This document shows, in pieces, positions 1-64,000 of a DNA stretch of 64,000 nt. Under the pieces are notes generated by a model, which searched no databases, had not been told where the DNA came from, and was given only the letters and a program-made list of their open reading frames with translations. Source of the stretch: Hanstruepera marina (GTDB lineage Bacteria; Bacteroidota; Bacteroidia; Flavobacteriales; Flavobacteriaceae); contig NZ_JAINVX010000004.1 of assembly GCF_019880635.1 (NCBI RefSeq), forward strand, positions 1-64,000. The letters run 5' to 3'. The translations under genes and the position numbers were made by a program. The stretch's first letter is position 1; every line of letters begins with the position of its first letter.

Positions 1-1140
1 AGATTGTACACGTTCACCATTACGGATGACTGTGGCAACGATGATACAGAGACCACGCGAGTATCCAGAGAGTACGACATGACCGATCCAGTTATTACAT
101 GTCCTGAAGATTTACCAAGATTGTGTAATGATGAATTCCCGCCATTATCAGCCACATGGACAGATAACTGTTCAGCAGGAGGAACATTAAATCTTGATGG
201 TCCAACAAGAATTGTAATGTCAGAGGATGGTTGTTCACAAATTGGTTATTATGACTTTGAAGTATATGATGATTGTGGTAATTTAGGAACAGAAACCTGT
301 ACCATTATTAGAGATTTTGATTTGGTTGATAATTGCGAAACTGCTTTTGCAAAAGCAGATTCGGGAGACCAATGCTTTATTCCTGATTTTAGTCGTTGGG
401 GTTGGACGAATTATTTACCAACTTATGGTGTGTATAAAATGGATTTATGGGCTGGAGCAGCACATTGTGATACCAATAGAGGTGAGTTAGTTGGTGTTGT
501 TCATGTAACATATACTGAATCACAAGTAGAAATTACTTATGAAATTTTTGATGGCTTCACTATGAATGAGGCACATGTATACGTTGGTTGTGATCCGTAT
601 CCAGAAAATCGTGGAAGACCAACAGTAGCACCAGGACAATATCCATTTAACCCATCATTTGAGGGTAATGTACAGAGCTATACGGTTGTTATAGACAACG
701 ATATGGCAGATAACTCAGAAGGTATTTATGTTATAGCTCATGCAGTAACTTGTGAAATAGTATGTATGTGTAGCGTAGAAAAAGGTGATATTTACTCTGA
801 TGATTCAGGTGAAACTGAATATTTGGATGCCTTTGAATGTGAAGAAGGAAACGAGACAATTTTCGGAATTGTTAATACTTTCAAGGCTTATCCAGTACCT
901 TTTGATAAGGAAGTGAATATTGCTTACAATATACCTTATGAAACTGATGTAACTTTAGAAATATTTGATATTAAAGGTTCATTGATTAAAAAGGTTGAAA
1001 ACGTGAGTTACATCAAAGGAACTGAAGCGATAACTACTATCGACATGACTAATACAGATAATCAATTATTTTTAGTAAGATTAACTACTAAAAAGGGAGT
1101 CATGATTAAGAAAATAGTTTCGTTTAAACCTAGAAAATAA
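1..1140 (+). CDS. C-terminal part of a large T9SS-secreted, Cys-rich HYR/Ig-like adhesin (5' truncated)
   Basis: The reading frame is open from the first base, so the gene begins upstream of the window; the TTG at base 4 is not a real start. The N-terminal part shows the end of repeat-like modules rich in paired cysteines (DDCGN..TETT, then VITCPEDLPRLC), resembling HYR/Ig-like repeats of flavobacterial surface adhesins. A unique central region follows (about residues 110-285). The last ~85 residues (AYPVPFDKEVNIAYNIP...IYDIKG-like...MIKKIVSF) match a type A T9SS C-terminal sorting domain. The protein should be exported and attached to or released from the cell surface. The substrate or ligand cannot be told. 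A hairpin terminator follows directly. Confidence 0.8.
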   Translation, partial: RLYTFTITDDCGNDDTETTRVSREYDMTDPVITCPEDLPRLCNDEFPPLSATWTDNCSAGGTLNLDGPTRIVMSEDGCSQIGYYDFEVYDDCGNLGTETCTIIRDFDLVDNCETAFAKADSGDQCFIPDFSRWGWTNYLPTYGVYKMDLWAGAAHCDTNRGELVGVVHVTYTESQVEITYEIFDGFTMNEAHVYVGCDPYPENRGRPTVAPGQYPFNPSFEGNVQSYTVVIDNDMADNSEGIYVIAHAVTCEIVCMCSVEKGDIYSDDSGETEYLDAFECEEGNETIFGIVNTFKAYPVPFDKEVNIAYNIPYETDVTLEIFDIKGSLIKKVENVSYIKGTEAITTIDMTNTDNQLFLVRLTTKKGVMIKKIVSFKPRK

Positions 1141-1164
1141 GTTGTATAACTTTAATATAAAAGT

Positions 1165-1193
1165 AAAAGCCCAGCTATTTAGCTGGGCTTTTT
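1165..1193. terminator. Bidirectional intrinsic terminator
   Basis: A 12-bp stem (AAAAGCCCAGCT / AGCTGGGCTTTT) with loop ATTT, followed by T residues on both strands. It lies between the + adhesin fragment and the - FG-GAP gene, which converge here. Confidence 0.9.
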
Positions 1194-1214
1194 ATATTAA
1201 GTCGATTAGTAATA

Positions 1215-2597
1215 TTAATTTTTAATAAACTTATAAGTTAAGTTAGCATCCTTAATGGTTAGCAAATAAATTCCATTTTTTAAATGGGAGACATCTATAG
1301 ATTCAATTTCAGCATTTAATTTGCTATTCAAGACTTTTTGTCCTAAAGCGTTATAAACTGTATAATCTAAAGCTTCATAGTTGTTTAGTTTGACATTTAA
1401 GATATTTGTCGTAGGATTAGGGTAAATAGAAATATCTTCTGCACTATAGTCATCGATAGAAAGGGTTGAGTTATAAGTTGTGTTTTCAAACCAGTTTAAA
1501 TGATTTTCATTTGAAGAGATACTTGCCATATCAAGATCCCCATCATTATCAAAATCATTTACTGTAAAACTATAAATGTCATTTTGAGTATTATCGATGA
1601 TGTCTTCATTACTAGGATTTGAATCTAGATACCATGTCATTTTATCCGTAGGATCTGTGCTAGAATAACCAATGGTAACATCGTTTACCGAATTATCATC
1701 TAAATCAGAAACCATTGCTGCTGCAGGATATACATTAGACGTAGAAAAAACAGTTTCTGTAAATGTTCCATCTGACTGCTTATCATAATAAGCAGTATTT
1801 GTTAATAAATCTACTTTCAAAATCTCTAAATCACCATCATTATCAACATCACCAAAGGATACATCATTAATATAGTAATTACCAGAGACCACATTATTAG
1901 TTTCAACGGTAAAAGTGGCATTTCCCGTTTGAGAAAGATTATTATTATATAATTTAACACTGTAGATTTTTCCGAAACCTACAACTATATCTAAATCGCC
2001 ATCTAAATCATAATCAGCTAGGTCTAAATCTCGTGGGCCTGAATTATTAAGACTGCTTATTGTTTGAGCTGGTCCAAAAGATCCTGATCCATTATTAGAG
2101 TACCAAGAAACTAAATCTGCATCATACGCAACAACAGCTATATCTATTGTGTTATCTCCATTAATATCACCAACTTTAACAGATCCAGCCCTTAAAAGTC
2201 CGTTATCAATTAATTGTTCAGTTCCAAAATTACCACTACCATCATTTTCAAACCAAACTACTTTATTTAATGATTCTGAAGTGGCAATGATATCTTTATC
2301 ATTGTCATTATCTAAATCTGCAATAGCCAAACCATTTACATTTGTTAATGTTGATGAAACTAATGTTTGTAATGTGAAAGTACCATTTCCATTATTTTTA
2401 TACCATTCTATAGTTCCACCAAGATTGGTTCCAATGACAATATCAGCAAACTCATCATTATCTAAATGATCTGATTCAATAAGCTTTGGGAAATTACCAG
2501 TATTAGTTGAAATACTTTGTTTTGCTCCAAATGGTGCTTGAGCGTTTATTACAGAAACACCTAAAACCCATAATATTATAAGTAGTTTATTTTTCAT
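1215..2597 (-). CDS. FG-GAP/VCBS-repeat protein with T9SS type A sorting domain
   Basis: This 460-residue protein has a signal peptide (MKNKLLIILWVLGVSVINAQ) and then a series of FG-GAP/VCBS-like repeats with Ca-binding-like acidic runs (DLDNDNDKDII, DYDLDGDLDIVVG, DVDNDGDLEI, DFDNDGDLDMA) alternating with WY/WF-x-NN-GxGxF segments. Such repeats form a beta-propeller. Residues ~385-460 (ISIYPNPTTNILNVK...YTVYNALGQKV...NGIYLLTI) are a type A T9SS sorting domain. It is therefore a secreted or surface-attached propeller protein of unknown ligand. A paralogue of identical architecture lies at 43389-44798. Confidence 0.88.
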   Translation of the reverse strand: MKNKLLIILWVLGVSVINAQAPFGAKQSISTNTGNFPKLIESDHLDNDEFADIVIGTNLGGTIEWYKNNGNGTFTLQTLVSSTLTNVNGLAIADLDNDNDKDIIATSESLNKVVWFENDGSGNFGTEQLIDNGLLRAGSVKVGDINGDNTIDIAVVAYDADLVSWYSNNGSGSFGPAQTISSLNNSGPRDLDLADYDLDGDLDIVVGFGKIYSVKLYNNNLSQTGNATFTVETNNVVSGNYYINDVSFGDVDNDGDLEILKVDLLTNTAYYDKQSDGTFTETVFSTSNVYPAAAMVSDLDDNSVNDVTIGYSSTDPTDKMTWYLDSNPSNEDIIDNTQNDIYSFTVNDFDNDGDLDMASISSNENHLNWFENTTYNSTLSIDDYSAEDISIYPNPTTNILNVKLNNYEALDYTVYNALGQKVLNSKLNAEIESIDVSHLKNGIYLLTIKDANLTYKFIKN

Positions 2598-2804
2598 AAT
2601 TAATTAGATTTAGTTCGTTCCAAACGTATAAAACTTATTTTATAATCATCGATTAAACGCAAAAAAAATAGATAAAAAACTAAAAATCAGTAGTATTGCA
2701 CCTACATTTGTAATATATTTCTTTCTTTTATTAAAAAATTTATGTAAGATTTTTCTAGCTTAACAAACATAATAAAAATGTTCCCAATTTAATTTCTGGC
2801 AATT

Positions 2805-2820
2805 ATTATGCATGCATAAT
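2805..2820. promoter_or_regulatory. Perfect 16-bp palindrome, candidate operator
   Basis: ATTATGCATGCATAAT is its own reverse complement. It ends 9 bp before a TATATTTG -7 box (2830-2837) and so covers the expected -33 position of the promoter for the flavoprotein gene at 2855. Placement and symmetry suggest a dimeric repressor or activator site; the regulator is unknown. Confidence 0.5.
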
Positions 2821-2829
2821 AAAATAAAT

Positions 2830-2837
2830 TATATTTG
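2830..2837 (+). promoter_or_regulatory. -7 promoter box for the flavin oxidoreductase gene
   Basis: TATATTTG matches the Bacteroidota -7 consensus TAnnTTTG. It overlaps the in-frame GTG at 2837, which argues for translation from the ATG at 2855. Confidence 0.55.
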
Positions 2838-2854
2838 TGCTTAATCAATACTTT

Positions 2855-3802
2855 ATGCAAACACAACTTACAGAAATACTTAAAATTAAGTTTCCTATTA
2901 TTCAAGCACCTATGTTTTTAGTTTCAAATACTGACATGGTTATTGAAGCTATGAAATCAGGTATAGCTGGTTGTATACCTGCTTTGAATTATAGAACATT
3001 GCCTGAATTAAGAAATGCTATTAAAGAGCTAAAGGAAGCAAAAGTTGAAGGTGGTTCTTTTGGATTCAATTTAATTGTCAATAAGTCCAATGTAAGATAT
3101 AAAGATCAGCTACAGGTTTTATGCGAAGAAGGATGTGATTTTATAATAACATCACTTGGCAATCCTGAAGAAACAATACGGGAAGCTCATGCGGTGGGCA
3201 TAAAAGTGTTTTGCGATGTAACGGATTTACATTTTGCGAAAAAAGTAGAAAAGTTAGGTGCAGATGCTATTATTGCTGTAAACAATGAAGCTGGTGGACA
3301 TCGAGGAAATTTATCCCCAAAGGAGATTATTTTATTATTAAAGGAGCATGTGTCAATTCCAATTATATCAGCAGGCGGAGTTGGCTGTAAAGCGGATATT
3401 GAAGAGATGTTGGGTTATGGAGCTGAAGGTGTTTCGGTTGGTAGTCCGTTTATTGCCTCTAAAGAGGCTGGAGTTACTCAAGAATATAAGCAGGCCTGTG
3501 TTGATTATGGCGCTAAAGACATTGTTGTAACCGAACGTATTTCAGGAACACCATGTACAGTGATTAATACACCATATGTTCAGAAAATTGGAACGAAATC
3601 ACCTTGGATAGAGCGCGTTTTAAATAAAAACAAGAAGTTAAAAAAGTGGGTAAAAATGTTGCGGTTTTATATCGGCATGAAAGCAACTGAAAAAGCAGCA
3701 CTTAAAGCAACCTATAAAACAGTTTGGGTAGCTGGACCAAGTATTCAATACACTACTGAAATATTACCTACGGCTAAAATTATAGATAAATTAACTACAT
3801 AA
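2855..3802 (+). CDS. NAD(P)H-dependent flavin oxidoreductase, nitronate monooxygenase-like
   Basis: A 315-residue TIM-barrel FMN protein of the nitronate monooxygenase/2-nitropropane dioxygenase family. It shows the N-terminal FPIIQAPMFLVSN motif, a central VNNEAGGHRG loop, and the phosphate-binding IISAGGVG followed by GAEGVSVGSPFIAS. Family members oxidise nitronates with FMN and O2; some are enoyl reductases (FabK-like), so the physiological substrate is uncertain. I choose ATG 2855 over the upstream GTG 2837 because the GTG overlaps the -7 box. The gene appears monocistronic, with a palindromic operator candidate upstream. Confidence 0.85.
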   Translation: MQTQLTEILKIKFPIIQAPMFLVSNTDMVIEAMKSGIAGCIPALNYRTLPELRNAIKELKEAKVEGGSFGFNLIVNKSNVRYKDQLQVLCEEGCDFIITSLGNPEETIREAHAVGIKVFCDVTDLHFAKKVEKLGADAIIAVNNEAGGHRGNLSPKEIILLLKEHVSIPIISAGGVGCKADIEEMLGYGAEGVSVGSPFIASKEAGVTQEYKQACVDYGAKDIVVTERISGTPCTVINTPYVQKIGTKSPWIERVLNKNKKLKKWVKMLRFYIGMKATEKAALKATYKTVWVAGPSIQYTTEILPTAKIIDKLTT

Positions 3803-3875
3803 TGTTTAGTTTCCTATATCTTCAAGTCAAGTTTAAAGTTTTTTGATATTTCGAATTTATTAATTTGATAAATCA

Positions 3876-3911
3876 TTTTGTTTAACATTATTTTGAATAT
3901 GTTAAACAAAA
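3876..3911. promoter_or_regulatory. 13-bp perfect inverted repeat in the FAS1 gene promoter
   Basis: Left arm TTTTGTTTAACAT (3876-3888) and right arm ATGTTAAACAAAA (3899-3911) are perfect complements with a 10-bp spacer. The candidate -33 box TTTTG (3891-3895) sits inside the spacer and the right arm fills the -33/-7 interval. A protein bound here would block or remodel the promoter. Confidence 0.6.
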
Positions 3912-3922
3912 ATGTATCTTTA
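3891..3922 (+). promoter_or_regulatory. Promoter of the FAS1 lipoprotein gene
   Basis: -33 element TTTTG (3891-3895), 19-bp spacer, -7 element TATCTTTA (3915-3922). The in-frame ATG at 3912 overlaps the -7 box, so translation should begin at ATG 3951. Confidence 0.6.
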
Positions 3923-3950
3923 CCTATCTTTAATAAAAATACTTGATATT

Positions 3951-4943
3951 ATGAAAACAATTAAATTTTTTAAAACCCCAAATTTCAAACTTATTAACCT
4001 ATTATCGTTAGTGTTTTTATCGCTTTCAATGATTTTTGTTTCTTGTAGTACAGAAGAATATGATCAGAATGATTTGAATAGTAAAGACTTATCAATTGTT
4101 GAAGTACTCAAAACTTATGAGCTTCAAGAGGGTTCAGATAATAGAAGTTCTAAACCAACATTCAAAACTCTAAATGTTGCTTTAGCAAGAACCGGATTAG
4201 CAGGTGTAGTTTCATCAAATAGATTAACAGTATTTGCGCCTACAGATGAGGCATTTGCTGCTTTAGGGCTAGATCAAAGAAATATTGCTTCAGTTCCAAA
4301 TTTAGAAGAAATATTACTTTATCATGTGCTGGGAGATATTGTTTATAGTACTGATTTATCAAATGGATTTGTATCAACGCTAAATGGCTCTGCTGTTGAA
4401 GTTAATTTAGACAATGGTGTTGTGATTAATGATTCAAATGTAATATCTGCAGATGTTGAAGCACGAAATGGGGTAATCCATGTTATTGACCAAGTCCTTT
4501 TTCCACCATCAAACAATTTATTAGAATTAGCTGAAAGTTTTGATCCCGAATTTTCAATACTTGTAGATGTATTAGAACTAACAGGATTAGACACTGTTGT
4601 TGCCAACAATGGCCCTTATACAATATTTGCTCCTACTAATGATGCTTTTGTAGCTTTACTTTCTGAATTGGATGGATACGATAGCCTTGAGGATTTTGAT
4701 ACGCCCGAGGATATTGAGTTACTTACAAATGTATTGTTATATCATGTTGTTGAAGGTCGCGTTTATTCAAGTGATTTAATGAGTGGGCCAGTAACTAATT
4801 TAAACGGTGTTTTTGATTTAGACGTTGAAACTCTTACCATTACTGATAATAATGATAGAGAAACAGGATTAGTTTCAGATCTATTAAACGTTCAAGCTAC
4901 TAATGGTGTTGTGCACGTTATAGATCGTGTACTCTTACCTTAA
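3951..4943 (+). CDS. Fasciclin (FAS1) two-domain lipoprotein
   Basis: A 330-residue protein starting MKTIKFFK with a lipoprotein signal; the lipobox Cys is at about residue 32 (FVSC-STEE). Two FAS1 domains follow (roughly residues 50-185 and 190-330). Each has the conserved (L)TVFAPT(D/N)xAF and YHV motifs and ends in NGVxHVIDxVL(F/L)P. FAS1 domains mediate adhesion or ligand binding at the cell surface. Signal and Cys predict an envelope lipoprotein. Its promoter is embedded in a strong inverted repeat, so it is probably tightly regulated; the signal is unknown. It is monocistronic, closed by a GNRA-loop terminator. Confidence 0.9.
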   Translation: MKTIKFFKTPNFKLINLLSLVFLSLSMIFVSCSTEEYDQNDLNSKDLSIVEVLKTYELQEGSDNRSSKPTFKTLNVALARTGLAGVVSSNRLTVFAPTDEAFAALGLDQRNIASVPNLEEILLYHVLGDIVYSTDLSNGFVSTLNGSAVEVNLDNGVVINDSNVISADVEARNGVIHVIDQVLFPPSNNLLELAESFDPEFSILVDVLELTGLDTVVANNGPYTIFAPTNDAFVALLSELDGYDSLEDFDTPEDIELLTNVLLYHVVEGRVYSSDLMSGPVTNLNGVFDLDVETLTITDNNDRETGLVSDLLNVQATNGVVHVIDRVLLP

Positions 4944-4968
4944 AGTAAATAATGAAAAAGAAAAAATT

Positions 4969-4997
4969 AAAGACTATTCGCAAGAGTAGTCTTTTTT
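4969..4997. terminator. Bidirectional terminator with GCAA tetraloop
   Basis: Stem AAAGACTATTC / GAGTAGTCTTT closes a GCAA (GNRA) loop, with T-runs on both strands. It separates the + FAS1 gene from the convergent - acetyltransferase gene. Confidence 0.85.
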
Positions 4998-5571
4998 AAT
5001 TACAATCTTGAAATATTGTATGTTTCAAATTTAGCCACTCATCCTTTAATATGCCATAACAACAGGTGCTACGTCTAAAGCCATCAAGCATCAAGGTATC
5101 TTTGCGCAAAATACCTTCTAATGTGGCACCTAATTTTTCGACAGCTTTTCTGGAGCGTATATTGCGTTCATCGATTCTGAATTCTACTTTTTCAAATTGT
5201 AATTCCTCAAAAGCATATTGAAGCATCAGGAATTTAACATGTTTGTTTAAACCTGTTCCTTGAAATGCTTTACCAATCCATGTCCAGCCAATGTGTAAGG
5301 TTTTGTTTTTCCAATTAATCAAACCAAACCTCGTAGAACCTGCATAGGCCTGTTTTTGTTTGTCAAAAATTATATAGGGAATGGTTGTCTTGTGATAGTA
5401 ACCATCAACAGCAGTTTGAACATAGCTCTTAAGAGTTTCTGGAGTTGAAATATTTGAAGGAGAATAGAATATTAGGTTTTCTTCTTGCGAAATATCCAAT
5501 AACTTGGTGTAGTTACTCAAATCCAAAAGCGATAATTTTACACGAGAGTTTTCTAAAAGCTTCTCATTCAT
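4996..5571 (-). CDS. GNAT family N-acetyltransferase (RimJ/RimL-like)
   Basis: 191 residues of the RimJ/RimL-type GNAT fold. Visible marks are LHIGWTWIGKAFQGTGLNKHVKFLMLQYAFE (acetyl-CoA binding, with the QGTG turn), then FRIDERNIRSRKAVEKLGATLEGILR, the typical C-terminal N-x-x-S-x-x-x-x-E-K-LGF-like signature. It probably acetylates a small molecule or protein N-terminus; the substrate is unknown. It lies 5 bp downstream of the alpha/beta-hydrolase gene on the same strand and is probably co-transcribed with it. Confidence 0.85.
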   Translation of the reverse strand: MNEKLLENSRVKLSLLDLSNYTKLLDISQEENLIFYSPSNISTPETLKSYVQTAVDGYYHKTTIPYIIFDKQKQAYAGSTRFGLINWKNKTLHIGWTWIGKAFQGTGLNKHVKFLMLQYAFEELQFEKVEFRIDERNIRSRKAVEKLGATLEGILRKDTLMLDGFRRSTCCYGILKDEWLNLKHTIFQDCN

Positions 5572-5576
5572 AACAG

Positions 5577-6212
5577 TTATATTAAACGCTTAATGACATC
5601 AGTATTAACAACATGTTTTCCATCAAAAGGAATTACGGATAGTTTATCGTTAAATAGGCTTTTAGCTTTTTCAACTTCATGCTTTATTCGGTCTTCATTG
5701 AGATACTCATCTTGAGTACCATATATCAATGATACTTTTCCATTGTAATATTTAAAATCATCTTGATTTAATTCAACAGGAATACCACCTGAATGAATGA
5801 TTAATTGACTACAGTTCATTTGATTTAATGCAAGATACCTCATAGCTATACTCACACCTTGAGAATACCCTAAAACAATTAAGTTTTTATTGCTTGGTAA
5901 GTTTTCATGTTGTAGTAAACTTTCAACATAATTCATAACATTTTTGGTTTCTTTTTTTGTATTTTCTTTTGTGAGCCAACTGGCACCAACATGTCTGTAT
6001 TTCGGGCCAATATAATATTTGCTTGGAGCTTGTGGAGCGATAAAATAGTTGTCTTCAGAATTTAAAGATTCAAAGTATTTTAAAAAGTAACGACTCAAAT
6101 ATCCCATGCCATGAAAAACCAACCAGACATTTTTAGTTTTATCTGTGAGTTCATTTAATACTGCATAGGTATTGGTTGAAGTATAGGATATTTCTTTTTC
6201 TGATAGATTCAT
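5577..6212 (-). CDS. Alpha/beta-hydrolase (serine esterase-like)
   Basis: A 211-residue cytosolic alpha/beta-hydrolase with no signal peptide. Visible elements are an oxyanion strand VWLVFHGMG, the nucleophile elbow GYSQG (Ser117), and plausible acid and base at GTQDE (Asp168) and DGKH (His200). Overall shape is like the phospholipase/carboxylesterase (PF02230-type) group. It is divergent from menI-menF-menD. A MenH step (SHCHC synthase, also an alpha/beta-hydrolase) is otherwise missing from this window, so a role in menaquinone synthesis is possible. MenH enzymes usually have GYSxGGR, which this lacks; esterase is the safer call. Confidence 0.75.
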   Translation of the reverse strand: MNLSEKEISYTSTNTYAVLNELTDKTKNVWLVFHGMGYLSRYFLKYFESLNSEDNYFIAPQAPSKYYIGPKYRHVGASWLTKENTKKETKNVMNYVESLLQHENLPSNKNLIVLGYSQGVSIAMRYLALNQMNCSQLIIHSGGIPVELNQDDFKYYNGKVSLIYGTQDEYLNEDRIKHEVEKAKSLFNDKLSVIPFDGKHVVNTDVIKRLI

Positions 6213-6265
6213 ATTAAGGTTGGGTTTTGTACTTTTACAATTCGATTTAAAAATACAGGAATTTT

Positions 6266-6691
6266 ATGCAATTAACTAAAGAAGAAAAGTTGAAAAAAAT
6301 TAATGAAGTTGCCAAAAACACATTATTGGAAACTTTAGAGATTTCTATTGTTGATTTTGGTGATGATTTTCTAATTGCAAAAATGCCTGTTAATTCCCGT
6401 GTGCACCAACCTGATGGCGTGTTGCATGGTGGTGCTACTGCTGCTTTAGCCGAAAGTGTTGGTAGTTTTGCATCGCATTTGTTTTCTAATTTAGAAGAAG
6501 TATTTGTAAGAGGAATTGAGATTACTGCCAATCATGTAAAAAGTGTTTCAGAAGGACATGTGTACGCTAAGGCTAGCTTTCTTCACAAAGGTAGAACGAC
6601 CCAGTTATTGGATATTCGTGTAACTGACGATCATGATAATTTAATTTCTATTTGTCGCTTATCAACCATCTCATTGCCAAGAAAAAAGTAG
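6266..6691 (+). CDS. menI: Hotdog-fold thioesterase, probable DHNA-CoA hydrolase
   Basis: A 141-residue PaaI/YdiI-type hotdog thioesterase. The motif HQPDGVLHGGATAALAESVGS contains the HGG turn and the catalytic Glu of the 1,4-dihydroxy-2-naphthoyl-CoA thioesterases. It releases DHNA from DHNA-CoA after MenB. The function is supported by context: menF starts 1 bp after its stop and menD follows. The hotdog family hydrolyses many acyl-CoAs, so the assignment rests on both motif and operon. A TACTTTTA -7-like box at 6230-6237 lies upstream. Confidence 0.8.
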   Translation: MQLTKEEKLKKINEVAKNTLLETLEISIVDFGDDFLIAKMPVNSRVHQPDGVLHGGATAALAESVGSFASHLFSNLEEVFVRGIEITANHVKSVSEGHVYAKASFLHKGRTTQLLDIRVTDDHDNLISICRLSTISLPRKK

Positions 6692-6692
6692 G

Positions 6693-7814
6693 ATGACTTC
6701 AGAGTCTTTTTTTAATTCTTTAGAACAGCATTTCGCTCAAGATTTACCTTTTGTAGTATATCGAAAAAGTAATGAGGCCAATGTAAAAGGCTTACTTCAA
6801 AAAAGCAAGACTATTAATTATGTGTCTGATTTTAAAGAGAGCGGATTTATTATGGCACCTTTTGATGATAAGCAACTCCCTGTTTTAATACCAGTTGCTG
6901 ATTCATCGCTCATGGAAACCAATACTTATCAGCCGAAAGCGATGCATGAGTCTGAAATGAGTATCAAGCAAGCGTCAAAGAATAAGCAATTTCATATCGA
7001 TTTAGTTTCAAAAGGTATTACTGCAATAAAAGATAAGAAGCTTGATAAAGTAGTCTTATCCAGAAAGGAAACTGTAGAAATTAAAGAAAATAATCCGTTT
7101 GTTCTTTATAAGAAGTTACTCGATCATTATCCAAATGCCTTCGTGTATTGTTGGTTTCACCCTCAAATCGGATTATGGTTGGGTGCTACGCCCGAAACAT
7201 TACTTCAGATTGAAAACAGTAAACTAACCACCATGTCATTGGCTGGAACAAAGCCTTACCAAGGCGCTTTGGATGTGAATTGGAGTGAAAAGGAAATTCG
7301 CGAGCAAAAAATAGTTACTGATTATTTGGTTGAGCAGCTTGAAAACGATTTAAAAGACTTACAAGTTTCAGCTATTGAAACCATTCGCGCAGGTAATTTA
7401 ACGCATCTTAAAACTATGATTTCGGGTTTGTTAAAGCCGGAAGGGAATAGTTTACAAACGGTTATTAATAAATTACATCCAACACCGGCCGTTTGTGGTT
7501 TTCCCAAATCTGAAGCCAAGGATTTTATTCTTAAAAATGAAAATTACGACAGAGAATATTATACGGGTTTTCTGGGAGAATTAAATTTAGAAAAAAGTCA
7601 AACCAGAAATCGAAACAGACGGAATGTTGAAAACAATGCTTATTCCAGTGTAAAAAAAGTCACAAATCTGTATGTGAACTTACGATGTATGAAATTGGAA
7701 GACCAAAAAGCTCAAGTATATATTGGAGGAGGCATTACTTTAGATTCTGTTCCAGAACATGAGTGGGAGGAAACTGTTGCAAAATCGGCTACAATAAAAA
7801 AGGTATTGCAATAA
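6693..7814 (+). CDS. menF: Isochorismate synthase
   Basis: 373 residues of the chorismate-binding (MST) fold. Characteristic segments are the LSRKE strand, WLGATPETLL, SLAGTKP, WSEKEIREQKIVTDYL, TPAVCGFPKSEA and YYTGFLGEL, which carry the Mg- and chorismate-binding residues of isochorismate synthases. It converts chorismate to isochorismate, the first committed step of menaquinone synthesis. It is translationally linked to menI (1-bp gap) and followed by menD 49 bp on. Entry into a catecholate siderophore pathway is unlikely because no such genes are nearby. Confidence 0.92.
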   Translation: MTSESFFNSLEQHFAQDLPFVVYRKSNEANVKGLLQKSKTINYVSDFKESGFIMAPFDDKQLPVLIPVADSSLMETNTYQPKAMHESEMSIKQASKNKQFHIDLVSKGITAIKDKKLDKVVLSRKETVEIKENNPFVLYKKLLDHYPNAFVYCWFHPQIGLWLGATPETLLQIENSKLTTMSLAGTKPYQGALDVNWSEKEIREQKIVTDYLVEQLENDLKDLQVSAIETIRAGNLTHLKTMISGLLKPEGNSLQTVINKLHPTPAVCGFPKSEAKDFILKNENYDREYYTGFLGELNLEKSQTRNRNRRNVENNAYSSVKKVTNLYVNLRCMKLEDQKAQVYIGGGITLDSVPEHEWEETVAKSATIKKVLQ

Positions 7815-7863
7815 TTTTATTGAAGCTTCATATTGCTTACTTTTGTAAGAGATTTGATTGTAT

Positions 7864-9624
7864 ATGCAACACCCTAAAAATCCGCTAGCTCAAACCATTA
7901 TTCAGCTATGTAAAGCAAAACAAATTGAGCATATAGTTATTTCTCCAGGAAGCAGAAATGCGCCTTTAACAATCGGTTTTTCAAACGATGATTTTTTTAA
8001 TAGTTACAGTATTGTTGATGAGCGTTGTGCTGGTTTTTTTGCTTTGGGTATGGCTCAAAAAACAAGAAAGCCTGTAGCTTTAGTTTGTACTTCTGGTAGT
8101 GCTTTGTTAAACTATTATCCGGCTATTGCCGAAGCATTTTATAGTCATATCCCTTTGGTTGTGCTTTCAGCCGATAGACCAAAATACTTGGTTGGAATAG
8201 GAGATGGGCAAACCATCAATCAAAAAGACGTTTACAAAAATCATATTTTATACTCTGCCAATTTAAAGTTGAACATTGATAATTCTTTCAGCGATCAAGA
8301 TGACGATGAGCCAGCAATAATTAAGAATATTGAAAATAAAATCGAACGGTTTTTAGGCATCAAGCAAGAGTTACAGCAAGAAAACGAAATTGAAATAAAT
8401 AAAGCATTAAATAAAGCTATTCAGAAGTCTGGACCGGTACATATTAATGTGCCTTTCGACGAGCCTTTATATGAGTTGGTGGATACTTTATCGGTTAAAC
8501 CAAAAGTTGTTCAATTAGATGCCAATTCAACAAAAATTGATGATTATATATTTAATGAATGTTTGGATGAATGGAATAGTGCGGCCAAAAAAATGATTTT
8601 GGTTGGTGTAAACTATCCCAATGATATTGAGCAAAAGTGGTTGGATGATTTGGCAAAAGACAATAGTATTATTGTTTTTACCGAGACCACTTCAAATTTA
8701 CATCATGAGAATTTTTTCCCGAGTATCGATAAGCTTATTGCACCTTTGGATGATGAAGATTTTAAGGCCTTGCAACCCGACATTTTGGTAACCTTTGGCG
8801 GTCTTATAGTTTCCAAAAAGATAAAAGCGTTTTTACGTAAATATCAACCTAAACAACATTGGCATATTGGAGAAGGTCAAGCCAATGATACGTTTTTCAA
8901 ATTAGAAAAACATTTGGAAATTCATCCGAATACGTTTTTTGAAAATCTGTTATCAGAAACTACACATTATGTTAAAAGTGATTATAAACCGCTCTGGGAA
9001 AAAGTAAAAATGAGACGTGCTGAAAAACATGTTGAATACGTTAAACAAATTCCGTTTAGCGATTTTAAAGTGTTTGAAGCCGTTTTTAAATATTTGCCCA
9101 ACGATTCAGTATTGCAATTAAGTAATAGTTCAACGGTGCGATATGCTCAATTATTCGATTTAAATCCGACACTTGAGGTGTTTTGTAATCGTGGTACAAG
9201 TGGTATAGATGGTAGTACGTCCACAGCAGTTGGGTTCGCAATGGCTTCAAAAAAACAAACAACTTTGATTACAGGTGATTTAAGCTTTCTGTATGATAGT
9301 AATGCCTTATGGAATAACTATATTCCAAATGATTTTAGGATAATTATCATAAACAACCAAGGAGGTGGTATTTTTAGAATTTTGCCGGGCAATAAGGATT
9401 CAGAGAATTTTGACAGGTATTTTGAAACTAAGCATAATTTAACGGCCAAGCATTTATGTAAGATGTACAATTTTGAGTATGATTCAGCTTCAACCGAAAA
9501 ACAACTCAAATTACAATTAAAATCCTTTTTTGAAACTTCAGATGTACCAAAACTATTGGAAATTTTTACACCAAGAACTATAAATGATGACGTGCTTTTG
9601 GAGTATTTTAAGTTTATTAGATAA
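7864..9624 (+). CDS. menD: 2-succinyl-5-enolpyruvyl-6-hydroxy-3-cyclohexene-1-carboxylate synthase (SEPHCHC synthase)
   Basis: A 586-residue ThDP-dependent enzyme joining isochorismate with 2-oxoglutarate. Visible: the N-terminal VISPGSRNAPLT, DERCAGFFALGMA, the RGTSGIDGSTSTAVG segment and the ThDP/Mg motif GDLSFLYDSNALWN...NNQGGGIF. The first possible start is TTG 7858, but ATG 7864 (MQHPKNPLAQ) fits the family better. A TACTTTTG box at 7838-7845 could be an internal promoter. It is slightly longer than E. coli MenD owing to an acidic insert around residues 140-165 (SDQDDDEPA). Confidence 0.95.
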   Translation: MQHPKNPLAQTIIQLCKAKQIEHIVISPGSRNAPLTIGFSNDDFFNSYSIVDERCAGFFALGMAQKTRKPVALVCTSGSALLNYYPAIAEAFYSHIPLVVLSADRPKYLVGIGDGQTINQKDVYKNHILYSANLKLNIDNSFSDQDDDEPAIIKNIENKIERFLGIKQELQQENEIEINKALNKAIQKSGPVHINVPFDEPLYELVDTLSVKPKVVQLDANSTKIDDYIFNECLDEWNSAAKKMILVGVNYPNDIEQKWLDDLAKDNSIIVFTETTSNLHHENFFPSIDKLIAPLDDEDFKALQPDILVTFGGLIVSKKIKAFLRKYQPKQHWHIGEGQANDTFFKLEKHLEIHPNTFFENLLSETTHYVKSDYKPLWEKVKMRRAEKHVEYVKQIPFSDFKVFEAVFKYLPNDSVLQLSNSSTVRYAQLFDLNPTLEVFCNRGTSGIDGSTSTAVGFAMASKKQTTLITGDLSFLYDSNALWNNYIPNDFRIIIINNQGGGIFRILPGNKDSENFDRYFETKHNLTAKHLCKMYNFEYDSASTEKQLKLQLKSFFETSDVPKLLEIFTPRTINDDVLLEYFKFIR

Positions 9625-9704
9625 GCCTTTCATTTTTTTTAGATAGTTTTTAAACACAATATAAATTTGTTTAGCCGTTATATTTAGTACTAACCAAGTT
9701 AATA

Positions 9705-10580
9705 ATGAAGATAACTTTCTGTTTAATATTTCTACTTACTCTTTGTAAAGGTTTCAATCAGGAAAAATTAAACTACTTTCAAGGTGATTTTGATGAAGCC
9801 TTAAAACAAGCCAAAATAACTAACAAAGACATTTTTTTTATTACCAAAGGAAATCCTTGTCCGGTTTATGATGTGTTTCAGCTTAATCTTAACAATGACA
9901 ATGAGACCATTAATTTTTTAAATGACAATTTTATTGTTTTTGAGTTTGACTTGAACAAATCCAGTGATGTAACAGTAAAAAGGCTTAAAGACTATTATGA
10001 TTCATGGAGAGGTTCACCTCAATTGTATTTTATAGATCAAGATGAGAACTTAATTACAGAAATAACTTATACTCTAGAGTATTCTCACGCTGAAAACCTA
10101 GGAATATGGAAAGATTATTTAAACATTGAAGAAAATTGGAAAACCATTAAAAAAGAAAAACGTAATAATTTAACATTGAAAAACCTCAAACAATTTTTAC
10201 TCTACAGAAATATAAAGTACAGTCCTTATGGTTTAATGCAGATTAAAAATGTAATTGATAAATATTTTAAGTCCTTACCAAAGGAAAACTATTCTGATAG
10301 TGAAAACTGGGATATAATTCAAAAATATGTTACCATTTGGTCTAATAATGACCTTTTTAGTTTTGTTGCTGACAATAAATCTAAATTCCAGAAGAAAAAT
10401 GATCCTGTTGAAGTTTCAAAATACTTAAGTTTAAATTACAACAAATATTTAAGCTCAAAATCTAAAGCTGATATTGAGAAACTATCCACAAAATACCCAT
10501 ACACAACCATTGAAGAAGCTAAAATAGCCATTCAAGAAATTCAAAATAGTGCCAAACCTCAATTGTGGTTGGAAAACTAA
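9705..10580 (+). CDS. Secreted thioredoxin-like protein with a single-Cys active site
   Basis: 291 residues with a short signal peptide (MKITFCLIFLLTLCKGFNQ). The N-terminal ~130 residues resemble Thioredoxin_7/DUF255-type folds (FDEALKQAKITNKDIFFIT...NDNFIVFEFDLN...YYDSWRGSPQLYFID). The usual CxxC is represented by C-P-V-Y in GNPCPVYDVF, so the second cysteine is missing. The C-terminal half is helical with no recognised domain. It is expected to be periplasmic. Redox activity, if any, would be monothiol. The gene follows menD by 80 bp but has no evident link to menaquinone. Confidence 0.65.
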   Translation: MKITFCLIFLLTLCKGFNQEKLNYFQGDFDEALKQAKITNKDIFFITKGNPCPVYDVFQLNLNNDNETINFLNDNFIVFEFDLNKSSDVTVKRLKDYYDSWRGSPQLYFIDQDENLITEITYTLEYSHAENLGIWKDYLNIEENWKTIKKEKRNNLTLKNLKQFLLYRNIKYSPYGLMQIKNVIDKYFKSLPKENYSDSENWDIIQKYVTIWSNNDLFSFVADNKSKFQKKNDPVEVSKYLSLNYNKYLSSKSKADIEKLSTKYPYTTIEEAKIAIQEIQNSAKPQLWLEN

Positions 10581-10635
10581 ACCAAAATTATCAGTTTCAT
10601 TTTTTAACATTAGTATTTTCCAAAAGGAATATCCT

Positions 10636-10643
10636 TACCTTTG
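10636..10643 (+). promoter_or_regulatory. -7 box of the cvfB-like gene
   Basis: TACCTTTG matches TAnnTTTG and lies 4 bp before ATG 10648, so the transcript probably has almost no leader. It supports ATG 10648 over upstream in-frame starts that fall within the preceding gene. Confidence 0.5.
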
Positions 10644-10647
10644 CCAC

Positions 10648-11478
10648 ATGATAAAAATTGGAGAATATAATACCCTTACTATACTTCGTGAAACAGATCC
10701 AGGCTTGTTTTTAGCTGATGAAGAGGATAATGAAGTTTTATTGCCTAACCGTTACGTTCCAGACGAATTTAAAATTTGGGATAAAATAGAGGTATTTGTC
10801 TATTTGGATAACGACGAACGTTTGGTTGCAGTAACTGATAAACCTTATATTAAACGAGGTGATTTCGCTTTGCTGCGTTGCAATGCAGTAACCAAAATGG
10901 GTGCTTTTTTAGATTGGGGCATGCTCAAGGAATTATTTTGTCCGTTTAAGGAACAAGCCTTTAAGATGAAAAAAGGCGGTTGGTATTTGGTGTATTGTTA
11001 TTTGGATGAAAAGTCAGAACGCTTGGTTGCTTCAAGTAAAACCAACAGATTTTTGGATAATAAGGAATTGACTGTCGAGCAATTTGAAGAAGTTGATTTA
11101 ATTGTATCACATCCATCAGAAATTGGGATGAATGTTATTGTAAACAAAAAACATTTAGGACTTATTTACAACGACAATATTTTTCAAGACATCAGTGTAG
11201 GTGATAGACTGAAAGGTGTGGTAAAGAAAATTCGTCCTGGTAATAAATTGGATATTGCTCTTGGTCAAGTTGGGTACAGAAATATAGAGCCCAATGCCGA
11301 ATTGATTATGAAAGAACTAGAAGACAACAGCGGTTATTTAAATCTTTCAGATAAATCAGATCCTGAAGATATCAAGCGCATACTTCAAATGAGTAAAAAA
11401 AGTTTTAAGAAAGCTATTGGAACCTTATATAAACAAAAACTGATTAGAATAGAACCAGACGGTATCTATTTGTTATAA
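10648..11478 (+). CDS. S1-domain RNA-binding protein, CvfB/YitL family
   Basis: 276 residues from ATG 10648 (MIKIGEYNTLTILRETDPGLFL). The family has tandem S1-like OB folds and a C-terminal winged helix. Here S1 units are seen around residues 1-65, 70-135 (RGDFALLRCNAVTKMGAFLDWG) and 145-215 (GLIYNDNIFQDISVGDRLKGVVKKIRPGNKLDIAL), then a winged helix (LQMSKKSFKKAIGTLYKQKLIRIEPDGI). CvfB proteins bind RNA and affect virulence gene and protease expression in Staphylococcus; the role here is unknown. The stop overlaps the convergent C1 peptidase gene by 6 bp. Confidence 0.88.
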   Translation: MIKIGEYNTLTILRETDPGLFLADEEDNEVLLPNRYVPDEFKIWDKIEVFVYLDNDERLVAVTDKPYIKRGDFALLRCNAVTKMGAFLDWGMLKELFCPFKEQAFKMKKGGWYLVYCYLDEKSERLVASSKTNRFLDNKELTVEQFEEVDLIVSHPSEIGMNVIVNKKHLGLIYNDNIFQDISVGDRLKGVVKKIRPGNKLDIALGQVGYRNIEPNAELIMKELEDNSGYLNLSDKSDPEDIKRILQMSKKSFKKAIGTLYKQKLIRIEPDGIYLL

Positions 11479-12591
11479 TTTTAATTTTCCCTTCAAACTT
11501 TTAGGAATAGCATCTTTGTGTACCATAATGGAGATGGTTTTAAGCTTCATGTAGGCTTCACTCATATATACATAACCATTATTGGCCACACGGCTAGCAT
11601 CTGTTCCCCAAGAATTTTTCACTTTGTAATAGACGGTTCCGTTTTGGTCTTTGAGCATACCAGTTATGTGCATTAAATGATCATCGGTAGTATTGTAATT
11701 CTCAAATTCTTGCTGTCTAAAAGCTTGCGTGATGGATTTTTCAGGTCTCACGCTAATTATGGCTTCGGCTTTTTTGGTATCATCTTCAGGAATTACTGCA
11801 ACACCATGTTTAGCAGAGAACGTGGTTTCACTTACATCACAATCCAATTCAACCGTGTAGCCATTTTCAAGTGCATGATTTATGATTGAGATCATTTCAT
11901 CCAGTTTTACGTTGTGAAAGCTACCGTTTGAAAAATTATCTGGAATATTTAGAATAAATTTTGAATAAAAAGGCTCATGGGTAAATGAAGTGATGCTCAC
12001 ATAATCGTTAGGGTTTAACTTGGTCATTTCTAAAAAAGACATCGGCGTGTATGGTACACCCTCGTAAGTAAACGTTTCAACATTTTCACCTAAATAAGTG
12101 TCAAGAATAGCATTAATAACGGGTTTCCATTTTGGTGAAAGATTTTTTCCAGGGTTGTCAACATACACATCTAAAACACCTTTTAAAACTGGTAGCATTT
12201 CAGAATGATTGTGTCTTGATGCATCATCATCCAAGCCTGTATAAACAACTTGAGGCACAATACCGTTTTTGGCAACACTGTTTATAACATCATGGGCTAA
12301 TCCGCCTTGGCTAAATTGAGCTTTGCCCTGGCGCATGATATAGTTTTCAGCTTTTACGGGATACGTGTTTCTAACAGTGTACATTTCAGAAATATCAATA
12401 TTTTTTCCGGTGATTCGCATGATTTCACTTTCTAAAAATGAAGACGCCGAAAAACTCCAGCAAGTTCCTGTATTGCCTTGACTAATAACATCAGTAGCTT
12501 CTAAATCAATTATTGTTTTAAATTCATAAGACTGTGAAAAACCGCAAAATGAAAGGAATAATAAAAAGGAAAGAGAGATAATATTTTTCAT
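11473..12591 (-). CDS. Secreted papain-family C1 peptidase (bleomycin hydrolase/PepC-like)
   Basis: 372 residues with signal peptide (MKNIISLSFLLFLSFCGFSQ). The catalytic Cys is in SQGNTGTCWSFSASSFLESE (Cys44), the His in DDHLMHITGM and the Asn in KVKNSWG, the order and spacing of the C1B bleomycin-hydrolase/aminopeptidase C group (RNTYPVKAENYIMRQGK and QGGLAHDV are also typical). Family members in other bacteria are often cytosolic; the signal peptide here points to the periplasm or outside. It probably trims peptides. Monocistronic; convergent with the CvfB gene. Confidence 0.9.
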   Translation of the reverse strand: MKNIISLSFLLFLSFCGFSQSYEFKTIIDLEATDVISQGNTGTCWSFSASSFLESEIMRITGKNIDISEMYTVRNTYPVKAENYIMRQGKAQFSQGGLAHDVINSVAKNGIVPQVVYTGLDDDASRHNHSEMLPVLKGVLDVYVDNPGKNLSPKWKPVINAILDTYLGENVETFTYEGVPYTPMSFLEMTKLNPNDYVSITSFTHEPFYSKFILNIPDNFSNGSFHNVKLDEMISIINHALENGYTVELDCDVSETTFSAKHGVAVIPEDDTKKAEAIISVRPEKSITQAFRQQEFENYNTTDDHLMHITGMLKDQNGTVYYKVKNSWGTDASRVANNGYVYMSEAYMKLKTISIMVHKDAIPKSLKGKLKL

Positions 12592-12619
12592 GGACTGTAG
12601 CTGTTAATATAAAATAATT

Positions 12620-12627
12620 TATTTTTG
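12620..12627 (+). promoter_or_regulatory. -7 box for menB-menA
   Basis: TATTTTTG fits TAnnTTTG, 15 bp before the menB ATG and just downstream of the divergent peptidase start. Confidence 0.45.
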
Positions 12628-12642
12628 ACTAAAATATAAAAA

Positions 12643-13482
12643 ATGAGTGTAGCAAACTGGAAAACTGCTAAAGAATATGAAGACATTACCTATAAAAAAT
12701 GTAATGGTGTAGCGCGTATTGCATTTAATAGACCAAATGTTAGAAATGCCTTTAGACCCAAAACCACAAGTGAATTATATGATGCTTTTTATGATGCTAA
12801 TGAAGATACTAGTATAGGTGTCGTTTTGTTGTCTGCTGAAGGTCCTTCAACCAAAGATGGTATTTGGAGTTTTTGTTCTGGTGGTGACCAAAAGGCGAGA
12901 GGCCATCAAGGATATGTAGGAGACGACGGTTATCACAGGTTAAATATTTTGGAAGTACAACGATTAATTCGGTTTATGCCAAAAGCTGTTATTGCAGTTG
13001 TTCCAGGTTGGGCCGTTGGTGGTGGCCACAGTTTGCATGTTGTGTGCGATTTAACGCTAGCTAGTAAAGAACATGCCATTTTTAAGCAAACCGATGCCGA
13101 TGTAACCAGTTTTGATGGCGGTTATGGTTCTGCCTATTTAGCCAAAATGGTCGGGCAAAAAAAAGCGCGTGAAATTTTCTTTTTAGGAAGAAATTATTCA
13201 GCACAAGAAGCTTTTGAAATGGGTATGGTAAATGCCGTAATTCCTCATGATGAACTTGAGAGTACAGCTTATGAATGGGCTCAAGAAATCTTGGCTAAAT
13301 CACCAACTTCAATTAAAATGTTGAAATTTGCCATGAATCTAACTGATGATGGTATGGTTGGTCAGCAAGTATTTGCTGGTGAAGCTACTCGGTTAGCCTA
13401 CATGACAGATGAAGCTAAAGAAGGTCGTGATGCCTTTTTGGAAAAACGTAAACCAAACTTTCCTAAAAAGTGGATTCCTTAA
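12643..13482 (+). CDS. menB: 1,4-dihydroxy-2-naphthoyl-CoA synthase
   Basis: 279 residues of the crotonase fold. It carries IAFNRPNVRNAFRPKT, WSFCSGGDQKARG (oxyanion loop), VVPGWAVGGGHSLHVVCDLTLAS and FKQTDADVTSFDGGYGSAYLA, all diagnostic of MenB. Residue ~151 is Asp in QTDAD. By established work on the family, Asp here marks type II MenB, which supplies its own carboxylate, whereas type I enzymes have Gly (QTGP) and use bicarbonate. It cyclises O-succinylbenzoyl-CoA. menA follows 9 bp downstream. Confidence 0.96.
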   Translation: MSVANWKTAKEYEDITYKKCNGVARIAFNRPNVRNAFRPKTTSELYDAFYDANEDTSIGVVLLSAEGPSTKDGIWSFCSGGDQKARGHQGYVGDDGYHRLNILEVQRLIRFMPKAVIAVVPGWAVGGGHSLHVVCDLTLASKEHAIFKQTDADVTSFDGGYGSAYLAKMVGQKKAREIFFLGRNYSAQEAFEMGMVNAVIPHDELESTAYEWAQEILAKSPTSIKMLKFAMNLTDDGMVGQQVFAGEATRLAYMTDEAKEGRDAFLEKRKPNFPKKWIP

Positions 13483-13491
13483 ATTGGTTAT

Positions 13492-14394
13492 ATGAGTAAT
13501 ATAAAACATTGGGTTGAAGCTGCTCGATTACGGACCTTACCTTTATCGGTTTCTGGAATTATTTTAGCAGGTTGTTTTGCAGAATACAATGGCTTTTTTA
13601 AATGGTCAGTTTTTTTATTGGCTATATTAACAACTATTGCTTTACAAGTGCTTTCCAATTTTGCCAATGATTATGGTGATGGCGTAAAAGGTACTGATAA
13701 TAATCAGCGTGTTGGACCAGAACGTGCGATACAAAGCGGTAAGCTGACACCAAATCAAATGTTACGGGCTATAAGGGCAAATATTCTAATTATAATTGCC
13801 CTAGTTTTTCTTATGCTATTAGCTGCATTTGGTGTTCGATACATTCTGTATACTATTATTTTCTTTGTCCTAGCTGCCATATCTATTTATGCCTCAATTA
13901 AGTACACCATAGGTGATAATGCTTATGGCTATAGAGGGTTAGGTGATTTGTTTGTTTTTGTTTTTTTTGGACTTGTTAGTGTTATTGGGTGCTATTTCTT
14001 ATTTGCACGACAAATAGATCATTTGGTATTTCTACCTGCATGTGCTATTGGATTGTTAAGCGTTGCCGTTTTGAATTTAAATAACATGCGAGATATTGAT
14101 TCTGATAGAGAAACAAACAAAAATACTTTGGTAGTTAAAATGGGACTACAGAAAGCCAAAATATATCATTTTGTTTTGGTAATTGGAGCCCTGTTTTTAA
14201 CAGCATTGTTTGCTTTGCTTTATTATTGGTCTCCTTTTAATGTAATTTTTCTAGTTGTTTTTATTCCGTTAATAAAACATTTAAAACGCGTAAAAAATAC
14301 CAATCAAGCTAAAGAATTTGATCCTGAACTTAAGATTGTTGCATTATCTACGTTTGCTTTATCTGTATTGCTTGGCGTTGGTTATTTGTTGTAA
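13492..14394 (+). CDS. menA: 1,4-dihydroxy-2-naphthoate polyprenyltransferase
   Basis: A 300-residue UbiA-family integral membrane prenyltransferase with about eight or nine hydrophobic helices. The first Asp-rich motif is NFANDYGDGVKGTDNNQRVGPERAIQ (N-D-x-x-D type) and the second is LNNMRDIDSDRETNKNTLVVKMG. It attaches the polyprenyl chain to DHNA, giving demethylmenaquinone. Co-transcribed with menB (9-bp gap). The final methyltransferase (MenG/UbiE) is not in the window. Confidence 0.95.
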   Translation: MSNIKHWVEAARLRTLPLSVSGIILAGCFAEYNGFFKWSVFLLAILTTIALQVLSNFANDYGDGVKGTDNNQRVGPERAIQSGKLTPNQMLRAIRANILIIIALVFLMLLAAFGVRYILYTIIFFVLAAISIYASIKYTIGDNAYGYRGLGDLFVFVFFGLVSVIGCYFLFARQIDHLVFLPACAIGLLSVAVLNLNNMRDIDSDRETNKNTLVVKMGLQKAKIYHFVLVIGALFLTALFALLYYWSPFNVIFLVVFIPLIKHLKRVKNTNQAKEFDPELKIVALSTFALSVLLGVGYLL

Positions 14395-14516
14395 TTGCAA
14401 TAGTCAATAACTTTTACAATTAATTTGATTTTCAACAAACTATTGATTAACTTTATTAGGTTAATGCAAGTTGTTGACAAAATGAAGCTATTACAGTTTC
14501 AAAACAGGGATTGAAG

Positions 14517-14559
14517 ACTCAAGTAGTTTTTATAAAATTACTTGAGTTTTTATATTTTT
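14517..14559 (+). terminator. Terminator of the menB-menA unit
   Basis: Nine-bp stem ACTCAAGTA / TACTTGAGT with a 13-nt loop, followed by TTTTATATTTTT. The rest of the 184-bp gap between menA and the next gene shows nothing else recognisable. Confidence 0.65.
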
Positions 14560-14578
14560 AAGTTTAAAACATATTCTC

Positions 14579-15256
14579 ATGAAAATTACATTTTACGGCC
14601 ACGCGAGTTTAGGAATCACAATTAACGATGTAAATATTTTAGTAGATCCGTTTATTTCTGCTAATGAAAAGGCTTCTCATATTAATATTGATACATTGGA
14701 TGCTGATTATATTTTATTGACACATGCGCATCAAGATCATATTTTGGATGTTGAAGTAATTGCCAAACGAACCAATGCCGTAATTATTTCTAATTATGAA
14801 ATTGTATCACATTTCCAAAATAAGGGGCTTGAAGGTCACCCTATGAACCATGGTGGTTCTTGGGATTTTGAATTTGGAATGGTTAAATATGTGAATGCCA
14901 TACATACATCTTCGTTTCCAGATGGAAGTTATGGTGGACAGCCAGGAGGTTTTGTAATCGAAGGCGAACATAAAAACATATATATAGCAGGCGATACTGC
15001 TTTAACTATGGATATGAAGCTTATTCCTATGCAGACCAAGTTAGATTTAGCCATTCTGCCAATTGGTGATAATTTTACAATGGGAATTGACGATGCTATT
15101 TTAGCGAGTGATTTTGTTGAATGTGATAAAGTTCTAGGATACCATTTTGATACGTTTGGATATATTGAAATTAATCATGAAGAGGCCAAACGAAAATTCT
15201 TCGATAAGGATAAAGACTTGATGCTTCTTGATATTGGGGAAAGTTTAGAACTTTAA
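14579..15256 (+). CDS. Metal-dependent hydrolase, UPF0173/YtkL-type metallo-beta-lactamase fold
   Basis: 225 residues matching the short MBL-fold UPF0173 family. Metal ligands are visible in LLTHAHQDHILD (HxHxDH), in the Asp of IYIAGDTALT, and probably in the His of VLGYHFDTFG. There is no signal peptide, so it should be cytosolic. The substrate is unknown. The start MKITFYGHASLGI matches the usual family N-terminus. It lies 10 bp upstream of an SRPBCC gene, probably in one operon. Confidence 0.9.
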   Translation: MKITFYGHASLGITINDVNILVDPFISANEKASHINIDTLDADYILLTHAHQDHILDVEVIAKRTNAVIISNYEIVSHFQNKGLEGHPMNHGGSWDFEFGMVKYVNAIHTSSFPDGSYGGQPGGFVIEGEHKNIYIAGDTALTMDMKLIPMQTKLDLAILPIGDNFTMGIDDAILASDFVECDKVLGYHFDTFGYIEINHEEAKRKFFDKDKDLMLLDIGESLEL

Positions 15257-15266
15257 TTCTGCAACT

Positions 15267-15707
15267 ATGAAATTTACCTGTACTATTGAAATCCTTAAAC
15301 CTAAATCTATAGTGGCAGAGTTATTTGGCGACCCTAAATACCTAAAAGAATACCAAGATACTTTTATAAGCAAGGAGTTGTTGTCTGGTAAAGTAGGAGA
15401 AGATGGTGCTATTTCCAAAATGTTATACAAAATGGGTAAAGGTGAAATGGAATTAACCGAGACTATTATTGAAAATAAATTACCAGATTCCTTTTATGCT
15501 GAATACCACCATAAGCATATGGACAATACTATGTTATGCACCTTTGAAGCTTTGAATGAAAATACCACGAGATATAATTCCGAAATTCATTATACAGTTT
15601 TTAGAGGTTTTGTGCCAAAACTTATGGCTTTTCTATTTCCAGGAATGTTTAAAAAACAGGTCGATAAATGGTTGGTAAATTTTAAGAACTTTGTGGAAAG
15701 CAACTAA
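15267..15707 (+). CDS. SRPBCC (START/Bet v1-like) family protein
   Basis: 146 residues with the general SRPBCC pattern: an N-terminal strand (FTCTIEILKPKSIVAELFGDPKYLKEYQ), several beta strands with charged edges (ETIIENKLPDSFYAEYHHK) and a long C-terminal helix (KQVDKWLVNFKNFVES). The fold makes a hydrophobic cavity for small lipophilic ligands. No catalytic residues can be named. Probably co-transcribed with the MBL protein. Convergent with the LytTR gene, 11 bp away. Confidence 0.75.
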   Translation: MKFTCTIEILKPKSIVAELFGDPKYLKEYQDTFISKELLSGKVGEDGAISKMLYKMGKGEMELTETIIENKLPDSFYAEYHHKHMDNTMLCTFEALNENTTRYNSEIHYTVFRGFVPKLMAFLFPGMFKKQVDKWLVNFKNFVESN

Positions 15708-15718
15708 TAAGCTATATG

Positions 15719-16453
15719 TTATCGATAAAACCAATCTTTAGCTTCAGTTTTCTTACGCCTTGAAATAGGTAACTCAAAACCATTTTTTAATATAAAAGCA
15801 TCATGACTAATTGCTTTAATATAGCGTTTGTTGACTAAATATGATCGGTGACATCTAAAAAAGGCTTTATCTTTCAGAATTTCTTCAAAATAAGCCAAGT
15901 TTTTTGAAGACAGTTCTTTTTTGCCATTAACTATATGAATATAGCTGTAATTACGTTCACTTTCAATATATATAATTTGCTTAAGAGCAATACGAAAGGT
16001 TCCTTGCTGTGTGGGTAAAATTAATTTTTGATCATCGACAGACTTTGCTTTCAAGTTCGATAAAGCTGTTTTTATTTCCTCGGTTTTATCTTTAGAATTC
16101 CCTAATCGCTTAACAGCTTCTTTTAATTCTTCTTCATTAACGGGTTTAACCAAATAATCTAATGCATTAAATCTAAAAGCTTTAATGGCATAATGGCTGT
16201 GCGCTGTAGTAAAAATGGTTTTAAAATTAATTTCAGGCAATTTGTTTAGTAATTCAAAACCTGTCATATCTGGCAATTCAATATCCAGGAAGACTACATT
16301 GGGCTTGGTGGCAACAATCATTTCAAGCGCTTTTTTACCTGAATTTGCAACACTTAAAACCGAAATTTCTTTGCTATGCAACTGTAACAAATCTTGTAGC
16401 ACAGCTGCCATGAATGCATTATCTTCTACTATTAAAGCCTTGAATGTTTTCAT
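15719..16453 (-). CDS. LytTR-family DNA-binding response regulator
   Basis: 244 residues from ATG 16453 (MKTFKALIVEDN); an in-frame TTG 21 nt upstream is less likely. The receiver domain (about 1-120) has acidic residues at 10-11, phospho-acceptor Asp57 (VVFLDIELPDMTG), Thr/Ser in FTTAHSHYAIKAF and Lys in LVKPVNEEEL. The C-terminal LytTR domain (about 145-244) has IIYIESERNYSYIHI, FFRCHRSYLVNKRYI and LPISRRKKTEA. LytTR proteins bind pairs of ~10-bp direct repeats about 21 bp apart. It is transcribed divergently from the phosphorelay genes and is a natural output for them. It is also a candidate regulator of the repeats found at 24.7-29.2 kb. Confidence 0.92.
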   Translation of the reverse strand: MKTFKALIVEDNAFMAAVLQDLLQLHSKEISVLSVANSGKKALEMIVATKPNVVFLDIELPDMTGFELLNKLPEINFKTIFTTAHSHYAIKAFRFNALDYLVKPVNEEELKEAVKRLGNSKDKTEEIKTALSNLKAKSVDDQKLILPTQQGTFRIALKQIIYIESERNYSYIHIVNGKKELSSKNLAYFEEILKDKAFFRCHRSYLVNKRYIKAISHDAFILKNGFELPISRRKKTEAKDWFYR

Positions 16454-16573
16454 CTTACAAGTGAATATACACAAATATTTTCTACCGTTTGATAATTGAG
16501 ATGACCTTCAGATAATTCACATTTATATTTATATGAATTCTAATAGTATCTTGATGATATAAATACAGAACAA

Positions 16574-19204
16574 ATGTTTAAAATTAAATCTTTATTACTC
16601 TTTTTGCTTTTAGTAAGCCTGTCTTCTATTTCTTTTTCCCAAGAAAAAAATAAGGATTCTTTGTTTGCTGTTTGGAGCAATACAGGTAACCCAGCCAAAG
16701 AGCGTGTGAAGGCCTATTATCACAGATTTTATCCATTACAACAAGAGACGGCAATACCTGAAGTAATACGTTGGGCAGAAGGAAGCGAACAGCTACCAGA
16801 AATGGCCATACAAGCAGGACTAACAGACTATTTGCCCTTTCTTAAATTACTGGCATACGGAAAATACTTTTTGCTAAACGATTTTGAGACAGCTTGCCCA
16901 ATTGCTAAAGAAGCATTTTATATGGCTTTGGAATATAAGGATTATGAAACGCTACTTCTTACTTACGATATTATATATAGAGTTTGTTATGAACAAGGTA
17001 TTGGGACTACAACTAAAGACATAGAGGCATTTGAAAATATACTCTTTGACGTACATCAAAAAATGACCGATTCTGAATGGAAAATAAAGCTTTCACAATC
17101 GTTGGCACTTAAATTCTTTAGGAAAAGTAAGTATTCGCAGGCGTTACCATTGTATCAAACAATAGTATACTACTATGAAACCCAAAAAACACAAGACTTC
17201 ACCTATGGAAGAGCTTTAAGTGATATTGGTGCTATACACCAAGACTTGCAAAATTTTGAAGAAACAAAGGAATACTATCATAGAGCTAAAAGGGTTTTTG
17301 ATGATTTAAATGATGAAAAAAGTAAAATGGGTATAGACATGAGCCTTGCCCAAACGTTTGCTTTAGAAAAAAACAGGGATAGTGCCCAAATCTATATAGA
17401 CAATGTATTTAAGTATTATGCCAATGTTCCGGAGTGCGAGCCCTGTTTAGGACGTGCTTATGTAATAGAGGCACAGATTATGAATTTAAAAAACAATTAC
17501 GCCCAGGTATTAGAACGCTTATTACCTTTAGATCCTAGATTTGATGATACGGTTAAAACCTCTAGTCATAAATTTGTGGAAGCCTATTATTTCACACTAG
17601 CTGAAGCCTATTTTGGTTTAGGGCAATACCAAAAAGCTATTCAATCTGCAAAACTCGGAATTAACTATAAAGAAAAACGCAATATTTCATTCCGATTACG
17701 TAATTACGATGTACTGTTTAGGGCTCAAGAAGCTACTAGACAGTACAAAAATGCGCTAACAACATATACACACTATAATAAATTGAACGATTCTGTGGCG
17801 CAACTACGTAACAGTCAAGAAGTATTGCGTAAGGAATTGGGCTTTCAATTTGAAAAACAACGTTTGGCAGACAGTTTGAGTTTGGAACAAAAACGCCTTG
17901 AAAGTGAATTGAGTTTACAATCAGAAATTAGTGAGCAGAAAGCCACCAAAAACATCTTGATTGGTTTGGGGATTTTGGCAGCTCTTTTAGTTTTTGGGTT
18001 GTATTACCGCTTAAAACATATTAGAAAAACACAAAAGATAATTCAGAAAGAAAAAGAAAAAGCCCAAGCTTCAGAGCGCGCCAAACATCAGTTTTTGGCC
18101 AATATGAGCCACGAGATTCGTACACCAATGAATGCCATAAAAGGCATGACAGATATCTTGTTACGGCGTAAACCCAGAAAAGACCAAACCGAGTATTTAG
18201 ATGGTATTAAGCAATCATCAGATTCTTTATTAGTTATAATCAATGATATTCTTGATATTTCAAAAATTGAAGCTGGTAAGATTGAGTTAGAGCATGAACC
18301 ATTTTCTGTAAGTGAACTGATTAATAATGTGCAGACTATTATGCACTTTAAAGCCGAGGAAAAAGGGCTTCAGCTAAAAAAGAAATTACCTTCAGAAGAA
18401 ATTACTGTAAAAGGTGATGCCACACGCTTAAAGCAAATACTCATCAATCTAATAGGCAATGCCATTAAGTTTACCGTAAAAGGCATGGTGACTACAACTG
18501 TAAATCCCAAAGAAGAAAACGGTAAATTAAATCTGCACTTTACGGTTTCCGATACAGGCATTGGGATTGATCAAGACCGTATAGATAAAATTTTTAAATC
18601 CTTTGAGCAAGCCTACAGTGATACTACGAGAAAATTTGGCGGTACAGGTTTGGGTTTGAGTATTTCCAAAAAGTTGGTAGAACTGCACAATGGCAAGATT
18701 TGGGTAGAAAGCGAAAAAGGAAAAGGCAGTGTATTTCATTTTACTATACCCTATGAAATTTCGGAAGTTGGGGAACAAGCCACTAAACCAACTGCATCTG
18801 AAAGCAATATTGCAAGGCAATTGAAAGGTATTAAAGTATTATTGGTAGAAGACAATCAATTTAATGCTGTAGTGGCTCAAGAAGAACTAGAAGATGCTAT
18901 AGAAAGTGTTGAAGTTGAAGTTGCCGAAAATGGTGCTATTGCAGTGGATAAAGTAAAATCTTCAGACTATGATGCCATCCTTATGGATGTACAAATGCCT
19001 ATAATGAACGGTTACGAAGCCACAAAAACCATAAGAAATTTTAAAAATGGAAAAGCAAAAACACCAATCATTGCTATGACGGCTAATGTCCTCAAAGATG
19101 AAGTAGATAAATGCTATGAAGCAGGCATGGATGACTTTATAGGAAAGCCGTTTGACACGGATGAATTACTTCAAAAGATATATAAACTCACAAAAACTAA
19201 TTAA
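16574..19204 (+). CDS. TPR-containing hybrid sensor histidine kinase
   Basis: 876 residues: signal peptide (MFKIKSLLLFLLLVSLSSISFSQ), a periplasmic TPR region (about 25-420), a coiled-coil stretch (LSLEQKRLESELSLQSE) and one transmembrane helix near 470-485 (ILIGLGILAALLVFGLYY). Next comes HisKA with phosphorylated His ~513 (MSHEIRTPMNAIKG), then HATPase_c (NLIGNAIKFT N-box, DTGIGI, GTGLGLSISKKL), then a C-terminal receiver (LLVEDNQFNAV, Asp ~805 in MDVQMPIMNG, IAMTANV). It senses an envelope signal through TPRs and feeds a multistep phosphorelay with the next two genes. Confidence 0.95.
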   Translation: MFKIKSLLLFLLLVSLSSISFSQEKNKDSLFAVWSNTGNPAKERVKAYYHRFYPLQQETAIPEVIRWAEGSEQLPEMAIQAGLTDYLPFLKLLAYGKYFLLNDFETACPIAKEAFYMALEYKDYETLLLTYDIIYRVCYEQGIGTTTKDIEAFENILFDVHQKMTDSEWKIKLSQSLALKFFRKSKYSQALPLYQTIVYYYETQKTQDFTYGRALSDIGAIHQDLQNFEETKEYYHRAKRVFDDLNDEKSKMGIDMSLAQTFALEKNRDSAQIYIDNVFKYYANVPECEPCLGRAYVIEAQIMNLKNNYAQVLERLLPLDPRFDDTVKTSSHKFVEAYYFTLAEAYFGLGQYQKAIQSAKLGINYKEKRNISFRLRNYDVLFRAQEATRQYKNALTTYTHYNKLNDSVAQLRNSQEVLRKELGFQFEKQRLADSLSLEQKRLESELSLQSEISEQKATKNILIGLGILAALLVFGLYYRLKHIRKTQKIIQKEKEKAQASERAKHQFLANMSHEIRTPMNAIKGMTDILLRRKPRKDQTEYLDGIKQSSDSLLVIINDILDISKIEAGKIELEHEPFSVSELINNVQTIMHFKAEEKGLQLKKKLPSEEITVKGDATRLKQILINLIGNAIKFTVKGMVTTTVNPKEENGKLNLHFTVSDTGIGIDQDRIDKIFKSFEQAYSDTTRKFGGTGLGLSISKKLVELHNGKIWVESEKGKGSVFHFTIPYEISEVGEQATKPTASESNIARQLKGIKVLLVEDNQFNAVVAQEELEDAIESVEVEVAENGAIAVDKVKSSDYDAILMDVQMPIMNGYEATKTIRNFKNGKAKTPIIAMTANVLKDEVDKCYEAGMDDFIGKPFDTDELLQKIYKLTKTN

Positions 19205-19206
19205 TT

Positions 19207-19593
19207 ATGCAAAATCAAAACCCTACGATTTTTATAGTAGATGATGAGCCCTTATTATCAGAAATGCTCTCTGATTATTTAAGAGAACACCATAACGGCT
19301 TCAACATAAAATCGTTTCCAACAGGAGAAGCTTGTTTACAGCAATTGAACGAGAATCCAGATGTCATTATTTTAGATTATTACTTGAACTCAAAAGAAAG
19401 GGATGCAGCTAATGGCATTGATATTCTCAAGGAAATAAAACACAGAAATAAAGCTTTACCTGTAATCATGTTATCAAGTCAAAAAAGTTATGGTACAGCC
19501 TCACAAACCATTATGTATGGTGCGGTACACTATGTGATTAAAGGTCAGGATGCTTTTCATGAAATTTATGAATTGATTAAAGCTAATGTATGA
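19207..19593 (+). CDS. Single-domain response regulator (receiver only)
   Basis: 128 residues, a stand-alone receiver: acidic pair in IFIVDDEP, phospho-acceptor Asp57 (VIILDYYLN), Ser in VIMLSSQKS and Lys in HYVIKGQDAF. No output domain. The 2-bp gap to the hybrid kinase and the 4-bp overlap with the HPt gene show one operon. It may shuttle phosphate between the hybrid kinase and HPt, or act by protein contact. Confidence 0.92.
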   Translation: MQNQNPTIFIVDDEPLLSEMLSDYLREHHNGFNIKSFPTGEACLQQLNENPDVIILDYYLNSKERDAANGIDILKEIKHRNKALPVIMLSSQKSYGTASQTIMYGAVHYVIKGQDAFHEIYELIKANV

Positions 19594-19928
19594 TAGTAGA
19601 TTTATGTTTTCTGGAGAAATTTACAAAGGGCGATACCAAAAAAATGCAACGCTATATCAACCTCTATTTAGATGTTGCACCAAAAACTTTTGCACAAATG
19701 CAACAAAATCTTAAAGATAAGGATTGGGAGCAATTGCGTATCCATGCCCATTCGTTAAAGCCACAGGCAGAATTTATGGGCATCCAGGAATTGAAAAATG
19801 CGCTTATTGCAATTGAAGATTCAATAAAGTCCAATAAATGTGAAAATTGTGAGGCGCTTTATAATTCAGCTTTTGAAATTCATAAAACTTCTGAAGTCAT
19901 ACTTAAACAAAAGCTGGAATCTATTTAA
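19590..19928 (+). CDS. Histidine phosphotransfer (HPt) domain protein
   Basis: 112 residues, mostly helical, with the HPt phospho-site IHAHSLKPQAEFMG (His54). The start ATGA overlaps the receiver-gene stop, indicating translational coupling. Together with the hybrid kinase and the receiver this makes a complete His-Asp-His-Asp chain; the divergent LytTR regulator is the likely DNA-binding end. The stop overlaps the convergent hydroxylase gene by 4 bp. Confidence 0.9.
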   Translation: MIVDLCFLEKFTKGDTKKMQRYINLYLDVAPKTFAQMQQNLKDKDWEQLRIHAHSLKPQAEFMGIQELKNALIAIEDSIKSNKCENCEALYNSAFEIHKTSEVILKQKLESI

Positions 19929-20824
19929 GGATTATTGTTTAGCCATTCATTACGTAAATCATCACTTACTTTGCCTGTTCCATCATGTCTCCAACCAGGT
20001 GGTTTTATTAAGTAAAGAAATCTGTTTTTTATAGATTTTTTTCCAGAAAAAGTATCTTTAAACATATTGTACCATTCAATAAATGCAATTTTGACAGGAT
20101 TGTAAGTATTTATATTGGTTACTAAACCATATTGTACTTTTTCATCTTCAAGCTCGGGTTGAAACGTACCAAAAAGTTTATCCCAAATAATTAAAATTCC
20201 TGCGTGATTTCTGTCTAAATAAATTGGGTTGCTGCCATGATGTACTCTATGATGTGAAGGTGTGTTCATAACTGCTTCAAACCATTTGGGCATTTTATTT
20301 ATGGCTTCGGTGTGAATCCAAAATTGATATAACAAGCTTATTGACATTTGCAATAGAATCATGGCAGGATGAAAACCAACTAGCGGCATCCATAACCAAA
20401 AGATAAAAGAATAAAATCCGCCCGACCAAGTTTGCCGTAAAGCCGTGCTTAAATTATAATACTGTGAGGAATGATGTACCACATGCGAAGCCCAAAATAA
20501 ACGGCACTCATGAGATATTCTATGGAACCAATAGTACGATAAATCATCTGCAAAGAAAATTAATACAAAACTCCACCATGCTATAGGAATCGTAAAGATT
20601 CTAAAGTTTTCATAAATCAATACAAATGCCCAAAGTACAATGGCTTTACTCAAAAAACCTAAAAACACATTACCTAGCCCCATGGCTATAGAGGCAAAGG
20701 CATCTTTGGCTTCATACCCTTTTGCTTCTTTAAACTTTTCACGAGTTGTAACATACAATTCCAATAACATGGATAGTACAAAAAACGGGATGGCAAAGTG
20801 TATGATATTTGGAAATTCAGGCAT
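19925..20824 (-). CDS. Sterol desaturase/fatty acid hydroxylase-family membrane di-iron enzyme
   Basis: 299 residues from ATG 20824 (MPEFPNIIHF); a TTG at 20866 would add 14 residues. It has four or so transmembrane helices and the histidine clusters of the fatty acid hydroxylase superfamily: WFHRISHE, WASHVVHHSS and SHHRVHHGSNP with RNHAGILIIWDKLFGTF. These bind two irons and hydroxylate or desaturate lipids. The substrate is unknown; hydroxylation of membrane lipids is plausible. Monocistronic. Confidence 0.88.
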   Translation of the reverse strand: MPEFPNIIHFAIPFFVLSMLLELYVTTREKFKEAKGYEAKDAFASIAMGLGNVFLGFLSKAIVLWAFVLIYENFRIFTIPIAWWSFVLIFFADDLSYYWFHRISHECRLFWASHVVHHSSQYYNLSTALRQTWSGGFYSFIFWLWMPLVGFHPAMILLQMSISLLYQFWIHTEAINKMPKWFEAVMNTPSHHRVHHGSNPIYLDRNHAGILIIWDKLFGTFQPELEDEKVQYGLVTNINTYNPVKIAFIEWYNMFKDTFSGKKSIKNRFLYLIKPPGWRHDGTGKVSDDLRNEWLNNNP

Positions 20825-20910
20825 TAAATAGGATATTTGTGGTTTAAAAATAATGCTTTTTTTCAAAATCTAAAGTCTAGATTTAAATCATTCAAAAGAA
20901 ATTTTCAACG

Positions 20911-21615
20911 ATGACAAAAACTTCACGTTTCGTATTAATATTCAGTTTTTTATCAATTTTTTCATTTCAAGAACTTAAAGCACAAAATCCAAATCAAATG
21001 GGAGCTTGGTACATGTACTTTTTTGACACAAAATTTGGAGAAGGCCAGTTTGGGATTCAAGGCGATATTCAATATCGCAATTGGAATATTATTGGAGATT
21101 TGGAACAGTTGTTATTGCGTTCGGGTTTTACTTACAGACCAAAAAACACAACTATAAAGTTAACACTTGGTTATGCTCACATTACCTCTGGTGCTCTGGG
21201 CGAAAGCAACGATACGTCCAGTGAAAGTAGAATTTACCAAGAAGCACTTTTGCCTCAAAAAATAGGAAAACGTATATATCTTGCACATAGATTTCGCTAT
21301 GAGCAACGTTTTGTAGAGAATCAGGATTTTAGAACACGATATCGCTATAATTTGTTTATGAATATTCCGTTTAGCAAGGAAGCCTCATTTCAAAAGAACA
21401 CCATTTATGCAGCCTTATACAATGAGTTGTTTATTAACGGACAGCAAGATATTGGAGACGGCAGAACCGTTGAATTTTTTGACCGAAACCGCACCTATTT
21501 AGGTGTAGGTTATGTGTTAAACCCGAAAATTAAATTTCAATTGGGTTGGATGAACCAAAAGACCAATGCACAAGGAAAAGGACAGTTGCAAATCAGTATG
21601 CACCATAATTTTTAG
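20911..21615 (+). CDS. DUF2490 family outer-membrane-like protein
   Basis: 234 residues with signal peptide (MTKTSRFVLIFSFLSIFSFQELKAQ) and a DUF2490 body (MGAWYMYFFDTKFGEGQFGIQGDIQYRNWN, LAHRFRYEQRF, RTYLGVGYVLNPKIKFQLGWM). Alternating aromatic and polar strands suggest a small outer-membrane beta-barrel. Function unknown. It begins a tight + strand group: menC starts 5 bp after its stop. Confidence 0.8.
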   Translation: MTKTSRFVLIFSFLSIFSFQELKAQNPNQMGAWYMYFFDTKFGEGQFGIQGDIQYRNWNIIGDLEQLLLRSGFTYRPKNTTIKLTLGYAHITSGALGESNDTSSESRIYQEALLPQKIGKRIYLAHRFRYEQRFVENQDFRTRYRYNLFMNIPFSKEASFQKNTIYAALYNELFINGQQDIGDGRTVEFFDRNRTYLGVGYVLNPKIKFQLGWMNQKTNAQGKGQLQISMHHNF

Positions 21616-21620
21616 CTACT

Positions 21621-22655
21621 ATGAAGGCCACTTATCACAAATACACTCTTAATTTTAAACGCCCAAGTGGTACTTCAAGAGGTGTGTTAAACACAAAAGA
21701 AACGTGGTTTATTGTATTGGAAAGCCAAGGTGAGTTAGGTATTGGGGAATGTGGCATTTTACGTGGATTAAGTGCCGATGACAGACCAGACTATGAAGAA
21801 CAATTAAAATGGACTTGTAACAATATTCATTTAGGCTTAAAAGCACTCTATCTTGAGAATATTGAATTCCCAAGCATCCAATTTGGATTGGAAATGGCGT
21901 TTAAATCAATTGAAGCAGACAATCCTTTTGAATTATTTTCATCAAAATTCACGCAAGGTAGTGACGCTATCAATATCAACGGATTGATTTGGATGGGAGA
22001 TGAACTTTTCATGAAATCCCAAATAAAAGAGAAGATTGAAACAGGTTTTAGTTGTATTAAAATGAAGATTGGGGCTATTGATTTTCAAACGGAATTAGAT
22101 TTGTTGAAATCAATTAGAAATGAATTTACATCTGATGATATTGAATTACGGGTCGATGCCAATGGCGCTTTTTCTCCTAGTGAAGCATTAGAAAAGCTAA
22201 AACGCTTATCAGATTTTAATCTGCATTCAATTGAGCAACCTATTAAACAAGGACAAATAATTGAAATGGCTCAACTTTGTGAAAGCACACCTTTGCCCAT
22301 TGCTTTGGATGAAGAACTAATAGGCGTGTTTAATGTAACAAACAAGGCTAAATTGATACAAACTATAAACCCACAGTTTATAATTTTAAAGCCAAGTTTT
22401 ATAGGTGGTTGGAAAGGTAGTCAAGAATGGATTGATTTGGCCAAAAAGCATAACATAGGATGGTGGATTACAAGTGCACTCGAAAGTAATGTAGGTTTAA
22501 ATGCTATTGCTCAATGGACTTATACCTTAAATAATGATATGGCGCAAGGATTAGGCACAGGAAGTTTATTTACTAACAACTTTGATAGTCCTTTACAAGT
22601 TAAAAGTGGTACTTTGCAGTATAAAAATAATTTAGAGTGGAATTTTAAGATTTAA
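21621..22655 (+). CDS. menC: o-Succinylbenzoate synthase
   Basis: 344 residues of the enolase superfamily. The KxK motif CIKMKIG, the metal ligands in LRVDANGAF (Asp), IEQPI (Glu) and ALDEEL (Asp/Glu), and the catalytic Lys in FIILKPSFIGGW are all in place. It dehydrates SHCHC to o-succinylbenzoate. A muconate-cycloisomerase or dipeptide-epimerase role is formally possible for this fold. The presence of menE two genes on, and of the other men genes nearby, settles it. Confidence 0.93.
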   Translation: MKATYHKYTLNFKRPSGTSRGVLNTKETWFIVLESQGELGIGECGILRGLSADDRPDYEEQLKWTCNNIHLGLKALYLENIEFPSIQFGLEMAFKSIEADNPFELFSSKFTQGSDAININGLIWMGDELFMKSQIKEKIETGFSCIKMKIGAIDFQTELDLLKSIRNEFTSDDIELRVDANGAFSPSEALEKLKRLSDFNLHSIEQPIKQGQIIEMAQLCESTPLPIALDEELIGVFNVTNKAKLIQTINPQFIILKPSFIGGWKGSQEWIDLAKKHNIGWWITSALESNVGLNAIAQWTYTLNNDMAQGLGTGSLFTNNFDSPLQVKSGTLQYKNNLEWNFKI

Positions 22656-22658
22656 TAT

Positions 22659-23636
22659 ATGTATATAGCTCAAGCATTTAAATCACATCATGAAGGTTGG
22701 CGATATTTTATAGGTCTACTTATTGTAATCATTGCAATTATTGTAGGTCAGATACCATTTACAATTGCCATTTTCGCGAAAGCAATGGCAAATGGAGATA
22801 AAATATTTGGAATGGAAGAACAAGAAATGATGGGTTTGTTAGAACCTAATTTAAATTTGTTTTTAATGCTTTTGTCATTTGCTGTTGGGTTGGTAGGTGT
22901 ATTAATTGTTGCAAAATACCTTCATGGTCAAACTTTAATTAGTCTTACCACATCACGTCCAAAAGTTGATTGGAAAAGGTTTTGGTTTGCGTTTATAATT
23001 TGGGGAGTTATTTCATCAAGTTTCATTTTTCTAGATTATGTAATATCACCTGAAAATTATGTGCTTAACTTTAAATTAGTGCCTTTTATTATTTTATGCT
23101 TAATTGCCATTGTATTGGTGCCCTTACAGACAAGTTTTGAGGAGTATTTGTTTCGCGGTTATTTAATGCAGGGGATTGGAGTAGTAACAAAAAGCAAATG
23201 GATTCCTTTAATATCTACTTCCGTTGTATTTGGATTGTTACATATAGCTAATCCTGAAGTAGAAAAATTGGGCTACATTATTATGGTATACTATATAGGT
23301 ACTGGATTGTTTCTTGGTATAATAACCCTTATGGATGAAGGTTTGGAATTAGCTTTAGGTTTTCATGCCGCTAACAATTTGTTTACAGCGCTTTTAGTTA
23401 CTGCAGATTGGACAGCTTTTCAAACCCATTCAGTATTTAAAGATGTTTCCGATCCGCAAGCAGCCGAATTTATTGATATATTTATGCCAGTTTTTATTGT
23501 ATTTCCTATTCTGCTGTTTATTTTTTCAAGAAAGTACAATTGGACCGATTGGAACAATAAATTGTTTGGAAAAGTAATTGAACCTGTAGAGATTAAACCT
23601 TTAAAAGAAGAACTTACAAGTGATACCGAAATTTGA
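22659..23636 (+). CDS. CPBP/CAAX-type intramembrane metalloprotease
   Basis: A 325-residue membrane protein with about eight hydrophobic helices and the ABI/CPBP motifs: TSFEEYLFRGYLMQ (EExxxR), FGLLHIANPE and GFHAANNLF (metal-binding His residues). Such proteases cleave within membranes; targets here are unknown. It is sandwiched between menC (3-bp gap) and menE (17-bp overlap), so it is co-expressed with menaquinone genes without a known functional link. Confidence 0.9.
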   Translation: MYIAQAFKSHHEGWRYFIGLLIVIIAIIVGQIPFTIAIFAKAMANGDKIFGMEEQEMMGLLEPNLNLFLMLLSFAVGLVGVLIVAKYLHGQTLISLTTSRPKVDWKRFWFAFIIWGVISSSFIFLDYVISPENYVLNFKLVPFIILCLIAIVLVPLQTSFEEYLFRGYLMQGIGVVTKSKWIPLISTSVVFGLLHIANPEVEKLGYIIMVYYIGTGLFLGIITLMDEGLELALGFHAANNLFTALLVTADWTAFQTHSVFKDVSDPQAAEFIDIFMPVFIVFPILLFIFSRKYNWTDWNNKLFGKVIEPVEIKPLKEELTSDTEI

Positions 23637-24684
23637 TAAAGTACACAGACGATTTAAATTAAACGGTAACAGTTATAGCCATGATGCTTTAAAGGACGTT
23701 GCGTATAGCTATATAAAGGAAGGTGAACCATTTGAGAAGGTTATAGGAAATTTTGTTGCAGATTGGCTAGACCATAACAATTTTATTAAAACAAGAACAT
23801 CAGGTTCCACAGGAAAGCCAAAAACAATAGAGGTGAAAAAACAGGCTATGGTAAATTCTGCTATAGCAACTGGCGATTATTTTAATATTAGTCCTGGCGA
23901 TAAAGCTTTACTTTGTTTGCCTTTGGAGTCTATTGCGGGAAAAATGATGCTTGTGCGTGCTATGATGCTCGGTTTGGAGTTGGATATTGTAAGTCCTTCT
24001 AAATTCCCAAGTTTTGATAATTACAAAGCTTACGATTTTTCTGCAATGATACCAACCCAACTCTATAATTCCATTGAAAGAGTTAATAATATAAAAACAA
24101 TTATTATTGGTGGTGCACCTGTTCCAATCCATCTGTTAAAACGCATTCAAAATATACAAGCAACAGTTTACGAAACATTTGGTATGACTGAAACTGTAAG
24201 CCATATTGCTGTTAGGCAATTAAATCACTTACAAGGTGGGGAGCAATCCAATGTATTTAAGCTTTTGCCAAACATTATAATAAGTCAAGATGATAGAGGT
24301 TGTCTGGTAATTAATGCACCAAAGCTTAATGACGAAACTATTGTAACTAATGATGTTGTAAATATTATTGGTGATAATGAATTTGAATGGTTGGGGCGTT
24401 ATGATAATGTCATAAATTCGGGAGGTGTGAAGTTGTACCCTGAAGCAATAGAGGCCAAACTACAACCTGAAATTAATCAACGCTTTTTAGTAGCATCTAA
24501 AACTGATAAAGAATTAGGGGAAAAACTAATTATGGTTTTAGAAGGAGAGCGTTTTGATATTCCAGAAACTGTTTTTAAAGGCTTGGATAAATATGAAAAG
24601 CCCAAAGAAATGCTGTTCATCCCCAAGTTTGTTGAAACGGTTTCAGGCAAAGTTCAGCGCGAAAAAACACTAGATTTACTGTAA
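23620..24684 (+). CDS. menE: o-Succinylbenzoate-CoA ligase
   Basis: A 354-residue adenylate-forming enzyme. AMP-binding P-loop TRTSGSTGKPKTIEVKK, YETFGMTETVSHIA, LGRYDNVINSGGVKLYPEAIE and the C-terminal Lys motif ETVSGKVQREKTL are visible. It is shorter than canonical MenE (~450 aa), as is usual in Bacteroidota. The start is GTG 23620 (MIPKFDKVHRRFKLNG) and overlaps the protease gene by 17 bp, suggesting translational coupling. It activates o-succinylbenzoate to its CoA ester for MenB. Confidence 0.92.
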   Translation: MIPKFDKVHRRFKLNGNSYSHDALKDVAYSYIKEGEPFEKVIGNFVADWLDHNNFIKTRTSGSTGKPKTIEVKKQAMVNSAIATGDYFNISPGDKALLCLPLESIAGKMMLVRAMMLGLELDIVSPSKFPSFDNYKAYDFSAMIPTQLYNSIERVNNIKTIIIGGAPVPIHLLKRIQNIQATVYETFGMTETVSHIAVRQLNHLQGGEQSNVFKLLPNIIISQDDRGCLVINAPKLNDETIVTNDVVNIIGDNEFEWLGRYDNVINSGGVKLYPEAIEAKLQPEINQRFLVASKTDKELGEKLIMVLEGERFDIPETVFKGLDKYEKPKEMLFIPKFVETVSGKVQREKTLDLL

Positions 24685-24691
24685 TTTCCAC

Positions 24692-24743
24692 TTTACGCAT
24701 TAAAAAAGCATCTTTACGCATTGAAATGATGCTTTAACTCATT
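24692..24743 (+). promoter_or_regulatory. Three 10-bp direct repeats at 21-bp intervals (LytTR-like sites)
   Basis: TTTACGCATT (24692-24701), TTTACGCATT (24713-24722) and TTAACTCATT (24734-24743) begin exactly 21 bp apart, two DNA turns. The last copy ends 27 bp before a -7 box TATCTTTA (24771-24778). Related copies precede the genes at 26658 and 29226. The geometry fits LytTR-family activators. Confidence 0.7.
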
Positions 24744-24770
24744 GTTATTATTTCCAGTATGTCTTTTTCG

Positions 24771-24778
24771 TATCTTTA
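24771..24778 (+). promoter_or_regulatory. -7 box of the plug-TPR-DUF2135 gene
   Basis: TATCTTTA, a TAnnTTTA variant of the Bacteroidota -7 box, 70 bp before the ATG at 24849. No good -33 TTG lies at the usual spacing, as expected for an activator-dependent promoter. Confidence 0.5.
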
Positions 24779-24848
24779 TAGTACAAGAAACAATCAAAAA
24801 AACTCTTGTTATTGTTGAACTAACTGTTTAATTAAAAACTAAAAGAAA

Positions 24849-26501
24849 ATGAAAAATTTACTACTATTATTGTCAATTGTTTTGATAATCCCGGCATCTT
24901 GGGCTCAAGAGAAAGAAGAACAAAAAGAAAAACAAATTACAGGTATTGTTTACGCAACTGGTAATAAACCATTTCCAGGTGTAGATATTGCCAAAATTGG
25001 TAATTATCCATCTGTTAAAACAGATGAGAATGGTGAATATACCATTTTAGCAAAAGCTACAGATACATTGGTATTTACTTATGAAGGCTATTATCCTAGT
25101 TTAGCACTAGTATCTAATAATAGTGCTATTGCGGTTTATTTACAAGAAGAGTTATCACAAAAAAGAACCAAAGCTATTGAAGGCGCTTTGGGCATGAAGA
25201 AGGATCCTTTGTCTATTACCTATTCAGAGGATGTTGTAGAACAAACCGAACTTTTAAGGGGTCGTAATCCAAATACTATAGAGGCTTTAAATGGCAAGGT
25301 TAGTGGACTAACAGTGCGTTATGATGGAGCTGGAAACCCGAATTCGATTAATATTCGTGGGAATAGAACCATAAGAGGTGGTAATGATGCGCTTATTGTT
25401 ATTGATGGGGTAATATCAAACTACCAAGTCTTATCTACTTTAGATAACAACATAATTGAATCTATAACGGTTAATAAAGGTGCTAGTGGAGCTGCATTAT
25501 ATGGAAGTCAAGGGTCAAATGGTGTGATTTTGGTTAAAACCAAAAAATCTGCTAAATCTAAATCACAACTTAACTCTCAGGCTTATAATGATGAAACCGT
25601 ACCGAGATATAGCAAACGGCTTAAAGTAAATTATAAGGAAAGCACACCAAATTATATTGAAGACTTAGCATCAGTTGAAGACGCCTATTCTCAATACCAA
25701 GCCAATAAAAATAACTTTTGGGGACACTCGGCATATTTTGTAGACATGTATGAGTATTTTAATGAAAATGGGAAAAGCGCTTACAGTCAACAAGTATTTG
25801 ACGACGTAATTAATTCAGATAAAGCAGATTATGCAACATTACGATCTTTAGCATATTATTTAGAGAGTGAAGGTAATTTTGTTCATGCCAATATTGCTTA
25901 TAACAAAGTACTCAACTTTAAATCTGATGATGCTAAATCGTATAGACATATGGCGTTAATAAATCAGGAATTAGGCAAAAATCAAATTGCATTTAATACA
26001 CTTAATGTTGTTGTAGATAATGATTACATGTACAATCAAGGTATATATAATGCTTCAAAAATCAAAAATATTGCTTTGCATGAGTTAAATAATTTATTGC
26101 AAACAGATACAGCCGTAAATACTGAAGAGCTTATTGGTGTAAACGAAATTAACACGACTTTCGATTTAAGAATTGTTGTAGATGCCAATAGAGACGATGT
26201 TAATTTGAACATCAAAGTTGTAGAACCATATCTTGAAATTTCATCTGCAGAAAATGAAACTACAAGAATAGGCGGTGAAATGAATGTGCTAGAAGGGCTT
26301 TCTGAATACAGTTTAAGAAATGCTAGAAAAGGTTCTTATTATATTGTTGCAGATTATTCTCAAAATCCAGAAGAAGTTGTAACTTTTGTAAAAGTAACGG
26401 TTTACAAAAATTATGGTAAACCTAATGCTACAAAAGAGGTTAAAATGATTAGACTGACCAATAATAAAAAGGAACAAATAATAGAAGAAATAAAGTTTTA
26501 A
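24849..26501 (+). CDS. Secreted CarboxypepD_reg-like/TonB plug protein without a barrel, with TPR and DUF2135-like C-terminus
   Basis: 550 residues. Signal peptide (MKNLLLLLSIVLIIPASWAQ). CarboxypepD_reg-like domain about 28-105 (KPFPGVDIAKI, DENGEYTILA). SusC-type plug about 120-235 (NTIEALNGKVSGLTVRY, NIRGNRTIRGGNDALIVIDG, GASGAALYGSQGSNGVILVKT). No beta-barrel follows. Instead there is a TPR-like helical region about 290-400 and a C-terminal beta domain about 430-525 (LRIVVDANRDDVNLNIKVVEP...GGEMN...RKGSYYIVADYS) that resembles DUF2135, a domain commonly found with vWA/VIT proteins. It should be periplasmic or surface-associated rather than a transporter. The function is unknown. Confidence 0.75.
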   Translation: MKNLLLLLSIVLIIPASWAQEKEEQKEKQITGIVYATGNKPFPGVDIAKIGNYPSVKTDENGEYTILAKATDTLVFTYEGYYPSLALVSNNSAIAVYLQEELSQKRTKAIEGALGMKKDPLSITYSEDVVEQTELLRGRNPNTIEALNGKVSGLTVRYDGAGNPNSINIRGNRTIRGGNDALIVIDGVISNYQVLSTLDNNIIESITVNKGASGAALYGSQGSNGVILVKTKKSAKSKSQLNSQAYNDETVPRYSKRLKVNYKESTPNYIEDLASVEDAYSQYQANKNNFWGHSAYFVDMYEYFNENGKSAYSQQVFDDVINSDKADYATLRSLAYYLESEGNFVHANIAYNKVLNFKSDDAKSYRHMALINQELGKNQIAFNTLNVVVDNDYMYNQGIYNASKIKNIALHELNNLLQTDTAVNTEELIGVNEINTTFDLRIVVDANRDDVNLNIKVVEPYLEISSAENETTRIGGEMNVLEGLSEYSLRNARKGSYYIVADYSQNPEEVVTFVKVTVYKNYGKPNATKEVKMIRLTNNKKEQIIEEIKF

Positions 26502-26528
26502 TTACTTTATATACACGTTTTTAAAGCT

Positions 26529-26562
26529 AAAAAGGTTAAACAATTGTTTAACCTTTTTTTTA
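26529..26562 (+). terminator. Terminator after the plug-TPR gene
   Basis: Near-palindromic stem AAAGGTTAAACA / TGTTTAACCTTT followed by T7. It ends the transcript of the gene at 24849, so the next gene needs its own promoter. Confidence 0.85.
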
Positions 26563-26567
26563 AATAA

Positions 26568-26598
26568 TTGCCTCAACCAATGCATGACTTTACTCATT
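26568..26598 (+). promoter_or_regulatory. LytTR-like repeat pair upstream of the degenerate vWA gene
   Basis: TTTACTCATT (26589-26598) is a full match to the element found upstream of the two neighbouring plug genes. Exactly 21 bp earlier is TTGCCTCAAC (26568-26577), which keeps only 6 of 10 bases including the CTCA core. A -7 box TAGGTTTA (26627-26634) follows the last copy by 28 bp. Confidence 0.55.
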
Positions 26599-26657
26599 TC
26601 AGGTTTTTTTCAATATAGTTTTGTTATAGGTTTATTATAAACTTAAAACAAAATACT

Positions 26658-27305
26658 ATGAGAACACTAATCACTATTTCACTGGTTTTATTTGTAATAC
26701 ATACCAGTTTATCACAGGAAAAACCAATTGAAACAAAATCAGTATTGCTAGATGATTTTGTATCATTTATAGCAGAAAACTATTCATTAACATATAATGC
26801 AGAAGAAGAAGAAGTAGAGGGTGGAGAGGAGGTTAAATCGAAGAACATTACTTTTTTAATTGAGACATCAAAACGAAACCCGTCTCAAGAAGATATAATT
26901 TCACTAAAACAAGCCTTTAGGTTTCTATCTAAACGCCTATCAGAAAGCGATAATATTTCAATTGTTGCCTATTCAGGTATGAATGGGTTGGTGCTTGCCA
27001 AAACAACTCCAAAAAGCATTAAAACAGTATTGAATGCATTAGATGATATTAAAGCACAAATAGATAAAAAATGTGATGATGGTATTGCTTATGCTTATGA
27101 GTATGCCAATAAAATCCATGACGATTTAGCAGAAAATTATGTTGTAATGGTTCGTAATCCAAACCCCAATTTGAGAAGCTATAAGTCGGTAAGTTCAACT
27201 TCAAATTTTACAGAGGAAGAGCCAAATTCTAAAAAAAATGGAGGCGCAATTATCTTGACTGCTATAACTCTGTTGCCAGAAATTATTGCTGTAATAAAAG
27301 ATTGA
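26658..27305 (+). CDS. Secreted degenerate vWA-domain protein (MIDAS lost)
   Basis: 215 residues. Signal peptide (MRTLITISLVLFVIHTSLSQE), an acidic linker (EEEEVEGGEEV), then a vWA-like fold about 70-165. It aligns with the vWA domain of the protein at 29226: ITFLIETSKRNPSQED against LTFLIDVSGSMSSANK, then ISIVAYSG against VSIVVYAG. The metal-site residues are changed: DxSxS is ETSKR, the Thr loop is IDKKCD, and the ATDGD motif is VRNPN. A C-terminal hydrophobic helix (GGAIILTAITLLPEIIAVIKD) may anchor it. Probably a non-metal-binding partner or decoy of the neighbouring vWA protein; that role is inferred. Confidence 0.65.
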   Translation: MRTLITISLVLFVIHTSLSQEKPIETKSVLLDDFVSFIAENYSLTYNAEEEEVEGGEEVKSKNITFLIETSKRNPSQEDIISLKQAFRFLSKRLSESDNISIVAYSGMNGLVLAKTTPKSIKTVLNALDDIKAQIDKKCDDGIAYAYEYANKIHDDLAENYVVMVRNPNPNLRSYKSVSSTSNFTEEEPNSKKNGGAIILTAITLLPEIIAVIKD

Positions 27306-27334
27306 TTAACTAAAAAAATCAATACCATAATATG

Positions 27335-27342
27335 TATATTTG
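27335..27342 (+). promoter_or_regulatory. -7 box for the formiminotransferase-cyclodeaminase gene
   Basis: TATATTTG matches TAnnTTTG and lies 41 bp before the ATG at 27384. It suggests this gene is transcribed independently of the vWA genes around it. Confidence 0.5.
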
Positions 27343-27383
27343 AGGCCAATAATTATTAATCTTTTATATAAATATTTAATAGA

Positions 27384-29078
27384 ATGCAAAAGCAACTTAT
27401 TGAGTGCGTACCAAACATTAGTGAAGGTCGAGATATTAATAAAATAAATGAAATTGCACATATTGTAGAAACAGTTGAAGGTGTTAAATTACTTGATATA
27501 GATCCAGGTGCAGCAACCAATAGAACAGTTATTACGTTTGTTGGTGAGCCACAACAAGTTATAGATGCCGCTTTCCTATTAATAAAAAAGGCTTCGCAAT
27601 TGATAGATATGAGTAAGCATTCTGGTGAACACCCTCGATTTGGAGCTACCGATGTTTGCCCATTGGTTCCAATATCTGGAATTACATTAGAAGAAACAGC
27701 AAAGTATGCTCATAAATTGGGAGAGCGTGTAGGACAGGAGTTGGATATTCCTGTTTATTTATATGAAAAAGCAGCGCAGGAAGACAAGAGAAAAAACCTA
27801 GCCAATTGTAGAGCTGGAGAATACGAAGGATTGCCAAAAAAATTGTCTGACCCTATTTGGAAGCCCGATTTTGGACCTGCTGAATTTAATAGTAAGGTTG
27901 CAAAAACTGGAGCGACAGCCATTTCTGCTCGTGACTTTTTGGTGGCCTATAACGTAAATTTAAACACGACTTCAACCAGACGCGCAAATGCTATAGCTTT
28001 TGATATTCGCGAGGCTGGTCGTGTTAAGCGTGAGGGTAATCCCATAACGGGTAAAAAAGTTTTAGATGAAAATGGAGAGCCTGTTAGAATACCAGGAAAG
28101 TTGAAAGCTGTAAAAGGTATTGGATGGTTTATTGAAGAATATGGTATTGCTCAAATATCTTATAACCTAACAAATATTAGTATCACATCAATGCATGAAG
28201 CTTTTGATGAATCTTGTAAAGCAGCTGAATCTAGAGGAATTCGCGTTACAGGGTCAGAGCTTATAGGTTTAATTCCTTTAAAAGCTATGCTGGATGCCGC
28301 AGATTATTTTCTTGTTAAACAACAACGTTCTTTAGGAATTGCGGAATCCGAAAAAATTAAAATTGCCGTTAAGTCTCTGGGATTAGACGATTTAAAGCCA
28401 TTTAACCCTGAAGAAAAAATTATTGAATATGTTTTAAAGAACAAGGATTCTAAACAGCTAATAGACTTAACCCTTACTGATTTTGCCGATGAAACTGCAG
28501 GAGAGTCCATGGCTCCAGGTGGAGGTTCTATATCGGCGTATGTAGGTACGTTAGGTGTATCATTGGGGACTATGGTTGCTAACTTATCAGCACATAAGCC
28601 TGGATGGGATGACAGATGGAAAGAATTTTCAATCTGGGCAGAAAAAGGTCAAGGTTATAAAAATAAATTACTGGCTTTGGTAGATGAAGACACCAATGCG
28701 TTCAATAAAATTATAGAAGGTTTTAGAATGCCAAAATCTACTGAAAAAGAAAAAGCAGATAGAGCAGAGGCTATAGAACAAGCTACTATTTATGCAACAG
28801 AAGTACCATTGTTAGTTATGGAAACAGCATACCAATCTATGGAGGTTATGGATGCTATGGCCAAAATTGGCTTGCAAAATTCATTGTCTGATGCCGGAGT
28901 AGGTGCATTATGTGCTAGAACAGCTGTTTATGGCGCTTATTTTAATGTGAGAATTAATGCCAAGGACATAAAGAACAGAGAAACAGCCGAAACACTTTTG
29001 GATAAAGCCAAATCAATATTTGATAAAACACTTTCTCTAGAATCTGAAATAATAGATTACATCAACGAGAAGATATAA
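27384..29078 (+). CDS. ftcD: Glutamate formimidoyltransferase / formimidoyltetrahydrofolate cyclodeaminase (bifunctional)
   Basis: 564 residues. The N-terminal formiminotransferase part (about 1-320) begins LIECVPNISEGRD and contains HSGEHPRFGATDVCPLVP and AISARDFLVAYNVNL. The C-terminal cyclodeaminase part (about 355-560) has LTDFADETAGESMAPGGGSISAYVG and a four-helix-type body. The fused enzyme moves the formimino group of N-formimino-glutamate to tetrahydrofolate and deaminates it, the last step of one histidine degradation route. The hutI gene lies 13 kb away; hutH and hutU are not in the window. It sits between vWA genes but has its own promoter and terminator. Confidence 0.94.
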   Translation: MQKQLIECVPNISEGRDINKINEIAHIVETVEGVKLLDIDPGAATNRTVITFVGEPQQVIDAAFLLIKKASQLIDMSKHSGEHPRFGATDVCPLVPISGITLEETAKYAHKLGERVGQELDIPVYLYEKAAQEDKRKNLANCRAGEYEGLPKKLSDPIWKPDFGPAEFNSKVAKTGATAISARDFLVAYNVNLNTTSTRRANAIAFDIREAGRVKREGNPITGKKVLDENGEPVRIPGKLKAVKGIGWFIEEYGIAQISYNLTNISITSMHEAFDESCKAAESRGIRVTGSELIGLIPLKAMLDAADYFLVKQQRSLGIAESEKIKIAVKSLGLDDLKPFNPEEKIIEYVLKNKDSKQLIDLTLTDFADETAGESMAPGGGSISAYVGTLGVSLGTMVANLSAHKPGWDDRWKEFSIWAEKGQGYKNKLLALVDEDTNAFNKIIEGFRMPKSTEKEKADRAEAIEQATIYATEVPLLVMETAYQSMEVMDAMAKIGLQNSLSDAGVGALCARTAVYGAYFNVRINAKDIKNRETAETLLDKAKSIFDKTLSLESEIIDYINEKI

Positions 29079-29101
29079 AAAATAAGTACTCATTATTGAT
29101 T

Positions 29102-29131
29102 AAAGGCTAAACTTTTGTTTGGCCTTTTTTT
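29102..29131 (+). terminator. Terminator of ftcD
   Basis: Stem AAAGGCTAAAC / GTTTGGCCTTT (one G-T pair) with TTTT loop, followed by a T-run. Confidence 0.8.
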
Positions 29132-29135
29132 ATTG

Positions 29136-29166
29136 TTAACTCATTCAAATTACAGCTTCACTCATT
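29136..29166 (+). promoter_or_regulatory. LytTR-like direct repeat pair upstream of the plug-vWA gene
   Basis: TTAACTCATT (29136-29145) and TTCACTCATT (29157-29166) start exactly 21 bp apart. A -7 box TAGTTTTA (29195-29202) begins 28 bp after the second copy, as at the genes at 24849 and 26658. Confidence 0.7.
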
Positions 29167-29225
29167 GCTTATTTTAAAAAAGGAGTGTCAATGATAGTTT
29201 TACAGTGAATTTAAAACATGTAATC

Positions 29226-31436
29226 ATGAAAACGATAACACTAGCCTTATTTGTAATGTTGTTTAGCATGCAAATCTTTTCACAAGAAAAAACTATATCT
29301 GGAACGATTTCAGATGAAAACGGATTGCCATTACCTGGAGTCAACATCATTATTAAAAGTACTACCAATGGTACACAAACCGATTTTGAAGGTAATTATG
29401 AAATTAAAGCCAATGTTGGGGATGTATTAAGCTATTCATTTTTAGGATATAAAACGGTAGAAAAAACTGTTGGAGTAGCTAGTAATATAAGTTTTGCTAT
29501 GGTTGTAGATTCTGATGCTTTAGAGGAAGTTGTAGTTACAGCATTAGGTATACAGCGGAAACCTTCTAATTTAGCGTTTTCGAGCCATTCTGTAAAGATG
29601 AATTCAAATACCTCTAATTATAGTAGAGGTTATAGCAAAAGGAGTAACCGAAAATCAAAAAATAAAAATAGCTATCCAAATATCGCTCAAAGTTTATCAG
29701 GTAAAGTATCTGGTTTACAAATTAACTCAACTAATAGAGGAATTAATCAATCAACCCGTATTCAATTACGCGGGTCAAGAGCGATAACTCAAAATAATCA
29801 AGCTCTAATAGTTATTGACGGTAAAATAGCAACGTCAGAAGAATTGGCCAATTTAAACCCGAAAAAAATAAAAGATGTCAATGTAGTTAAAGGCGCCAAT
29901 GGAGCTGCCTTATACGGAAGTCAAGGTGCTAATGGAGCTATTATAGTACAGACGAAATCTGGTAAATGGAAAATGCCTAAAGAATTAAAAAAGGTAATTA
30001 ATTCACAGAAAACAAGTCTGGTTGTTAATCAAGAATATGATACTGAAGAATATGAGGAAATTGAAGAAAATCAGTTTGAAAATGTTCGTGTAAGCCCATT
30101 GTCAACATTCTCAATAGATGTCGATAAAGCGTCCTACAGTAACATTAGACGCATGATAAATAATGGGCAACCTATACCGCCAAATGCTGTTAAAATTGAA
30201 GAAATGATTAATTATTTTAAGTATGACTATCCACAACCAACAAATGACCATCCTTTTTCCATTAATACCGAATTAGTAGTGACACCGTGGAATAAGGAAA
30301 CACAATTGGTTAGAATTGGACTACAGGGAAAAACCTATTCAAATGAAGAATTACCAGCATCAAATTTAACCTTTTTGATTGATGTTTCTGGTTCAATGAG
30401 TTCGGCTAACAAATTACCACTTTTAAAATCAGCATTTAAGTTATTGGTAAATCAATTGCGAGAGCAAGATCATGTGTCTATAGTAGTTTATGCAGGTGCG
30501 GCAGGAGTTGTTTTAAAACCAACTTCTGGTAGTAATAAAGATAAAATTATTGCAGCTTTAGATAAGTTGCAATCAGGTGGTTCGACAGCAGGAGGAGCTG
30601 GGATTAATTTAGCCTATAAATTAGCAGAAGCTAATTTTAAAAAGAACGGAAATAATAGAGTAATCCTTGCTACTGATGGTGATTTCAATGTTGGCGCGTC
30701 AAGTGATAAAGCCATGCAAGAATTAATTGAAGAAAAACGTAAATCTGGTGTATTTCTATCTGTTTTAGGGTTTGGTTATGGCAATTATAAAGATTCAAAA
30801 TTAGAAACTTTGGCAGATAAAGGTAATGGCAATCATGCTTATATTGATACCATGCAAGAAGCACAAAAGGTATTTGGTAAGGAATTTGGCGGAACTTTAT
30901 ACACTATTGCTAAAGATGTAAAACTTCAAATTGAATTTAATCCTACAAAAGTTGAAGCATACAGATTGATTGGTTATGAAAACAGATTGTTGGCTGATGA
31001 AGATTTTGTAGACGATACCAAAGATGCAGGTGAGTTAGGAAGTGGTCATACTGTAACGGCGTTATATGAAGTTATTCCAGTTGATACTAAAAGTGATTAT
31101 TTAAAATCAATACCAGATTTAAAGTATACTAAAACTCAAATTTCAGCTGACTATGAAGATGAATTGTTTACGGTTAAATTTAGATACAAAGAGCCAGATG
31201 GTAATAAAAGCATTGAAATGGTTCATGTTCAAACCGATAAGGTTAGTAAAGCTTCAGTAGATATGTACTTTGCGTCAGCGGTGGCCTTGTTTGGTATGCA
31301 ATTAAGGAATTCTGAATTTTGCAATTCAACAAATTATTCTACTGTGCTAGAACTGGCTGAAAAGGGAAGAGGTAATGATTCTAGTGGTTATAGATCGGAA
31401 TTTATACGTTTGGTATCTTCATACAATAACTTATAA
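29226..31436 (+). CDS. Secreted plug-vWA fusion protein (CarboxypepD_reg, TonB plug, vWA, DUF3520; YfbK-like)
   Basis: 736 residues from ATG 29226; an upstream in-frame GTG at 29205 is less likely. Signal peptide (MKTITLALFVMLFSMQIFSQ). CarboxypepD_reg domain about 22-95 (SGTISDENGLPLPGVNIIIK). SusC-like plug about 100-250 (SLSGKVSGLQI, IQLRGSRAITQNNQALIVIDG, GAALYGSQGANGAIIVQTK). Then the N-terminal vWF_A segment (STFSIDVDKASYSNIRRMI), a vWA domain about 380-550 with intact MIDAS (DVSGS at ~386, GGSTAG, ATDGDFN), and a C-terminal DUF3520-like domain (TALYEVIP). The vWA half resembles E. coli YfbK. No barrel is present, so it is not a transporter. It is probably a metal-dependent adhesion or assembly factor in the envelope. 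Confidence 0.85.
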   Translation: MKTITLALFVMLFSMQIFSQEKTISGTISDENGLPLPGVNIIIKSTTNGTQTDFEGNYEIKANVGDVLSYSFLGYKTVEKTVGVASNISFAMVVDSDALEEVVVTALGIQRKPSNLAFSSHSVKMNSNTSNYSRGYSKRSNRKSKNKNSYPNIAQSLSGKVSGLQINSTNRGINQSTRIQLRGSRAITQNNQALIVIDGKIATSEELANLNPKKIKDVNVVKGANGAALYGSQGANGAIIVQTKSGKWKMPKELKKVINSQKTSLVVNQEYDTEEYEEIEENQFENVRVSPLSTFSIDVDKASYSNIRRMINNGQPIPPNAVKIEEMINYFKYDYPQPTNDHPFSINTELVVTPWNKETQLVRIGLQGKTYSNEELPASNLTFLIDVSGSMSSANKLPLLKSAFKLLVNQLREQDHVSIVVYAGAAGVVLKPTSGSNKDKIIAALDKLQSGGSTAGGAGINLAYKLAEANFKKNGNNRVILATDGDFNVGASSDKAMQELIEEKRKSGVFLSVLGFGYGNYKDSKLETLADKGNGNHAYIDTMQEAQKVFGKEFGGTLYTIAKDVKLQIEFNPTKVEAYRLIGYENRLLADEDFVDDTKDAGELGSGHTVTALYEVIPVDTKSDYLKSIPDLKYTKTQISADYEDELFTVKFRYKEPDGNKSIEMVHVQTDKVSKASVDMYFASAVALFGMQLRNSEFCNSTNYSTVLELAEKGRGNDSSGYRSEFIRLVSSYNNL

Positions 31437-31440
31437 TTTA

Positions 31441-31476
31441 AAAAAATAGCGACACCATAGTGTCGCTATTTTTTAT
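31441..31476. terminator. Bidirectional terminator
   Basis: 15-bp stem AAAAAATAGCGACAC / GTGTCGCTATTTTTT with CATA loop between the + plug-vWA gene and the convergent - DoxX gene, whose stop lies inside the T-run. Confidence 0.9.
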
Positions 31477-31895
31477 TGTTGCATTTTAAAATAGTAATCA
31501 CATGAATGTTTTCCTGAACCATAGAACAAGAAAAACAAACAAACCAAAAATGTAAGTGAGGCCATAATTAAACTGGCAACGTCCATTTCGCCCGCAAAGT
31601 TTATTATTATAGCACCAATTAGAATTGGAAGTTGTGCTACTATTGCCCAACGCGTTAGTAAACCAAACGCAATTAAAATACCTCCTATAAAATGTGCTGG
31701 AGCTACATAGTGAATGGTAATCATGCCACCTGCCATATTTTGTATTGGAGAAAAAAGATCAATTAATATCTGACTGTTAGCCATAAAGTGAATGCCTTTA
31801 ATAAATAAAAACACACCAAGCGCAACACGTAACAAATCTAATGGGTAGTACGTATGTGCATTTGCCCATTTGTTGAGTGATTTAATAGTTCCCAT
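31473..31895 (-). CDS. DoxX family membrane protein
   Basis: 140 residues with four hydrophobic helices and the DoxX pattern (LDLLRVALGVFLFIKGIHF, HYVAPAHFIGGILIAFGLLTRWA). DoxX proteins are membrane subunits or accessory proteins in redox reactions; a specific role cannot be given. It is 54 bp downstream of the carboxylase gene on the same strand and may share its transcript. Confidence 0.85.
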   Translation of the reverse strand: MGTIKSLNKWANAHTYYPLDLLRVALGVFLFIKGIHFMANSQILIDLFSPIQNMAGGMITIHYVAPAHFIGGILIAFGLLTRWAIVAQLPILIGAIIINFAGEMDVASLIMASLTFLVCLFFLFYGSGKHSCDYYFKMQQ

Positions 31896-31949
31896 GATTT
31901 AAATACTTGATATTCAATCAATAAGATACAAAAAAAACTCCAATAATGA

Positions 31950-33593
31950 TTACACTTGTAAAACCCCCAAATTAAAAGGTTTTTCGATAGGGGCGTGGTT
32001 GGCAGCCTCTATACCCATACTAATCCAAGTTCTGGTGTCTAAAGGATCGATTATAGCGTCTGTCCATAACCTTGCGGCCGCATAATATGGTGATACTTGT
32101 TTGTCGTACCTATCTTTTATTTTGTTGAATAATTCTTCTTCTTTCTCTTTAGTAATGGTTTCACCTTTCTTTTTTAGTGAAGCTGTTTCAATTTGCAATA
32201 AAACTTTTGCTGCACTATTTCCGCTCATAACAGCCAATTCTGCACTTGGCCAAGCAAAAATAAGTCTTGGGTCATAAGCTTTACCACACATGGCATAATT
32301 TCCTGCACCATAGCTATTGCCAATTACAACAGTAAATTTTGGAACAACCGAGTTACTAACTGCATTTACCATTTTTGCGCCATCTTTAATAATGCCACCA
32401 TGTTCAGATTTGCTGCCAACCATAAAACCGGTAACATCTTGTAAAAAGACTAAAGGAATTTTTTTCTGATTACAATTAGCTATAAATCGCGTGGCTTTAT
32501 CTGCACTATCGTTGTAGATTACACCACCAAATTGCATTTCAGCTGGCTTGGTTTTAACACCTTTGGTTTTCACGATATGTCGTTGATTGGCAACTATTCC
32601 CACTGCCCAACCGTCAATTCGTGCATAACAAGTAATGATAGTTTTACCGTATCCAGCTTTATATTCATCATATTCACTATTGTCAACCAATCGTTTAATA
32701 ACCTCATACATATCGTATTGGTCAGCTCTAGATTTCGGAATAATACCATAAATATCTTCAGGGTTTTCTTTTGGTTTTTTTGAAATTATTCGGTTAAATC
32801 CAGCCTTATCATAGTCTCCAATTTTGTCAATAATGTTTTTTATGGTATTCAAAGCATCTTTATCATCTTTTGCTTTGTAATCGGTAACACCTGATATTTC
32901 ACAGTGTGTTGTTGCACCACCTAATGTCTCATTATCTATACTTTCACCAATAGCTGCTTTCACCAAATAGCTACCTGCTAAAAATATGCTACCTGTTTTA
33001 TCGACAATTAAGGCTTCGTCACTCATAATGGGTAAATAAGCTCCACCTGCTACACAACTCCCCATTACTGCAGCTATTTGAGTAATACCCATACTGCTCA
33101 TAATGGCATTATTTCTAAAAATACGTCCAAAGTGTTCTTTGTCAGGAAAAATTTCATCTTGCATAGGTAGATAAACACCTGCGCTGTCAACTAAATAAAT
33201 TATAGGCAATTTATTTTCTATGGCTATTTCTTGGGCTCTTAAATTTTTCTTACCTGTAATAGGGAACCAAGCACCTGCTTTAACAGTGGCATCATTAGCG
33301 ACAACCATACATTGTTTACCCTTTACATAGCCAATTTTTACGACAACACCACCAGAAGGGCAGCCACCATGTTCTTCATACATATCTTCACCGGCAAAAG
33401 CCCCAATTTCAATAGATTTAGATTTAGGATCCAACAAATAATCAATACGTTCCCTGGCTGTCATTTTACCTTTACCATGATGCTTTTCTATACTCTTTTC
33501 GCCGCCTCCAAGTTTTACTTTTAAAAGACGTTTTTTAAGTTCAGAAACCAATAGTTTATTGTGGTCTTCGTTTTTATTGAAGTTTATATCCAT
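31950..33593 (-). CDS. Acyl-CoA carboxylase, beta (carboxyltransferase) subunit, methylcrotonyl-CoA carboxylase-like
   Basis: 547 residues of the carboxyltransferase family. N-terminal KGKMTARERIDYLLD, the oxyanion glycines in MGSCVAGGAYLPIMSDEALIV, and GNSYGAGNYAMCGKAYDPRLIFAWPSAELAVM closely follow the methylcrotonyl-CoA carboxylase beta pattern (AGGAYxPxMxDE). Propionyl- or geranyl-CoA carboxylase is possible. No biotin carboxylase/biotin carrier subunit is in the window, so it must be encoded elsewhere. Likely role: leucine or odd-chain acyl-CoA catabolism. Confidence 0.88.
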   Translation of the reverse strand: MDINFNKNEDHNKLLVSELKKRLLKVKLGGGEKSIEKHHGKGKMTARERIDYLLDPKSKSIEIGAFAGEDMYEEHGGCPSGGVVVKIGYVKGKQCMVVANDATVKAGAWFPITGKKNLRAQEIAIENKLPIIYLVDSAGVYLPMQDEIFPDKEHFGRIFRNNAIMSSMGITQIAAVMGSCVAGGAYLPIMSDEALIVDKTGSIFLAGSYLVKAAIGESIDNETLGGATTHCEISGVTDYKAKDDKDALNTIKNIIDKIGDYDKAGFNRIISKKPKENPEDIYGIIPKSRADQYDMYEVIKRLVDNSEYDEYKAGYGKTIITCYARIDGWAVGIVANQRHIVKTKGVKTKPAEMQFGGVIYNDSADKATRFIANCNQKKIPLVFLQDVTGFMVGSKSEHGGIIKDGAKMVNAVSNSVVPKFTVVIGNSYGAGNYAMCGKAYDPRLIFAWPSAELAVMSGNSAAKVLLQIETASLKKKGETITKEKEEELFNKIKDRYDKQVSPYYAAARLWTDAIIDPLDTRTWISMGIEAANHAPIEKPFNLGVLQV

Positions 33594-33673
33594 AGATTTT
33601 AGTTTGCCACGAATTTACAAAAGAGTACCGTGTTTAAAAAGTGAATATTTTGTTAAATAAGATAACAAGGAAA

Positions 33674-33691
33674 TATATTCCTAGGAAAATA
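33674..33691. promoter_or_regulatory. Palindromic operator candidate of the MarR-pirin cassette
   Basis: The perfect 10-bp core TTCCTAGGAA (33678-33687) is extended outward by paired flanks TAT/ATA after a one-base mismatch, giving an 18-bp dyad. It overlaps the expected -33 region of the promoter whose -7 box is at 33705-33712. This is the position where an autoregulating MarR protein would repress; a MarR gene is fourth in this operon. Confidence 0.55.
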
Positions 33692-33704
33692 AAATAATTT
33701 ATTA

Positions 33705-33712
33705 TAGATTTG
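33705..33712 (+). promoter_or_regulatory. -7 box of the DoxX-MarR-pirin operon
   Basis: TAGATTTG matches TAnnTTTG, 24 bp before ATG 33737. Confidence 0.55.
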
Positions 33713-33736
33713 TACCAGATTTAAAAAATAGGAATA

Positions 33737-34087
33737 ATGAAACGTAATAAAATTGTATTTTATACTTCAACAGGATTATTAACAGCTTTAATGTTGTTTT
33801 CTGTGAGTATGTATTTATTTAATCATAATGAAATTAGTCAAGCCTTTTCAGGTTTTGGGTATCCATCTTATATTATCTACCCATATGCTGGAGCAAAACT
33901 ATTAGGCTTGTTCGCTATCTGGAATACTAATTTCAAAACTATTAAGGAATGGGCATATGCAGGCTTCTTTTTTGCATTTGTGTTGGCGTTTTTTGCGCAT
34001 TATATGATTGGTGATGGTGAGCAAACAGGAGCTTTAATTGCTTTAGTGTTGTTAATCATTTCATATGTTTTCTATAAAAAAAAGTAA
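33737..34087 (+). CDS. DoxX-like (DoxX_2-type) small membrane protein
   Basis: 116 residues with four hydrophobic helices (VFYTSTGLLTALMLFSVSMYLF, YIIYPYAGAKLLGLFAIW, WAYAGFFFAFVLAFFAHYM, ALIALVLLIISYVFY). The pattern GFGYPSYIIYP and GDGEQ is typical of DoxX_2 proteins. First gene of a compact operon with an FMN reductase, GNAT, MarR and two pirins (gaps of 1-36 bp). Context suggests a redox or electrophile-stress response. Confidence 0.8.
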   Translation: MKRNKIVFYTSTGLLTALMLFSVSMYLFNHNEISQAFSGFGYPSYIIYPYAGAKLLGLFAIWNTNFKTIKEWAYAGFFFAFVLAFFAHYMIGDGEQTGALIALVLLIISYVFYKKK

Positions 34088-34095
34088 TAGTTAGA

Positions 34096-34626
34096 ATGAA
34101 AAAAATTTTAGCCTTTGCGGGAAGCAACAGTAAAAAATCGATAAATAAACAACTGGTAGAATATGCATCGTCTTTATTGGATAATGTTGAAACCAACATT
34201 TTGGATTTAAATGATTTTGAATTGCCATTATACGGTATTGATTTAGAAAATAAAAATGGTATTCCTAAAACAGCACATCAATTATTAAATCTAATTAAAA
34301 ATTCAGATGGTATTTTGCTGTCGCTAGCCGAACATAATGGCGCATATACAGCTGCTTTTAAGAATGCTTTTGACTGGATGTCACGAATAGAAGGTAAAAC
34401 GTTTTTTGGTAAACCCATGCTGTTAATGGCAACATCTCCAGGAGGAAGAGGGGGTGCTTCGGTTTTGCAAATCGCTTTAGATAGATTTCCAAGGCATAAT
34501 GCACAAATTATAGCACATTTTTCATTACCGTCATTTGGTAGCAATTTTTCTGATGGTAAAATTGCAAGTAATGAATTAAATAATGAATTAAAAGCAAAAG
34601 TAGAACAGTTTCAAAAGGCATTGTAA
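34096..34626 (+). CDS. NADPH-dependent FMN reductase-family protein
   Basis: 176 residues, flavodoxin-like. ILAFAGSNSKKSINKQL is the phosphate-binding loop for FMN, and SLAEHNGAYTAAFKNAFDWMSR and MATSPGGRGGASVL are characteristic of the FMN_red family (azoreductase, chromate or quinone reductase types). It probably reduces quinones or similar electrophiles. Starts 8 bp after the DoxX-like gene; the next gene begins 1 bp after its stop. Confidence 0.9.
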   Translation: MKKILAFAGSNSKKSINKQLVEYASSLLDNVETNILDLNDFELPLYGIDLENKNGIPKTAHQLLNLIKNSDGILLSLAEHNGAYTAAFKNAFDWMSRIEGKTFFGKPMLLMATSPGGRGGASVLQIALDRFPRHNAQIIAHFSLPSFGSNFSDGKIASNELNNELKAKVEQFQKAL

Positions 34627-34627
34627 A

Positions 34628-34909
34628 ATGGAAGTAAAACACACAATCAATGATCAAAAAGGTGTCTTTTTTGTTGAGAAAGACAATCATAGATTAGCTG
34701 AAATGACCTACTCAAAAGCTGGCCCTGATAAGATTATAATTGATCATACAGAAGTAGACGATTCTTTAAGGGGGCAAGGAGTAGGTAAGCTGTTAGTTAA
34801 AGCAGCAGTTGATTATGCTAGAGAATTGCAAATTAAAATTTTACCGTTATGTCCTTTTGCAGCAGCTGTTTTCAAAAAGCAAACAGAATATAATGACGTT
34901 TTATTTTAA
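34628..34909 (+). CDS. Small GNAT-like N-acetyltransferase (YjdJ type)
   Basis: 93 residues of the short GNAT family. It has only the core acetyl-CoA-binding part: HTEVDDSLRGQGVGKLLVKAAVDYARE, then KILPLCPFAAAVFKK, the typical PxCPfa(xx)f motif. The substrate is unknown. 1-bp spacing to the FMN reductase gene makes co-translation likely. Confidence 0.88.
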   Translation: MEVKHTINDQKGVFFVEKDNHRLAEMTYSKAGPDKIIIDHTEVDDSLRGQGVGKLLVKAAVDYARELQIKILPLCPFAAAVFKKQTEYNDVLF

Positions 34910-34919
34910 TTAGAGATCT

Positions 34920-35357
34920 ATGGGTGATTTTTCAAAAGATATAAATTCAAAATTTCCAAATAATAAGGTAAAGGCAACTTTAAATATTATTTATACGGCT
35001 AATTGGATTAGTAGCCATCAGAATCAGTTTTTTAAACCGTATGATATTTCGCCTCAGCAGTATAATGTGCTACGAATCTTAAAAGGAGCAAAAAAAGCCT
35101 TAAAGGTTCAGACTATAAAGGAACGCATGATAGAACGCTCTCCAAATGCAACACGGTTAATGGATAAGCTGTGTGCTAAAGATTTAATTGAGCGCGAACA
35201 TTGTCCAGATGACAGACGTGTAGTGTATATTTCAATAACCGAAAAAGGATTGGAGCTTGTTAATGAAATATCTAAAAACTTGAAGCATGATCTTTTAGAA
35301 AATTTAACCGAAAAAGAAGCTGAACTCTTAAGTGGACTATTGGATAAAATAAGATAA
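34920..35357 (+). CDS. MarR-family transcriptional regulator
   Basis: 145 residues with the MarR winged helix: dimerising N-terminal helix, ISPQQYNVLRILKGAKKALKVQTIKERM, recognition segment SPNATRLMDKLCAKDLIEREHCPDDRRVVYI (the DDRR wing) and C-terminal helices. Such regulators are usually repressors released by phenolic or oxidative ligands and usually bind near their own promoter. The palindrome at 33674-33691 upstream of this operon is its best candidate site. Confidence 0.93.
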   Translation: MGDFSKDINSKFPNNKVKATLNIIYTANWISSHQNQFFKPYDISPQQYNVLRILKGAKKALKVQTIKERMIERSPNATRLMDKLCAKDLIEREHCPDDRRVVYISITEKGLELVNEISKNLKHDLLENLTEKEAELLSGLLDKIR

Positions 35358-35393
35358 TGATACCGTTTCATAAAAAAGGAAAGGAGCAAAAAA

Positions 35394-36266
35394 ATGAAAT
35401 TAAATACGATTAAACATATAGGTAGAAGTGATTTTGTTAACATGGGACCAATTAGGTTACGTCAACCATTACCAACTAATCAGGTTGAGATGATTGATCC
35501 TTTTATATTGTTACATCACTATGGACCATATGAAATAAACGAAAAAAGTAATCCTTTTGATTTGGGGCCTCATCCGCATAGAGGTTTTGAACCTGTAACA
35601 TTTTTAGTTCAGGGCGAACAATTGCATCGTGACTCACTTGGGCATGAAAGTATTGTTAAAGCAGGTGATGTTCAATGGACAACTGCGGGTCGAGGCATAG
35701 TGCATTCAGAAGGACCAACAAAAGCATTTGTTAAGCAAGGCGGTTTTATAGAAGGGATTCAGCTTTGGTTGAATCTACCTGCGGAGAAAAAGATGATTCC
35801 GGCTAATTATCAACATGCTAGACACGAAGAATTCAATATAATAACTTCAAAAGACCAAAAAGTTGAAACACGAATTATAGCTGGAAACCTTAAGGGTAAA
35901 TATGGTAAAATTGCCACACAAACACCTGTGAATGCTTATATGATTAATGCCAAATTTGGTGGTGTTGAATCCTTACAGTTTGATGCATCTCATCAAGGAC
36001 TTGTATATCTTTTAAAAGGGAAAGTTATAATAAATGATGATGTGACTTTGAAGTTAAATGAAAACCAATTGGTTCAATTTAACCAAGATGGAGAAGGTTT
36101 TAAAATAGAAGCGCTAGAAGATAGTTTATTGCTCTTCATTTCGGGTAAGCCTTTTAATGAAAGTGTAGCGACATATGGTCCTTATGTTATGAATACCCAA
36201 ACAGAATTATTAGAAGCCATGAGGGATTATCAGATGGGTAAAATGGGGTTTCTTCCTGCAAATTAA
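35394..36266 (+). CDS. Pirin family protein (first copy)
   Basis: A 290-residue bicupin pirin. Metal-binding and core motifs are GPHPHRGFEPVTFLVQGEQLHRDSLGH, WTTAGRGIVHSE and GGFIEGIQLWLNLP; the second cupin is about 175-275. Some pirins have quercetinase activity, others act as redox-linked cofactors. A fairly good Shine-Dalgarno (AAAGGAG) precedes ATG 35394, unusual in this window. Next to a second pirin and the MarR regulator, so probably part of a stress-induced unit. Confidence 0.92.
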   Translation: MKLNTIKHIGRSDFVNMGPIRLRQPLPTNQVEMIDPFILLHHYGPYEINEKSNPFDLGPHPHRGFEPVTFLVQGEQLHRDSLGHESIVKAGDVQWTTAGRGIVHSEGPTKAFVKQGGFIEGIQLWLNLPAEKKMIPANYQHARHEEFNIITSKDQKVETRIIAGNLKGKYGKIATQTPVNAYMINAKFGGVESLQFDASHQGLVYLLKGKVIINDDVTLKLNENQLVQFNQDGEGFKIEALEDSLLLFISGKPFNESVATYGPYVMNTQTELLEAMRDYQMGKMGFLPAN

Positions 36267-36277
36267 AAAATAAAGAA

Positions 36278-36994
36278 ATGAAAACAGTTGTACATAAAGC
36301 AAATAGTAGAGGTTTTGCTGACCATGGTTGGTTAAAATCGCATTACACGTTTAGTTTTGCCAATTACCAAGATCTAGAACGTATGAACTTTGGAATGTTA
36401 CGCGTTTTAAATGATGATGTGGTGCAGCCTAAAATGGGTTTTGGAACTCATCCGCATCAAAATATGGAAATCATATCTATTCCATTAAAAGGCGCGCTAT
36501 CACACAAAGACAGTATGGGAAATAAGCGTGCCATAGAGGTAGGGGAAGTACAGGTTATGAGTGCTGGAACAGGATTAACACATTCAGAATTTAATGATAG
36601 TAAGACTGATGAGGTTAATTTTTTGCAGCTCTGGATTATTCCAGAAGAAGTAAATGTTAAACCACATTATGAGCAACGTAAGTTTGATAGCGAAGACCGC
36701 CATAATAGATTGCAGACCATTGTAGCTCCTAAAAATAGATTAGAAGGTAATGCATTGCCCATAAGTCAACAGGCTTATATTTACAGATCGCGTTTAGACG
36801 CAGATACTTCTATTGCATTAAATTTAAAATCTTCTAAAAATGGTCTCTATATTTTTGTTGTCAATGGTGCCATTGAAGTAGCTAATCATCAATTATCTAA
36901 TAGAGATGCTATTGGCATTTTCGATACAACAGGAGTTAATGTACTAGCTAATAAAGTATCAGAATTAATAATTATTGAAGTTCCAATGTCATAA
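36278..36994 (+). CDS. Pirin family protein (second copy, YhhW-like)
   Basis: 238 residues, YhhW-type pirin. Metal ligands lie in FGTHPHQNMEIISIPLKGALSHKDSMG (HPH plus HxD) and the core MSAGTGLTHSEFN. This matches the quercetin 2,3-dioxygenase-like short pirins. It begins 11 bp after the first pirin, ends the operon, and is followed by a hairpin terminator. Confidence 0.92.
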   Translation: MKTVVHKANSRGFADHGWLKSHYTFSFANYQDLERMNFGMLRVLNDDVVQPKMGFGTHPHQNMEIISIPLKGALSHKDSMGNKRAIEVGEVQVMSAGTGLTHSEFNDSKTDEVNFLQLWIIPEEVNVKPHYEQRKFDSEDRHNRLQTIVAPKNRLEGNALPISQQAYIYRSRLDADTSIALNLKSSKNGLYIFVVNGAIEVANHQLSNRDAIGIFDTTGVNVLANKVSELIIIEVPMS

Positions 36995-37014
36995 TTGGTA
37001 TTTGATTAATAGCG

Positions 37015-37045
37015 AAAAAGCATCCTGTATAGGGTGCTTTTTTTG
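37015..37045 (+). terminator. Terminator of the pirin operon
   Basis: Stem AAAAAGCATCCT / AGGGTGCTTTTT (one G-T pair), loop GTAT, then T-run. Confidence 0.85.
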
Positions 37046-37102
37046 TTTAAAAACACGATATTTGTATTTCGACTAACTATCAAAAAAAATAAAAACAAGA
37101 TT

Positions 37103-37285
37103 ATGGCGATGAATAAAAATACTGTGTTGGCTTGGGCCACATGGATAATGATTTTTGTAGGATTAGGTTTAATTGCTTTAGGCGCATTTAGATATGATGA
37201 TGTAGCCGGTTGGGGATTTGCAGCGGTAGGGTTAGGTTTCTTTTCTATAGCCTGGGTGTTTAACGCATTAAAAGGACGTGTGTAA
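37103..37285 (+). CDS. Small two-helix membrane protein paired with ettA (CAL67264-type)
   Basis: 60 residues from ATG 37103 (MAMNKNTVLAWATWIMIF); an ATG at 37034 falls inside the preceding terminator and is rejected. Two transmembrane helices (about 10-27 and 36-53) are separated by GAFRYDDVAGWG, with a basic C-terminus (KGRV). I recall this as a conserved small flavobacterial membrane protein located directly upstream of EttA. The stop codon overlaps the ettA start by 1 bp (TAATG), so the two are translationally coupled. Function unknown. Confidence 0.8.
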   Translation: MAMNKNTVLAWATWIMIFVGLGLIALGAFRYDDVAGWGFAAVGLGFFSIAWVFNALKGRV

Positions 37286-38976
37286 TGAGTGATGATAAGA
37301 AAGTAATATTTTCAATGTCTGGTGTTACCAAGACATTCCAGAGTGCCAATACACCAGTTTTAAAGAATATTTATTTAAGTTTTTTCTACGGTGCAAAAAT
37401 TGGAATTCTTGGTCTAAATGGTTCTGGTAAATCTACTTTACTTAAAATAATAGCTGGCGTAGATAAAAACTATCAAGGAGATGTAGTGTTTTCACCAGGT
37501 TATTCAGTAGGTTATTTAGAGCAAGAACCGCAATTGGATGATGATAAAACAGTAATGGAAGTGGTTCGTGAAGGTGCGGCCGAAACTGTTGCTATACTTG
37601 ATGAGTATAATAAAATTAATGATATGTTTGGCTTGGAAGAGGTATACTCCAATCCAGACAAGATGGAAAAGCTAATGAACCGTCAGGCAGAATTGCAAGA
37701 CCAGATTGATGCAGCTAATGCTTGGGAATTGGACACCAAGCTTGAGATTGCTATGGATGCTCTTCGAACCCCTGAAGGTGATAAAAAAATAGGTGTTCTT
37801 TCCGGTGGTGAACGTCGTCGTGTAGCTTTATGCCGATTATTGCTTCAAGAACCAGATGTATTACTATTGGATGAGCCTACCAACCATTTAGATGCTGAAT
37901 CTGTACATTGGTTAGAGCATCATTTAGCACAATACAAAGGAACAGTTATAGCAGTAACGCATGATAGATACTTTTTGGATAACGTAGCAGGGTGGATATT
38001 GGAATTGGATAGAGGAGAAGGTATTCCGTGGAAAGGAAACTATTCATCATGGTTGGACCAAAAGTCTAAACGCATGGCTCAAGAGGGCAAGGCTGCATCC
38101 AAACGTCAAAAAACATTAGAACGCGAGTTGGAATGGGTTCGTCAAGGTGCTAAAGGCCGTCAAACCAAGCAAAAAGCACGTTTGAAGAATTATGATAAGT
38201 TAATGAGTCAAGACCAAAAGCAATTGGACGAAAAGCTTGAAATTTATATTCCAAATGGACCACGTCTGGGAACCAATGTTATTGAGGCCAAAGGAGTTAG
38301 CAAAGCCTATGACGATAAATTACTATACGAAGATTTAAACTTCAATTTGCCTCAAGCAGGGATAGTAGGTGTTATTGGTCCAAATGGTGCAGGTAAGACT
38401 ACAATTTTTAGAATGATAATGGGTGAAGAACAACCTGACAAAGGTGAGTTTGTTGTTGGGGAAACAGCAAAAATAGCTTATGTAGACCAGAGCCATTCTA
38501 ATATTGACCCGAATAAGACCATTTGGCAAAATTTTAGTGAAGAACAGGATTTGATTATGATGGGTGGACGTCAGGTTAATTCTAGAGCGTATTTGAGTCG
38601 TTTTAATTTTTCTGGAAGTGAGCAAAACAAGAAGGTGGATTTGTTGTCTGGTGGTGAACGTAACCGATTGCATTTGGCAATGACACTTAAGGAAGAAGGT
38701 AATGTACTGCTTTTAGACGAGCCTACTAATGATCTTGATGTCAATACATTAAGGGCTTTAGAAGAAGGTCTTGAAAACTTCGCCGGTTGCGCTGTTATTA
38801 TTTCGCATGATAGATGGTTTTTAGATCGTATTTGTACGCATATATTGGCTTTTGAAGGGGATTCTCAAGTATATTTCTTTGAAGGTAGTTTTAGTGATTA
38901 TGAAGAAAATAAAAAGAAAAGACTTGGTGGCGACTTAATGCCTAAGCGAATTAAGTATAAAAAACTAGTGAGATAA
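37285..38976 (+). CDS. ettA: Energy-dependent translational throttle protein EttA (ABC-F ATPase)
   Basis: A 563-residue soluble ABC-F protein with two ATPase domains. First: Walker A GLNGSGKST, signature LSGGERRRVAL, Walker B VLLLDEPTNHLD. Second: GPNGAGKTT, LSGGERNRLHLA, VLLLDEPTNDLD. Between them is the charged linker (LERELEWVRQGAKGRQTKQKARL), and the first domain holds the arm insertion (about 95-140). EttA binds the ribosomal E site and gates the first elongation steps according to ATP/ADP. Length and linker sequence fit EttA closely. Confidence 0.95.
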   Translation: MSDDKKVIFSMSGVTKTFQSANTPVLKNIYLSFFYGAKIGILGLNGSGKSTLLKIIAGVDKNYQGDVVFSPGYSVGYLEQEPQLDDDKTVMEVVREGAAETVAILDEYNKINDMFGLEEVYSNPDKMEKLMNRQAELQDQIDAANAWELDTKLEIAMDALRTPEGDKKIGVLSGGERRRVALCRLLLQEPDVLLLDEPTNHLDAESVHWLEHHLAQYKGTVIAVTHDRYFLDNVAGWILELDRGEGIPWKGNYSSWLDQKSKRMAQEGKAASKRQKTLERELEWVRQGAKGRQTKQKARLKNYDKLMSQDQKQLDEKLEIYIPNGPRLGTNVIEAKGVSKAYDDKLLYEDLNFNLPQAGIVGVIGPNGAGKTTIFRMIMGEEQPDKGEFVVGETAKIAYVDQSHSNIDPNKTIWQNFSEEQDLIMMGGRQVNSRAYLSRFNFSGSEQNKKVDLLSGGERNRLHLAMTLKEEGNVLLLDEPTNDLDVNTLRALEEGLENFAGCAVIISHDRWFLDRICTHILAFEGDSQVYFFEGSFSDYEENKKKRLGGDLMPKRIKYKKLVR

Positions 38977-38978
38977 AT

Positions 38979-39008
38979 AAAAAAAGCCTGCTATTGCAGG
39001 CTTTTTTT
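38979..39008. terminator. Bidirectional terminator
   Basis: Stem AAAAAAAGCCTGC / GCAGGCTTTTTTT with TATT loop between ettA (+) and the convergent small membrane gene (-). Confidence 0.9.
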
Positions 39009-39255
39009 ATTTATTTGAGTTGTCGTATAAATGTCCTTCAGTAAAATCGGTATAAGGTTTGTCTTCTTCATCTAAAAGGTTTGTACTTAATTCATTTAAA
39101 CGCTCGTTTTCCTTTTTTAATTTGTAGGATTTTCTAATTCCGAGAATTAATAAAATTAAGAAGAAAACTACAGTAATGGCTAGCATTTTTACAATGCTTA
39201 ATTGCTCTATAAGTATTAAGAGAGGGTATACCGATATACGAATTAAATGAATCAT
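39007..39255 (-). CDS. Small single-pass membrane protein, function unknown
   Basis: 82 residues: a hydrophobic N-terminal half (LISVYPLLILIEQL, then MLAITVVFFLILLILGI) and a charged C-terminal tail (SYKLKKENERLNELSTNLLDEEDK). I do not recognise a family. It is judged real because a TATATTTG -7 box (39285-39292 on the - strand) precedes ATG 39255 by 29 bp and a terminator follows. Translation could also start at Met24, giving a one-helix protein. Confidence 0.6.
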   Translation of the reverse strand: MIHLIRISVYPLLILIEQLSIVKMLAITVVFFLILLILGIRKSYKLKKENERLNELSTNLLDEEDKPYTDFTEGHLYDNSNK

Positions 39256-39284
39256 CGTAGGTGCAAATTGGGGTTATAGCATGT

Positions 39285-39292
39285 CAAATATA
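39285..39292 (-). promoter_or_regulatory. -7 box for the small membrane protein gene
   Basis: On the - strand TATATTTG matches TAnnTTTG, 29 bp upstream of ATG 39255. Confidence 0.5.
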
Positions 39293-39332
39293 AACAAAAA
39301 ATTATTAATCAACTATAAATCATACTATTAAG

Positions 39333-40238
39333 CTATTCGTACCAGTTTAATTGTACAACTTTAATGTTTCTATTTTTTGAGTTCACTAAACGTTTGAATT
39401 TTTTTACATCACTTAAGCCATTGGTGCCTCGGTAGTGGTAGGGTAATACTTTTTTGGGCTTAAAGGCCAAAACTGCATCTGCTGCACTTGAAACGGTCAT
39501 AGTATAGGGTAAGTTCATACAGACTAACGCTATATCAATGTTTTTAAGCTGACGCATTTCTAAAGTGTCTTCAGTATCTCCTGAAATATAGATTCTTTTT
39601 CCATTTATGGTAAGAACGTAACCAATTCCACGACCTTTAGGATGGTATTGTTTAGCTTCTTCGCGAATATTATACATGGCTACGCCTTCAACATCTAATG
39701 ACATTTTTGATGTAGAAAACCCTCGGCTTAATCCGCTAAATAATGTCGTAAAGTTATTTTGCAGTGATTGTGGTAGTTTTTCTTTAACGGCTTTAGGGCC
39801 AATAATTATCGTATTAGGTGTATTAATGGCGTTTAAGGTTTCTACATTTAAATGATCACCATGTATATCTGTAATTAAAATAAAGTTAGGGGGCTTATGG
39901 CCTACAAAAGCATCTTGACCTCCTACGGGATCTACATAAATAATAGTTCCATTATATTCAATTACTAGTGTACCATGATTAATGGGGCTAATGGTAATGT
40001 CAGACTCTACTAAATAGTTTTTAAAAGGTTCTTTGGGTTTTTGTACTACTACTTTTGGGTTTTCGACTTTTTTTTCAACTTCTATAATAGTGTCCATATC
40101 CAGTTCTTCAATAGGCTCTTCAACTAAAAGTGTATCAGAAACTATTTCTTCTACAGGTTGAACAGTTTCATGTTTTTTATCAGTTTTACAACTAAAAAAC
40201 AACAAAGGAATAACTAACGAACAAATGTATTTTTTCAT
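39333..40238 (-). CDS. Metallo-beta-lactamase-fold lipoprotein
   Basis: 301 residues. Lipoprotein signal with lipobox Cys ~17 (LLFFSC-KTDKK), then an acidic low-complexity spacer (about 20-65, rich in E, V and P) and an MBL fold. Metal ligands: LITDIHGDHLN, where the usual HxHxDH reads D-I-H-G-D-H, the Asp of IYISGDTEDTLEM, and the His of LPYHYRG. It resembles UlaG/UPF0173-type hydrolases, tethered on the membrane by lipid. First ligand His replaced by Asp is noteworthy. Substrate unknown. Follows the GNAT gene on the same strand. Confidence 0.82.
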   Translation of the reverse strand: MKKYICSLVIPLLFFSCKTDKKHETVQPVEEIVSDTLLVEEPIEELDMDTIIEVEKKVENPKVVVQKPKEPFKNYLVESDITISPINHGTLVIEYNGTIIYVDPVGGQDAFVGHKPPNFILITDIHGDHLNVETLNAINTPNTIIIGPKAVKEKLPQSLQNNFTTLFSGLSRGFSTSKMSLDVEGVAMYNIREEAKQYHPKGRGIGYVLTINGKRIYISGDTEDTLEMRQLKNIDIALVCMNLPYTMTVSSAADAVLAFKPKKVLPYHYRGTNGLSDVKKFKRLVNSKNRNIKVVQLNWYE

Positions 40239-40267
40239 GGTACTTAATGTTTAGTGTTTATGTAAAG

Positions 40268-40735
40268 CTAGTTAAAATTTAAAATCATTTTAATATTACT
40301 TCGCTCGTAAGGAGAATTATCCTCCACAGGAACTTCTTCAAAACCATATTTCCTATAAATATAAATAGCGTTTTCTAATTTTGTATTAGAGTATAGCATT
40401 AGTGCCTTGAAATTATTTTTTTTGGCAAAATCTATACAATGGTTCATGAGCTTCTGTCCAATTTTTAGCCCTCTTAACTCTGGTAAAACAGCCATTTTAG
40501 TCAATTCAAAAATATGCGAATCAGCTGTGGGCATTAAAGCTACAGTTCCAAGAATTTCATCTTCAGATATTGCAAAGAAAATATACCCTCCTTTGTTGAT
40601 AATATAATGGTCTGGTTTACTTAATACCTCTTCATCAAAAGGTTCAACATAAAAATAGGTTTTTAACCATTCAATATTAAGATCATAAAAGTCTTTAGCA
40701 TAAATTGAACTAAAGGGAATTATGTTAATCTCCAT
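40268..40735 (-). CDS. GNAT family N-acetyltransferase
   Basis: 155 residues with the GNAT core: ISEDEILGTVALMP, FELTKMAVLPELRGLKIGQKLMNHCIDFAKK (the R/Q-x-x-G-x-G acetyl-CoA loop reads RGLKIGQ) and LENAIYIYRKYGFEEVP. Substrate unknown. Thirty bp upstream of the MBL lipoprotein gene, probably one transcript. A TGTTTAACA motif (40758-40766), like one arm of the FAS1 inverted repeat, lies 22 bp upstream of its start. Confidence 0.88.
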   Translation of the reverse strand: MEINIIPFSSIYAKDFYDLNIEWLKTYFYVEPFDEEVLSKPDHYIINKGGYIFFAISEDEILGTVALMPTADSHIFELTKMAVLPELRGLKIGQKLMNHCIDFAKKNNFKALMLYSNTKLENAIYIYRKYGFEEVPVEDNSPYERSNIKMILNFN

Positions 40736-41078
40736 AAGGTATTTTATTGTTTTTGTATGTTTAACAAAACTTTAAGTACTAAATCTCAATCTCTTATAAC
40801 GCTAGTTTTTAATTAGGTTTAGTAATATTACAAACCTATTTTTTAGCCCAAAATAGTATGGCAAACATCCAAATATTTAAGTCAGACGTATATACTTGTA
40901 AAGTTGGTTAACTATTTTGATTTGTTCTTTCGATTTTAATCCAATAAATACTCTAAAAAAAGAGGAATGATTTCAGTCTGAACAAATTTATATGAGTTAA
41001 AAAACGACAGAGTAAAAGTATGTAAAAAATACTTTAAAATAATTTAACATAAAAAACTAAACCTAAAAACAAGTTAAC
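40736..41078. other. 343-bp intergenic region between divergent genes
   Basis: No open frame of note on either strand. It holds a TGTTTAACA motif near the GNAT start and a 25-bp dyad at 40814-40838: TAGGTTT-a-GTAAT / ATTACAAACCTA, followed by six T residues. The dyad looks like a terminator hairpin but no + strand gene precedes it, so an operator is more likely. Nothing else stands out. Confidence 0.5.
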
Positions 41079-41966
41079 ATGGAGAATAACAGTAAAAACA
41101 ACACGGGACTAAAAGTGGCGCTAGGTATTGCACTAGTGCTTTTTATTGCAACAGGATTTTATACCTCTAAGTTGTATACAGAGAAGAAGGAAAATGAGGC
41201 TCAATTGAAACAAGAAAAAGAGTTGGTAATGAATGATTTGAGCAATATGGCTAAACAATACGATATCGTAATTGGAGAAAACGACATAGCAAATAGTAAG
41301 CTTGTTGAAGCAAAGGAACGCATTGAAGGACTTATAGATTCTTTAAAAGTATCAGAAACTAATGTTAAGAGTTTGTACCGTTACAAGTCTAAATATTTAG
41401 CCTTACAAAAGGAAATGGACGTTCTTTTGACTGAAAACGATCGTTTAAAAATAGAAAACGAGTTACTTGCTGTTTCTTTAGACAGTACGCAAATACGTCT
41501 TGAGGAACGTACAATGTTTACGGACTCATTGCTGGTTCAAAATACAGCTTTAGCTGAAGTTGTTGAAAATGCATCTGTTCTTGGCGCCGTTAATTTATCT
41601 GGTGAAGGTGTTATTGAGCGTACATCTGGAAAATTAATACCTACCGAACGCGCAAGACGATCAGACAAAATTAGAGTGTGCTTTACAGTACCAAAAAATA
41701 CTTTGGTTGAATCTGGCGAACAAGAATTATATGTTCAAGTTATCGACCCTAAAAACAATACTTTAGGAGTTAATGAGCAAGTGCAGTTTGGTGAAAAGAC
41801 ATTAAATTACAGTTTGGTAAGTAAATTCAATTATGAAAATGCCAGCTTAAAAGTATGTGAGTATGTAATGAGTAAAGGTGACGAAAATTTTGAAAAAGGA
41901 CGTTATGTTGTTAATGTATTTAACCAAAAGGATTTGGTGTCTACAACAGAATTCACATTACGATAA
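41079..41966 (+). CDS. Membrane-anchored coiled-coil protein, function unknown
   Basis: 295 residues. One N-terminal transmembrane helix (about 12-30, KVALGIALVLFIATGFYTS), a long coiled coil (about 33-155, KENEAQLKQEKELVMNDL...LLTENDRLKIENELLAVSLDSTQIRLEERT), then a C-terminal beta-rich domain (about 165-295, RSDKIRVCFTVPKNTLVESGEQELYVQVIDPKNNTLG). The topology suggests a cytoplasmic N-terminus and periplasmic coiled coil. The family appears common in flavobacteria but I do not know a function. Confidence 0.75.
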   Translation: MENNSKNNTGLKVALGIALVLFIATGFYTSKLYTEKKENEAQLKQEKELVMNDLSNMAKQYDIVIGENDIANSKLVEAKERIEGLIDSLKVSETNVKSLYRYKSKYLALQKEMDVLLTENDRLKIENELLAVSLDSTQIRLEERTMFTDSLLVQNTALAEVVENASVLGAVNLSGEGVIERTSGKLIPTERARRSDKIRVCFTVPKNTLVESGEQELYVQVIDPKNNTLGVNEQVQFGEKTLNYSLVSKFNYENASLKVCEYVMSKGDENFEKGRYVVNVFNQKDLVSTTEFTLR

Positions 41967-42008
41967 CACCTCATTTTAATTAGTTAATATCCATAGATTA
42001 GTTATTAT

Positions 42009-42048
42009 GAAAAAGCCCGAATACTTTATTGTTTTCGGGCTTTTATAT
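42009..42048. terminator. Bidirectional terminator
   Basis: Stem AAAAGCCCGAA / TTCGGGCTTTT with a 12-nt loop, between the + coiled-coil gene and the convergent - hutI. Confidence 0.85.
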
Positions 42049-42056
42049 TTTTTTAA

Positions 42057-43295
42057 TTATGATATTAATTGGCCATTTATTATTACCCGATCTATGTGGT
42101 TGTCACCAAATGCATAAGGTAAGAAATTATAACTCGGTACTTCTTTTGTAATTATTAGGTTAGCCTTTTTGCCTTTTGTTATGCTACCATAACGATGGCT
42201 TATGCCCATAGCATAGGCACCGTTAATTGTTGCAGCATTAATGGCTTCTTCAGGAGTCATTTTCATTTTAATGCAGGCTGTACTTAAAACAAAGTTCATA
42301 TTTCCACTTGGTGTGGAACCTGGATTATAATCTGTGGCAAGAGCTAATGGCAATCCGGAATCTATTATTTTTCTGGCTGGTGTATAAGGAATACTTAAAA
42401 AATAGGAGCATGATGGTAATGCGACAGGTATCGTATCGGAATTACGAAGAACATCAATATCTTCATCGTTCAATTCCTCTAGATGATCAACAGATAATGC
42501 GTGATGTTTTACACCCATTCCAACTCCTCCAAATGCATTAAATTGATTGACATGGATTTTTGGAATTAAGCCGTATTTTAATCCGGATTCTAAAATTCTA
42601 TCGGTATCTTCCAAATCAAAGTACCCTTTTTCACAAAAGACATCTATATATTTTGCTAATTCTTTGTTAGCTACTTCAGGAATCATTTTATTTATAATCA
42701 AGTCAACAAAACCATTTTTATTGTTTTTATATTCTTTGGGTACAGCATGCGCTGCTAAAAGTGTGGCTCTAATTTTTAAATTATAATGCTGTTTTAAACG
42801 CTTGATTACACGTAACATTTTAAGTTCAGCTTCTATAGTTAGACCATAGCCAGATTTAATTTCAATGGCTCCGGTTCCTTGTTTCATAACTTGTTCAAGT
42901 CGTTTAGCAGATTGGCTATAGAGGTCTTCTTCGCTTATATTTTGTAGTTTTTCTGCCGAATTTAATATCCCTCCACCTCGGTTAGCAATTTCCTCATAGC
43001 TTAATCCATTTATTCTGTCAACAAATTCTTGTTCCCTATTGCCAGCATATACAATATGTGTATGAGAATCGCACCAGGTTGGCAAAACTATTTTTCCATT
43101 GGCATCAATTGTGGTATCGGCTTCAATTCCATTACATTCTGTCATACTACCATATTGAACAATAGTATCATCATCTATTAATAAATATGCATTTTTTAAA
43201 GTTGGTAAGATTTTCATGTCTTTACCTTTAACTATTGAAACATTGGAATCTCTAACCTGAAGTAGTTCTTTTATGTTGGCTATTAAAGTGGTCAC
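42057..43295 (-). CDS. hutI: Imidazolonepropionase
   Basis: A 412-residue amidohydrolase. Zinc ligands in CDSHTHIVYAGNR and IHVNQFNAFGG, GTGAIEIKSGYGL for substrate binding, and LALATDYNPGS with the conserved Asp, as in HutI. It opens 4-imidazolone-5-propanoate to N-formimino-glutamate, the substrate of the ftcD product encoded 13 kb away. Start codon is GTG 43295; no ATG lies at a better position. Not in an operon with other hut genes. Confidence 0.95.
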   Translation of the reverse strand: MTTLIANIKELLQVRDSNVSIVKGKDMKILPTLKNAYLLIDDDTIVQYGSMTECNGIEADTTIDANGKIVLPTWCDSHTHIVYAGNREQEFVDRINGLSYEEIANRGGGILNSAEKLQNISEEDLYSQSAKRLEQVMKQGTGAIEIKSGYGLTIEAELKMLRVIKRLKQHYNLKIRATLLAAHAVPKEYKNNKNGFVDLIINKMIPEVANKELAKYIDVFCEKGYFDLEDTDRILESGLKYGLIPKIHVNQFNAFGGVGMGVKHHALSVDHLEELNDEDIDVLRNSDTIPVALPSCSYFLSIPYTPARKIIDSGLPLALATDYNPGSTPSGNMNFVLSTACIKMKMTPEEAINAATINGAYAMGISHRYGSITKGKKANLIITKEVPSYNFLPYAFGDNHIDRVIINGQLIS

Positions 43296-43334
43296 GTTGA
43301 TATTTTTTTCAAAGTTGATTATTTTTTAGGTAAT

Positions 43335-43372
43335 AAAAAAACGCCTTCAAAAAAATTGAAGGCGGTTTAAAA
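43335..43372 (-). terminator. Terminator of the second FG-GAP gene
   Basis: Stem CGCCTTCAA / TTGAAGGCG with A5/T5 loop; on the - strand it is followed by T7. It ends the gene at 43389-44798. Confidence 0.8.
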
Positions 43373-43388
43373 ATTTACGATAAAACGT

Positions 43389-44798
43389 TTAGTTTTTTAT
43401 GAATTTAATGACTTCATTTGAATTGTTCAATCGAATGGTATATAAACCACTAGATAACTCTGAAACGTCTAAAACGGTATTGTTGTTAACTGTTTGTGAT
43501 AGCACAATTTGACCTAACAAATTGTAAATAGATAGATTTATGGGTTCATTAAATGAGCTTTTAAAATTAAGCACATTATTTGTGGGGTTAGGGTAAATGC
43601 TTATTTCATTTGAAAGTGTATAATCATCCACATCAAGGGTTTCTAGTAGATTCTCAATCCAGTAAACACCATCAGATGGAGCTTGATATGATATTGAAGC
43701 AATGTCTTGATCACCATCGTTGTCAAAATCATTAATGGTCATGGCATAAACCTGTTTTTGTATTCCCGAGCCATCTACCGTTTGTTCCGCACCTATGGTT
43801 GTTGGAGCTGCGCCTTCCGCTTTATGCCAAGTTATATCGTCACCACCAGTTGCACCATTTGATAAAACAAGATCATTTTTTAAATCTCCGTCAACATCAA
43901 CAGCCTCGGAAATACCTGGGTTAGGAATTGTGGAAGTAATGGTTGTTTTGGTATATGTACCTGCTACTTCTCGTTTGTACCAAGCAAAATCACCATAACT
44001 ATCAGATACTAATATATCTAAACCACCGTCATTATCAACGTCTACAAAATCAACATCAAAAAGATAAGTGTTTCCAGAGTTTGACACATTATTTGAGTCC
44101 ACTATAAACGATACGGTTCCACTTGGTACCAGGTTATTATAATAAACATCAATTACACCGTTAGCCCATTCAGCTGTTGTAACAACAGCATCTAAATCAC
44201 CATCACCATCAAAGTCAGCCATATCAAAATCACCTGGTTCAGTAATTGGAGAAACAAGTGTTTGTTCACCTCCAGTAAAAGTTCCGCCACCATCATTTGA
44301 AAACCAAACAATTTTATTGGCAGAATAAGCTGAAACAGCTACATCAATGTTGGAATCCCCATCAATTAAACCAGTATATATACTACCGGCTCCAGCTACT
44401 GTACTAGAAATAACATTTTCGGTTCCAAAGTTTCCTGAACCATCGTTGGCGTACCAAACTAATCGTCCGTCGTTATATGAACTTACTATAATGTCATTTC
44501 CGTTTATTCCATCAATATCAGCAATAGCAATATAAGAGACTCCGTTTAATGTTCCAATTTCTACTGAAGAAGCAAATGTACCATCACCATTGTTTTTGTA
44601 TAGTAAGACTTTATTTCCTACTAACATCCCGACAACTATATCAGGGTAAGAATCAGGATCTAATTGACCCGATGCCATAGCATAAGGATTTTCACCTGGA
44701 TCACCATCTACAGTATTGTAGGATGACCAAACTGTTTGAGAAAATGTATTTCCAATAAGTATTAATGTAAATACAGTAAAAAGTAGTTTTTGTTTCAT
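43389..44798 (-). CDS. FG-GAP/VCBS-repeat protein with T9SS type A sorting domain (paralogue)
   Basis: 469 residues: signal peptide (MKQKLLFTVFTLILIGNTFSQ), about seven FG-GAP-type repeats (DIDGINGNDIIV, DFDGDGDLDAVV, DVDNDGGLDILV, DFDNDGDQDIAS), and a type A sorting domain (ISIYPNPTNNVLNF...LGQIVLSQ...GLYTIRL). Same order of elements and similar repeats as the protein at 1215-2597, so the two are paralogues. Secreted by T9SS; ligand unknown. Monocistronic. Confidence 0.88.
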   Translation of the reverse strand: MKQKLLFTVFTLILIGNTFSQTVWSSYNTVDGDPGENPYAMASGQLDPDSYPDIVVGMLVGNKVLLYKNNGDGTFASSVEIGTLNGVSYIAIADIDGINGNDIIVSSYNDGRLVWYANDGSGNFGTENVISSTVAGAGSIYTGLIDGDSNIDVAVSAYSANKIVWFSNDGGGTFTGGEQTLVSPITEPGDFDMADFDGDGDLDAVVTTAEWANGVIDVYYNNLVPSGTVSFIVDSNNVSNSGNTYLFDVDFVDVDNDGGLDILVSDSYGDFAWYKREVAGTYTKTTITSTIPNPGISEAVDVDGDLKNDLVLSNGATGGDDITWHKAEGAAPTTIGAEQTVDGSGIQKQVYAMTINDFDNDGDQDIASISYQAPSDGVYWIENLLETLDVDDYTLSNEISIYPNPTNNVLNFKSSFNEPINLSIYNLLGQIVLSQTVNNNTVLDVSELSSGLYTIRLNNSNEVIKFIKN

Positions 44799-44838
44799 AA
44801 TTTATTTGGTTTATTTAATCTAATATACTGATTTAAAT

Positions 44839-46236
44839 TTACTTAAGACTACCTACCATATCTTCAGGTTTTACCCACTCGTCGTATTCTTCAGCAGTTA
44901 CATAACCTAAATTAATGGCTTCTTCTTTTAAGGTTGTTCCATTTTTATGAGCGGTGTTAGCAATTTCTGCAGCTTTATAATAACCAATTTTCGTATTCAA
45001 TGCAGTAACAAGCATCAAAGAGTTGTTTAATAACTGTTTTATAATGCTATAGTTTGGTTCAATACCAGAAGCACAATGCTCATCAAAGCTTACACAAGCA
45101 TCACCTAATAGTTGAGCCGAATGAAGAACATTAGCAGCCATAACTGGTTTAAAAACATTTAATTCGTAATGTCCTTGAGTACCACCCACGGTAACAGCTA
45201 CATCATTACCCATAACTTGCGCACATACCATAGTCATGGCTTCACATTGTGTAGGGTTTACCTTTCCAGGCATAATAGAACTCCCAGGTTCATTTGCTGG
45301 TATAATTATTTCACCAATACCCGAACGTGGTCCAGAAGCCATCATCCGAATATCATTGGCAATTTTATTTAAAGAAACAGCTAATTGTTTTAAAGCACCA
45401 TGGGTTTCAACTAAAGCATCATGAGCAGCAAGAGCCTCAAATTTGTTTTTAGCCGTAATAAATGGTAAATCTGTAAATTCTGCAATATACTTTGCAACAA
45501 GTTCAGCATAACCATCGGGTGTATTTAAACCTGTACCAACAGCAGTTCCACCTAAAGCCAATTCAGATAAATGGTGCATAGTATTTTCTAATGCTTTTAA
45601 ACCATGATCTAATTGCGATACGTAACCTGAAAATTCTTGTCCTAGTGTTAAAGGGGTAGCATCCATTAAATGCGTTCTACCAATTTTAACAACATCTTTA
45701 AAAGCTATTGATTTTTCATGTAAAGTGTTTCGTAATTGGATAATACCAGGAATAGTAATTTCTGTTATTTTTTTATAAGCAGCAATATGCATCCCGGTAG
45801 GAAACGTATCGTTTGAAGATTGCGATTTATTAACATCATCATTTGGTTGAATGGTTTTTTCACCTTCGCCTATTACATGTCCTGCAATTTGGTGCGCTCT
45901 ATTGGCAATAACCTCATTGACATTCATGTTACTTTGTGTTCCAGAACCAGTTTGCCAAATAACAAGTGGAAATTGGTCGTCATGTTTGCCTTCTAAAATT
46001 TCATCACAGACTTGAGCAATTAAATCACGTTTGTCTTCAGATAAAACACCAAGTTCACAATTTGTGTAAGCAGCTGCCTTTTTTAAATAAGCAAAACCGT
46101 ACACAATTTCTAATGGCATGGATGCGGGTGCACCAATCTTAAAATTATTTCTCGAGCGTTCAGTTTGTGCTCCCCATAGTTTGTCTGAAGGAACTTTAAC
46201 GTCTCCCATGGTATCTTTTTCAATTCTAAAAGTCAT
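44839..46236 (-). CDS. fumC: Class II fumarate hydratase
   Basis: A 465-residue fumarase/aspartase-fold enzyme. [54 protein letters not shown] and the catalytic loop [15 protein letters not shown] are all diagnostic. It hydrates fumarate to malate in the TCA cycle and needs no iron. A TAATTTTG -7 box (46263-46270, - strand) lies 26 bp upstream. Divergent from the small membrane protein gene at 46427. Confidence 0.96.
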
Positions 46237-46371
46237 GATTTTAAATATAATAAGTTGTTTCGCAAAATTACAATTTTGATACTAAATTCAGCTTGAGATA
46301 ATGAGATTTTTGTATTAAATTATTTATAACTAATTAAGTTAAAATAAATGTTAATAAAATAGTTTTTACTA

Positions 46372-46402
46372 TTGCGAAACAAATGACTTTGTTTTATCTT
46401 TG
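46372..46402 (+). promoter_or_regulatory. Promoter of the 57-aa membrane protein gene
   Basis: -33 TTG (46372-46374), 20-bp spacer, -7 TATCTTTG (46395-46402), ending 24 bp before ATG 46427. Both elements and spacing match the Bacteroidota consensus well. Confidence 0.6.
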
Positions 46403-46426
46403 CGGTAAATTATAAAAAAAGCCACC

Positions 46427-46600
46427 ATGTTTGATTTTGACCAATATTTAGGATTTTTAGCGTTTTTAACCATTTTAACCATAGGTTTTTGGCTAATGAT
46501 ATTCTTAATCACTTTTGTTATTCCTTATTGGATTGGTGGAGCTTTATTAGAACGTATGAAGGAAATTCGTGAAGAAAAGAAAGCTAAAAGACAAGCATAG
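46427..46600 (+). CDS. 57-residue single- or double-pass membrane protein
   Basis: A short gene encoding MFDFDQYLGFLAFLTILTIG, then FWLMIFLITFVIPYWIGGAL and a strongly basic/acidic tail (LERMKEIREEKKAKRQA). Hydrophobic from residue 8 to 40, enough for one long or two short helices, with positive charges predicting a cytoplasmic C-terminus. It has a very good promoter 24 bp upstream and a terminator at 46621-46653, so it is likely expressed. I do not recognise a characterised family. Bacterial small proteins like this often modulate larger membrane proteins. Confidence 0.65.
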   Translation: MFDFDQYLGFLAFLTILTIGFWLMIFLITFVIPYWIGGALLERMKEIREEKKAKRQA

Positions 46601-46620
46601 TATTTATTATAAGATTATAA

Positions 46621-46653
46621 AAAAAAACGTCTAATGATTTAGACTTTTTTTTT
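46621..46653. terminator. Bidirectional terminator
   Basis: Stem GTCTAA / TTAGAC (TGAT loop) flanked by A8 and T9. It separates the small membrane gene (+) from the TonB-dependent receptor gene (-). Confidence 0.7.
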
Positions 46654-46676
46654 ATGCTTTAAAGTATGGGTAATAA

Positions 46677-49139
46677 TCACCCTTCAAAATCAAAATCACC
46701 GCCACCATTATCACCTCGGTTTCTATCCTGACGCTTTTTCTGCTGATTGAATCGGTATGTGAATGATAACATTAAACTGCGTTCACGCCATTGAAATTCA
46801 GATTCACTTCTAAATGTTGGTGTATTGGTTTCTGATATACGTTTTCTACTGTTTAAAAGATCGCTTACGTTCAATGCTATAGAGGCATTATCGTTAAGTA
46901 AATCTTTACTAAATGCCATGTTGGAAGAGAAAACACCTTCACGCTTATTTTGAGCATCAGCTGAAGGCCCTCGATAATTTAGGCTGGTTTGCCATTCTAT
47001 ATTCCATGGCAATGTATATTTGTTGTTAATTCTTGCAAACCAACTGGTGTTATCATTATCCAATGACAAACCGTTAGGTGTGGTTCCTGTGGTAGATTGT
47101 TGAAAAATATTGAAATTGGCATTAATATTCCATTTTCGGGATTGGTTATAGGTAACCGTAAATTCAAAACCAAAACGATCCTCTTCGGCTAGATTTATTG
47201 GCGATCGTTCTATTATGGGTAATACTTGACCACCTACATTAACCGTCTGTCCAGTATCATAACTTACAAAGCTAAAAGCATCTGTAGCGTGCTGGTAGTA
47301 AGCAGAGGTGTTAAGCGAGACTTTACCAAACTTCTTGTAATAACCCACATCAAATAAACCGGAATAGCTAGGAGCTAGATTAGGGTTACCTCTAAAAATA
47401 CTCGTTACACTAGAACGTGATGGAAACGGATTGATAAACCATGATCTCGGTCTTCTAATGCGTCTGCTATAACCTAGGGTTACATTTTCATCTTCATTAA
47501 TTTCGTAACTTAAGTTCACTGTAGGAAATAACCCCAAGTAGTTGTTACGGTTAAAATCACCACTGGTGGGTTGATCAATAGTGATACGAGTTTCTTCAAG
47601 ACGCAATCCTAGTAAGTACGAAAATTTTTCGCCTATTTTACTACCAAACTGTGTGTAAGCGGCATTAATATATTCTCTGTAATTTAAAAAATTAGATAAA
47701 CCCGTGCTTAATTCAAATTCATTACTGTTTTGGTCTAAAAACCATACCTTATAATCTGAACTTTGGTCATTAAAATTACCACGATAACCTAATTCAAATT
47801 GACTTCTTTCGCCAATAGGCAATACATAGTCTGCTTGAAGCAAAATACGTTGTTGATCTTCTAGGGTTGAAACACGCTCTGTATTTACACCTTCTAATAA
47901 CACTTCAGAATACTCATCTTCAGAATTGTCCTCATATTGGAAGTCCATAGTTAGCTTATGACCACTGGTGTTAAAATCCTTTTGGAAGTTTAGGGAATAT
48001 TGAATGACCTTGTCCTCCTCCTGTTCAGGATCAAAGCGGTTGCTTTCAGACTCAAAATTGCCATTTTCATCATACTGTGTTAAAATGTTTGTAGTATTAC
48101 TTTCATTATTACCATCTCTATATGAAATAGCACCAGTTAACGAAGCGGAATCTGTAATATACCATTCTACTCCAAAGTTGGTGTTAAGCCCCTTTCTTAT
48201 ACGGTCGTAATCATTGGTTTCATTGGCATAGGTGTCTGGATTATCGGCAATTTCATTACCGTTATCATCAAATTCCTTATTGAAGTATTGTGTATAAGAC
48301 GATGAATTCCCAGGTACTTCACGATAATTATAACTTGTTGTGTTAAAAATATTGATATCACCTGTTCTGTAATTGATATTACCTGAAATACCGGCAGCTT
48401 TAGGATATCCTGCACTTGCCGTTACAGCACCATTAAATCCTTGCAATTTACTCCTTCTAAGGATGATGTTTAAAATACCTGCAGTCCCTTCAGCATCATA
48501 TCGTGCTGACGGAGAGGTAATTACTTCTACGCGCTCAATGGATTCGGCAGGTAATTGTCGCAGGGCATCTGTACTGTTTAACCCAACTAATCCTGATGGC
48601 TTACCATTTATTAATATTCTAACATTTTCATTTCCTCTTAAAGATACATTGCCTTCTACATCTACGGCTACCGATGGTACATTGTCCAATACATCACTAA
48701 CTGTTCCTCCACGAACCGTTAAGTCTTTACCAACATTGTATATTTTTTTGTCAAGCTTTATTTCAACCGTAGTGGTTTCGGCAATTATTTCAACTTCTTC
48801 TAGGGCTTCAGCACCTTCAGCTAAACCTATTTTACCTAAATTTCTATCTGCAGTCAACTCTTGATTGGGAATGGTTAGTTTTTCAAAACCAATAAATTCA
48901 ACAGTTATATCATATGTTCCACTTGGAACAGGTATACTAAAAGCACCTTCAGCATCGGTTATACTACCTGTTTCTAAACGATTTTCGGCTATGTTAAAAA
49001 AAGCTACTGTAGCATATTCTAATGGCTGATTGGTAGTTTTATCATATACATTACCTGTAATGGTGATTTCATTTGACTTTTGAGAATAAGAAATAAAAGA
49101 TATACCTATAAATAATAGAGATAAGAATATTCTTTGCAT
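46677..49139 (-). CDS. TonB-dependent receptor (CarboxypepD_reg, plug, OMP_b-brl_3-type barrel)
   Basis: 820 residues. Signal peptide (MQRIFLSLLFIGISFISYSQ). CarboxypepD_reg domain about 25-105 (TGNVYDKTTNQPLEYATVAFF). Plug about 125-225 (GGTVSDVLDNVPSVAVDVEGNVSLRGNENVRILINGKPSG; ITSPSARYDAEGTAGILNIIL). Outer-membrane barrel from about 235 (LGYSRRIRRPRSWFINPFPS, FGFEFTVTYN), ending LMLSFTYRFN before a charged Gly/Asp-rich tail (KKRQDRNRGDNGGGDFDF). The plug type is that of the outer-membrane beta-barrel family rather than SusC. Substrate unknown; no SusD-like partner is nearby. Preceded on the same strand by the arsC-like gene, with its terminator between. Confidence 0.92.
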   Translation of the reverse strand: MQRIFLSLLFIGISFISYSQKSNEITITGNVYDKTTNQPLEYATVAFFNIAENRLETGSITDAEGAFSIPVPSGTYDITVEFIGFEKLTIPNQELTADRNLGKIGLAEGAEALEEVEIIAETTTVEIKLDKKIYNVGKDLTVRGGTVSDVLDNVPSVAVDVEGNVSLRGNENVRILINGKPSGLVGLNSTDALRQLPAESIERVEVITSPSARYDAEGTAGILNIILRRSKLQGFNGAVTASAGYPKAAGISGNINYRTGDINIFNTTSYNYREVPGNSSSYTQYFNKEFDDNGNEIADNPDTYANETNDYDRIRKGLNTNFGVEWYITDSASLTGAISYRDGNNESNTTNILTQYDENGNFESESNRFDPEQEEDKVIQYSLNFQKDFNTSGHKLTMDFQYEDNSEDEYSEVLLEGVNTERVSTLEDQQRILLQADYVLPIGERSQFELGYRGNFNDQSSDYKVWFLDQNSNEFELSTGLSNFLNYREYINAAYTQFGSKIGEKFSYLLGLRLEETRITIDQPTSGDFNRNNYLGLFPTVNLSYEINEDENVTLGYSRRIRRPRSWFINPFPSRSSVTSIFRGNPNLAPSYSGLFDVGYYKKFGKVSLNTSAYYQHATDAFSFVSYDTGQTVNVGGQVLPIIERSPINLAEEDRFGFEFTVTYNQSRKWNINANFNIFQQSTTGTTPNGLSLDNDNTSWFARINNKYTLPWNIEWQTSLNYRGPSADAQNKREGVFSSNMAFSKDLLNDNASIALNVSDLLNSRKRISETNTPTFRSESEFQWRERSLMLSFTYRFNQQKKRQDRNRGDNGGGDFDFEG

Positions 49140-49212
49140 TGTAATGGTTTTCGCTATTTGACCGCAAAAATAGCCTTTGGTTTAAACGGCTTTGGTTAAA
49201 ACTATGTTAAAT

Positions 49213-49246
49213 AAAAAAGCTTCAATTTTGAAGTATTGAAGCTTAA
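49213..49246 (-). terminator. Terminator of the arsC-like gene
   Basis: Stem AAGCTTCAAT / ATTGAAGCTT with an 8-nt loop, followed on the - strand by T6. Confidence 0.75.
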
Positions 49247-49250
49247 TAGG

Positions 49251-49592
49251 TTAAATGATTTCTAATATTTTTTCGGGAGGTCTACCTATTACAGCCTTAT
49301 TACCGTTAATTACTATTGGTCTTTCAATAAGTTTGGGGTTTTCCAGCATGGCTTCAATGATTTGTGAATCTGTCAATTCCTTGTTTTTATAGTATTCTTT
49401 CCAAATACTCTCGTTTTTTCTAACCAATTCTATAGGTTTTATCCCTAACATTACAATAATATTCTTGAGTTCTTGCTTTGAAGGGACATCTTCAAGATAC
49501 TTTTTTGTTGTAAAGGGTTTTCCAGATTCTTCTAAAAGAGCAAGTCCTTGTCTTGATTTACTGCAACGGTTATTGTGATATATTGTGATCAT
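49251..49592 (-). CDS. ArsC-family (glutaredoxin-coupled) arsenate reductase-like protein
   Basis: 113 residues of the ArsC/Spx thioredoxin-like family. The N-terminal strand ITIYHNNRCSKSRQGLALL holds the catalytic Cys with its single-Cys CSKS loop, and C-terminal NPKLIERPIVINGNKAVIGRPPEKIL is the characteristic R-P-I-V motif. Such proteins reduce arsenate with glutathione or glutaredoxin, though many ArsC-like proteins have unknown targets. No ars operon genes adjoin it. Ten bp downstream of prfB on the same strand. Confidence 0.9.
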   Translation of the reverse strand: MITIYHNNRCSKSRQGLALLEESGKPFTTKKYLEDVPSKQELKNIIVMLGIKPIELVRKNESIWKEYYKNKELTDSQIIEAMLENPKLIERPIVINGNKAVIGRPPEKILEII

Positions 49593-49601
49593 ATTTTTTA
49601 T

Positions 49602-50712
49602 TTATAAAGTTTCAGATTCCGATTCTTTTTGTCCCATCATCATAAGGTAGGCCTTTAAAAACGGTTGTATATTACCATCCATTACAGCATCTACATTGCC
49701 CGTTTCATGACTTGTTCTTACATCTTTAACTAGCTTGTAAGGGTGCATAACATAATTTCTAATTTGGCTTCCCCATTCAATTTTCATTTTTTCAGCTTCA
49801 ATATCATCACGCTGTGCCATTTGCTTTTGCAATTCAATTTCATACAATTGCGATTTCAACATTTGCAATGCACGAGCTCTATTATCATGTTGAGAACGCG
49901 TTTCAGAACACTGTATTTGAATACCAGAAGGCTTGTGTAAAAGCTGTACTTTAGTTTCAACCTTGTTCACATTTTGCCCACCTGCACCACTTGAGCGAGC
50001 GGTTGTAATTTCAATATCTGCAGGATTGATTTCAATTTCTATAGAGTCATCAACCAAAGGATACACATATACAGAAGCAAAACTAGTATGGCGCTTGGCA
50101 TTACTGTCAAATGGTGAAATACGCACGAGTCTGTGAACACCGTTTTCGCCTTTTAACCAACCAAATGCAAACTCACCCTCAATTTCGAGGGTAACGGTTT
50201 TAATTCCGGCAACATCACCATCCTGTAGGTTTAATTCTTTTACCTTAAATCCGCTTTTTTCGGCATACATCAAATACATGCGCATAAGCATGCTTGCCCA
50301 ATCGCAACTTTCGGTTCCACCAGCACCAGCAGTAATTTGCAAAACAGCACTCAAACTGTCGCCTTCATCTGAAAGCATGTTTTTGAACTCTAAATCCTCA
50401 ATAAGGGTTTGTGCTTTGTCAAAACGATTTTCAACATCTTCAGCAGTAGATTCACCCTCTTTGAAGAATTCGTAAATGACTTCTAAATCGTCAACCAATA
50501 CTTTGGCATCGTTAAAGTCTTCCACCCATTTCTTTTTACTTCTTAAGGATTGCATAATAGCTTCTGCCACTTTGGAATCATTCCAGAAATTGGGATCAAA
50601 GGTTTGTTCTTCTTCGTTTTGAATTTCTATCAATTTAGCATCTATGTCAAAGATAGTGCCTTAGCTTGACTAGGCGTGTGTTAAGATCTTTTATCTGATC
50701 TGAAGTAATCAT
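49602..50712 (-). CDS. prfB: Peptide chain release factor 2, with programmed +1 frameshift
   Basis: Two frames join to give about 369 residues. Translation starts at ATG 50712 ([21 protein letters not shown]) and reaches CTT-TGA-C (50652-50646), preceded by an AGG six bases upstream of CTT. Shifting +1 at CTT TGA continues as [16 protein letters not shown] in the long frame. This is the canonical autoregulatory RF2 frameshift: low RF2 lets the ribosome slip past the UGA. RF2 marks are SPF in [12 protein letters not shown] (stop-codon recognition) and GGQ in [14 protein letters not shown] (peptide hydrolysis). It terminates at UGA and UAA. The internal stop is therefore functional, not a mutation. 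Confidence 0.95.
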
Positions 50713-50802
50713 AGATTTAATTTTAAACAAAAATAAAATTATTATCAGTCACATAAAATTTAACGTAATATATTTTATAGTTTTATGTTTTAAAATAATA
50801 TC

Positions 50803-51825
50803 ATGATAATAGATTTACGAAGCGATACCGTTACAAGACCATCTCAAGGCATGTTGGAAGCTATGCTAAAAGCACAAGTAGGAGACGATGTTTTTGATGA
50901 AGATCCAACGGTTAAAATGTTGGAAGAACGCTTGGCTAACATGTTTGGGAAAGACAGGGCTTTGTTTTTCCCTAGCGGCAGTATGGCCAATCAAACAGCT
51001 TTAAAACTGCATACCAATCCTGGTGAACAGGTTATTTGCGATAAGTATGCCCATATTTATAATTATGAAGCAGGAGGAGCATCGTTTAACAGTGGAATAT
51101 CCTGTAAGTTGATTGATGGTAATCGTGGTATGTTTACAGCCAATCAGGTAAGCGAGGCCATTAATCCTAATGCGTTTTATTATGCTAAAACCACCTTGGT
51201 AGAAGTTGAAAACACTGCCAATAGAGGAGGTGGGTCGCTTTGGGATTTTGATGAACTTAAAAAAATACGAACAGTTTGTGATGACCATAATTTGGGTTAT
51301 CATTTAGATGGTGCACGAATTTGGAACGCCTTGGTAGAAAAGAAAGAAACTCCTAAACAGTATGGTGAACTTTTTGATACCATTTCGGTGTGTTTAAGTA
51401 AAGGTTTAGGCTGTCCAATAGGGTCAGTGTTAATAGGAGATGAAGCTATTATGGAAGATGCTGTTAGAGTACGTAAAGTATTTGGAGGCAATATGAGGCA
51501 AGTTGGCTATTTGGCTGCTGCGGGTTTATATGCATTGGAAAACAATTTGGAACGCTTGACTGAAGACCATAAACGTGCTAAAGAAATAGGAGTGGTGTTA
51601 AGTAAGCAACACTATATAAAATCAGTTGAGCCTATAGAGACCAATATCATTATTTTTGAATTGAATAATGATGTGAATGAAGTCCATTTTATTAAGTCTT
51701 TAGATAAAGAAGGTATAAAAATGATTGGCATGGGAAGTGGAAAGTTACGTTTGGTTACACATTTGGATTATACTGATGCCATGCATGATAAGTTTTTATC
51801 AAGCTTACAAAATTTGAAATTCTAA
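50803..51825 (+). CDS. ltaE: Low-specificity L-threonine aldolase
   Basis: 340 residues of the PLP fold-type I threonine aldolase family. N-terminal IDLRSDTVTRPSQGMLEAM and VGDDVFDEDPTVKMLE, FFPSGSMANQTAL, HLDGARIWNA (Asp/Arg near PLP), the PLP Lys200 in CLSKGLGCPIGS, and KVFGGNMRQVGYLAAA. It cleaves L-threonine/allo-threonine to glycine and acetaldehyde. Monocistronic with a hairpin terminator; divergent from prfB. Confidence 0.94.
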   Translation: MIIDLRSDTVTRPSQGMLEAMLKAQVGDDVFDEDPTVKMLEERLANMFGKDRALFFPSGSMANQTALKLHTNPGEQVICDKYAHIYNYEAGGASFNSGISCKLIDGNRGMFTANQVSEAINPNAFYYAKTTLVEVENTANRGGGSLWDFDELKKIRTVCDDHNLGYHLDGARIWNALVEKKETPKQYGELFDTISVCLSKGLGCPIGSVLIGDEAIMEDAVRVRKVFGGNMRQVGYLAAAGLYALENNLERLTEDHKRAKEIGVVLSKQHYIKSVEPIETNIIIFELNNDVNEVHFIKSLDKEGIKMIGMGSGKLRLVTHLDYTDAMHDKFLSSLQNLKF

Positions 51826-51828
51826 CAT

Positions 51829-51857
51829 AAAAAAGCATCAGAAATTCTGATGCTTTT
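51829..51857. terminator. Bidirectional terminator
   Basis: Stem AAAAAGCATCAG / CTGATGCTTTTT around AAATT, with T-runs on both strands, between ltaE (+) and the YegP gene (-). Confidence 0.85.
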
Positions 51858-51882
51858 TGCTTTTGCTCTTTTAAATACTAAC

Positions 51883-52212
51883 TTAAGCTGTTTTGTCAAC
51901 AACTTCAGCACCTGGAGCATTGGTTTTTACAGACTCAATACCATTTTCCATTCCAGATTCGCCGGCATACATTTGGCTACTGCCTATAATTTGTCCGTTA
52001 CCGGCTTTTATATTGAAATGAAATTTACCATTTGAAGCCGTTTTGCGCTCAAACTTACTGTCGTCACCACAATTCGTCTTAACCGATTCAATACCGTTTT
52101 TAGCGCCTGATTTATCCGCGTAACCTTGACTGGATAGAATAATCTGACCGTTTTTGGCCTTTAAATTAAAGTAATACTTTTGGTTGTTTTCGCTTTGAAA
52201 TAATTCGAACAT
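51883..52212 (-). CDS. YegP family protein (tandem DUF1508 repeats)
   Basis: 109 residues made of two DUF1508 repeats: about 1-50 (FELFQSENNQKYYFNLKAKNGQIILSSQGYADKSGAKNGIESV) and 55-100 (GKFHFNIKAGNGQIIGSSQMYAGESGMENGIESVKTNA). This tandem form is YegP-like; its biochemical role is not established. Cytosolic, monocistronic. Confidence 0.92.
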   Translation of the reverse strand: MFELFQSENNQKYYFNLKAKNGQIILSSQGYADKSGAKNGIESVKTNCGDDSKFERKTASNGKFHFNIKAGNGQIIGSSQMYAGESGMENGIESVKTNAPGAEVVDKTA

Positions 52213-52305
52213 AATTTTAAAAATTTGGTTAATTCATCAACCCTTAAAATACAAAATATTTGCTTAGGCTTTTATTGTTAAATCAAATTTTTGTTAATTT
52301 TCTAA

Positions 52306-52629
52306 TTACTTAAACATATCCATTCCAGGAATGTTAGGCATGCCATCTTTGGCTACTGCTGCAATTTCGGTTTCGTGAACATGGGTTGCGCGTTCTATAG
52401 CTTTGTTAAGCGTAAGAATTAAGTAATCTTCCAATTGTTCTTTGTCTTTCAACAAGTCGTCATCAATAACAAGGTTTTTAATAGTTCTATTAGCTGTTAT
52501 GGTAACCTTCAATTTATTGTCGTTACTTGATTCATCAAGCAGAACCGTATCTAAACGTTTTTTAGTGTCTTCTACTTTTTTCTGGGTTTCTTTTAATTTA
52601 CCCATCATTCCCATTAAATCTCCAAACAT
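52306..52629 (-). CDS. YbaB/EbfC family nucleoid-associated protein
   Basis: 107 residues: an amphipathic N-terminal helix ([29 protein letters not shown]), a central beta sheet ([20 protein letters not shown]) and C-terminal helices ([14 protein letters not shown]), ending in [10 protein letters not shown]. This is the tweezer-like dimer fold of YbaB/EbfC, which binds DNA without strong sequence preference. It is not next to dnaX or recR, as it often is in Proteobacteria. Confidence 0.92.
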
Positions 52630-52672
52630 AATATTATCGTTTTAATTACTCTGCAAAGCTATTTAATTTTTA

Positions 52673-52680
52673 TATTTTTG
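52673..52680 (+). promoter_or_regulatory. -7 box of the S9 peptidase gene
   Basis: TATTTTTG fits TAnnTTTG, 23 bp before the TTG start at 52704. Confidence 0.45.
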
Positions 52681-52703
52681 GTGCTTGATTAATACGCATT
52701 TTT

Positions 52704-54761
52704 TTGAAAAAAACACTAAATCCACCACGTGCCAAAAAAGTCCCTCATGCACTGATTATCCATGATGATGAACGAATCGATAATTACTTTTGGCTTAATA
52801 ATAGGGAAGACCAAGAGGTTATAGATTATTTAAACGCCGAAAATAATTACACCCTGCAGATTATGGCTCATACCGAAGATCTGCAGAAATCATTATTTGA
52901 AGAAATGAAAGCAAGAATCAAGGAAGATGATACGTCGGTTCCTTATTTCTATAATGGGTATTGGTATATTACGCGATATGAGGTCGGTAAGGACTATCCC
53001 GTTTATACTCGAAAAAAAGAGAGTCTGGATGCACCTGAAGAAATCATGTTTGATTGTAATGCCATGGCTAAAGGTCATGCCTATTTTAAATTAGGCGGTA
53101 TTTCTGTGAGTCCAGATAATACATTGGCAGCCTTTTCTGTGGATACTGTTAGTAGAAGGCAATACACCATCCAGATAAAAAATTTAAAGACTGGAGAAAT
53201 ATATACAGATAAAATTGAAAACACCTCTGGAAGTTGCACATGGGCCAACGACAATAGCACACTATTTTATTCAAGGAAGGATGCTGTAACATTACGAGCA
53301 TTTAAAATATTTAAGCACCAATTAAATACAGACGCTGAAAATGATATTGAAGTGTATCATGAAACCGATGACACGTTTAATACTTTTGTATATAAAACCA
53401 AATCTAGAAAGTACATTGTAATTGGAGCTTCAAGTACGTTAACTTCAGAATATAGAATATTACCTGCGGATAAACCCAATCAAGATTTTAAGGTTTTTAG
53501 TAAGCGTGAGCGTGGTATTGAATACGGAATATCACATTATAACGATACATTTTATATTATCACAAATCGCGACAAAGCCACCAATTTTAAACTTCAAAAG
53601 ACACTTGAAAACCTAACCGACAAATCGTTTTGGGAGGATGTAATTCCTCACAGAGAAAAAGTGTTATTGGAAGACATCGAAATATTCAAAGAGTACTTAG
53701 TGGTTAGTGAGCGTGAAAATGGACTAAATAAACTGCGAATAATCAGTTGGGATGGTCAGGAAGACTATTATTTGCCTTTTGATGATGAGACTTATACGGT
53801 TTACACTGGGAACAACCCTGAATTCAACAGTTCCACATTAAGATATAGCTATAATTCATTAACCACACCAAGTTCTGTAATTGATTACGATTTTAAAACC
53901 AAATCCAAAACAATTAAAAAAGAACAAGCCGTATTGGGTGATTTTGATAAACGCGAATACGAGTCAAAACGATTATGGGCAACGGCTGACGATGGTACAA
54001 AAATACCAATGTCCATGGTTTACAGAAAAGGCATGGAGTTAAGCGGTAAAAATCCTTTACTGCTGTATGCTTATGGATCTTATGGTTCTACAATAGACCC
54101 TTACTTTTCCAGTATTCGGTTGAGTTTGTTGAACCGTGGATTTATTTATGTTATTGCTCATGTTCGTGGTGGAGAGTATTTAGGAAGAAATTGGTACGAA
54201 TCGGGCAAATTATTACAAAAGAAAAATACGTTTTCAGATTTTATAGATTGCTCTAAATTCTTAATCCAGGAAAACTACACCTCAAAAGACCATTTATATG
54301 CCTATGGTGGCTCTGCCGGTGGTTTATTGATGGGAGCGATAATGAATTGCGAACCAGACCTATATAAAGGCGTTATAGCTGCGGTTCCATTTGTAGATGT
54401 TGTAACAACTATGTTAGATGATTCTATACCTTTAACTACTGGTGAGTATGATGAATGGGGAAACCCTAATGAAAAAGATTATTACAATTATATGAAGTCG
54501 TATTCGCCTTATGATAATGTTACTGACCAAGATTACCCAAATGTATTGGTTACAACGGGAATTCATGACTCTCAAGTACAATATTGGGAACCGGCAAAGT
54601 GGGTTGCCAAGCTTAGGGAGTTAAAAACAGATTCCAATATACTCCTGTTACACACCGACATGGATACAGGTCATGGCGGCGCTTCAGGGCGTTTTGAAAG
54701 CCTTAAGGAAGTCGCTTTGGAATATGCTTTTTTGTTAGATTTGGAAGGAATAAGTCAATAG
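52704..54761 (+). CDS. ptrB: S9A family prolyl oligopeptidase, oligopeptidase B-like
   Basis: 685 residues. An N-terminal beta-propeller (about 60-400, DNYFWLNNREDQEV, RYEVGKDYPVYTRKK) caps a C-terminal alpha/beta hydrolase. Catalytic residues: Ser ~537 in YAYGGSAGGLLMG, Asp in TTGIHDSQVQYWE, His in MDTGHGGASGRF. Acidic residues in the GGEYLGRNWYESGKLLQKKNTFSDF region agree with oligopeptidase B. It cleaves short peptides after basic residues in the cytosol. The start is TTG 52704 (MKKTLNPPRAKKVPH), as no ATG precedes the conserved N-terminus. Confidence 0.92.
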   Translation: MKKTLNPPRAKKVPHALIIHDDERIDNYFWLNNREDQEVIDYLNAENNYTLQIMAHTEDLQKSLFEEMKARIKEDDTSVPYFYNGYWYITRYEVGKDYPVYTRKKESLDAPEEIMFDCNAMAKGHAYFKLGGISVSPDNTLAAFSVDTVSRRQYTIQIKNLKTGEIYTDKIENTSGSCTWANDNSTLFYSRKDAVTLRAFKIFKHQLNTDAENDIEVYHETDDTFNTFVYKTKSRKYIVIGASSTLTSEYRILPADKPNQDFKVFSKRERGIEYGISHYNDTFYIITNRDKATNFKLQKTLENLTDKSFWEDVIPHREKVLLEDIEIFKEYLVVSERENGLNKLRIISWDGQEDYYLPFDDETYTVYTGNNPEFNSSTLRYSYNSLTTPSSVIDYDFKTKSKTIKKEQAVLGDFDKREYESKRLWATADDGTKIPMSMVYRKGMELSGKNPLLLYAYGSYGSTIDPYFSSIRLSLLNRGFIYVIAHVRGGEYLGRNWYESGKLLQKKNTFSDFIDCSKFLIQENYTSKDHLYAYGGSAGGLLMGAIMNCEPDLYKGVIAAVPFVDVVTTMLDDSIPLTTGEYDEWGNPNEKDYYNYMKSYSPYDNVTDQDYPNVLVTTGIHDSQVQYWEPAKWVAKLRELKTDSNILLLHTDMDTGHGGASGRFESLKEVALEYAFLLDLEGISQ

Positions 54762-54775
54762 TCGAAAAAAAATTG

Positions 54776-54783
54776 TATTTTTG
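54776..54783 (+). promoter_or_regulatory. -7 box for the cysteine-synthase-like gene
   Basis: TATTTTTG fits TAnnTTTG. The 57-nt leader that follows contains a weak hairpin (CTGCGATT 54796-54803 with AATCGTAG 54816-54823). Confidence 0.45.
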
Positions 54784-54840
54784 CGAGGTTTTGGACTGCG
54801 ATTTAAATCAATAGTAATCGTAGCTGTTTAATAAGCATTT

Positions 54841-55881
54841 ATGAAAAAAGACAACCAAGTTTTTGATAATGTTTTAGACTTAATAGGTAATACACCATTA
54901 ATAAAACTAAATACAATTACTGAAACTTTAAAGGGCAATTACTTTGCCAAAGTTGAGGCCTTTAATCCAGGTCATTCATCAAAAGATAGAATAGCATTAT
55001 ATATTATCGAACAAGCCGAAAAAAAGGGTATTTTAAAACCTGGCGATACTATTATAGAAACCACTTCTGGTAACACAGGTTTCAGTATTGCAATGGTAAG
55101 TATCATTAAAGGCTATAATTGTATTCTTGCAGTAAGTTCAAAATCATCTGCAGATAAGATAGATATGCTAAAAACCATGGGTGCCAAGGTTTATGTATGT
55201 CCTGCTCATGTAAGTGCAGACGACCCCAGGTCGTATTACCAAGTAGCCAAACGTCTTCATGAAGAAATAAAAGGTTCGGTTTATATCAATCAATATTTTA
55301 ACGAATTGAATATTGATGCACACTATAACTCCACAGGACCGGAAATTTGGAGCCAAACCGAAGGTAAGATTACGCATTTGGTGGCTTGCAGTGGAACAGG
55401 CGGAACAATTTCAGGTACTGCTAAATATTTAAAAGAGCAAAACCCTAATATTAAAGTAATTGGTGTTGACGCTTACGGTTCAGTTTTAAAGAAGTACCAT
55501 GAAACCAGAGAGTTTGATGAAAAGGAAATCTACCCTTACCGTATTGAAGGTTTGGGGAAAAATTTAATTCCATCAGCTACAGAGTTTGATGTCATTGACG
55601 AGTTTGTGAAGGTTACCGATGAATCAAGTGCACATACAGCTAGGGAAATAGCAAAAACCGAAGGGCTTTTTGTTGGGTACACTTCTGGAGCTGCCATGCA
55701 AGCTATTAAACAACTAAATGAAGACGAGGTTTTTGGATCTAACGATGTTGTAGTTGTTATTTTTCCTGATCATGGTTCACGATATATGAGCAAGATTTAC
55801 AGTGACAAATGGATGAATGAACAAGGCTTTTTTGATAGTATTCATGAAGAAGCTGCAGAAAGCATTGAACATATAAAGTAG
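54841..55881 (+). CDS. PLP-dependent cysteine synthase / cystathionine beta-synthase-family enzyme; candidate cysteate synthase
   Basis: 346 residues of PLP fold type II. PLP Lys48 in [11 protein letters not shown], the substrate loop [14 protein letters not shown], the phosphate-binding [14 protein letters not shown], and [15 protein letters not shown]. It lacks a CBS-pair regulatory domain. Members of this family make cysteine, cystathionine or, in sulfonolipid producers, cysteate from phosphoserine and sulfite. The alpha-oxoamine synthase gene 139 bp downstream on the same strand makes the cysteate option attractive, but sequence alone does not prove it. Confidence 0.85.
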
Positions 55882-56020
55882 TGTTATTTTAAAAATATGG
55901 AGACAGCTAGCTTTTTTGTTAAAAAGTTGGCTGTCTTTCTTAATAATAAGGCAGTAAATAATTATGCTGGAACTGTATAAATATTTAATTTTGCCCAACT
56001 AACCAGATTAATAGCTGTGT

Positions 56021-57280
56021 ATGAAAGATTTATTTGAAAAGATATATAGAGACAAAGGGCCTTTAGGAAAGTGGGCCTCACAAGCCGAAGGTTATTTTGT
56101 GTTTCCAAAATTAGAAGGTGAAATCTCAAATAGAATGAAATTCCAAGGAAAAGAAGTAATTACTTGGAGTATTAACGATTATTTAGGTTTGGCCAACCAC
56201 CCAGAAGTAAGGAAGGTTGATGCTGAAGCTGGAGCAAAATATGGTTCGGCTTATCCAATGGGAGCCAGAATGATGTCTGGCCATACCGAATTACATGAAC
56301 AACTTCAAAATGAATTGGCGGCTTTTGTGAACAAAGAAGCGGCTTATTTGTTAAACTTTGGTTATCAAGGTATGGTATCAACAATTGATGCTTTAGTGTC
56401 TAAAGACGATATTATTGTATACGATGTTGATGCACACGCATGTATAATCGATGGTGTTCGCCTACATATGGGTAAGCGATTTACCTATAAGCATAATGAT
56501 GTTGAAAGTTTGGAGAAGAACCTGGAACGTGCTACCAAAATGGCAGAACAAACAGGAGGCGGTATTTTGGTGATCTCTGAAGGTGTTTTTGGTATGCGTG
56601 GTGAGCAAGGCCGTTTAAAGGAAATTGTTGCCCTAAAAGAGAAATATAACTTCCGCTTTTTCGTGGATGATGCACACGGTTTCGGAACGCTTGGAGCTAC
56701 TGGAGCAGGAGCAGGTGAGGAACAAGGTGTTCAAGATGGCATTGACGTATATTTTGCAACATTTGCAAAGTCTATGGCTAGTACTGGTGCTTTTATTGCT
56801 GCAGACCAAGAAATAATTGACTACTTAAAATATAACTTGCGTTCGCAAATGTTTGCTAAATCATTGCAAATGCAATTGGTTGTTGGTGCATTAAAACGTT
56901 TAGACATGTTACGCACCATGCCAGAACTTAAGCAAAATTTATGGACTATTGTTAATGCCTTGCAATCGGGCTTAAAAGAACGCGGATTCGATATAGGCAC
57001 CACGCAAAGTTGTGTAACACCTGTGTATTTACAAGGTAGCATTCCTGAAGCCATGGCCTTGGTAAAGGATTTACGTGAAAATTACGGTATTTTCTGTTCT
57101 ATTGTTGTTTACCCTGTAATTCCTAAGGGATTAATCTTGTTACGTATGATACCAACAGCAACACATACATTGGAAGATGTAAAAGAAACATTGGATGCTT
57201 TTGATGCCATACGGTCACGATTGGAAAATGGAACCTATAAGCGCTTATCGGCAGCAGTTGCGGCTGCAATGGATAAGTAA
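56021..57280 (+). CDS. Alpha-oxoamine synthase (serine palmitoyltransferase / cysteate acyltransferase-like)
   Basis: 419 residues of the PLP-dependent alpha-oxoamine synthase family (SPT, KBL, BioF). GARMMSGHTELHEQLQNELA, LNFGYQGMVSTIDAL, DVDAHACIIDGVRLH, ISEGVFGMRGEQG, VDDAHGFGTLG and the PLP Lys250 in ATFAKSMASTGAF are visible. In Bacteroidota this subgroup condenses serine (sphingolipids) or cysteate (capnine/sulfonolipids) with an acyl thioester; work in Flavobacterium johnsoniae assigned a family member as cysteate acyltransferase. Neighbouring genes favour the sulfonolipid reading. No biotin genes are nearby, against BioF. Confidence 0.88.
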   Translation: MKDLFEKIYRDKGPLGKWASQAEGYFVFPKLEGEISNRMKFQGKEVITWSINDYLGLANHPEVRKVDAEAGAKYGSAYPMGARMMSGHTELHEQLQNELAAFVNKEAAYLLNFGYQGMVSTIDALVSKDDIIVYDVDAHACIIDGVRLHMGKRFTYKHNDVESLEKNLERATKMAEQTGGGILVISEGVFGMRGEQGRLKEIVALKEKYNFRFFVDDAHGFGTLGATGAGAGEEQGVQDGIDVYFATFAKSMASTGAFIAADQEIIDYLKYNLRSQMFAKSLQMQLVVGALKRLDMLRTMPELKQNLWTIVNALQSGLKERGFDIGTTQSCVTPVYLQGSIPEAMALVKDLRENYGIFCSIVVYPVIPKGLILLRMIPTATHTLEDVKETLDAFDAIRSRLENGTYKRLSAAVAAAMDK

Positions 57281-57298
57281 GCAATAAAATATATAAAT

Positions 57299-57330
57299 AA
57301 AAAACCTCTCATGTCGAGAGGTTTTTTTAT
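57299..57330. terminator. Bidirectional terminator
   Basis: Stem AAAACCTCTC / GAGAGGTTTT with ATGTC loop and T-runs on both strands, between the alpha-oxoamine synthase gene (+) and the convergent acyltransferase gene (-). Confidence 0.9.
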
Positions 57331-58445
57331 AGTGTTTTTTTAAACGTTTTTCGTCTTTTTATTATTTCAGAATTAAAATCTTTCCAAATTTGTTGTTCGG
57401 CTAAATTATCTTCCAATTCTGGCAACCGTATACAGGTTTCAATATCCTTTTTAACAAACACATCGTAAATATCTTTAAAAATAATAGCAGTAACACCCTT
57501 ACTTTGGTAAGTTGGGTCAACGCCAATTAAATACAACAAAGCGGTTTTGTTGTGTTTTTTGGCCTTTAACAATTTTAAAAACCCAAACGGGAACAACTTA
57601 CCCTTTATTTGTTGTAAGGCTTCTGAAAACGAAGGTAAAACAATGGCAAAGGCAATCATGTTATTGTCCTTGTCAAAAACAAACTTAATATATTCCGGAT
57701 CTATAAAGTTTATAAACTTTTTCTTAAAATAGGCTTGTTGTTTTTTGGTAATTGGCACATAGGTAGGCAGTTCTTTGTATGATTCATTAAATAAGGCAAA
57801 CATTTCATCTACATGGGGAATAACTTCAGAAGTTTTAGTGAAATTACTTGACCAAAGATTAAAACGCTTTTTTACAATGTCTGCAACACGGGTAAAACGC
57901 TCTGTAGGTACTTCACTTACCATAAACTTACTTTCAATATAAACCTTTTCAGGGCTGTAACCCAATGTTTTAAAGTGCTCAATATAATAAGGGTGATTGT
58001 ACCAAGTTGCCATAGTGCCAATATGGTCGAAACCTTCGGTTAGTGCACCATTTTTATCTAAATTGGAAAATCCTACTGGGCCTTCTACAAATTCTAATTG
58101 GTGTTCTTTACCAATGTCTTCAACTTTATTGAGTAAGGCTTTAGATACATCAATGTCGTCAATGGCATCAAACCAACCAAAGCGCATTTTCTTGACCTGT
58201 TGTTCGTTAATTTCAATAGTATTAATAATGGCCGCAACACGACCAACCATGTTTTGGTTTTTATAAGCTATAAAAAATCGAGCTTCAGCCGATTCAAAAG
58301 CAGGATTTTTATCGGCACTTAAGGTCTCCATTTCATCAGAAATGATAGGCGGCACCCAATACTTTGAATTTTTATATAATTGAAAAGGGAAGGTTACAAA
58401 TGCCTTTAATTCTTTTTTGGTTTGGACTTCTCGTAATTCTATCAT
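57327..58445 (-). CDS. GNAT-fold acyltransferase-like protein, possible ceramide/capnine N-acyltransferase
   Basis: 372 residues from ATG 58445 (MIELREVQTKKELKAFV); a GTG 12 nt upstream is possible. It looks like a double GNAT fold: FFIAYKNQNMVGRVAAIIN, RFGWFDAIDDIDVSKALLNKVE, EGPVGFSNLDKNGALTEGFDHIGTMATWYNHPYY, and C-terminal LLYLIGVDPTYQSKGVTAIIFKDIYD with an acetyl-CoA-type loop. Homologues are often mislabelled GTP cyclohydrolase. Its GPxGFS...GFD...YYxxHF segment recalls the bacterial ceramide synthase group; combined with the convergent alpha-oxoamine synthase this suggests lipid N-acylation. That role is inferred. Confidence 0.7.
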   Translation of the reverse strand: MIELREVQTKKELKAFVTFPFQLYKNSKYWVPPIISDEMETLSADKNPAFESAEARFFIAYKNQNMVGRVAAIINTIEINEQQVKKMRFGWFDAIDDIDVSKALLNKVEDIGKEHQLEFVEGPVGFSNLDKNGALTEGFDHIGTMATWYNHPYYIEHFKTLGYSPEKVYIESKFMVSEVPTERFTRVADIVKKRFNLWSSNFTKTSEVIPHVDEMFALFNESYKELPTYVPITKKQQAYFKKKFINFIDPEYIKFVFDKDNNMIAFAIVLPSFSEALQQIKGKLFPFGFLKLLKAKKHNKTALLYLIGVDPTYQSKGVTAIIFKDIYDVFVKKDIETCIRLPELEDNLAEQQIWKDFNSEIIKRRKTFKKTL

Positions 58446-58463
58446 AAATCGTATCACTAGGGC

Positions 58464-59453
58464 TTAAATGCCATCATCATCAAAATTGGTATCTTCTTTT
58501 TGGCGCTTATTCTCGCTTTTCCCACGCGCTTTATTTTCACGGCGTTCTAATTCCTCTTCAGCCGATGTACCATCTTTTCCTTCTTTATCCTTATGAAAAT
58601 CCAAGCGGTACGAAGCACCCAAAGTAATGCCAAAAACAGCAGGTGTATCTTTGGTATTGAAAGTAAGGGCGGTATCGAGTTGGAAATTTCTGGTCCATAA
58701 ATAGGCACCACCAAATCGAATTAAATTGTCAGCATAAAAATCGCTACTAATACCTTGAAATTCGCCAAAAACAGCCCACTGATCAAAAATAGATTTGGTT
58801 AGGGTTAACACATAGGAAAAATCTTGCTGATCGGTTCCAATGCGGTCCAACATAAAATTCATGACATAAACCCAACCACTAGAAAAGTTGTTTTGCGAAG
58901 CAATTAAAACACGCGGACTAATGCCTTCAACGCCTGCAGCTGTATAAGGATTGTCTGACGTATCATAGTTAATGCCTGCATATACAGATATGGCTGGAAT
59001 TAAGTGCCTCCATTTAAAACTATGGTTGGCTTTCCAGCTATAAAGGTTAGGCTGTTCTTCTCCAGAATTTTTATAAGGATCGTAAACAAGATACTTAACA
59101 CCAGCGGTAAGCGACTTAAAGTTGCTATAGGTTTCTTCGCTATTAGGAATATTCGTGTAATTGCGTTTTGTAGATTGAAAAGCACCGCCTACACTTACTT
59201 CCAACTGCGGAAATAAAAAGCCATAACGAACGGCAAAGTCAACACCATAACTTTTGTCTTCACGATTAAGTGGGTTATGGTTTTCGTTTAATAAATAAGG
59301 GCCTACTTCAAATTGAACCACATTGGTTCCAACAGAAAACGCACTTAATGAAACACCGGGACGATTTGAATTAATAACTTCGGTATATTGTGAGAAGCTA
59401 TAAAACGATGACAAAAAAACGAATGCCAACAAATAGGTTTTGATAGATTTCAT
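58464..59453 (-). CDS. Outer-membrane transporter-like protein (Phenol_MetA_deg-type barrel)
   Basis: 329 residues. Signal peptide (MKSIKTYLLAFVFLSSFYSFS), a beta-barrel pattern of alternating strands (NSNRPGVSLSAFSVGTNVVQFEVGPYLL, YGVDFAVRYGFLFPQLEVSVGG, AVFGITLGASYRLDFH) and a charged C-terminal tail (EEELERRENKARGKSENKRQKEDTNFDDDGI). The NRPG start and overall pattern match the MetA-pathway-of-phenol-degradation transporter family, which has no proven substrate here. It ends 18 bp before the acyltransferase start on the same strand, so the two are probably co-transcribed. Confidence 0.75.
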   Translation of the reverse strand: MKSIKTYLLAFVFLSSFYSFSQYTEVINSNRPGVSLSAFSVGTNVVQFEVGPYLLNENHNPLNREDKSYGVDFAVRYGFLFPQLEVSVGGAFQSTKRNYTNIPNSEETYSNFKSLTAGVKYLVYDPYKNSGEEQPNLYSWKANHSFKWRHLIPAISVYAGINYDTSDNPYTAAGVEGISPRVLIASQNNFSSGWVYVMNFMLDRIGTDQQDFSYVLTLTKSIFDQWAVFGEFQGISSDFYADNLIRFGGAYLWTRNFQLDTALTFNTKDTPAVFGITLGASYRLDFHKDKEGKDGTSAEEELERRENKARGKSENKRQKEDTNFDDDGI

Positions 59454-59532
59454 GAGTTCTTGTTTAATGCCAAATATATAGATATTATATTTTTTTTAAG
59501 TATTTAAAACAGATTTTAAGCGTTTAGAATTG

Positions 59533-59540
59533 TATTTTTG
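59533..59540 (+). promoter_or_regulatory. -7 box of the DUF4834-yfhO-glycosyltransferase operon
   Basis: TATTTTTG fits TAnnTTTG, 16 bp before ATG 59557. It overlaps in-frame codons of an upstream TTG, which is therefore rejected as a start. Confidence 0.5.
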
Positions 59541-59556
59541 TTTAAAATTTTACCTC

Positions 59557-59835
59557 ATGTTACAATACGCATCTTTAACAGGCGTGATGAAAACCATTCT
59601 TATCATTCTTTTAGTCTATTATGGAATAAAAATTCTTTCTAGATTATTTGCTCCTGCGTTATTGCGTTATGTTACCAAAAAAGCCGAAAAGCAATTTGGT
59701 CAACAATTCAATCAATACAACAATAACCAAGAGCAACAAAAAAGAGAAGGGGAAGTCTCAATTGATAAAATGCCGAATTCAAAATCTTCAAATAAAAATG
59801 TAGGCGAATATGTAGATTACGAAGAAATTGATTAA
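59557..59835 (+). CDS. DUF4834 family small membrane protein
   Basis: 92 residues from ATG 59557 (MLQYASLTGVMKTILIILLV); Met11 (59587) is another possible start. One transmembrane helix (about 11-25) is followed by a basic amphipathic part (LRYVTKKAEKQFGQQFN), a Gln/Asn-rich stretch, and an acidic end (VGEYVDYEEID). It matches the DUF4834 pattern seen across Flavobacteriia, function unknown. It is 29 bp upstream of the yfhO gene. Confidence 0.8.
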   Translation: MLQYASLTGVMKTILIILLVYYGIKILSRLFAPALLRYVTKKAEKQFGQQFNQYNNNQEQQKREGEVSIDKMPNSKSSNKNVGEYVDYEEID

Positions 59836-59864
59836 TTTTCGCATTCATTCATTAATACGTATTC

Positions 59865-62291
59865 ATGCAATTTTCTCTAAAGAAGAGTATTCCACATATT
59901 TTAGTACTTATAGGCTTTGTGGTTGTTTCACTAGCTTATTTTAATCCTGTATTAAAAGGTAAAGCGATATTTCAAAGTGATATTATGCACTATATTGGAA
60001 TGTCTAAGCAGCAAAATGATTATCGAGCAAACACTGGCGAAGAAACCTATTGGACTAACAGTGCCTTTGGAGGTATGCCTACGTATCAATTAGGAGCAAA
60101 ATATCCACATAATTATATTAAGAAACTGGATTTAGCATTAAGGTTTTTACCAAGGCCAGCCGATTATCTGTTTCTGTATTTAATGGGGTTTTATGTGCTG
60201 CTTTTGGTTATGAAAGTCGACTTTAAATTGGCTGCTTTAGGAGCGTTGGCATTTGGTTTTTCCACGTATCTCATTATTATTTTGGGCGTTGGACATAATG
60301 CCAAAGCACACGCTATTGCTTATATGCCCTTGGTTTTAAGTGGTATCCTATTAGTGTTTCGAAAACAATATGTTTGCGGATTTTTATTGACAGCTGTTGC
60401 TATGGCATTGGAGTTGGTGGCCAACCATTTTCAAATGACGTATTATTTAATGCTGTTGGTTATTGCTTTAGGCGTAGTTTATGCAATTGATGCTTACAAA
60501 AAACAGTGTTTGCCTCACTTTTTTAAATCGATAGGAATATTAGTGTTAGCCGTAGTTCTAGCTTTAGGTTTAAATGCGACAAATGTATTGGCGACAAAAG
60601 AATATGCCAGTGAAAGCACACGTAGCCAAAGTGAATTGACCATAAAACCAGATGGCTCGCCAAAAGAAGTGACTTCGGGTTTAGATAGAGATTATATTAC
60701 CGAGTACAGTTATGGGCTATTGGAAACCTTTAATTTGTATATACCACGTTTTATGGGTGGAGGAAGCTATGAAGATGTTGGAAAGGAATCGGCTTCTTAC
60801 GATTTCTTTTTAAGTATTGGAGCCACGCCCCTTCAAGCTTTGGAGCAAACCAAGCAAATGCCAACATATTGGGGCGAACAGACCATTGTGGAAGCACCAG
60901 CTTATATTGGAGCGGTTATACTATTTTTATTTGTTTTGGCCTTGTTTTTAGTAAAGGGTCGATTAAAATGGTGGCTAGTTAGTGGAAGCATCATGGCTTT
61001 AATTCTGTCCTATGGAGATAGTGAGCCTTTTACGTTTATAACCAATTTCTTTATAGACTATGTGCCTTTGTATAACAAATTTAGGGCTGTAAGCTCCATT
61101 CAGGTTATATTGGAATTGTGTGTTCCTGTTTTAGCGATTTTTGGATTGGTACGCTTGTTTAACGATTTTGACAATAAAGCTGAAAAGCTAAAAGCACTTA
61201 AAATAACGGTTGTTATTTGTGCTGGACTAGCATTGTTGTTCTTGCTCTTTAAGTCGTCATTATTCAGTTTTGTTGGGGCTAATGATGGTGTATATCGTCA
61301 GAATTACGGACCTCAATTTATTGATGCTATCATTAAAGATCGTAAAATGTTGTTTACTCAAGACACCATTAGAACTTTAGTGTTAGTGTTGTTGGCATCA
61401 GGAGTGGTGTTTCTGTATATAAAGGAGAAATTATCACAAACAAAAGTGATTGTAATTTTAGGTCTTTTGTTAGTCTTTGATTTGGTGGGAGTTGATAGGC
61501 GATATGTAAACAACGACAACTTTGTTTCTGCTTTAAAAGTTAATAAGCCTTATAATGCCAATCAAGCCGATTTGCTTATTCAAAAAGACCCAGAACACTT
61601 TAGAGTATTAGATGTAACTTCAGGAGGTGCTAGGGCGGCTTATTTTCATAATTCATTAGGAGGTTATCATGCAGCAAAACTAAAACGCTATAATGATTTA
61701 TATGAATTTCATGTTTTGCGAAACAACTTAAATGTATTGAGTATGTTGAATACCAAATACATTATTGCCGAAGATGATGAAGGTAATATATTTCCATATA
61801 CTAATACGGAAACAAACGGTAATGCGTGGTTTGTTGAAGAATTGAAACAGGTTTCATCTGCTAATGAGGAAATTCAGTTGTTGGATAGTTTAAACACAAA
61901 ACGCGTGGCTATAACGACCATGCCTGATGTTTCTAGTAAAACATTCACTGTTGATTCGTTGGCAAGTATTGCAGTAGAAGAGTATAGGCCAAATTATATT
62001 AGATATAAATCAAATTCCAGTTCTGATGGTTTTGCAGTATTTTCAGAAGTGTTCTATGATAAGGGGTGGAATGCTTATTTAGATGGCAATTTGGTGCCGC
62101 ATACACGAGTTAATTATGTTTTGCGCGCCATGCCTATTCCTTCTGGAAAGCATACCATTGAGTTTAAGTTTGAACCACAAGTTATTAAAACTGGAAGTAG
62201 TATTGCTTTGGCAAGCTCTGTTGTTTTGGTTTTACTAATTATTGGTGGCTTATGGTATCAATTAAAATCTAACACAAAAGAAAGTGCGTAA
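59865..62291 (+). CDS. YfhO family multi-pass membrane protein
   Basis: 808 residues with a dozen or more hydrophobic helices over residues 10-560 and a C-terminal periplasmic domain ending in a final helix (SIALASSVVLVLLIIGGLWY). The motif FSEVFYDKGWNAYLDGNLVPHTRVNYVLRAMPIPSGKHTIEFKF is the YfhO signature. YfhO proteins are GT-C-like; in Gram-positives they glycosylate lipoteichoic acid, and in Bacteroidota they probably act in envelope glycan or glycoprotein synthesis. The gene downstream, a glycosyltransferase, overlaps it by 8 bp. Confidence 0.92.
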   Translation: MQFSLKKSIPHILVLIGFVVVSLAYFNPVLKGKAIFQSDIMHYIGMSKQQNDYRANTGEETYWTNSAFGGMPTYQLGAKYPHNYIKKLDLALRFLPRPADYLFLYLMGFYVLLLVMKVDFKLAALGALAFGFSTYLIIILGVGHNAKAHAIAYMPLVLSGILLVFRKQYVCGFLLTAVAMALELVANHFQMTYYLMLLVIALGVVYAIDAYKKQCLPHFFKSIGILVLAVVLALGLNATNVLATKEYASESTRSQSELTIKPDGSPKEVTSGLDRDYITEYSYGLLETFNLYIPRFMGGGSYEDVGKESASYDFFLSIGATPLQALEQTKQMPTYWGEQTIVEAPAYIGAVILFLFVLALFLVKGRLKWWLVSGSIMALILSYGDSEPFTFITNFFIDYVPLYNKFRAVSSIQVILELCVPVLAIFGLVRLFNDFDNKAEKLKALKITVVICAGLALLFLLFKSSLFSFVGANDGVYRQNYGPQFIDAIIKDRKMLFTQDTIRTLVLVLLASGVVFLYIKEKLSQTKVIVILGLLLVFDLVGVDRRYVNNDNFVSALKVNKPYNANQADLLIQKDPEHFRVLDVTSGGARAAYFHNSLGGYHAAKLKRYNDLYEFHVLRNNLNVLSMLNTKYIIAEDDEGNIFPYTNTETNGNAWFVEELKQVSSANEEIQLLDSLNTKRVAITTMPDVSSKTFTVDSLASIAVEEYRPNYIRYKSNSSSDGFAVFSEVFYDKGWNAYLDGNLVPHTRVNYVLRAMPIPSGKHTIEFKFEPQVIKTGSSIALASSVVLVLLIIGGLWYQLKSNTKESA

Positions 62292-63561
62292 AGAGGCGCT
62301 TATTATTACGTATTATTGGCCACCCGCTGGTGGTCCGGGTGTTCAGCGTTGGTTGAAATTTGTAAAGTATTTACCCGATTATGGCATAAAACCAATTGTT
62401 TATATACCGTCAAATCCTAATTACCCCATAATTGACGAGAGTTTAGAGCAAGAGGTTCCTGCCGATGTGACTATCATTAAGCAGCCTATAAATGAACCTT
62501 ATAAGTTTGCTGGCTTATTGTCAAGGAAAAAGTCGAAATCCATAAGTAAAGGTATTATCCCAAATGAATCATCGCAAACACTGGTTGATAGGTTGTTGCT
62601 TTTCGTTCGAGGTAATTTGTTTATTCCCGATGCCCGAAAGAAATGGGTAAGGCCTTCGGTTCAGTATTTAAGCACCTATATCCGTGACTTTAATATTGAA
62701 ACAGTAATAACGACTGGTCCTCCGCATAGCTTGCATTTAATAGGCTTGGAATTGCAAAAAAGTGAAAATATAAAGTGGATTGCAGATTTTAGAGACCCTT
62801 GGACAACTATTGGTTATCACAAGCAGTTAAAATTAACAAAGAATTCTAAAAACAAGCATAAACAGTTAGAAAAGGCTGTATTGCAAGCTGCAGATCAAAT
62901 TGTGGTTACGAGCCAAGTTACGAAACAAGAATTTTCAGAAATCACAAGCAGACCTATTCATGTAATTACCAATGGTTATGATGTGTTACCACAAAACGAA
63001 AAAAAATTAGACACTAAATTTTCCTTGGCGCATATTGGCTCTCTATTGTCCGAAAGAAATCCAGAAGTGCTTTGGAAAGTTCTTAAAGATTTAATAGATA
63101 CACATCCAGGCTTTGCTGATGATTTTCAATTAAAACTTGTGGGTCATGTAAGTGAAGAAGTATTAAAATCCTTGAATGACTTTGGTTTAACCAATTATTT
63201 AATAAATTTAGGATACATAACACATAAACAAGCAGTTGTAAATCAAAAAAACTCGCAAGTATTGTTGCTGATAGAAATTGATTCGCCAGATACTGTAAGC
63301 ATTATTCCTGGAAAACTATTTGAGTACATGGTTTCAGAAAGACCTATTCTAGCCATTGGCCCAAAAGGTTCTGACGTTGAAGGTATTCTAAAAGAAACCA
63401 ATACGGGCTCGTATTTCTATTATGATAATTACAAGGCTATTAAAGATATAATTTTAAAGCATTATTTAAGTTATAAAGAAGGTAACTTACAATCACATGG
63501 TATTGGTCTTCAAAAATATAGCCGAAAAGCATTAACCAAGACTCTAGCAGAACTCATATAA
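62284..63561 (+). CDS. Glycosyltransferase family 4-type protein
   Basis: 425 residues with a GT-B shape. The N-terminal domain begins ALIITYYWPPAGGPGVQRWLKFVKYLP, typical of flavobacterial GT4, then ITTGPPHSLHLIGLELQ and WIADFRDPWT. The C-terminal nucleotide-sugar domain has VITNGYD, LAHIGSLLSERNPEVLWKVL, VLLLIEIDSPDTVSIIPGKLFEYM and RPILAIGPKGSDVEGIL. Start is GTG 62284, overlapping the yfhO stop by 8 bp. It adds a sugar to a surface polysaccharide or glycoprotein glycan; donor and acceptor unknown. Confidence 0.9.
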   Translation: MRKEALIITYYWPPAGGPGVQRWLKFVKYLPDYGIKPIVYIPSNPNYPIIDESLEQEVPADVTIIKQPINEPYKFAGLLSRKKSKSISKGIIPNESSQTLVDRLLLFVRGNLFIPDARKKWVRPSVQYLSTYIRDFNIETVITTGPPHSLHLIGLELQKSENIKWIADFRDPWTTIGYHKQLKLTKNSKNKHKQLEKAVLQAADQIVVTSQVTKQEFSEITSRPIHVITNGYDVLPQNEKKLDTKFSLAHIGSLLSERNPEVLWKVLKDLIDTHPGFADDFQLKLVGHVSEEVLKSLNDFGLTNYLINLGYITHKQAVVNQKNSQVLLLIEIDSPDTVSIIPGKLFEYMVSERPILAIGPKGSDVEGILKETNTGSYFYYDNYKAIKDIILKHYLSYKEGNLQSHGIGLQKYSRKALTKTLAELI

Positions 63562-64000
63562 ATGGGAATAGTTATAAATCAGTCTATTAAAAACACCATT
63601 ACAACCTATCTGGGTTTTGGTATTGGTGCCATTAATGTATTGTTTTTGTTCACGCAATTTATGAGCGATGAGTATTTTGGTCTGGTGACTTACATCTTGT
63701 CTACGGCGAATGTATTGATGCCCATTTTTGCTTTTGGTGTACATAATACCATAGTTAAGTTTTATTCATCCTATAAAACACGGCAAGCACAAAATAGCTT
63801 TTTAGTGTTAATGTTGTTTTTGCCTTTAGTAATTATTATTCCAGCAACAATTGTGCTTTTTATTGCTTTTGATGGTATTAGTCATTGGTTGGCTGGATCT
63901 AATACAATTGTGGAGGACTATGTTTGGGTAATTTTTATAACGGCTATTTGTTTCTCATATTTCGAAGTGTTTTATGCTTGGTCTCGCGTACAAATGCAAA
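63562..64000 (+). CDS. Oligosaccharide flippase-like membrane protein (3' truncated by the window)
   Basis: 146 codons are visible from ATG 63562, which directly follows the glycosyltransferase stop; the frame stays open to the window edge. The sequence (MGIVINQSIKNTITTYLGFG, then GAINVLFLFTQFMSDEYFGL) has the start of a Wzx/PST-type flippase, with at least four hydrophobic helices within the visible part. Wzx proteins move lipid-linked sugar repeat units across the inner membrane, which fits the glycosyltransferase and YfhO genes upstream. Confidence 0.85.
   Translation, partial: MGIVINQSIKNTITTYLGFGIGAINVLFLFTQFMSDEYFGLVTYILSTANVLMPIFAFGVHNTIVKFYSSYKTRQAQNSFLVLMLFLPLVIIIPATIVLFIAFDGISHWLAGSNTIVEDYVWVIFITAICFSYFEVFYAWSRVQMQ

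Follow-up and report, generated by a model that had tools for sequence, protein, structure and literature searches.

A phased direct repeat upstream of exported vWA and Plug genes in Flavobacteriaceae and its probable LytTR two-component regulator

In a 64,000-nucleotide stretch of the Hanstruepera marina genome (the window), three genes for exported proteins are preceded by direct repeats which are very probably the operators of a conserved Flavobacteriaceae LytTR two-component regulon, run by the kinase and response regulator of an operon on another contig, C8 (the C8 operon). The element, its rigid spacing and its conservation are directly observed, as are its linkage to and co-occurrence with one LytTR protein; from the sequence we infer binding by that regulator, and activation rather than repression. 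The comparisons suggest a control circuit that is widespread and apparently undescribed.

Two or three copies of TTYACTCATT, in 21-bp phase on the same side of the helix, stand directly 5' of a TAnnTTTR promoter in which a T-run makes up most of the -33 region. We propose that the C8 LytTR regulator, presumably phosphorylated by the kinase of its own operon, would bind with one monomer per copy and recruit RNA polymerase, which would switch on the exported vWA and CarboxypepD-Plug proteins 24849, 26658 and 29226. A further target in the same genome would be the 384-aa vWA gene that is transcribed away from the kinase operon; with the element in the intergenic region shared by the two, autoregulation would also be possible.

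Results

An earlier note on this DNA had described one element before genes 24849, 26658 and 29226, and a check of the window sequence found every copy that it quoted where it had placed them (Table 1). The strong copies keep the claimed 21-bp phase (24692/24713/24734 and 29136/29157), and the last copy precedes a TAnnTTTA box by 27, 28 and 28 bp, also as claimed; exact matches to half-site-N28-TAnnTTTR in the genome are only the two 28-bp cases (26658 and 29226). The weak copy 21 bp before 26589, TTGCCTCAAC at 26568, gives a tandem reading with 3 mismatches. It most plausibly is a genuine copy that has decayed, because the pair has 1 mismatch in five of the seven other loci of this gene (4 and 6 in the remaining two). 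Besides the three exact sites and 26568, neither strand of the window holds a tandem reading with fewer than 4 mismatches of 18. The ftcD gene lacks the element, as had been noted: no tandem reading with 4 or fewer mismatches lies upstream of it, between 26568 and 29136.

Table 1 Features of the window discussed in the text.
Feature	Coordinates	Strand	Basis
LytTR response regulator named in the earlier note, judged not the regulator	15719..16453	-	Pfam; genome comparison
Repeat copy 1 before gene 24849, TTTACGCATT	24692..24701	+	Pattern search
Repeat copy 2 before gene 24849, TTTACGCATT, 21 bp on	24713..24722	+	Pattern search
Repeat copy 3 (proximal) before gene 24849, TTAACTCATT	24734..24743	+	Pattern search
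Candidate -7 box TATCTTTA, 27 bp 3' of copy 3	24771..24778	+	Sequence
550-aa exported CarboxypepD_reg + TonB Plug protein	24849..26501	+	Pfam; export from N-terminus by eye
Distal copy before gene 26658, TTGCCTCAAC, probably decayed	26568..26577	+	Strong in 5/7 other loci
Proximal copy before gene 26658, TTTACTCATT	26589..26598	+	Pattern search
Candidate -7 box TAGGTTTA, 28 bp 3' of copy 26589	26627..26634	+	Pattern search
215-aa exported vWA-like protein, no Pfam hit	26658..27305	+	Sequence and structure comparison
ftcD (formiminotransferase-cyclodeaminase), no element upstream	27384..29078	+	Pfam; element scan
Distal copy before gene 29226, TTAACTCATT	29136..29145	+	Pattern search
Proximal copy before gene 29226, TTCACTCATT	29157..29166	+	Pattern search
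Candidate -7 box TAGTTTTA, 28 bp 3' of proximal copy	29195..29202	+	Pattern search
736-aa exported CarboxypepD_reg + Plug + vWA/YfbK protein	29226..31436	+	Pfam

The description of the three products as one secreted family is broadly right: the 24849 protein joins CarboxypepD_reg to Plug, that of 29226 adds vWA/YfbK, and the vWA-like 26658 product shares 31% identity over 119 residues with the vWA part of 29226. The predicted fold of the 26658 product (pLDDT 64, moderate) has inter-alpha-inhibitor heavy chain 1 and the CMG2 vWA domain as its top matches; these are weak, the best having E 1.5e-3, and the fold search returned none at E 0.001 or better. As for the separate termination of the genes, also claimed, hairpin-plus-T-run sequences were seen by eye only, 3' of 24849 and of ftcD.

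The repeats are real and exceed chance. Within the 3.28 Mb of the genome, the exact tandem TTNACNCATT-N11-TTNACNCATT has 3 sites, which are those already reported. Its reversed pattern has 0 matches there, a poor control because the half-site reads nearly identically backwards. Across the family, 43 of 299 genomes carry the exact tandem (52 sites, against 4 hits for the reversed control), and element-bearing genera include Winogradskyella, Polaribacter, Tenacibaculum and Algibacter among the matches listed. Single half-sites were dropped as a search tool because their counts were close to those of the reversed control: 12 places versus 11 for the half-site plus GTTTT with 1 mismatch, and 263 versus 249 for half-site-N28-box with 2.

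A wider scan with TTHACTCATT, a pattern stricter than that of the earlier note, gave an element-only set of 123 occurrences in 117 stretches (among the matches listed). Forty-four of these, which fall inside an ORF or lack an ORF of 120 aa that begins with ATG at 60-180 bp, were left out of the geometry, and 79 were kept as promoter-like. In 51 of the 79 a TAnnTTTR box starts exactly 38 or 59 (38+21) bp after the second matched copy begins (500 shuffles: mean 0.5, largest 3); 26 lack a box at either distance even when 1 bp of deviation is allowed. Nineteen of the 28 loci from the exact-site scan, which partly overlap the 79, have the box at 38, 59 or 60. At positions not forced by the pattern, 77 distinct sites conserve A at 11-13 (74-78%) and T at 36-39 (68-84%).

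This geometry bears on the direction of control. It is unlikely that the C8 regulator is the correct one but acts as a repressor, keeping the genes silent in the absence of a signal. Activation and repression look alike in sequence alone, but the copies stand upstream of the box at a fixed distance, not over it, and a T-run takes up most of the -33 region. According to the available part of PMC4227749, the AgrA repeats too are found upstream of promoters that are activated and whose -35/-10 spacing is suboptimal.

The element recurs upstream of orthologues of the window genes. Orthologues were picked by protein alone and their upstream DNA was then scored for the tandem element over 18 positions. 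For the plug/vWA gene it is present with at most 3 mismatches in 13 of 30 loci (own included), all 90-105 bp before the ATG; at this threshold the other strand and the best of 20 shuffles both give 0/30, and L255, L257 and L258, whose gene starts are doubtful, were counted as misses. Twelve of the 17 loci without the element are in regulator-bearing genomes. The G092 locus, one of those without it, directly follows the 215-aa gene, which carries the element. The 215-aa gene has it with at most 4 mismatches at 90-92 bp in 7/8 loci (own included), and gene 24849, compared within the genus only, in 5/5: G001 has all three copies and G003 a pair with 2 mismatches, while G002 and G004 have degenerate copies (best pair 4 mismatches, the third in phase by eye). 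At all eight plug paralogue loci the best tandem has 6-7 mismatches.

The earlier note spoke of a three-gene regulon. The mark that it named, direct repeats two helical turns apart directly before the promoter, holds, but the set is larger than three: beyond the window the genome has one more clear site and three candidates (L010, L012 and L016 were dropped as not promoter-like, since they lie where a coding region starts, within an ORF or with no gene nearby). Family-wide, the genes 3' of the element encode vWA, CarboxypepD/Plug, SIMPL, DUF6146, VIT and alpha-2-macroglobulin proteins.

The genome encodes 17 LytTR proteins. That the regulator belongs to this class, as had been proposed, agrees with the two-turn direct repeat upstream of the promoter and with a receiver-LytTR/LytS pair linked to the sites. 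The likely regulator is the C8 LytTR response regulator (C8:228545-229276; receiver and LytTR domain, Pfam Response_reg + LytTR), not that of the window. Its operon partner is a CarboxypepD_reg + TPR + LytS-type His_kinase protein (Pfam), and the divergent 384-aa vWA gene bears the element. Of the 52 exact sites, 15 (from 15 genomes) are found 2.3-3.1 kb (first coordinates) from the gene for the C8 LytTR orthologue, all divergent. A LytTR-like protein at E < 1e-40 is encoded in 16 of the 117 element stretches, among the matches listed, a count that leaves out six LytTR-profile hits of E 1e-8 to 1e-40 at L046, L047, L067 and L154. For 14 of the 16 the best own match is the C8 protein (64-86%), and each of these 14 is divergent from its site; the remaining two resemble different own proteins (35-39%).

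The C8 LytTR orthologue is present in 39 of the 43 element-bearing genomes versus 112 of the 256 others (Fisher P 3e-9, which ignores shared ancestry), nine genomes with weak LytTR matches (E 2e-65 to 9e-51) being counted as without it. From the 112 genomes with a C8-type regulator and no exact element, 40 kinase promoters were picked by working down the list of identities, a non-random choice. An element directed away from the kinase gene is present in 37 of them if up to 4 of the 18 positions may mismatch, and in 25 if up to 2 may. At these two thresholds one shuffle each gives 1 and 0, as does the opposite direction; shuffles here and for the plug/vWA orthologues keep base content only. The reversed pattern on the same strand succeeds in 25/40 and 5/40, probably because the half-site, offset by a single base, is almost identical when read backwards. 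In G120 (96% complete), which has no C8 orthologue at E <= 1e-50, there is a good site whose box stands at 38; G241 and G295 (82-84% complete) also lack the orthologue, and the exact site of G157 falls inside an ORF.

A kinase operon that was a plain conserved target would give the same linkage and co-occurrence, and G120 pairs a site with an absent LytTR orthologue, as expected if some non-LytTR activator or repressor bound the repeats and the C8 operon were merely one of its targets. We nevertheless hold this to be improbable: the accessible text of PMC4847170 gives 9-11 nt direct repeats separated by 11-13 nt as typical for LytTR regulators, and it is a LytTR protein that recurs beside the sites in a neighbour screen that covered LytTR-like proteins. 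Binding by the window LytTR protein (15719-16453), the regulator named in the earlier note, is very improbable, and we rejected this candidate. It is of the right domain class and about 9 kb from the repeats, but its matches at E <= 1e-50 are confined to 9/299 genomes, two of which (G000 and G003) are among the 43 element-bearing; no site is linked to it, the best tandem reading in 13001-19000 having 4 mismatches; and it is the best own match of 0/16 LytTR neighbours (E < 1e-40, 117 stretches, among the matches listed). Dispersed or chance AT-rich sequence without function is scarcely credible: with 3 mismatches allowed the genome holds 126 matches to the pattern and 101 to the reversed control, but rigid promoter spacing, orthologue conservation, kinase-promoter sites, and linkage to and co-occurrence with the regulator contradict it.

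Discussion

As far as the consulted part of PMC4847170 goes, almost all LytTR regulators use repeats of 9-11 nt with spacers of 11-13 nt and no common consensus, and monomers bind tandem sites of the YpdB type. The 10-bp repeat and 11-bp spacer described here fit this rule, and repeat length, spacer and placement agree with published sites in the portions available of PMC4847170, PMC6193735 and PMC4227749. By eye, only an ACTnAT core is common to our half-site and known ones of the ACCACTTAT type.

YpdB of E. coli (tandem GGCATTTCAT; PMC4847170, in part) likewise combines 10-bp direct repeats with a LytS-type kinase and a LytTR regulator, but its repeat sequence is different, it has one target gene where we find a multi-gene set, and CarboxypepD and TPR parts distinguish the kinase described here. 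The LRS, in the sections of PMC6193735 consulted, share repeats of mostly 21-bp period (e.g. ACCACTTAT-12 bp-ACCGCTTAT) that directly precede the promoter, and autoregulation, here only proposed, is a further likeness. In them the partner of the LytTR protein is a membrane protein, whereas the C8 regulator is a Response_reg + LytTR protein with a His_kinase in the same operon, a kinase-receiver pair instead. The predicted Bacteroides repeat of that source, TCCGGTATTCA-11bp-ACCGGAAATCA, is LRS-like (11 bp + 11 bp) and differs in sequence from ours. At P2/P3 of Staphylococcus aureus, two direct repeats are bound by the LytTR response regulator AgrA, the promoter-proximal ones being centred near -60 (PMC4227749, in part); with the box placed at -12 to -5, its position in F. 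psychrophilum (PMC9723704, in part), our copies would cover roughly -71 to -41. AgrA differs in sequence, phylum, promoter type and target genes.

Within the partial texts covered, our literature search found no description of this repeat site in Bacteroidota, and TTTACTCATT searched as text gave none on Bacteroidota by title among the matches listed. The earlier note had likewise known of no description of this site; a different predicted LytTR repeat has been published for Bacteroides.

LytTR proteins are common in Bacteroidota, and we know of few response-regulator regulons with a defined operator there. The signal for the C8 pair is probably the state of the envelope. More tentatively, and on balance doubtfully, the regulon may be a dedicated Flavobacteriaceae surface-maintenance response, in which the exported CarboxypepD and TPR parts of the kinase would sense a surface apparatus and one LytTR protein would replenish it. 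That this apparatus consists of the CarboxypepD/Plug, vWA, VIT, SIMPL and alpha-2-macroglobulin-like proteins is a conjecture of the same low standing. Because sensor and clients share domains, a free sensor domain could, under such a response, report shortage of or damage to the clients. What the C8 regulon would offer is a precisely defined operator, a specific regulator-kinase pair and a set of targets that can be tested in many cultured genera; poorly understood vWA, Plug and DUF proteins would be joined in one regulated set, which may give a handle on their function.

The element and its promoter geometry

The earlier note had described a direct repeat, with 10-bp copies (TTYACTCATT) in 21-bp phase, upstream of three window genes (24849, 26658 and 29226), and had held that ftcD, lying among them, lacks it. 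The copies were found where it placed them, the candidate −7 boxes (TAnnTTTR) indeed lie 27, 28 and 28 bp after the last copies, and upstream of ftcD there is no tandem reading at ≤4 mismatches. Across all 3,282,034 bases of the genome, the tandem pattern has three exact matches, and looser patterns returned four further sites. The triple-copy one is convincing; the other three are only candidates, because with 3 mismatches allowed the pattern overall is hardly commoner than its reversed control (126 vs 101).

Coordinates of element sites and related genes (C4, C5 and C8, contigs of this genome; L numbers, extracted stretches; G120, a Flavobacteriaceae genome)
Feature	Location	Strand	Remarks
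Exact element	window 24692, 24713, 29136		
Further site	C8:225679-225730	minus	three phased copies, 1 mismatch per pair
Candidate site	C8:208295-208325		2 mismatches, box at +38, ahead of DUF6705 gene
Candidate site	C4:1308048-1308078		2 mismatches, ahead of 266-aa CarboxypepD protein gene
Candidate site	C5:302627-302657		3 mismatches, box at +38
G120 site (L026)	G120:C27:15927-15957		good promoter-type site, box at +38
Window LytTR protein	window 15719-16453		
Its one own paralogue	C5:136593-137315		53% identity
Probable C8 regulator (receiver-LytTR)	C8:228545-229276		
175-aa protein	L008:8278-8805 (C8)		no Pfam match
DUF6705 gene	L009:6067-6666		element upstream
DUF6146 gene	L018:1586-2023		element upstream

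Exact sites are present in 3 of the 5 genomes of the genus and in 43 of 299 family genomes; the reversed pattern gave 4 matches. A stricter pattern, run in named genomes, yielded at least 117 stretches and, among the matches listed, 123 occurrences (16 of them within ORFs) and 79 promoter-like sites, defined by a gene start 60-180 bp away. TAnnTTTR starts exactly 38 or 59 bp from where the second matched copy begins in 51 of these 79, whereas in 500 shuffles the count averaged 0.5 and never exceeded 3; a triple array in which the pattern matched the two leading copies should give the 59-bp distance. Among the same listed matches, 43/79 sites have an ATG 84-94 bp away from the first matched copy, and positions that the pattern leaves free are also conserved (AAA past the first copy and a T-run ~5 bp past the second). 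What recurs here is a promoter and no stray repeat.

Conservation among orthologous loci

The earlier note had made its proposal depend on conservation upstream of orthologues. In loci picked without regard to the element, it is seen for all three window genes. For the plug/vWA gene 29226 it occurs at ≤3/18 mismatches in 13 of 30 loci (own included), all at 90-105 bp, and on the other strand in none of the 30; in G092, the plug/vWA gene follows the 215-aa gene by ~20 bp, and it is the latter that bears the element. The 215-aa gene (26658) has it in 7/8 loci (own included) at 90-92 bp and ≤4 mismatches, five with a single mismatch. Within the genus, gene 24849 carries it exactly in the own genome and G001, with 2 mismatches in G003 and with 4 in G002 and G004. 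Plug paralogue loci (n = 8) give best readings of 6-7 mismatches.

A linked kinase and LytTR operon

The window LytTR protein, suggested earlier as the regulator, fares poorly: it has matches in 9/299 genomes (E ≤ 1e-50), two of them element-bearing. It has few family relatives.

The genome has 17 LytTR matches. The convincing C8 site has a vWA gene on one side and, on the other, a divergent operon encoding a kinase (CarboxypepD_reg, TPR, His_kinase, HATPase_c), the 175-aa protein and the C8 regulator. Among the matches listed from at least 117 element stretches, 16 stretches hold a LytTR-like protein (E < 1e-40); the C8 regulator is the best own match of 14, at 64-86% identity and always divergent from the site, and the remaining two (L143, L091) match other own proteins. 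In 15 genomes, 15 of 52 family sites lie 2.3-3.1 kb from the regulator's orthologue, all divergent. Blastp found no relatives of the 175-aa protein in the listed LytTR-bearing stretches.

Orthologues of the regulator occur in 39/43 element-bearing genomes vs 112/256 others; at E ≤ 1e-50 there is none in G120, a 96% complete genome. Where the orthologue is missing or at paralogue level only (G006, G025, G034, G037, G058), all five plug/vWA loci lack the element; where it is present, 12/25 still do at ≤3 mismatches.

As a reverse test, we turned to genomes with no exact element and took 40 of their kinase promoters. An element pointing away from the kinase was present in 37/40 at ≤4 mismatches and 25/40 at ≤2, against 1 and 0 for both shuffled sequence and the opposite direction. 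The reversed pattern scored 25/40 and 5/40; our explanation is that it resembles the true pattern. Measured from the kinase start, the elements group around 95 and 116 bp, and this 21-bp difference is what arrays of two or three phased copies should produce.

Proposed mechanism and function

With few exceptions, LytTR response regulators recognise a pair of 9-11-nt repeats, direct or inverse, set apart by an 11-13-nt spacer, and their sites share no common consensus (PMC4847170). With the box at −12 to −5, a position adopted from the Flavobacterium psychrophilum promoter map (PMC9723704), the paired copies would reach from about −71 to about −41, close to the ~−60 placement of AgrA (PMC4227749). 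We infer that a phosphorylated LytTR regulator may activate these promoters; it would aid polymerase where the −33 region is poor.

A literature search on LytTR proteins and Bacteroidota and on the site's sequence, with most subscription papers outside its scope, gave no paper whose title, abstract opening or consulted passages include an account of the element or regulon. The nearest in print are LRS-like repeats of Bacteroides (PMC6193735) and the F. psychrophilum map, whose main text lacks 'LytT' and 'direct repeat'. LRS repeats, mostly Gram-positive, have a ~21-bp period and an often ACTTAT-like core (PMC6193735).

Among the matches listed, 77 proteins lie downstream of element sites, chance sites included, with families overlapping within proteins: VWA 25, CarbopepD_reg_2 24, Plug 10, vWF_A 7, DUF6146 5, SIMPL 4, Por_Secre_tail 4, VIT 3, MG2 3 and TonB_C 2. 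Because of these domains, our guess is that the regulon may serve upkeep of the cell surface.
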